Virus record (IMG/VR): IMGVR_UViG_3300045902_000238
Location: 1-20,949 of that record
DNA length: 20,949 nucleotides
From: a virus
Reading direction: 5' to 3' (one strand)
Part shown: positions 1 to 20,949 of the stretch, in pieces
Layout: each line of letters starts with the position of its first letter
Position numbering within the stretch: position 1 is the first letter of the stretch
Notes under the pieces: model-generated
What the model was told of the DNA's origin: nothing
The model's input: only the letters and a program-made list of their open reading frames with translations
Database searches by the model: none
Made by a program: the position numbers and the translations under genes

Positions 1-1
1 T

Positions 2-847
2 CAACTGCATAGGGTGCAGTTGCGGCAAAACAACGTCGCGAACTTGTCGAACTTGCTCCGCGATCTGCCCAATTTGGTTAGCGTGGATTTGAACACTGCG
101 GCTGGCACGAATTTCAACAACATGCTTGCCAATTGCTTTTCGATTCAAAGAATCCCGCTTCTGAATACGGCGGCAGCGACGAATTTGAGTTCTATGCTAA
201 GCAGCTGCCGCAGGCTGATCACAATACCGTTGCTAAATACAGCCGCGTGCACGAATTTTCAGAGCATGTTCAACAGTTGTTTTGCGCTCAAAGCAATCCC
301 ATTGCTGAACACAGCCGCAGGCACAAATTTTCAGACCATGTTCGCATTCGTCCGCAACCTGAAAACCATCCCGCCGCTAAACACAGCCGCAGGCACCAAT
401 TTTCAGGCCATGTTCGACAACTGCAGCGCGCTTCAAACAATCCCAGCCCTGAACACCGCTGCGGGCACGAATTTCAGCAGCATGTTCAACGGGTGCTCGT
501 CACTCAGAACAATTCCGCTACTGAACACCGCCGCAGGCACGACTTTTGCCAACATGTTCAATGGGTGCTCGGCGCTTCAAACAGTTCCCACGTTGAACAC
601 GGCCGCAGGTACGACGTTTACCGACATGTTCCTTGGCTGCACGTCCTTGTCAAAAGGCAGGCTCGAAGGCACGACGCGCTCAATCTCGTATGTCAACTTG
701 ATGCTGTCGGCCTCTGCGTTGAACGACATTTATACGGGACTCGGAACGGCGGCGGGCGCGCAGACCATCAACGTCACGGGCAACTGGGGAACCGCGACAG
801 ACGATCCAAGCATTGCAACGGCAAAGGGCTGGACGGTAACGGGGTAA
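2..847 (+). CDS. BspA-like leucine-rich-repeat phage adhesin, 5' partial
   Basis: This is probably a tail-fibre or receptor-binding protein. The frame is open to the left window edge, and the first codons already read as a degenerate repeat (NLSNLLRDLPNLVSVD), so the true start lies upstream. A GTG at 14 is only the first possible start inside the window. Eight 24-residue units of the form LNTAAGTNFxxMFxxCxxLxTIPx follow (89-664), typical of BspA-like (DUF285) leucine-rich repeats. The C-terminus (ALNDIYTGLGTAAG, then SIATAKGWTVTG) is the usual end of this repeat family and is also seen in phage tail proteins. GC is lower than in the capsid genes (27 of 60 bases at 181-240), which fits a laterally acquired or fast-changing module. 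The next start lies 4 bases after the stop. The repeat family is clear; the role in host binding is inferred. Confidence 0.8.
   Translation, partial: QLHRVQLRQNNVANLSNLLRDLPNLVSVDLNTAAGTNFNNMLANCFSIQRIPLLNTAAATNLSSMLSSCRRLITIPLLNTAACTNFQSMFNSCFALKAIPLLNTAAGTNFQTMFAFVRNLKTIPPLNTAAGTNFQAMFDNCSALQTIPALNTAAGTNFSSMFNGCSSLRTIPLLNTAAGTTFANMFNGCSALQTVPTLNTAAGTTFTDMFLGCTSLSKGRLEGTTRSISYVNLMLSASALNDIYTGLGTAAGAQTINVTGNWGTATDDPSIATAKGWTVTG
89..664 (+). repeat. Eight tandem 72-bp coding repeats
   Basis: The repeats encode the 24-residue leucine-rich units of the first gene. Each begins with a variant of CTGAACACCGCCGCAGGCAC, for example at 305 and 377, exactly 72 bases apart. The later units are most alike; the first three have diverged (AAATNL, AACTNF). 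In-frame repeats of this kind can change copy number by recombination or slippage without breaking the protein. Confidence 0.85.
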
Positions 848-851
848 GCGC

Positions 852-1469
852 ATGGGGCGACTCGTCAAGATTCACAACGGGCAAGTCTGCGTAGCACACA
901 ACTACGTTGCCACGCCGGAGTACACGCTGTACGTGGCCGACTATGCGAACGGAGCCACGCCGCCACACGGCTGGACCTACTACGCCGAGGACGTTGAGGC
1001 CGAAGACTTCGCGCAACCGTGGCGGCAACCAAGCGGAGATGGGGACGCTTACCCGCTCGGTGCAACGGTGCGTCACAACGGAACGATTTGGACTTCTACC
1101 GTGGCGGGCAATGTGTGGGAGCCGGGCGTGTCTGGGTGGCAAGATGCAGACACGGTGCTGCCGACGTGGGTTCGGCCTACCGGCGCGCATGATGCTTACG
1201 TGCGGGGCGCTGTTGTGCGCTATCAGGGGCACAAATGGGAGTCGTTGATCGACGCCAACGTGTGGCCTCCAGACGTGAAAGGCTGGAGGAAGATGGCGCT
1301 GCTGCCGCCAGATGGCGCGGTCGATATCCCAGCGTGGGTGCAACCGACAGGGGCGCACGACGCATACCAGATCGGAGATCGCGTGACGCACAGAGGGTCT
1401 GTCTGGGTGAGTGCGGTCCCGAACAACGTCTGGGAGCCCGGCGTGTTTGGCTGGACGCCTGAGTCGTGA
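852..1469 (+). CDS. Tail-associated protein with three CBM5/12-like modules
   Basis: The 205-residue product has an N-terminal segment of about 50 residues followed by three carbohydrate-binding-module-like repeats at residues 56-97, 105-146 and 161-201. Each follows the pattern W.xPTGAHDAY..G..V...G..W.S....NVW.PG..GW, matching CBM family 5/12 (chitin-binding type), which often occurs in chitinases and in phage tail proteins. The aromatic residues at W80, W89, W129, W138, W185 and W194 are in the positions expected for sugar stacking. The protein may bind surface polysaccharide or decorate a fibre; no enzymatic domain is visible. The start ATG follows the previous stop by 4 bases, and the end overlaps the next gene by GTGA. 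The module assignment is firm; the ligand is unknown. Confidence 0.8.
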   Translation: MGRLVKIHNGQVCVAHNYVATPEYTLYVADYANGATPPHGWTYYAEDVEAEDFAQPWRQPSGDGDAYPLGATVRHNGTIWTSTVAGNVWEPGVSGWQDADTVLPTWVRPTGAHDAYVRGAVVRYQGHKWESLIDANVWPPDVKGWRKMALLPPDGAVDIPAWVQPTGAHDAYQIGDRVTHRGSVWVSAVPNNVWEPGVFGWTPES

Positions 1470-2320
1470 CTGCGCGCCTTCGTCCCGCATACGTTTCGTC
1501 GCTGGCCAGACTGCGGCCGCAATACGAAACCCCGCTACCGACCCTTACCGCCCTGACGCCCACGGGCGTCACCAGCACCACGGCTCAGCCGCGCTACGGG
1601 CGCGCAGGCGGCGCGGCATACGGGACGATCTACGCAGTCATCTACCCGTCGGCTCTTGGCTCTGGCGTCACTGCCGCGCAGATCAAGGCCGGGAACGATC
1701 CGTCCGACGACGCGGCAACGTGGGCGGGCAACATCCCCGACCCGGGCGGCACCGGCACGCTGAACTGGCCCAGCATCGCGAGCGGGCTGACGCCGGGCGA
1801 GTCGTACTACTTCGCCATCGTCGCCAGCGACGGCTCAAACGACGGCACGGTGTCGGTCAGTGCTGCGTGGAGTGCTCTTGCGACCGTTCAGGCCGATTCG
1901 TCGCTGGCCTATGCGGTACTGAATTCAGTTCAGCGCGATCAGGCCCTCAGCTACAGCGTCCTCAACGCAGTACAGCGGGACGCGACGATCAGCTACGGCG
2001 TCAAGGCCGCCGTTCAGCAGGATGCGACACTGTCGTATCTGGTCCAGTCGTCGGTGTGGCGCGACGCCGATCTGGCGTGGAGCGTGTTTTCCTCCGGCGG
2101 CGGGCTTACCGTCGATGAAATCTGGAACGGCATCACGCTAGAGAACGGCATGACTCCGGCGCAAATGCTGCGCGTGATCATGGCCGCGCTGTCGGGCACG
2201 ACTTCAGGGGTCGGAACGGCAACGGAAGAGTACATGTCGCGCGACGGCTCGAAGCCCAGAATCACGGCCACCTTCGACTCGCAGGGCAACCGCACATCGG
2301 TGCAGGTTGACGGGACGTGA
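1466..2320 (+). CDS. Phage structural protein with fibronectin-like region and 14-residue repeats
   Basis: The GTG start overlaps the previous stop in GTGA and has no clear Shine-Dalgarno sequence, so coupled re-initiation is likely. The 284-residue product has a fibronectin/Ig-like region at about residues 25-140 (ending SGLTPGESYYFAIVASDGSN, the usual strand before the G strand). Four and a half 14-residue repeats follow at residues 144-208, of the type DATLSYxVxxxVQR. The C-terminal part (LTVDEIWN..TLENGMTPAQMLRVIMAALSG, given here in outline) recurs in small phage tail-associated proteins. It is probably a virion appendage or assembly protein. The architecture is visible; the function is inferred from neighbours. 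Confidence 0.65.
   Translation: MTARLRPAYVSSLARLRPQYETPLPTLTALTPTGVTSTTAQPRYGRAGGAAYGTIYAVIYPSALGSGVTAAQIKAGNDPSDDAATWAGNIPDPGGTGTLNWPSIASGLTPGESYYFAIVASDGSNDGTVSVSAAWSALATVQADSSLAYAVLNSVQRDQALSYSVLNAVQRDATISYGVKAAVQQDATLSYLVQSSVWRDADLAWSVFSSGGGLTVDEIWNGITLENGMTPAQMLRVIMAALSGTTSGVGTATEEYMSRDGSKPRITATFDSQGNRTSVQVDGT
1895..2089 (+). repeat. Tandem 42-bp coding repeats (14 residues)
   Basis: Four full units and one partial unit are seen: DSSLAYAVLNSVQR, DQALSYSVLNAVQR, DATISYGVKAAVQQ, DATLSYLVQSSVWR and DADLAWSVF. The strict hydrophobic alternation suggests short beta strands stacked as a solenoid or fibre stem. The DNA copies are diverged, so the repeat is maintained at protein level rather than freshly duplicated. 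Confidence 0.75.
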
Positions 2321-2538
2321 TCGGCCAGTTCCGCGGCAAGCGCCTCTTTGCGGGCCGCCTGTTTGCCGGCCGTCTGTTCGGACCGCAGCCAATAGAGTCA
2401 ACAACGTCATCAGGCGGCAGGCGCATTCGAGTGCGGCACGTCAACCGGCGCGTGGACGTCGGCCGCGATATTGAAGAGCAGAACGAGGCCATAATCGCTT
2501 TGATGGTCACGCTCATCACGACCGGCCTGCTCGACTAG
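2317..2538 (+). CDS. Small phage protein, RLFAG-repeat N-terminus
   Basis: The 73-residue product starts at a GTG that overlaps the previous stop in GTGA. Residues 9-22 read RLFAGRLFAGRLFG, encoded by near-identical 15-bp units at 2341-2382. A basic segment follows (GGRRIRVRHVNRRVDVGR), and the C-terminus is hydrophobic (AIIALMVTLITTGLLD). The hydrophobic tail could be a short membrane segment or a buried helix. The family is not recognised. Its conserved position between the appendage genes and the LPD38 gene suggests a virion or assembly role. A frame shared with tight overlap on one side and a Shine-Dalgarno for the next gene supports it as a real gene. Confidence 0.6.
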   Translation: MIGQFRGKRLFAGRLFAGRLFGPQPIESTTSSGGRRIRVRHVNRRVDVGRDIEEQNEAIIALMVTLITTGLLD

Positions 2539-2546
2539 GAGCCATC

Positions 2547-5492
2547 ATGGAACTCAGCACCTGCTTGATCCTGAGCCAAAGAATCAGCGACGAAGATCGG
2601 GACACGCTGCTGTCACGCGTCGATCAACTGGTTGCGTCCGGAATCGCTCCCGCGGACGCGCAGAAAATGGCGGCGAACGACATCCTCGCGGAGATTGAGA
2701 GCGAGCTTCGTGATCTGGAGCGCATGTTTGCCGAGCAGCATCCGGAGCCCCCCGCACCTCCGCCGCCAGACCGCAGCCGCTTCATGTCGCGCCGAGGCGT
2801 CAGGTACACGCTGGGCGACTTCGGCAAGGCCGCGGAGCTGATCGAGGCCACGCAGGACAGGTACAACCGCTGGAAGCAGGCCATCCGGGAGATCGAGGAG
2901 CAGGGCGGCACGGTCAGCGAGGACAACGACTTCTACCGCGCAGAGGAGCGCTACTGGGGCAAGGTCGGCGCACAGCTCGATGACTTCCAAGCCGAGGTGA
3001 AGGAGTGGATCAAGGCGGTGACCAAAGACGGCCTCGACATCGCCGCTGTGGCCGAGTACGCCTACGCCGAGCACGCGCGCGACCGCAACGAGTGGATCGC
3101 CAAGATTCGCCCGTCGATGCCCGATGGTGGCTCGGGCATGACCAACGAGGAGGCCGATCTGATACTTGACGAGGCGAGGGCGGCCGGCTTGGAGGCTGTC
3201 CTCAAGCGCCACAGTGCACAGCTCCGGGCGTGGGTGCAGGGAACCCGAGACCTGATGCTGGAGGGCGGGCTGATCACGCCGGAAGAGCACGCAAGCTGGA
3301 CGCAGAACATGGCCTCCTACGTGCCCTTGCGCGGCCTGCCGCCGGGCAGCGACTTGGAGGGCATTGCTCCGGTTGGCAGCGGCACTGGGCAGGGCTTCAA
3401 CATCCGCGGCTCCGAGTCGCAGATGGCAAAGGGGCGTCGCTCACGCGCCAAGCAAATCATCGAGAACATCATCGCCGACCGGACCCGCGCGACCATCAGG
3501 GTCGGCAAGAACGAGGTGCTCAAGCACTTCCTCAAGTTCGTGCTGGACAACCCGAGCCCGAACCTCTGGGAGGTCAACGCCGTCGAGACCAAGCCGATCA
3601 CCAAAGTGGACGCGAACGGCGACAGGCAGATCGTCGAGGAAGAGCGCCTCATCACCGATCAGCGCGTCGTGACCGTCAAGGACGGCGGCGAGGAAATCCA
3701 CATCGTCGTCCGCGACGACAAGCTGCGCGAGCAGCTGCAGAACCTGAACGCGCACGAGCTTGGCAGGGTCATCGGGACGCTCCTGTTCGCCAACCGGATT
3801 CTCTCGCGCCTCTACACCTCGCTGAGCCCCGTCTTCACGGCCATCAACTTCATCCGCGATGCAATGACGGCCGGCTTCGGGGCAATCGACGAGCTGGGGT
3901 TTTTGGGAGCGGCGCGCATGTACGCCGAGTTCCCGGCCGCCACGAAGGAGTCGTTTGCGGCCGAGCTTGGCAATCGTTCGGTGGACTACAACCTGTTCCG
4001 TGCGACGGGCGGGAAAACCGGGTTCATGGACTACAAGACGCTGGATGACATCAGCAATGAGCTGGCATCCATGGTCGCGCAGGCCGAGCGGGGGATGCTT
4101 GACCCGCGCAACCTTGGTCCCGCGGCGCTGAGGCTGGTCGAGAGCGTCAACGCCGGCGTGGAGAACATCGCCCGTCTGGCCGCTTTCAAGGCTGCCAAGA
4201 AGATGGGCAAGACGGACGCAGAGGCGGCAAGCATCGCCAAGAACCTGACGGTGAACTTCAACCGTCGAGGAACGATGACGCCTGCGCTGTCGGCGTGGTT
4301 CCTGTTCTTCAACCCGGCCGTGCAGGGCACGGCGCGAATGGTGCAGGCGCTGAAAAGCCCCAAGGTGATCAGCACCCTCGGCTTCGCGATGACCGGCATC
4401 GCGGCCCTCGCGCTGCAGAACGCGGCCATGGGCGAGGACGACGATGGAATCGCGTGGTGGGACAAGATTCCGAACGAGATCAAGGAGCGGAACATCATCA
4501 TCGTCCTGCCTCCGGGGTCTGACGCTGGCGAGCTGGTTCCGGGCAGCAAGGTGGGGCGCTACCGCAAGATTCCCATGCCCTACGGGTACAACGTGTTCGC
4601 CGTCATAGCGAACAACGCAGTGGACGTGTGGCGCAACAGTCAGGATGCGGCAAAGGGGGTCACGCCCAGCAAGGCATTGACCAACGTCTTCGGCGCATTC
4701 ATGGGGTCATGGGTTCCGGTGCCTGAGATCGGCGGATCGTTCGAGAACGAGAAGTCGGCTGCCCTCGTGTTCACGCCGGATGCCCTGAACCCGGTTCTGC
4801 AGAACATGCTCAACGTCAACCCGTTCGGACGCCAGATCACGCCCAACGCTGATCGGGATGACGGGCTGCCGGACTCGACCAAGTTCACGGCGTCGCAGGC
4901 GGGGACGGTGTTTCAGAAGTCTGCGGAGCTGCTGAACAAGGCCACTGGCGGCAACGTCATCGAGAAGGGATGGATCGACCTGTCGCCCGGCTCCATCGAG
5001 AACCTCGTGCGCGGGTATCTCGGCGGTCCAGCCACGTTCACGCTGGACATCATCAACTCCATGTACGCCCGGCAGCATCTGGAGCGGCCGGAGATGGATG
5101 TCAGAAGGCTGCCTTTCATCAAGCAGTTCGTGGGCGTGATCGACGAGGAGACCGACCGCACGATGGCCTACTCCAGCATGAAAGAGGCGGAGCAGATGGT
5201 CAATCGCGCAAGAGCCGCGAAGAAGCTCGATGAGCTGCCTGAAGACGTGGCGGACTATCTGTCGGAGAACGAGCCGATCATTGCGCTTGGCCGGACGCTG
5301 CAGAGGACAAGGGCGCAGATGACGAAGCTGCGCAAGGACGAGCTGGCGGTGCTGAACGACAAAGAACTCACGGACGCCGAGAAGCTCGCCTACATGACGG
5401 AGCTGAACCGCGAGCGTCGTGCGGTGCTGCATGACTTCAACCGCGCATACGTCGAAGCGCTGCGGCTTCAGAGAAAACAGAAGGGCAGCTGA
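2547..5492 (+). CDS. LPD38-type large polyvalent-protein module, probable internal virion protein
   Basis: The 981-residue product starts at ATG after AGGAG at 2538-2542. It resembles the C-terminal part of phage and mobile-element 'large polyvalent proteins' that carry domain LPD38. Recognisable blocks are GFNIRGSESQMAKGRRSRAK (about residue 283), an inter-block helix at about 410-440 (LFANRILSRLYTSLSPVF, NFIRDAMTAGF), NLTVNFNRRGTMTPALSAWF (about 566) followed by FFNPAVQGTARM, a hydrophobic helix at about 610-630, and KIPNEIKERNIIIVLPPG with IPMPYGYNVF. The C-terminal 100 residues are charged and helical. In related phages such proteins are thought to sit inside the head and be ejected with the DNA. 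Here the module stands alone without the usual upstream enzymatic domains, just before the scaffold gene. The domain match is confident; ejection is inferred. Confidence 0.75.
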   Translation: MELSTCLILSQRISDEDRDTLLSRVDQLVASGIAPADAQKMAANDILAEIESELRDLERMFAEQHPEPPAPPPPDRSRFMSRRGVRYTLGDFGKAAELIEATQDRYNRWKQAIREIEEQGGTVSEDNDFYRAEERYWGKVGAQLDDFQAEVKEWIKAVTKDGLDIAAVAEYAYAEHARDRNEWIAKIRPSMPDGGSGMTNEEADLILDEARAAGLEAVLKRHSAQLRAWVQGTRDLMLEGGLITPEEHASWTQNMASYVPLRGLPPGSDLEGIAPVGSGTGQGFNIRGSESQMAKGRRSRAKQIIENIIADRTRATIRVGKNEVLKHFLKFVLDNPSPNLWEVNAVETKPITKVDANGDRQIVEEERLITDQRVVTVKDGGEEIHIVVRDDKLREQLQNLNAHELGRVIGTLLFANRILSRLYTSLSPVFTAINFIRDAMTAGFGAIDELGFLGAARMYAEFPAATKESFAAELGNRSVDYNLFRATGGKTGFMDYKTLDDISNELASMVAQAERGMLDPRNLGPAALRLVESVNAGVENIARLAAFKAAKKMGKTDAEAASIAKNLTVNFNRRGTMTPALSAWFLFFNPAVQGTARMVQALKSPKVISTLGFAMTGIAALALQNAAMGEDDDGIAWWDKIPNEIKERNIIIVLPPGSDAGELVPGSKVGRYRKIPMPYGYNVFAVIANNAVDVWRNSQDAAKGVTPSKALTNVFGAFMGSWVPVPEIGGSFENEKSAALVFTPDALNPVLQNMLNVNPFGRQITPNADRDDGLPDSTKFTASQAGTVFQKSAELLNKATGGNVIEKGWIDLSPGSIENLVRGYLGGPATFTLDIINSMYARQHLERPEMDVRRLPFIKQFVGVIDEETDRTMAYSSMKEAEQMVNRARAAKKLDELPEDVADYLSENEPIIALGRTLQRTRAQMTKLRKDELAVLNDKELTDAEKLAYMTELNRERRAVLHDFNRAYVEALRLQRKQKGS

Positions 5493-5588
5493 GTTGTGTA
5501 TGCGGTTTGCCCGGCGCCGTGCGAGTGGCAAAACTTCATCGTCCACAGGTAGACCGCCTCTGCGCAAGCACGCCGTCGGGAAGGAAAC

Positions 5589-6542
5589 ATGCCATCAGAG
5601 GAACTGACGAATGACGAGCAGGACTTCGACGCCGCTTTCGAGGCCGCGTCGGAGGCCAAGACCCAGACCCCTCCCAAGAAGCAGCAGGAAGCTGCGGATG
5701 AGGCCGCCGGAGACGAGGCAGGCCGAGAGGCGGATGGCGATGCGAGTCATCAAGCGTCAGGCCCAGAAGGCGAGCAGGAACAGCGTCAAGAGGCGCCTGA
5801 AGAGCAGGTGGCTCGTCTCACAAGAGAGCGAGACGAGGCGCTGCACAAGTGGCGCTCGGACGCCAACCGGCAGTCCTTCCTCACCCGTGAGAACAACCAG
5901 CTCAAGGAGCAACTGGGTTCACTGAAGTCGCAAGTCGAGCGGCTGCAGGCCGAGCTGACGCAGGCCAAGAAACAGGCCGAGCCGAAGCCGACCAAGCAGT
6001 CGCCGCGCGAGGACGGGGACGCAAGCGACTTGCTGGAGAACGCCCCCGAATTGAAGGCCGCCGTCGAGCGCCGCATCCAGATGGCCCTTGAAGAGGGAAC
6101 GCGCGAGATTCGCGCTCAACTGGACGCTGCGCGCGCGCAGTTGGCCGAGGTAAGTCAGACGGCTCAGCAGGCCGCTCAGTACGTTGAGCCGCTTGTGAGC
6201 CGCGAAGAGCAGAGAGAAACGGAAGCCGTGCGGCAGGAGCTGGACAAGCTCTTCCCGAACTGGCGCCGGGACGTGCAGGAAATCGCTCGGTGGGTGGAAA
6301 CCCAGCCCGAGCAGATTCGAGCGATGTTCCCCGGTCGAGGCCTGCAAGACAGCTCGACCATTCTCAAGCTCTTCTATGCCGACAAGGGTGTGGCGTCGCC
6401 CCCAAAGGGCACAGGCGCGACGAGCAACGACAGGCTTCGCGCGGCAAGCGGTATTCCACCGCGCACCGTGACCCGCCCGACCGTCAACAAGGATGACTTT
6501 GAGGGCGCCTTCGCAGAGTTCGTCGCACAAGGAAAGCGCTGA
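5589..6542 (+). CDS. Capsid scaffolding protein
   Basis: The 317-residue product is very acidic at the N-terminus and rich in Glu, Gln, Ala and Lys. A long coiled coil runs from about residue 75 to 145 and again from about 160 to 205. The C-terminus has a conserved-looking segment (KDDFEGAFAEFVAQGKR) that could bind the capsid protein. Composition, coiled coil and position directly upstream of the major capsid gene are typical of phage scaffold proteins, which guide procapsid assembly and then leave. The start ATG has GGAAGGA at 5579-5585 upstream. A 96-bp gap separates it from the LPD38 gene, one of the larger gaps on this strand; no clear promoter was seen there. Confidence 0.8.
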   Translation: MPSEELTNDEQDFDAAFEAASEAKTQTPPKKQQEAADEAAGDEAGREADGDASHQASGPEGEQEQRQEAPEEQVARLTRERDEALHKWRSDANRQSFLTRENNQLKEQLGSLKSQVERLQAELTQAKKQAEPKPTKQSPREDGDASDLLENAPELKAAVERRIQMALEEGTREIRAQLDAARAQLAEVSQTAQQAAQYVEPLVSREEQRETEAVRQELDKLFPNWRRDVQEIARWVETQPEQIRAMFPGRGLQDSSTILKLFYADKGVASPPKGTGATSNDRLRAASGIPPRTVTRPTVNKDDFEGAFAEFVAQGKR

Positions 6543-6560
6543 CATTCAAGGTGATCTGAC

Positions 6561-7571
6561 ATGGCAAACACCTACGGCGACATCTCGCCCAGAACCGCGG
6601 CTTACGCCGCAAAGACGATGCTGGACCGCGCGCTCCCGCATCTGTGCATGGCCAAGTTCGGCCAGCAACAACCCATCCCCCGGAACGCGACGCGCGTGGT
6701 CAAGTTCCGTCGGTACAACGCCTTCGCGCCGAACACGGTGCCGCTGGTGGAGGGCGTCACTCCGAGCCCCGACAACATCAGCTCGACCGACGTGACCGCG
6801 ACGCTGCAGCAGTACGGCCGGCGCACCGTGATCACGGACGTGATCGAGGATACCCATGAAGACCCCGTGCTCAACGAGTACGCGGAGGTCATGGGCGAGC
6901 TGGCCGGGCAGACGATGGAGCTGGTGGTCTACAGCGCGATCCGCGCTGGCACCAACGTCATCTTCGGCAACGGCTCGGCCCGCAGCGACGTGAACACCGC
7001 CCTCACCGGCACCGGCGGCGCGACCACGCTGGCCCGCGCGATCCGTCAGCTGAAGCGGCAGAACGCGAAGTACATCTCCAAGATGCTCTCGGGCACTGAC
7101 AAGGTGGGGACGACTCCGGTCCGCCCGGCGTTCGTTGCCTTCTGCCACCCCGACCTCCAGAACGATCTGGAGGGCCTGCCCGGCTTCAAGACGCCGGCCG
7201 AGTACGGCACGTACAGCGTGCTGGCCGAGAACGAGATGGGCTCGTGGCGCGAGATTCGCTTCCTCAGCTCGACGCTCTACACCCCGTTCTTGGCGGCCGG
7301 CGGCAGCTCTTCGACGATGCTGCACAACGGCGCGGCGCCCAGCGGCTCGCAGCCGGCGGACGTGTACCCGGTCATCATCTGCGGCAAGGACGCGTACGCC
7401 ACGGTGTCCCTCGCGGGCTCGACGGCCGTCACGCCCGTCGTCGTCAACCCCAAGCCCAGCGACAGCGACCCGCTGGCTCAGCGCGGCCACGTTGGCTTCA
7501 AGATGTACGGCACGTCCGTCATCCTGAACGATGCGTGGATGGTCCGCGTCGAGACCGCAGTGACGGCGTAA
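6561..7571 (+). CDS. Major capsid protein, N4-gp56 family
   Basis: The 336-residue product matches the N4-gp56 family of HK97-fold major capsid proteins. Recognisable parts are the N-terminus (AAKTMLDRALPHLCMAKFGQ), KFRRYNAF..NTVPLVEGVTP, a block ending YGRRTVITDVIEDTHEDPVL, the helix with GELAGQTMELVVYSAIRAG, FVAFCHPDLQNDLEGLPGF, and the C-terminal GHVGFKMYGTSVILNDAWMV. The length is slightly short for the family. AAGGTGA at about 6548-6554 serves as ribosome binding site. The gene is very GC-rich and codes mostly GC-ending codons, as expected for a highly expressed gene. It forms the icosahedral shell with the scaffold upstream and the probable decoration protein downstream. Confidence 0.93.
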   Translation: MANTYGDISPRTAAYAAKTMLDRALPHLCMAKFGQQQPIPRNATRVVKFRRYNAFAPNTVPLVEGVTPSPDNISSTDVTATLQQYGRRTVITDVIEDTHEDPVLNEYAEVMGELAGQTMELVVYSAIRAGTNVIFGNGSARSDVNTALTGTGGATTLARAIRQLKRQNAKYISKMLSGTDKVGTTPVRPAFVAFCHPDLQNDLEGLPGFKTPAEYGTYSVLAENEMGSWREIRFLSSTLYTPFLAAGGSSSTMLHNGAAPSGSQPADVYPVIICGKDAYATVSLAGSTAVTPVVVNPKPSDSDPLAQRGHVGFKMYGTSVILNDAWMVRVETAVTA

Positions 7572-7590
7572 TTCAAGAAGGAGCATCGAC

Positions 7591-8085
7591 ATGAGTGACC
7601 TTTCCAAGGTTCAAGACGCCACCCTGCGGGCAGTGCTGGGCAATCGCAGCTACGGCAAGGGCAACATCGCCATCGGCGCCACGCCGTCGGCCATCACCTC
7701 GACGGCCGCCGTGCCGTTCAGCATCGGCGGCGTCATGTACAGCCGCGCCGCGTTCACCAACCAAGCGCTGGTGAGTGGCGGCGAGCCGTTCCGCGTCCAG
7801 CCCGCGAACACCACCGTGTACTACTCGGTGGGCGTCGATGCGGCCGGCACCGTGAACGTGGTGCAGGGCCGCTTCGAGGGCGAGCGCTTCGTCAGCCCGA
7901 CCGGCATGAACGTGGTGGGCGACGGCACCGTGCCGCCGCTGCCTGCGACGCACGCGCCGATTGGCCTGCTGAGGGTTGTGACTGGTGCGGCGACGTTCAC
8001 GCCGGGCACCACGAACCTGAACGCGACCGGCGTCACGACGACCATCTGGGACGTCAGCGCGCTGCCGGTCAACGACAAGCCGTAA
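7591..8085 (+). CDS. Probable capsid decoration or head protein
   Basis: The 164-residue product is rich in Thr, Val, Gly and Ala and looks mostly beta-stranded, with no membrane segment or coiled coil. A strong Shine-Dalgarno (AAGGAG at 7577-7583) lies ahead of the ATG, in keeping with high expression. Its place directly after the major capsid gene and directly before an intrinsic terminator suggests a structural protein made in similar amounts, such as a capsid-stabilising or decoration protein. The end (TTTIWDVSALPVND) is unremarkable. No family was recognised with certainty, so the function is inferred from position and composition. Confidence 0.55.
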   Translation: MSDLSKVQDATLRAVLGNRSYGKGNIAIGATPSAITSTAAVPFSIGGVMYSRAAFTNQALVSGGEPFRVQPANTTVYYSVGVDAAGTVNVVQGRFEGERFVSPTGMNVVGDGTVPPLPATHAPIGLLRVVTGAATFTPGTTNLNATGVTTTIWDVSALPVNDKP

Positions 8086-8108
8086 GCCGAACAGGCGGAC
8101 GCAACCAC

Positions 8109-8133
8109 GACGGGGGCTTCGGTCCCCGTCTTT
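8109..8133 (+). terminator. Intrinsic terminator after capsid genes
   Basis: A GACGGGG arm (8109-8115) pairs with CCCCGTC (8124-8130). A G-T wobble and a C-G pair extend it to a 9-bp stem closed by the very stable C(UUCG)G tetraloop at 8117-8122. TTT follows at 8131-8133. It lies 24 bases after the stop of the probable decoration gene and 19 bases before the next start. The short T run suggests partial rather than complete termination, which would lower expression of tail genes relative to capsid genes. Confidence 0.75.
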
Positions 8134-8151
8134 CCATCACAGGAGAGAATC

Positions 8152-8427
8152 ATGGCGGACGTGGCAACGAAGCCCAAGAGCGAGAAGCTCTACATCATCA
8201 ACATCGGCTTGGGCAACGACAACGAGCCTGTCAAGCAGTTCGTCGGAGCCAACGGGCGAGACTTCCTCATCGAGCGCGGCAAGGACGTGAAGGTGCCAAA
8301 GGCGGTACTGGACATCCTCGACAACGCGGTCATGGGGGTCGCGGAAGTGGACCCGACCGACAGCAACAAGACCATCGTGGTCGAGCGCAAGCGCTTCCCG
8401 TACACCATCGTCGGCGTCGTCGAGTGA
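8152..8427 (+). CDS. Small conserved-looking phage protein, head-tail region
   Basis: The 91-residue product starts at ATG after AGGAGAG (8141-8147). It is a small, probably alpha/beta protein (VKQFVGANGRDFLIERGKDV, then AVLDILDNAVMGVAEVDP), with no membrane segment. Its end overlaps the adaptor gene in GTGA. It is the first gene after the terminator. Short proteins of this type are common between the capsid and adaptor genes in phages with N4-gp56 capsids, but no function is known to me. A head-completion or assembly role is only an inference from position. Confidence 0.6.
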   Translation: MADVATKPKSEKLYIINIGLGNDNEPVKQFVGANGRDFLIERGKDVKVPKAVLDILDNAVMGVAEVDPTDSNKTIVVERKRFPYTIVGVVE

Positions 8428-9089
8428 ACCTGTTGCAGCTTTGCGCGCGGACCAAGGTCGAGTCGGGCCGGTCTGGGCCGCCTATCACCAGTATCTCGGT
8501 GAGTGGCGATGACGCGCGCATCGTGAACTGGGTTCGCGACGCATGGGTGGAGCTGCAGCGCCGCCCAACGAGGTGGGCGTGGATGCGCAGGGAGCTGTCG
8601 GGAACCCTGACGATTGGCCAGCGTTCTTACGCCGCGGACGAGCTGGACGTCGCGGTGACGGACTTCAAGGACTGGTTCCCGCCGGCGGAGGACGAGTACG
8701 AGGTGACGGCGGATGGGACTCCGCTGGTTTACATCCCGTGGGAGAGGTACCGCGCGGCGTTCGACATCCGGGCGCACGAGCCCGGCCCTCCGGTGTACTA
8801 CTCGATCTCCCCTGACAAGCGGATTCACTTCGGCCCGACCCCGGACCGTGAGGCCGCGATCCGAGCCAGCTACTACAAGCAGCCGACCGAGCTGGTGGAG
8901 GCGGACGACGAGCCCGACATGCCGCCCGAGTTCCACGTGATCCTCGTCTGGCGGGCGCTGATGGAGCTGGCCAGCTACGATGCCGCGCCGGAGGTCTACA
9001 GCCGAGCGATGGTGAACTTCACCAACGTGGAAAACGACCTCTTCAGCGACCAAGGCCCGAAGGTCAGATTCAAGAGGGCCCGGCTCTGA
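8424..9089 (+). CDS. Head-tail adaptor protein, SU10-like
   Basis: The 221-residue product begins at a GTG overlapping the previous stop (GTGA), without a visible Shine-Dalgarno. The N-terminus (MNLLQLCARTKVESGRSGPP) and the helix IVNWVRDAWVELQRRPTRW are typical of phage adaptor proteins of the SU10-adaptor type, which form a ring below the portal and connect it to the tail. The middle segment is beta-rich (YEVTADGTPLVYIPWERY), followed by GPPVYYSISPDKRIHFGPTP. The C-terminal helix region (PEFHVILVWRALMELASYDA) also fits. It is followed by the nozzle-like gene, one base after its stop. The assignment is good from sequence pattern and order; a direct structure comparison was not possible. Confidence 0.75.
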   Translation: MNLLQLCARTKVESGRSGPPITSISVSGDDARIVNWVRDAWVELQRRPTRWAWMRRELSGTLTIGQRSYAADELDVAVTDFKDWFPPAEDEYEVTADGTPLVYIPWERYRAAFDIRAHEPGPPVYYSISPDKRIHFGPTPDREAAIRASYYKQPTELVEADDEPDMPPEFHVILVWRALMELASYDAAPEVYSRAMVNFTNVENDLFSDQGPKVRFKRARL

Positions 9090-9090
9090 G

Positions 9091-11142
9091 ATGCAACGCT
9101 TGCCTCAGCTGCCGAAGGTCGATGTCAAGCCGGATCAAGTCCGGCTTGGTGGCGGGCTTGACCTGATAAGCCCGCCCGGGTCGGCGGCGCCCGGGACGTG
9201 TCGCTTTGCCATCAACTACGAGGCCGAGTTCGGCGGCGGGTACAGGCGCATCGGAGGGTTCGAGCGATACGACGGGCGGCCGCAGCCAAGCCTTGCTGAG
9301 CACGTCGTGCTCGAAGCCGAGGATGGGTTCACAGGGCTGACGCCGGGCGCGCAGGTCGATGGCGACGTCAGCGGGGCAACTGGGACGGTCATCTGGGTCA
9401 GCCCGGACGGCTTGCAGATCGCCCTGACACGCCTTAGCCCGGGCGCGTCCTTCGAGGACGGCGAGAACGTGACGCTGGCCGGAACGCCGCGCGGTCTGAT
9501 CACCAACGCATCCCCTGAAATCGATCCGTTCCTCGACAACGACCTCGCCTACCTCGCGGCCGAGGAGTACCGGCAGTTCATCCAGCGCCCGCCCGGCACG
9601 GGGCCGATCCGCGGCGTGGCGGTCCTGAACGATCAGGTCTTCGCGTGGCGCGATGACGGCACGGCGATGAAGCTGTGGAAGGCCACCAGTACTGGATGGT
9701 CGCAGGTCAATCTGAGATACCTCGTCCAGTTCGATCAGGGCACGACCGAGTATCTCGATGGCGGCACGGTCACGCAGGGCAGCGTCAGCGCCGTCATCCG
9801 GCGCGTGGTAGTTCAGTCCGGCGACTGGAGCACCAACGACGCCGAGGGGTACTTCGTCATCGACCAGCCGACGGGCGGCAACTTCAGCGCCGGCGTGGCC
9901 GCTGGCACTGGAGCATGCACACTGACTGGCCCGGAGACGCAGAACGCTCTTCTTGCGGGCGGCCGAGTGGAGGCTGTGGTCCACAACTTCACCGGGCTCA
10001 CGTCAACCAGAAGGCTGTACGGCTGCGACGGCGTGAACGTCGAGTTCGAGTTTGATGGCAGCGTCTGGGTGCCGATCATCACGGGCATGGGGGCGCAGCG
10101 AGCGAAGCACGTCTTCGTCCACAAGAATCACCTGTTCTACGCCTACGGCCCAAGCCTTCAGCACAGCGGCGTCGCGGCGCCGTACAAGTGGCTCCCGCTG
10201 TTCGGGGCCGGTGAGCTGACCACGGGCGACGAGATTACGAACCTCATCAACATCGCCGGCTCCGAGTCCAACGCGGCCCTGATGGTGACATGCCGCGACA
10301 GCGTGTGGGTTCTGTACGGCGACGACTCCGAGAGCTGGAGCTTCAAGCGCATCTCAGACGAGGCTGGCGCCCAGCCTTACGGCGGTCTGAACATGCTCGG
10401 GCCGATCTGCTTTGACAGGGAGGGCTTCAACAGGTACAGCCCGACGGACACCTTCGGGAACTTCTCCTTCGAGTCCGCCTCTCGCGCGATTGAGCCGCTT
10501 GTGCGCAACGCATCCGTGTCGTGCTCTGTGCTCGTAAAAGGGCGCTCGAAGATGCGGCTGTTCTTCGAGGACGGCCTCGGCGTGTCCGGCACGCCAATGA
10601 AGAACGGGGTCGCGTGGATGCCGTTCGACTACGGGCGCGTCATCACCGTGGCCTTCGGCGGAGAGATTGCCGGCATCTACCGCGTGTTCATGGGAGACGA
10701 GGACGGCTGGGTGTTGGAGGCCGATGTCGGCCGGAGCTTCGACGGAAGCCCCATCCGGGCCGGGCTGCGACTGTCGAGTCAAAACCAGAAGTCCAGCGTC
10801 ACGGAGAAGCAGTACCGGCACCTGTTCCTGCAAACGGAGGCAAGCAGCGCGTACAACTTGGGCGTTGGCGCAGAGTACTCGGATGCCAACGCCGAAAGCG
10901 CGAACGTCTCTCCGGTGTCAGCCATCGCTTTCCGGAACCAGCTCGGCGAGGGTCTCTTCTGGGACTTCGGTGCGTGGGACCAAACCTACTGGGACGGGAC
11001 TGCAACAGGAGACATCAAGTACGCGGTCTCCGGCAAGGGCAAGTCCATCTCGCTCCTGTTCTCGTCAGAGTCTGACAGGGAGCTGCCACACACGCTGAAA
11101 GCGGCGACCATCCTTTACACGCCTCGCACCATTGCCCGATGA
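9091..11142 (+). CDS. Large tail protein, probable tail nozzle or beta-propeller protein
   Basis: The 683-residue product is mostly beta-stranded and has no membrane segment. Two regions look like Ig-like or bacterial repeat inserts (about residues 80-130 and 220-280). A propeller-like pattern follows: GVAVLNDQVFAWRDDG, VFVHKNHLFYAYGPSLQHSG, SVWVLYGDDSESWSFKRISD and FDREGFNRYSPTDTFGNF. In short-tailed phages with SU10-type adaptors the next gene encodes the nozzle, a ring that closes the tail tube, and the order here fits that. The start ATG is one base after the adaptor stop; AGAGGG upstream may serve as ribosome binding site. The end overlaps the next gene in ATGA. Two hairpins lie inside codons 12-29. 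The nozzle assignment is inferred from order and strand pattern. Confidence 0.65.
   Translation: MQRLPQLPKVDVKPDQVRLGGGLDLISPPGSAAPGTCRFAINYEAEFGGGYRRIGGFERYDGRPQPSLAEHVVLEAEDGFTGLTPGAQVDGDVSGATGTVIWVSPDGLQIALTRLSPGASFEDGENVTLAGTPRGLITNASPEIDPFLDNDLAYLAAEEYRQFIQRPPGTGPIRGVAVLNDQVFAWRDDGTAMKLWKATSTGWSQVNLRYLVQFDQGTTEYLDGGTVTQGSVSAVIRRVVVQSGDWSTNDAEGYFVIDQPTGGNFSAGVAAGTGACTLTGPETQNALLAGGRVEAVVHNFTGLTSTRRLYGCDGVNVEFEFDGSVWVPIITGMGAQRAKHVFVHKNHLFYAYGPSLQHSGVAAPYKWLPLFGAGELTTGDEITNLINIAGSESNAALMVTCRDSVWVLYGDDSESWSFKRISDEAGAQPYGGLNMLGPICFDREGFNRYSPTDTFGNFSFESASRAIEPLVRNASVSCSVLVKGRSKMRLFFEDGLGVSGTPMKNGVAWMPFDYGRVITVAFGGEIAGIYRVFMGDEDGWVLEADVGRSFDGSPIRAGLRLSSQNQKSSVTEKQYRHLFLQTEASSAYNLGVGAEYSDANAESANVSPVSAIAFRNQLGEGLFWDFGAWDQTYWDGTATGDIKYAVSGKGKSISLLFSSESDRELPHTLKAATILYTPRTIAR
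9126..9176 (+). other. Two adjacent perfect hairpins at the start of the nozzle-like gene
   Basis: The first has a 9-bp stem: CAAGCCGGA (9126-9134) with TCCGGCTTG (9140-9148) and a 5-base loop. The second also has a 9-bp stem: GGCGGGCTT (9151-9159) with AAGCCCGCC (9168-9176) and an 8-base loop. Two bases separate them. Arm 1 (CAAGCC) could also pair with GGCTTG in arm 3, and arm 2 (GGCTT) with AAGCC in arm 4, so alternative folds are possible. No T run follows, so this is not a classical terminator. It may affect translation or message stability. Confidence 0.5.
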
Positions 11143-11645
11143 GCGCCCCCACCAATCCGTACTACCAGCGACGGTTCGATGCGACTGGCGGGCAGATCGC
11201 GCGTTCCCGGCAGATGGTGCAGGAGTTCGCGCTGATCCAGCGCGGCTTCGACCTCATCGGCCTGCAGAACTCCGTCGTCAAGTACCAAGCCTCCGCGAGC
11301 GACTTGGTCAGCCCGCTCGTTCAGAGGCCCGGCGTCGCGTACTTCAGGACAACCGACGCTTTCAGGCTGGTCGAGGTCAGGGCGTCTCTGCTTCAGGCGA
11401 GCGACAACGGGGCGGTCCGCGTCGGCCTGATCATCAACGGCTTCAACGCACTGTTCGGCCCCCTGCAGATCGACGCGGGTCAGAAGACGAGCTTGACGTC
11501 TTCGGTGCGGCCGACCATCGCGTACCAGAACGTGCCGGACGACTCCGAGGTGCTTGTTGACATCCTGACCGCCGGCCAGAACGCGAAGGGCCTCATCATC
11601 ACTCTGATTGGCGTCAGAACGGGGTCTCTGCCGGAGGTACTGTGA
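11139..11645 (+). CDS. Probable tail appendage protein, beta-sandwich C-terminus
   Basis: The 168-residue product starts at ATG in an ATGA overlap with the nozzle-like gene. The first 60 residues are helical and polar (RFDATGGQIARSRQMVQEFA). The rest has the regular strand spacing of a small beta-sandwich (VEVRASLLQASDNGAVRVGL, TSSVRPTIAYQNVPDDSEVL, KGLIITLIGVR). Similar C-termini occur in phage tail proteins that trimerise, but the family name is not known to me. It ends in a GTGA overlap with the next gene, which has GGAGG as its ribosome binding site. It is the first of seven tightly packed probable tail genes. Confidence 0.55.
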   Translation: MSAPTNPYYQRRFDATGGQIARSRQMVQEFALIQRGFDLIGLQNSVVKYQASASDLVSPLVQRPGVAYFRTTDAFRLVEVRASLLQASDNGAVRVGLIINGFNALFGPLQIDAGQKTSLTSSVRPTIAYQNVPDDSEVLVDILTAGQNAKGLIITLIGVRTGSLPEVL

Positions 11646-12085
11646 GCGCGCTGCCGGGCAACGGTTTTGACTTCCAGATCAACCCGTTCCGCTTCGGCGG
11701 GATGGAGGGGTCGGTGACGAGCCCGCCGTACCCGGTCGTGGCAGAAGAGGAGTTTGCGTCCCGCGTGGAGGGCGCATTCGATACGACGATCCTGCAAAAC
11801 CTCGAAGAGTTCACCACCACGTCCGTGGCACTTTCTGGGGAGATCAGGGACACGCTCATCAGGTACGCCGAAGGGCCGGAAAGCATCGACTCGACAACTG
11901 CAGTGGCCTTGAGCGGACAGATTCAGGCAATCCTCAAGGTGTACTCCGAAGGGCCGGAGAGCATTGACTCGAACACGGCGCTCGCGCTCAGTGGGCAGAT
12001 CAACCGAATCCTCATCGTGACCACGATGGAGGCGGACGAATTCAACAGCGTTATGGCTGTCGCGCTTGGGGGGACTTTGCAGTGA
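11642..12085 (+). CDS. Repeat-containing probable tail protein
   Basis: The 147-residue product starts at a GTG in a GTGA overlap, with GGAGG at 11632-11636. Residues 1-60 have no recognisable motif. Residues 61-138 are three 26-residue repeats of the form AVALSGQIxxILxxYxEGPE with SIDSxT at the end of the unit, and a partial fourth (AVALGGTLQ) ends the protein. Each repeat looks like one amphipathic helix followed by a loop, so the protein may be a short helical rod or linker. It is acidic and has no membrane segment or cysteine. It overlaps the next gene by GTGA. A spacer or connector role in a tail appendage is inferred. Confidence 0.55.
   Translation: MSALPGNGFDFQINPFRFGGMEGSVTSPPYPVVAEEEFASRVEGAFDTTILQNLEEFTTTSVALSGEIRDTLIRYAEGPESIDSTTAVALSGQIQAILKVYSEGPESIDSNTALALSGQINRILIVTTMEADEFNSVMAVALGGTLQ
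11822..12082 (+). repeat. Three tandem 78-bp coding repeats plus partial copy
   Basis: The 26-residue units start at 11822, 11900 and 11978, and a partial one at 12056. The second and third share long near-identical runs around GAAGGGCCGGA and AGCATTGACTCG-type sequence. The third loses the GPESIDS loop for EADEFNS. Copy number could change in frame by recombination. Confidence 0.75.
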
Positions 12086-13062
12086 CGCGCTACAACCGGA
12101 TCAAAGAGCTGCACGTCGAGCTGCCGCAGATGCGCGCGACGGTCGAGGGCCGCATCAGGATGGTGGCCACCAAGCTCGACGGGTCGCAGCGCACGCTTGC
12201 GGACTTCAGCAACCTGATCACCGATGCCGGCCTGAACAGGATGGGCATCGGGCCCTTCAGGGATACGTGCGTCGTTGGGACAGGATCGAACGCTCCTACC
12301 GTTTCGGACTCCCAACTGCAGACGACGCGCGCAAGGACAGGGGCGGGTGCGCCGAACATCCCGGGTCCGACAGCACAGTCTTCGCCGCCCTACTTCACAC
12401 GAACGAGCACGGGGTTTCGATTCTCGGTCGGGTCGGCGTCGGGAAACCTCACAGAGGTGGGAATTGGGTGGAGCACTGGCTCGGGTCTGACCGACTACCA
12501 GTTGTGGTCTCGTGCGCTCATCAAGGATGAGGACGGTAATCCGACCACGGTCACGGTGCTCGGCGACGAGGTGCTGGACATCTACTACAGCATGCGCATT
12601 TACCCGCCCACCGCGGATGAGACGTACCAGATCGCGATTGGCGGCGAAGACTATAACTGCATATCGAGAGCCGCACAAGTCACGAGCACGCTCCACTGGG
12701 GCGTCCCGTCTGGCAGGGTTGTGTTCACCACTTTGCCCGGCTCAGCAAGCCCCGGCGTATACAACGGCAGCATCGGCGCCATCACTGGCTCACCGTCAGG
12801 GTTGAGCGTGTTCAACGCAGGTATCACCAACCTTGGCTACTCGAACAACTCACTGCAGCAGGACGCAACACTGGGCTGGGGACTCGATCAGGGCAACCTG
12901 CCGGGCGGTATCAGGTCCGTGCACTACCAGACCAGTGTGGGTGCGTACCAGACGCAGTTCACCAGAACCACGCCGAGAGACAACGGCACGACGACCATCG
13001 ACAAGGACAACACCAAGGTACTCAGCATCGGGTTCCGGGTGGGCTGGGGGCGTCGCCCATGA
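12082..13062 (+). CDS. Probable tail fibre or tail tip protein
   Basis: The 326-residue product starts at a GTG in a GTGA overlap, preceded by a G-rich stretch that may act as ribosome binding site. The N-terminal motif FSNLITDAGLNRMG is widespread in phage tail and fibre proteins. The body is beta-rich with many Gly, Ser and Thr residues and aromatic patches (GFRFSVGSASGNLTEVGIGW, LGDEVLDIYYSMRIYPP). The C-terminus (TTIDKDNTKVLSIGFRVGWG) looks like a closing strand pair. It is probably a tail fibre or tail-tip protein that meets the cell surface; no enzymatic motif is visible. It overlaps the next gene by ATGA. Confidence 0.6.
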   Translation: MTRYNRIKELHVELPQMRATVEGRIRMVATKLDGSQRTLADFSNLITDAGLNRMGIGPFRDTCVVGTGSNAPTVSDSQLQTTRARTGAGAPNIPGPTAQSSPPYFTRTSTGFRFSVGSASGNLTEVGIGWSTGSGLTDYQLWSRALIKDEDGNPTTVTVLGDEVLDIYYSMRIYPPTADETYQIAIGGEDYNCISRAAQVTSTLHWGVPSGRVVFTTLPGSASPGVYNGSIGAITGSPSGLSVFNAGITNLGYSNNSLQQDATLGWGLDQGNLPGGIRSVHYQTSVGAYQTQFTRTTPRDNGTTTIDKDNTKVLSIGFRVGWGRRP

Positions 13063-13841
13063 TCCCTGAGGTTCGTCTTTCGTCGCAGCCGGTCGTCGCG
13101 CCGTTCGCGGCTGGCGACGATTTGCAGGCGACCCGAACGCAGGACTTCGAGCGCGGTGGCGTGGCGCTCGGCGACCCCACGCAGGGCCTGAACGTCGCGA
13201 CTTGGGAGCTGCGCGTGTTTGGGCGCGATGTCCGCATCCGAAAGCTGCCGAACGGGCAGTTCTCGACGCTGTTCAGCCAGAACGGGGTCACGGACGTCCG
13301 GCTCGCGTTCGACCAGAACATGAGGCCTGTCGTGGCCTACAACATCGGCGGTCTCTGGCGCTTCCGGTGGTTCGACCCGACTCCAGCCGTCAACGCCTTC
13401 GTCGTCACGCCGTTGCCGGGCGCGAGAGACGTGTGCACCGCGCTCGACGACAAGCGGCCCGGCCAGCGCGACTTCAGCGACATCCTGATCTTCTACCTCA
13501 AAGACCCGCCGGCCCAGCAGCCGCAGCGCATCTACATGAGGGCGCAGCGCGACAGGTACGGCGTCGAGTACATGCTAGGGAACCTGCCGAGCGGCACAAC
13601 CGCGCTCTACAAGGCCGGCATGGCAGTCAACGGCCGAGTGCGCTTCGCGACCTACGGGCTGTACGCTCAAAGCCAAGCGCCTCGCCGTCCGGTTCCTCCA
13701 TACCCACCGAATGTTCCTCAGCCCAACGGCGTTGTGCTCGACTTCAGGAAAGCGGCTCAGTGGTACTTCGGCCAGACCGGGCGCGCAGAAATGCCCTTCA
13801 CATTTGAGCTGTATCGAGCGCCAGTTTCGGAGACTCTTTGA
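13059..13841 (+). CDS. Beta-propeller-like tail protein, short form
   Basis: The 260-residue product starts at ATG in an ATGA overlap, with a G-rich stretch upstream. Recognisable segments of a common phage tail protein are TQDFERGGVALGDPTQGLNV, LFSQNGVTDVRLAFDQNMRP and YNIGGLWRFRWFDP, then LDDKRPGQRDFSDILIFYL and IYMRAQRDRYGVEYMLGNLP. Family members often continue longer and are read as beta-propeller structural proteins. The proline-rich stretch at residues 210-225 may be a flexible linker before the C-terminal segment FRKAAQWYFGQTGRAEMPFT. It is probably part of the tail appendage. The propeller fold is inferred from strand spacing. Confidence 0.55.
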   Translation: MIPEVRLSSQPVVAPFAAGDDLQATRTQDFERGGVALGDPTQGLNVATWELRVFGRDVRIRKLPNGQFSTLFSQNGVTDVRLAFDQNMRPVVAYNIGGLWRFRWFDPTPAVNAFVVTPLPGARDVCTALDDKRPGQRDFSDILIFYLKDPPAQQPQRIYMRAQRDRYGVEYMLGNLPSGTTALYKAGMAVNGRVRFATYGLYAQSQAPRRPVPPYPPNVPQPNGVVLDFRKAAQWYFGQTGRAEMPFTFELYRAPVSETL

Positions 13842-14845
13842 TGGTCGCACCAATCGTCTACTCCAGCACCGACCCGAGCGCACCCGTACTCAGCGGGACA
13901 GCCGGCACGCTGATCAGCGTTCTCGACGCCTGCTTGGTCAACGGGTATGGCGCCAAGCCAGCGGCTGGCTGGACCAAGGAGTTCAGCGGGACCAACGTGG
14001 CCGCCTATCGCATGGGCACAGGCGGGAATGCGCAGCGCTACTACATGCGGGTCGAGAATACCGGAACCGTGTTCGCGCTGATCGCAGCGTTCCGCACGAT
14101 GACGGACGTGAACACGGGGACCGAAAGAACCCCAGCGCCGAGCTACTACAACAGCAGCACGGCCAACATGGGCGACAACGGCGTCGCTTTGCTTGTTTCT
14201 CATACGGCTACAACGCAGGCGCGGCCGTGGCGCATATACGCCACGCCAACCATGTTCTACATGTTTATTCAAGCCGCTTCTGTACCGGGGCAAGAATATA
14301 ACTACGGCGTTTCGCACAATCCACAGATGATGTTCTTCGGGGAGTACCAGTATTACGGCGCTGGGTACGACAAGAACGTGGTTCTCTCGGGCAGCAAATT
14401 GAGCGGCTTCTTGTCGGGCCCAGCTAGCGGCTCAAATTGCCCCGGAGGCAGGAACGGGTGGGACCGCGGCGCGTATCTGGTGGACGCGATCTTTGGTCCA
14501 TCCAGAACGCAGCCAGTGTTCTTTGCGGCACTGCGGTACGCGGCCGACACAGCAGTCAGCGGAATGCCTCCGGGCGGTGTTGGCACAACGGTGAGCGTAG
14601 TGGACGGAAAGATCAGGTTGTCGCCATTTGAGATGTTCGTCAACTTCCCAATCCCTGCTCTCATTGGTCGCATGCCGGGGCTGTACCATAATCTGTCTAA
14701 CCAAGTGTCATTGCCCGGAGCGATTTTGGAGGGCACCGGCGACTTGGCTGGGCAGAAATTCGTGAGTGAATTTGCGGCCGGGGCAACCGGGGCCGGCAAC
14801 TCAAACGACTACTTTGAGTTCTTCATCAACATCACAGACTGGTGA
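13841..14845 (+). CDS. Conserved phage tail protein, paralogue A
   Basis: The ATG at 13841 overlaps the previous stop in TGATG; a TTG three bases earlier is possible but the next paralogue also begins MVAP at an ATG. GGAG precedes it. The 334-residue product belongs to a phage tail protein family with an N-terminus of the form VLDACLVNGYGxKPAAGWTK followed by EFSG and YRMGTGG. Later landmarks are MTDVNTGTE, FYMFIQ, FGEYQYYGAGYDKNVV and the C-terminal GRMPGLYHN. No catalytic motif is seen. It shares a 71-bp block (67 identical) with the following gene, while the later halves have diverged. GC drops locally (29 of 60 at 14281-14340). The biochemical role is unknown; tail association is inferred. 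Confidence 0.65.
   Translation: MVAPIVYSSTDPSAPVLSGTAGTLISVLDACLVNGYGAKPAAGWTKEFSGTNVAAYRMGTGGNAQRYYMRVENTGTVFALIAAFRTMTDVNTGTERTPAPSYYNSSTANMGDNGVALLVSHTATTQARPWRIYATPTMFYMFIQAASVPGQEYNYGVSHNPQMMFFGEYQYYGAGYDKNVVLSGSKLSGFLSGPASGSNCPGGRNGWDRGAYLVDAIFGPSRTQPVFFAALRYAADTAVSGMPPGGVGTTVSVVDGKIRLSPFEMFVNFPIPALIGRMPGLYHNLSNQVSLPGAILEGTGDLAGQKFVSEFAAGATGAGNSNDYFEFFINITDW
13922..13992 (+). repeat. 71-bp near-identical repeat shared by the two paralogues, copy A
   Basis: This block runs from CTCGACGCCTGCTTGGTC to TTCAGCGGGAC and matches 14930-15000 at 67 of 71 positions by hand count. The four differences fall in one short stretch around codons for YGAK versus YGSK. The flanking sequence is far less alike, which suggests recent exchange or strong local constraint. 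Confidence 0.8.
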
Positions 14846-14848
14846 GAC

Positions 14849-15841
14849 ATGGTAGCCCCGACGATCTACAGGTCTGATGACGCAAGCGCTCCGGTCCTCA
14901 ACGGAACGGCAGGGGCGCTCATCACGGTCCTCGACGCCTGCTTGGTCAACGGGTACGGATCGAAGCCAGCGGCTGGCTGGACCAAGGAGTTCAGCGGGAC
15001 TCACTTGGCGGTTTATCGGATGGGCACAGGCGGGTCGGCCAGACGGATGCGGATTCGCGTTGCAGACTCGCAGGCCCAGAGGTCGAACGTCCGTGGCTTC
15101 GACAACATGACGGACGCGAACACGGGCACCGAGCCATTCCCGACGGTGGCGCAGTTCGCCGGCGACTCGAACAACGGGATGTTCGTCCACAAGTCCAACA
15201 CGGCAGATACGACCGCGAGGCCGTGGGTATGCTTGGCGACGCCGACCTTTTTCTACTTTCTCCCGCAACCGAACGTGACGTCCATCGCCTCCATGAACAC
15301 GAGCGGATGTGCGCTTGCGTTCGGCGAGTACGTGTCGTATCTCAGCGGCTTCGAGCACAACGTAGTTATCGTTGCTGGAGCCAACAGCAGTATCACCGTA
15401 GGGGCGTCATTCGGAGCGATTGACAACAGAACCTCACCAAGTACGAGCATCGGGGCGCAATTCATTTGCCGGCAACGAAACAATGTCGCTGGCGCTGTTT
15501 TGTTTGCAAAAGAGATAACGTCGCCTTGGGCCAGAAACTCGGGGATAGGGCCGATGGGAATTACCACCGGCGGGCCGCCCTTCCCTGACCCTGTTGATGG
15601 CGTGGGCCGTTGCAGCCGCGTGAGAATGTTGAGCCTTGACTCGACATGGGCGAGAATCGGCCACTTCCCCGGCTTGTGGGTTCCTCACGGGCAGGGCTAC
15701 GTCGGCAATCACTTGGACGAGATTGACGGCAGCAACACACTGAGCGGAAGGCGCTATCTGATTCTGCGGGTCAATGGCGCCGCAAATGCCTCCACCAACG
15801 AACTGGGTCAGTTGTTCTTCGACACCACGGACTTCGACTGA
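14849..15841 (+). CDS. Conserved phage tail protein, paralogue B
   Basis: The 330-residue product is a clear paralogue of the gene before it. Shared landmarks in order are MVAPxIY, LDACLVNGYGSKPAAGWTKE, YRMGTGG, MTDANTGTE, TARPW, FYFLPQ, FGEYVSYLSGFEHNVV and, near the end, GHFPGLW. The N-terminal 75 residues are most similar; the C-terminal half differs strongly. The start has GGTGAG three bases upstream, so its own ribosome binding site is weak and close, and coupling with the upstream gene is likely. The end overlaps the next start in TGATG. Divergence after a conserved N-terminus suggests a common attachment part and a different outer part. Confidence 0.65.
   Translation: MVAPTIYRSDDASAPVLNGTAGALITVLDACLVNGYGSKPAAGWTKEFSGTHLAVYRMGTGGSARRMRIRVADSQAQRSNVRGFDNMTDANTGTEPFPTVAQFAGDSNNGMFVHKSNTADTTARPWVCLATPTFFYFLPQPNVTSIASMNTSGCALAFGEYVSYLSGFEHNVVIVAGANSSITVGASFGAIDNRTSPSTSIGAQFICRQRNNVAGAVLFAKEITSPWARNSGIGPMGITTGGPPFPDPVDGVGRCSRVRMLSLDSTWARIGHFPGLWVPHGQGYVGNHLDEIDGSNTLSGRRYLILRVNGAANASTNELGQLFFDTTDFD
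14930..15000 (+). repeat. 71-bp near-identical repeat shared by the two paralogues, copy B
   Basis: This is the second copy of the block at 13922-13992, in the same orientation and the same reading frame position, 1008 bases downstream. Recombination between the copies would delete one gene and leave a hybrid protein in frame. Confidence 0.8.
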
Positions 15842-16299
15842 TGCCTCTTTTGACGTTCACGGTAGAAGACGAGGAGGCTGGATTCGACGCCGTCGAGTTC
15901 CAGCCTGTGTTCGCTGGCACGCCTACGACCTTTGACTCTTCGCACGATGTCCTGTCTGATGTGGACGAGCAGATGCTGCCGTTCACGGACATGGACCTAA
16001 ACCCGCACAGGCTGGTCATCATTGGTGAGGGAGGAACGTCTGGCGGACCGATGCAGCCCGTCACGCCGCAGTACATCCGCGGTCAGGTGCTAGACATCGA
16101 CGGCAACGGCGTCCCCAGAGTCGTGATCGCCATTGACCGCGCTACCGGGCGTAGATTGGCGATTACCACGTCCGACATCTCCGGCAATTTCCTCCTCCGG
16201 CCTGCAACGCTGGACCCGTGCATCCTTATCGCTGTCCCACTGCTTGAAGAGCAGCTCAACGTAGTCGCTCTCGACAACATTCTGCCCGTGCCGGATTGA
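15841..16299 (+). CDS. Tail-associated protein with carboxypeptidase-regulatory-like domain
   Basis: The 152-residue product starts at ATG in a TGATG overlap with paralogue B. Residues 1-75 are acidic and not recognised. Residues 78-140 have the pattern of a carboxypeptidase-regulatory-like (transthyretin-like) beta domain: IRGQVLDIDGNGVPRVVIAI, then DRATGRRLAITTSDISGNFL and LRPATLDPCILIAVP. Such domains often end phage tail proteins and stabilise or display them. It is the last probable structural gene before the lysis cassette, which overlaps it in TTGA. The domain assignment is fairly firm, the structural role inferred. Confidence 0.65.
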   Translation: MPLLTFTVEDEEAGFDAVEFQPVFAGTPTTFDSSHDVLSDVDEQMLPFTDMDLNPHRLVIIGEGGTSGGPMQPVTPQYIRGQVLDIDGNGVPRVVIAIDRATGRRLAITTSDISGNFLLRPATLDPCILIAVPLLEEQLNVVALDNILPVPD

Positions 16300-16655
16300 T
16301 CGTCTTTACCGACATCTTAGCCCAATGGCTTCCTGCCGCCATCGTTGGAATCGGCGCGATAGCGATTGGCTTGAAGCGCCTTCATGTGCGCTGGGCCAGC
16401 GACGAAACGCATGTCTCCGCACAGAAGGCGAGCAAGGAAATCGTGGACTCCCTTCGGGCAGAGCTTGTGCGCCTGAGTGAGCAAAACGCGCGACTAGGCG
16501 CCTCGGTAAACGCCATGCAGTTGCGCATCATCGAGTTGACCGCACAGGTTGGAAAGCTGACCATTGAGAACCACGCGCTGACTCAGGAAGTGAGCGGGCT
16601 GCGAGCAGAGCTTTCACAGATGAACGGGCACAACACAGCACACGGCAACCTGTGA
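16296..16655 (+). CDS. Membrane-anchored coiled-coil protein, lysis cassette
   Basis: The 119-residue product starts at a TTG in a TTGA overlap; no Shine-Dalgarno is visible, so it depends on coupling. One membrane segment (residues about 6-25, DILAQWLPAAIVGIGAIAIG) is followed by a basic stretch (LKRLHVRW) and then a continuous coiled coil from about 45 to 108 with leucine heptads (LRAELVRLSEQNARLGASVN and beyond). The basic residues after the membrane segment suggest that the coiled coil lies in the cytoplasm. Its place directly before the endolysin gene suggests a lysis role such as a holin partner, antiholin or regulator, but no family was recognised. It could also be a minor membrane protein unrelated to lysis. 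Confidence 0.6.
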   Translation: MIVFTDILAQWLPAAIVGIGAIAIGLKRLHVRWASDETHVSAQKASKEIVDSLRAELVRLSEQNARLGASVNAMQLRIIELTAQVGKLTIENHALTQEVSGLRAELSQMNGHNTAHGNL

Positions 16656-16674
16656 TCCAGAGAAAGGGATGCTT

Positions 16675-17598
16675 ATGCGAGCGAGACACGTTCTGATCTA
16701 CGGCGGCGGGGCGGCAGTCATCGCGGCCCTGTTGGTTACGGACCCGGACCACGGGCTGACCACGGGCCTGCTCCTGCTGGCGCTGGTGACGCCTCTGATC
16801 GCGGTCGGCTTCGCGCACATCGCCCGCAAGGGGCTGCACGACTACCCCGAGGCGGACATGCGAGAGCTGTTCCGCAAGGCCGGCGAGAGCCCCATCGGGG
16901 CCGGGCTGGCGCTCGTCGCTCTAGCCATCGTCATCAGCGCTTTGCTGGGCCTGTTCGGCCGCGCGGCGCACGCTCAGCCGCACCCGCGGGCCGTTGCGCT
17001 GGCTCCTGTGCTGACCGCGGAGATCGACCGGCACTGGCCCGACGTGCCGCGGCGCGAGTACATCCCGGCGCTCATCAGCCACGAGTCCTGCATCACCTAC
17101 ACGCACAGCCGCTGCTGGGCTCCTACGAGTCGTCTGCTCACGCAGCGCGAGGAGGGGGCGGGGTTGGGTCAGCTCACCCGCGCGTGGCACCCAGACGGAC
17201 GGCTTCGGTTCGACGCACTGGCCGAGATGCGGGACCGTCACCCTGCCCTGCGCGAGCTGGACTGGGCGACGATCTACCAGCGGCCCGACCTGCAGGTGCG
17301 CGCGCTGGTCCTCATGAGCCGGGGGAACTGGCAGGCGCTGCGCCCGGTGGCGGACCCCATGGAGCGGCTCGCGATGACGGATGCAGCCTACAACGGTGGG
17401 CTCGGTGGCGTGCAGCGGGAGCGCCGGGCCTGCCAGTTGACCTCGGGGTGCGACCCGGGCCGATGGTGGGGCCACGTTGAGGCGCACTGCCTCAAGAGTC
17501 GCGTCCCCCTGTACAGCACCCGCAGCGCCTGCGACATCAACCGGCACCACGTCGCCGACGTGTGGAAGCGCATGCCGCGCTATCAGGGGCTGGCGTGA
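16675..17598 (+). CDS. Holin-like membrane domain fused to lytic transglycosylase endolysin
   Basis: I chose ATG 16675 because AAGGG (16664-16668) lies 6 bases upstream; the ATG at 16669 is too close to it. The 307-residue product has three membrane segments (about 5-21, 29-50 and 74-96), which resemble a small phage holin family (VTDPDHGLTTGLLLLALVTP). A signal-peptidase-like site AHA-QP follows at 98-102. The rest is an SLT-type lytic transglycosylase with catalytic Glu137 in ISHESCI, GAGLGQLTRAW at 161-171 and DAAYNGGLGGV at 236-246. Six cysteines (139, 147, 253, 259, 272, 286) suit a periplasmic enzyme with disulfides. It would cut peptidoglycan glycan strands. Whether the N-terminus really forms holes, only exports the enzyme, or both, is not shown by the sequence. 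Confidence 0.85.
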   Translation: MRARHVLIYGGGAAVIAALLVTDPDHGLTTGLLLLALVTPLIAVGFAHIARKGLHDYPEADMRELFRKAGESPIGAGLALVALAIVISALLGLFGRAAHAQPHPRAVALAPVLTAEIDRHWPDVPRREYIPALISHESCITYTHSRCWAPTSRLLTQREEGAGLGQLTRAWHPDGRLRFDALAEMRDRHPALRELDWATIYQRPDLQVRALVLMSRGNWQALRPVADPMERLAMTDAAYNGGLGGVQRERRACQLTSGCDPGRWWGHVEAHCLKSRVPLYSTRSACDINRHHVADVWKRMPRYQGLA

Positions 17599-18131
17599 TC
17601 CGCGCAGCGCTTGTCGCCTGCGCCGTTTTCGGGGCCCTGCTGGCCGCGCAGACGTGGCGCCTGCACTTGACCAAGACGGAGCTGGCCGAGGCCCGCGCAG
17701 AGCACGCTCAGCAGCGCCAGCAGTGGGCAGAGTCCGCCCGTCAAGCGTCCGAGCAGTACCGGCAGATCGAGGCGCAGCGCGCCGCCGACCATCAGGAGAT
17801 CGTCACCCATGCCAAAGCCGACCTCGCGCGCGCTCGTCGCGACGCTGCTGCTGCCCGTGCTGCTTCTGACAGCCTGCGCGTCGCCGCAGCCAGCGCCGCT
17901 GCCGCCTGCAGTGGTGCAGCCGCCGGCGATCCCGCCGCTGCCGGTAGAAGCGCGCCAGCCTTCGGCCCCGGGCTGGTGCTCGCCGACGTGCTCGGCCGGG
18001 CTGACGAGACTGCGGGAGAGCTGGCGGCAGCTCTTGACGCCAGCCGAGCCGCCGGCCTCGCCTGCGAGCGCGCCTACGACGCGCTGAAGCCCACAGGCCG
18101 GCTCATGCCGCCTGCCTCGGCGCTCGATTGA
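17595..18131 (+). CDS. Rz: Inner-membrane spanin subunit (Rz)
   Basis: I start this at GTG 17595, in a GTGA overlap with the endolysin gene and after AGGGG; an in-frame start further upstream would add residues that copy the end of the endolysin gene. The 178-residue product has one N-terminal membrane anchor (about residues 3-18, RAALVACAVFGALLAA) and a long periplasmic coiled coil (about 24-95, rich in Glu, Gln, Arg and Ala). An Ala/Gly-rich linker and a shorter helix with two cysteines follow. This is the Rz layout. With Rz1 it bridges the periplasm and disrupts the outer membrane after the endolysin has acted. The 3' end overlaps the convergent minus-strand gene by 29 bp. Confidence 0.85.
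   Translation: MIRAALVACAVFGALLAAQTWRLHLTKTELAEARAEHAQQRQQWAESARQASEQYRQIEAQRAADHQEIVTHAKADLARARRDAAAARAASDSLRVAAASAAAACSGAAAGDPAAAGRSAPAFGPGLVLADVLGRADETAGELAAALDASRAAGLACERAYDALKPTGRLMPPASALD
17809..18087 (+). CDS. Rz1: Outer-membrane spanin lipoprotein (Rz1), embedded in Rz
   Basis: This 92-residue reading frame lies wholly inside Rz in the +1 frame. It starts at ATG with AGGAG at 17794-17798. A short basic N-terminus and hydrophobic stretch (VATLLLPVLLLTAC) end in a lipobox, L-T-A-C with Cys23, so signal peptidase II would cleave before Cys23 and lipidate it. The mature part is short and proline-rich (PQPAPLPPAVVQPPAIPPLP), the hallmark of Rz1 proteins. It would sit in the outer membrane and bind Rz through the periplasm. 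The embedded layout is a known one for phage spanins. Confidence 0.88.
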   Translation: MPKPTSRALVATLLLPVLLLTACASPQPAPLPPAVVQPPAIPPLPVEARQPSAPGWCSPTCSAGLTRLRESWRQLLTPAEPPASPASAPTTR

Positions 18132-18408
18132 GGCCGGTCCTGTCCGACCACCCCTTGAGGCCGGCCACGAGGCTGTTCAGGTCCGCATTCATGACGGCCT
18201 CGATGGCAAGCCGCGCCTCGTTGTACGGCGCCGGGTCCATGGGTTCGCGCGTCAACAGCTTCTCGGCCTCGCGCATGAGCTGCTTGTAGGCCACGACGCG
18301 AGTCGCGCCGGCGTCCACAAGCCCCGGCGGCACCCGCCTCATGGCGTTTCGCAGTGCGATCTTCGCCTCAGCGACGCGCTGGGCGAAGGTTTCTTGCTCG
18401 TTTGTCAC
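18103..18408 (-). CDS. Small helical phage protein of unknown function
   Basis: I place the start at GTG 18408 because AAGGAGA lies just upstream (about 18415-18421); the open frame extends further but into the preceding gene. The 101-residue product is helical and charged (ETFAQRVAEAKIALRNAMRR, then AYKQLMREAEKLL and EARLAIEAVMNADLNSLVAG). There is no membrane segment, cysteine motif or recognised domain. It is the last gene of the minus-strand operon and its 3' end overlaps Rz by 29 bases, tail to tail. The function is unknown. Confidence 0.6.
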   Translation of the reverse strand: MTNEQETFAQRVAEAKIALRNAMRRVPPGLVDAGATRVVAYKQLMREAEKLLTREPMDPAPYNEARLAIEAVMNADLNSLVAGLKGWSDRTGLNRAPRQAA

Positions 18409-18410
18409 GG

Positions 18411-18764
18411 CTACTCTCCTTGGCCTCTGCCGGCCCGCAGGGAGGCAACGGCATCGACCAGTATCTCGCGCAGGGCGTCCATCGTCCACTGTGCAGCCAG
18501 CTCGCCGGCTGCGCTGTTGCCAACGGGCACCCGGTAAGACTCCACGATGCGCACGAACCGCTCGCGCTCTGCGGCCACAGCCTCCGCCGCTCTGCTCATC
18601 GCCTCTTCAATCCACTCGGCAACGTCGTCGCAGTCTCCGAGCATCGTTTCGCCGTTGGCGCCGGCCTCGTAGGCGGCAAACGCCAGACCGTCAAGCGCGG
18701 CGCGCAGCGGGCCTAACCCCTCGGTCAACGCGGACCCAGCTGGGCCGGCTGATTTGTCTCGCAT
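18411..18764 (-). CDS. Small helical phage protein with AERERxVRIVE motif
   Basis: The 117-residue product starts at ATG with AGGAG a few bases upstream. It is helical, with conserved-looking parts LRAALDGLAFAAYEAGANGE and DDVAEWIEEAMSRAAEAVAA, and the motif AAERERFVRIVESYR. The same motif, also similar at DNA level, occurs in the 65-residue protein encoded further upstream in the operon (AAERERCVRIVEAYL). Such motifs recur in small phage proteins of unknown role. It stops 2 bases before the next GTG, which suggests coupling. No function is proposed. Confidence 0.6.
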   Translation of the reverse strand: MRDKSAGPAGSALTEGLGPLRAALDGLAFAAYEAGANGETMLGDCDDVAEWIEEAMSRAAEAVAAERERFVRIVESYRVPVGNSAAGELAAQWTMDALREILVDAVASLRAGRGQGE

Positions 18765-18794
18765 AGCTACTCCTGTGCGGCCACGCTGCGCCGG

Positions 18795-19202
18795 TCAGCT
18801 CAAACGTGAGACAGCACGAATACGCTCATGCGTCGTCGGCGGCGCCTTCGGAATCGGTAGCAGCTTGCCGCTAGGCGCGCGCCACTTCCACGCCATGCCG
18901 ACTGCCAGCTGATGCACGCCAATTGGGTAATCGCCGTTTTGCGCGTGCTCGCGGATGTCTTCCTTCACGAAGCCAAACAAGTAGCCGCCGCACTCGTCTT
19001 GCAGCCAGCCACGGGCAACCATGCAGTGCGCGCAGGTCTTGTGGTTGTCAATCTTGCCTTCCCACACAAAGCGGTCAACGTGGTAGCGCTCGCCGGGTTC
19101 GATGACCCGGCCGCACTCGCGGCACTTTTGGGCCTTCCTCGCCACGGGCTCGGCCGTCGAGAGCATCGTCACCGCCCCGTCTCCGTCGTAAAACATGCAC
19201 AT
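18795..19202 (-). CDS. Zinc-binding-looking phage protein
   Basis: I choose ATG 19202, giving 135 residues, because GAGGAG (19213-19218) lies 10 bases upstream; a longer open frame adds an Arg-rich stretch that overlaps the previous gene. Two CxxC pairs are spaced as in a zinc ribbon or treble clef: C27-x2-C30 in KCRECGRVIEPGERYHVDRF and C57-x2-C60 in HKTCAHCMVARG. This suggests a metal site that could hold a fold or bind nucleic acid. The C-terminal half (YLFGFVKEDIREHAQNGDYP, then HQLAVGMAWKWRAPSGKL) is not recognised. It is a cytoplasmic accessory protein by context. Confidence 0.65.
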   Translation of the reverse strand: MCMFYDGDGAVTMLSTAEPVARKAQKCRECGRVIEPGERYHVDRFVWEGKIDNHKTCAHCMVARGWLQDECGGYLFGFVKEDIREHAQNGDYPIGVHQLAVGMAWKWRAPSGKLLPIPKAPPTTHERIRAVSRLS

Positions 19203-19207
19203 GCTGT

Positions 19208-19405
19208 CTAACTCCTCAAGTACGCTTCGACGATCCGAACGCATCGCTCGCGCTCTGCGGCCACGCACGCGGCGGCGTAGGCGCGCAGGTCCTCGGCGGT
19301 CCAGACCGGCACCTGCTCGGTGCCGCGCGTCACCACGTCGAAGCGCTCGGGCAGTGGCAGAAGACCATCACGGTATGGCAACGGTGCGCCGTCGATCACG
19401 TCCAT
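19208..19405 (-). CDS. Short phage protein with AERERxVRIVE motif
   Basis: The 65-residue product starts at ATG 19405, 10 bases inside the end of the RyR gene. The upstream sequence GAGGT is a weak ribosome binding site, so coupling with the RyR gene is likely. It has a loop-rich N-terminus (DVIDGAPLPYRDGLLPLPER), and a C-terminal helix (WTAEDLRAYAAACVAAERER then CVRIVEAYLRS). The C-terminal helix is shared with the product of 18411-18764. No function is recognised. Confidence 0.5.
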   Translation of the reverse strand: MDVIDGAPLPYRDGLLPLPERFDVVTRGTEQVPVWTAEDLRAYAAACVAAERERCVRIVEAYLRS

Positions 19406-19929
19406 ACCTCGCTGCCGCCGCCATAACCATCCCCCGCCCGCTCAAGCACCCTGCGGGCCCAGCTCTGTGGCCCATCGTCATGCCACCATAGCCCCTCCGA
19501 CTCAAGCGCCTCTTGCATGCGCTCACATTGGCGCAGCAGCGAACGCAGTGCGTTGACGGTGTCACGCGCCTCGTAGCTGCGAACCACGTCACCGGCCAGC
19601 GAATGCACCACGGCGCGGAAGATGTAGTCCTTCGCCTGCTGCTCCTGCGGCAGCTGATCAAACGGCACCATGCAGGGATGCTGCTTCAGCTCGGGCTTCT
19701 TCTCGGGGCCGTAAGTCCAGCCTTCTGCCGCCTTCTGCGCCATCCAACTTTCGTGGCTGGCCTGCAGGCCGGCATCGGGGTTATCGGTGTGCAGCTTCAC
19801 GCCCATCATGGCCGCTTCGCGCTGCCACTGCGGCGCGTCATCCCATGCGGGCTGGCTGTTGTCGCCCAGCGCTTGGCAGTAAGCGCGGTTGACTTCGTGT
19901 GCCACGCGGGCGATTTCTTCAGGGTCCAT
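19396..19929 (-). CDS. RyR-domain protein
   Basis: The 177-residue product has a RyR domain, named after the ryanodine receptor repeat, at about residues 5-110. Landmarks are IARVAHEVNRAYCQALGDNS, WDDAPQWQREAAMMGVKLH, SHESWMAQKAAEGWTYGPEK, and KQHPCMVPFDQLPQEQQAKD followed by YIFRAVVHSL. Prokaryotic and phage RyR domains are stand-alone versions whose ligand is not established; a nucleotide-like ligand has been suggested, but I cannot confirm it. Residues 115-177 form a helical tail (LRSLLRQCERMQEALESEGL) of unknown role. The start has no good Shine-Dalgarno and overlaps the upstream gene by 11 bases, so coupling is likely. The domain call is firm. Confidence 0.85.
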   Translation of the reverse strand: MDPEEIARVAHEVNRAYCQALGDNSQPAWDDAPQWQREAAMMGVKLHTDNPDAGLQASHESWMAQKAAEGWTYGPEKKPELKQHPCMVPFDQLPQEQQAKDYIFRAVVHSLAGDVVRSYEARDTVNALRSLLRQCERMQEALESEGLWWHDDGPQSWARRVLERAGDGYGGGSEVWT

Positions 19930-20206
19930 CGGTAGCAGTTCTGTTGTGACGGTTCATGGCTTGGTCCACCGCTTCGCGCAGCGTGCGGCCGCTGGTAGGC
20001 CAGCCGGTCAGCGTGTCATGCCACACCTGCACAAGGTTATCGGGGTCAGCGACCATATCCACGAACACGGCTTTCTCCGCCAGCCACCGGAACCGCCGTG
20101 CGTCGTCAATGCAGTCGCGCAGGAATTGCGCGCGCTCGCCGTGGCCATCCTCCGCCAGACGGCGCGCCAGCTGCATCATGTCGTGGTACTGTGAGTCGTC
20201 GATCAC
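19919..20206 (-). CDS. Small phage protein of unknown function
   Basis: I choose GTG 20206, in a GTGA overlap with the MazG-like gene and after AAGGAG (about 20215-20220), giving 95 residues. The longer open frame would start inside the MazG-like gene. The product is helical in the middle (YHDMMQLARRLAEDGHGERA, FLRDCIDDARRFRWLAEKAV), and ends with TLREAVDQAMNRHNR. Similar segments (DDARRFRWL) occur in small phage proteins of unknown role. Nothing suggests a membrane location. It overlaps the RyR gene by 11 bases. No function is proposed. Confidence 0.65.
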   Translation of the reverse strand: MIDDSQYHDMMQLARRLAEDGHGERAQFLRDCIDDARRFRWLAEKAVFVDMVADPDNLVQVWHDTLTGWPTSGRTLREAVDQAMNRHNRTATDGP

Positions 20207-20517
20207 CCGGCGCGCTCCTTCACGAAGACCCCGTTGGGCATGAGGGTGCCCTTGCGGTGCTTGATGTCCTCGTAGGAGCCGGCAAGGCACTCCACGAGGT
20301 CGATGTCCTGAAGCGCGCAGTAGTTGATGAGGCAGACCATCACGTCGCCGACGGCATCCTTGATGCCGGGCATGTTGCCTTTGACGGTGGCGCTAGCCAG
20401 CTCGCCCATCTCCTCGAATGCCTTGAGGAGCTGGGCTTGCGGCGTGCTGTTGGGGATGATCCGGCGAGCTTCCGCCCACCGGATGACATCCAGCTCCAGC
20501 TCGCGGTAGCTGGGCAT
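20203..20517 (-). CDS. MazG-like nucleotide pyrophosphohydrolase
   Basis: The 104-residue product matches the all-alpha NTP pyrophosphohydrolase (MazG-like) fold. The metal-binding pattern is visible as EEMGEL at residues 35-40 (helix LLKAFEEMGELASATVKG) and KDAVGDVMVCLINY at about 53-66, with acidic residues Glu35, Glu36, Glu39, Asp54 and Asp58. Such enzymes cut nucleoside triphosphates to monophosphates and pyrophosphate, and in phages are thought to adjust nucleotide or alarmone pools. The C-terminal GSYEDIKHRKGTLMPNGVFV is a typical end for phage copies. The start has no strong Shine-Dalgarno; it follows the upstream stop by 1 base. It ends in a GTGA overlap with the next gene. Confidence 0.8.
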   Translation of the reverse strand: MPSYRELELDVIRWAEARRIIPNSTPQAQLLKAFEEMGELASATVKGNMPGIKDAVGDVMVCLINYCALQDIDLVECLAGSYEDIKHRKGTLMPNGVFVKERAG

Positions 20518-20518
20518 C

Positions 20519-20800
20519 TCACGCCACCCCGGCAGCGGAGAGCTTGGCCTCCAGCTCCGCGATGCGCTGCTTCATCTCGGCCACGGTGGCGGCCTTGACC
20601 GGCGCGATGCCGAACGCCTCACGGTACGCCTTGATCGTTGACGGGCCGACCTTGAGCCCGAACCGCTGGGACACGATCTTCGCGAACCCGTTGTCGGTCG
20701 CGCCGGTCTTGACGTACTCTTCCTTCACGCACGTCATCACGTCGTAGCGCTGGCGCATGGTCATCTTGTTGCGCTTCTTCTTCACTTTTGCTTCGTTCAT
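20519..20800 (-). CDS. Small basic predicted DNA-binding protein
   Basis: I choose ATG 20800, giving 93 residues, because AGAGGA lies upstream and the ATG overlaps the preceding stop in ATGA. The N-terminus is very basic (NEAKVKKKRNKMTMRQRYDV). A helix-turn-helix-like segment follows (GFAKIVSQRFGLKVGPSTIK, then AYREAFGI), and a C-terminal coiled coil (AATVAEMKQRIAELEAKLSA) may allow dimerisation. The layout suggests a small DNA-binding regulator or accessory protein. The HTH is inferred from helix spacing and the Gly turn. Confidence 0.6.
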   Translation of the reverse strand: MNEAKVKKKRNKMTMRQRYDVMTCVKEEYVKTGATDNGFAKIVSQRFGLKVGPSTIKAYREAFGIAPVKAATVAEMKQRIAELEAKLSAAGVA

Positions 20801-20949
20801 GGGTGTTCCTCTTCGGTTGACAGGTGGTGCCGGTCTTTCCCGGCTGTCATGCGCACCCCAGTTGCACGGCGCAGCGTGCTGCGGAGACTGGCTGCCTCTA
20901 TGAGGCGCGGCGTCGGCAGCCAAACCAGCGGCTCGCAGACTGGGCCACT
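20797..20949 (-). CDS. Partial upstream gene, C-terminal 50 residues
   Basis: The minus-strand frame is open from the window edge to a TGA at 20799-20797, which overlaps the next ATG in ATGA. The 50 residues visible include PLVWLPTPRLIEAASLRSTL and MTAGKDRHHLSTEEEHP. The ATGA junction and the ribosome binding site of the next gene inside it match the pattern of the other genes of this operon. The family is not recognised, and the fragment is too short to propose a function. It could also be a chance open frame, which is common at this GC content. Confidence 0.45.
   Translation of the reverse strand, partial: SGPVCEPLVWLPTPRLIEAASLRSTLRRATGVRMTAGKDRHHLSTEEEHP

Follow-up and report, generated by a model that had tools for sequence, protein, structure and literature searches.

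A phage RyR-domain protein as a probable sponge-type member of the RyDEP counter-defence family, encoded beside a MazG-like enzyme of probably separate function

Main finding

By sequence and predicted fold, P0001, an RyR-domain protein encoded at the right end of a virus record, is a member of RyDEP, a phage RyR-domain (PF02026) family that counters the Thoeris defence (PMC13232231, preprint of 29 May 2026, available text). We favour as probable the reading that P0001 is a sponge-type RyDEP directed against the 2'/3'cADPR of Thoeris, and that the MazG-like protein encoded next to it is separate and acts on nucleotide pools.

The record and its gene row

The window, i.e. the whole stretch of DNA that was analysed, is the complete virus record IMGVR_UViG_3300045902_000238 (20,949 bases), which is possibly a fragment. 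Its plus strand carries head and tail genes, including a major head protein (PHROG 1357), an SU10 adaptor and an LPD38 protein, as well as an ORF that partially matches endolysin PHROG 669 (E = 3.1e-10). At the right end, the minus strand holds small ORFs in a tightly packed row, listed here in the direction of reading.

20519-20800, minus strand: P0004, 93 aa, basic; upstream of MazG in the row
20203-20517, minus strand: P0003, MazG-like all-alpha NTP pyrophosphohydrolase (putative), 104 aa; PF03819, PHROG 1992/715
19919-20206, minus strand: P0002, small ORF, 96 aa from a GTG at 20206; overlaps both neighbours
19396-19929, minus strand: P0001, RyR-domain protein, 177 aa; PF02026, PHROG 5154, predicted Repeat12 fold
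19399-19593, minus strand: C-terminal extension of P0001, residues 113-177 (65 residues), predicted two-helix hairpin
19208-19405, minus strand: 65-aa ORF, overlapping the RyR end; downstream of RyR
18795-19202, minus strand: P0005, 135 aa, two CxxC pairs; further down the row

P0002 shares 4 bases (GTGA) with the end of the MazG frame and 11 bases with the beginning of the RyR frame, and a single base separates the end of P0004 from the start of MazG. The sequence-only reading had described an RyR domain next to a MazG-like gene, with a small gene overlapping both, and the PF02026 and PHROG matches together with these overlaps confirm that arrangement. The operon is called from gene anatomy only. 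A search of 18000-20949 gave no sigma-70-like site. Because the record stops at 20949, the 5' part of the row lies outside the view.

The other members of the row gave few family matches. For P0002, no Pfam match was obtained and PHROG 13871 matched only weakly (E = 0.03). Nothing exceeded the cut-offs of Pfam, PHROG or NCBIfam for P0004, which shows a sub-threshold match to a sigma-54 DNA-binding domain and is perhaps a small DNA-binding protein. The 65-aa ORF had no family match in Pfam or PHROG. P0005 matched PHROG 7314, of unknown function (E = 2e-14), and its Pfam zinc-ribbon matches were all below cut-off. A search of seven ORFs against the PADLOC defence families returned no match, and by megablast no phage record resembled the window in DNA sequence.

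Several plus-strand genes have features of their own. ORF 2-847, open at the 5' end of the record, contains repeats of about 24 residues of the type LNTAAGTNFSSMFNGCSSLRTIPL, which we take to resemble the BspA/DUF285 type. It adjoins ORF 852-1469, which carries a CBM_5_12 carbohydrate-binding module (PF02839, E = 6.1e-10) and internal repeats. The LPD38 protein (ORF 2547-5492; 981 aa; PF18857, E = 3.2e-32) has tblastn relatives in 140 phage records, all below 60% identity, most of them from phages of Vibrio (103), with phages of Escherichia (10) and Burkholderia (8) and Stx phages (6) also present. Finally, ORFs 13838-14845 and 14849-15841 are paralogues with 37% identity, nearly identical over their first 60 residues. 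Neither has a Pfam match; they are perhaps duplicated tail or receptor-binding proteins.

Family and predicted fold of the RyR protein

P0001 matches PF02026 over residues 57-101 (E = 2.8e-11; 43.9 bits for a cut-off of 27.4), and a PF02026 profile search of the window's own record also scored above cut-off. Four PHROGs of unknown function match the protein, the best being PHROG 5154 (E = 1.1e-47); NCBIfam gave no match. The best 60 of its 66 sequence relatives in the PDB consist of ryanodine receptors, one RyR protein from Bacteroides, and the entry for gp78 of Mycobacterium phage DyoEdafos, 35TM.

The structure prediction, built on 33 aligned sequences, reached a mean pLDDT of 84.9. The best 18 VIA-align matches of this model are all RyR domains, led by human RyR3 Repeat12 (9l91_A; Z 9.5, rmsd 2.6, 113 residues), with Bacteroides 3nrt_A (Z 9.3, rmsd 3.7, 75 residues) also among the fold matches; since Z values below about 13 are weak for helical bundles, the weight was placed on the agreement between sequence and fold. 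Only the C-terminal helices were matched in rows 19 and 20. With Foldseek, the best match was 6uhi (E = 3.9e-4). Structural identity to P0001 amounts to 27-29% for the Bacteroides RyR-like protein and 16% for RyR3. The fold is thus common to P0001, the Bacteroides protein and the animal receptor, although animal RyR domains, unlike P0001, are tandem repeats within a calcium channel.

P0001 differs from the sponge-type RyDEPs in its 65-residue C-terminal helical extension. Helices are predicted at residues 114-144 and 154-169, with block pLDDT values of 70-86 up to residue 160, 66 at 161-170 and below 50 at 169-176. The extension is unaligned in the close relatives compared, and among the 60 tblastn matches listed, only Pseudomonas phage Epa33-like records reach residue 153. 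It could alter the activity of the protein.

Ligand residues and mode of action

The available text of PMC13232231 reports that phage RyR relatives bind cADPR and have anti-Thoeris activity. Six of the eight phage PF02026 homologues tested bind 2'/3'cADPR and none of the eight cleaves it; the homologues of a Ruegeria phage (H4) and a Pectobacterium phage (H7) are nanomolar binders that rescue phages from Thoeris. In contrast, gp78 (PDB 35TM) is a cADPR glycosidase that converts 2'/3'cADPR to ADPR, and Gln54 is among the gp78 residues mutated by the authors. The function that the sequence-only reading had expected to be undescribed is, for the RyR family, now described there. In literature searches, RyDEP was otherwise found only in one unrelated physics paper, and, as far as the search listings show, no other paper deals with what phage RyR proteins do.

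To place P0001 within this family, 105 domain sequences were aligned: gp78 (from MN234187), the window protein and 103 others, from 66 IMG/VR contigs, 16 further named phages and 21 genome contigs. Residues H75, W78, H100 and D117 of gp78 correspond to H59, W62, H84 and D101 of P0001. These four columns are invariant in all 105 rows, an invariance that is partly built in, as the rows were gathered by similarity. The codons, computed from the ORF start, are as follows.

19753-19755, minus strand: H59
19744-19746, minus strand: W62
19678-19680, minus strand: H84
19627-19629, minus strand: D101
19810-19812, minus strand: Ala40, at the Gln54 position of gp78

P0001 shares with gp78 the domain and the four ligand or catalytic residues, and shares with the sponge-type H4 and H7 the PF02026 domain and the same His/Trp/His/Asp set. 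The column of Gln54 distinguishes gp78 from the rest: it reads A in 96 rows, V in 3, I in 2, S, T and L in one each, and Q in gp78 alone. A Gly column three residues further along, conserved in 100 of 105 rows, anchors the alignment at this point. At the Gln54 position, the homologues that we fetched from a Ruegeria phage (L154) and a Pectobacterium phage (L155), linked to H4 and H7 by genus, carry Ile and Ala, respectively. They share 52% and 54% domain identity with P0001, which is only 30% identical to gp78. A tree built from 53 of these 105 sequences places the window protein in a cluster with four IMG/VR relatives (95/87); gp78 forms a very long branch whose placement is unsure.

These comparisons bear on the possibility that P0001 is itself a glycosidase, cleaving 2'/3'cADPR to ADPR as gp78 does. 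Such a reading draws on the catalytic His/Asp pair, which P0001 retains as H59 and D101. However, the pair is kept equally in L154 and L155, although none of the eight homologues tested cleaves the ligand (PMC13232231, available text), so that the pair by itself cannot separate cleavers from sponges. The Ala in place of Gln54 and the low identity to gp78 also speak against cleavage. Moreover, the gp78 gene sits between two NARP1 genes, whereas the P0001 gene adjoins MazG: no match to Namat (PF04095), the sole NARP1 partner sought, was found in the 47 contigs of relatives searched (the DyoEdafos control was positive), nor in a Pfam scan of the eight window ORFs of the gene block. We consider a glycosidase activity quite unlikely. 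P0001 would rather be a sponge, given its Ala at the Gln54 position, its greater closeness to L154 and L155, and the lack of cleavage by any of the eight homologues in the available text of the preprint. Gln54 may then be the feature that tells the enzyme from the sponge.

A ligand other than 2'/3'cADPR is unlikely, though less so. P0001 might bind a different adenine-containing nucleotide (ADPR, a cyclic oligonucleotide or a further isomer of cADPR) from another defence system. Indeed, binding of 2'/3'cADPR is not universal in the family, since two of the eight tested homologues are non-binders (PMC13232231, available text), and PDB structures among our fold matches show the Repeat12 domain of RyR3 with ATP-like ligands. 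Against this, P0001 is nearer to the Ruegeria and Pectobacterium phage homologues than to gp78, and the tested sponges come from those genera.

The position of RyR genes in other phages raises the possibility that the protein is associated with the virion or its assembly and has no role in defence. In Pseudomonas phage Epa33 (L157, 4001-4873), Cellulophaga phage phi40:1 (L159, 3863-4324) and Stenotrophomonas phage Moby (L165, 3986-4336), the genes around RyR are annotated as structural, which is not the setting of an early counter-defence gene. However, the residues of the nucleotide pocket are those found invariant in the alignment, and the RyR gene of the window stands among small accessory ORFs on the strand opposite to the structural genes. 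We hold this explanation to be very unlikely.

According to the sponge reading, which we prefer, a host TIR protein (Thoeris) would make 2'/3' cyclic ADP-ribose during infection, and P0001 would bind it in its Repeat12 pocket and hold it without cleaving it. With the signal held in this way, the Thoeris effector would stay off. The RyR gene is placed in a row of small accessory genes by the lysis end of the fragment, and the neighbouring MazG would be a separate (d)NTP pyrophosphohydrolase acting on nucleotide pools.

The MazG-like protein

P0003 scores just above the cut-off of PF03819 (22.7 bits for 22.0) and matches MazG-like pyrophosphatase PHROGs more clearly (PHROG 1992, E = 1.4e-31; PHROG 715, E = 3.1e-26). 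Its predicted model (pLDDT 92.9) superposes on MazG 1vmg (Z 11.1, rmsd 1.8, 82 residues) and on 7ody_C, the MazZ of cyanophage S-2L (Z 10.7, rmsd 3.0, 98 residues), with phosphoribosyl-ATP and dCTP pyrophosphatases further down the list of fold matches. MazZ and the MazG/dCTPP-type enzymes thus have a fold in common with P0003 over nearly the whole chain, but only about 20% identity.

The metal-binding motif of MazG-type enzymes is EExxE...ExxD. In P0003, EExxE is present (E35, E36, E39), whereas the usual ExxD reads AxxD, with D54 just before it. This feature extends to its close family, where all 82 rows (window included) have A, G or S at the first position of ExxD and keep the acidic residues E36, E39, D54 and D58. 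The simplest reading, based on sequence and model, is that P0003 is an ordinary phage (d)NTP pyrophosphohydrolase with putative substrates of this class. The suggestion that the system might be directed against an alarmone has lost ground, as a purified cyanophage MazG neither binds nor hydrolyses (p)ppGpp and prefers dGTP and dCTP, according to the available text of PMC6850273.

Recurrence of the RyR-MazG pairing

The sequence-only reading had also proposed that the two proteins form one phage system acting on nucleotide signals. We examined this through the neighbourhoods of relatives of both genes. All counts come from tblastn and HMM matches, because the greedy ORF picker took antisense ORFs and missed the MazG of the window. 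When the flanks of 104 other RyR loci were scanned with HMMs, only L030 and L009 showed a MazG, and no RyR was found in the flanks of the best 80 MazG loci; many of these contigs are fragments, flanks of less than 6 kb are frequent, and the loci were chosen as the nearest to the RyR and MazG of the window. In L030, the order is RyR, a 57-aa ORF, then MazG, i.e. reversed with respect to the window and with a different middle ORF. In L009, MazG lies 3 kb from RyR (E = 4.4e-4). In addition, at L030 (1737-2243, minus strand), the RyR/MazG pair adjoins an ORF on the other strand that is lysozyme-like by eye.

Whole contigs were searched as well. Among 47 of the 66 IMG/VR RyR contigs, the only match was that of L009 (PHROG 715 and PF03819), while the window itself matched PHROG 715 in the whole-record search. 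Among 17 named RyR phages, PF03819 matched once, in Ruegeria V21, and PHROG 715 once, in pf16, at distances from RyR of about 14 kb and about 48 kb, respectively. By tblastn, 1554 of 50,697 phage records (mean length about 45 kb) contain a P0003-like MazG. For the roughly 1,031 kb of DNA examined around the 104 RyR loci, rough arithmetic gives about 0.7 MazG expected by chance against 2 seen, one of them at a distance of one ORF; the two seen come from an HMM search, whose sensitivity exceeds that of the tblastn search that gave the 1554.

The neighbours shared by RyR relatives at 66 viral loci look like recombination and replication genes, presumably YqaJ-like, SSB-like and DNA-polymerase-like (by eye). 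RyR is the sole window ORF to fall in a family with ORFs of these relatives, in a clustering that omitted the MazG and middle ORFs of the window and whose RyR family comprises only 36 loci (window included). Furthermore, P0002 has a single relative among viral contigs (L153, 80% identical), and neither RyR nor MazG was detected in the 12.3 kb of that contig examined. Among the papers searched, none combines an RyR domain with MazG, or anti-Thoeris with MazG.

On the strength of these counts, which show no recurrence in the loci examined, the joint system was set aside. In that system, the two proteins would serve a single signalling or alarmone pathway, MazG by destroying its nucleotides and RyR by binding them. 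The reading frames do overlap via P0002, and L030 also has RyR and MazG one ORF apart, but the scarcity of the pairing around both genes, the reversed order and different middle ORF of L030, the surroundings of the P0002 relative and the inactivity of the cyanophage MazG on (p)ppGpp (PMC6850273, available text) make it highly improbable. There is an even fainter chance that MazG, P0002 and RyR form a translationally coupled counter-defence cassette. The RyR protein, built up by its hairpin into a higher oligomer, would then capture cADPR, and MazG would break some other nucleotide of that pathway that carries a pyrophosphate, the capture and removal that are joined in gp78 being split over two proteins. 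The analysis thus retained one half of the original proposal: the counter-defence role of the RyR protein is favoured by the available text of PMC13232231, the residues and the fold, whereas no conserved RyR-MazG neighbourhood emerged from the loci examined. The lack of a recurring neighbourhood was one of two outcomes, together with a lack of ligand binding, that had been named as speaking against the proposal. RyR and MazG probably have a transcript in common, not a pathway.

Significance

Under the sponge reading, we infer that P0001 binds cADPR without cleaving it and that the neighbouring MazG has its own substrate. An anonymous phage gene is now linked to a counter-defence family first described in 2026. 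Gln54, absent from the 104 other rows of the alignment, may mark rare cleavers, and most phage RyR proteins would be sponges. If this rule is true, sequence alone would tell the cleaving from the sponge mode.
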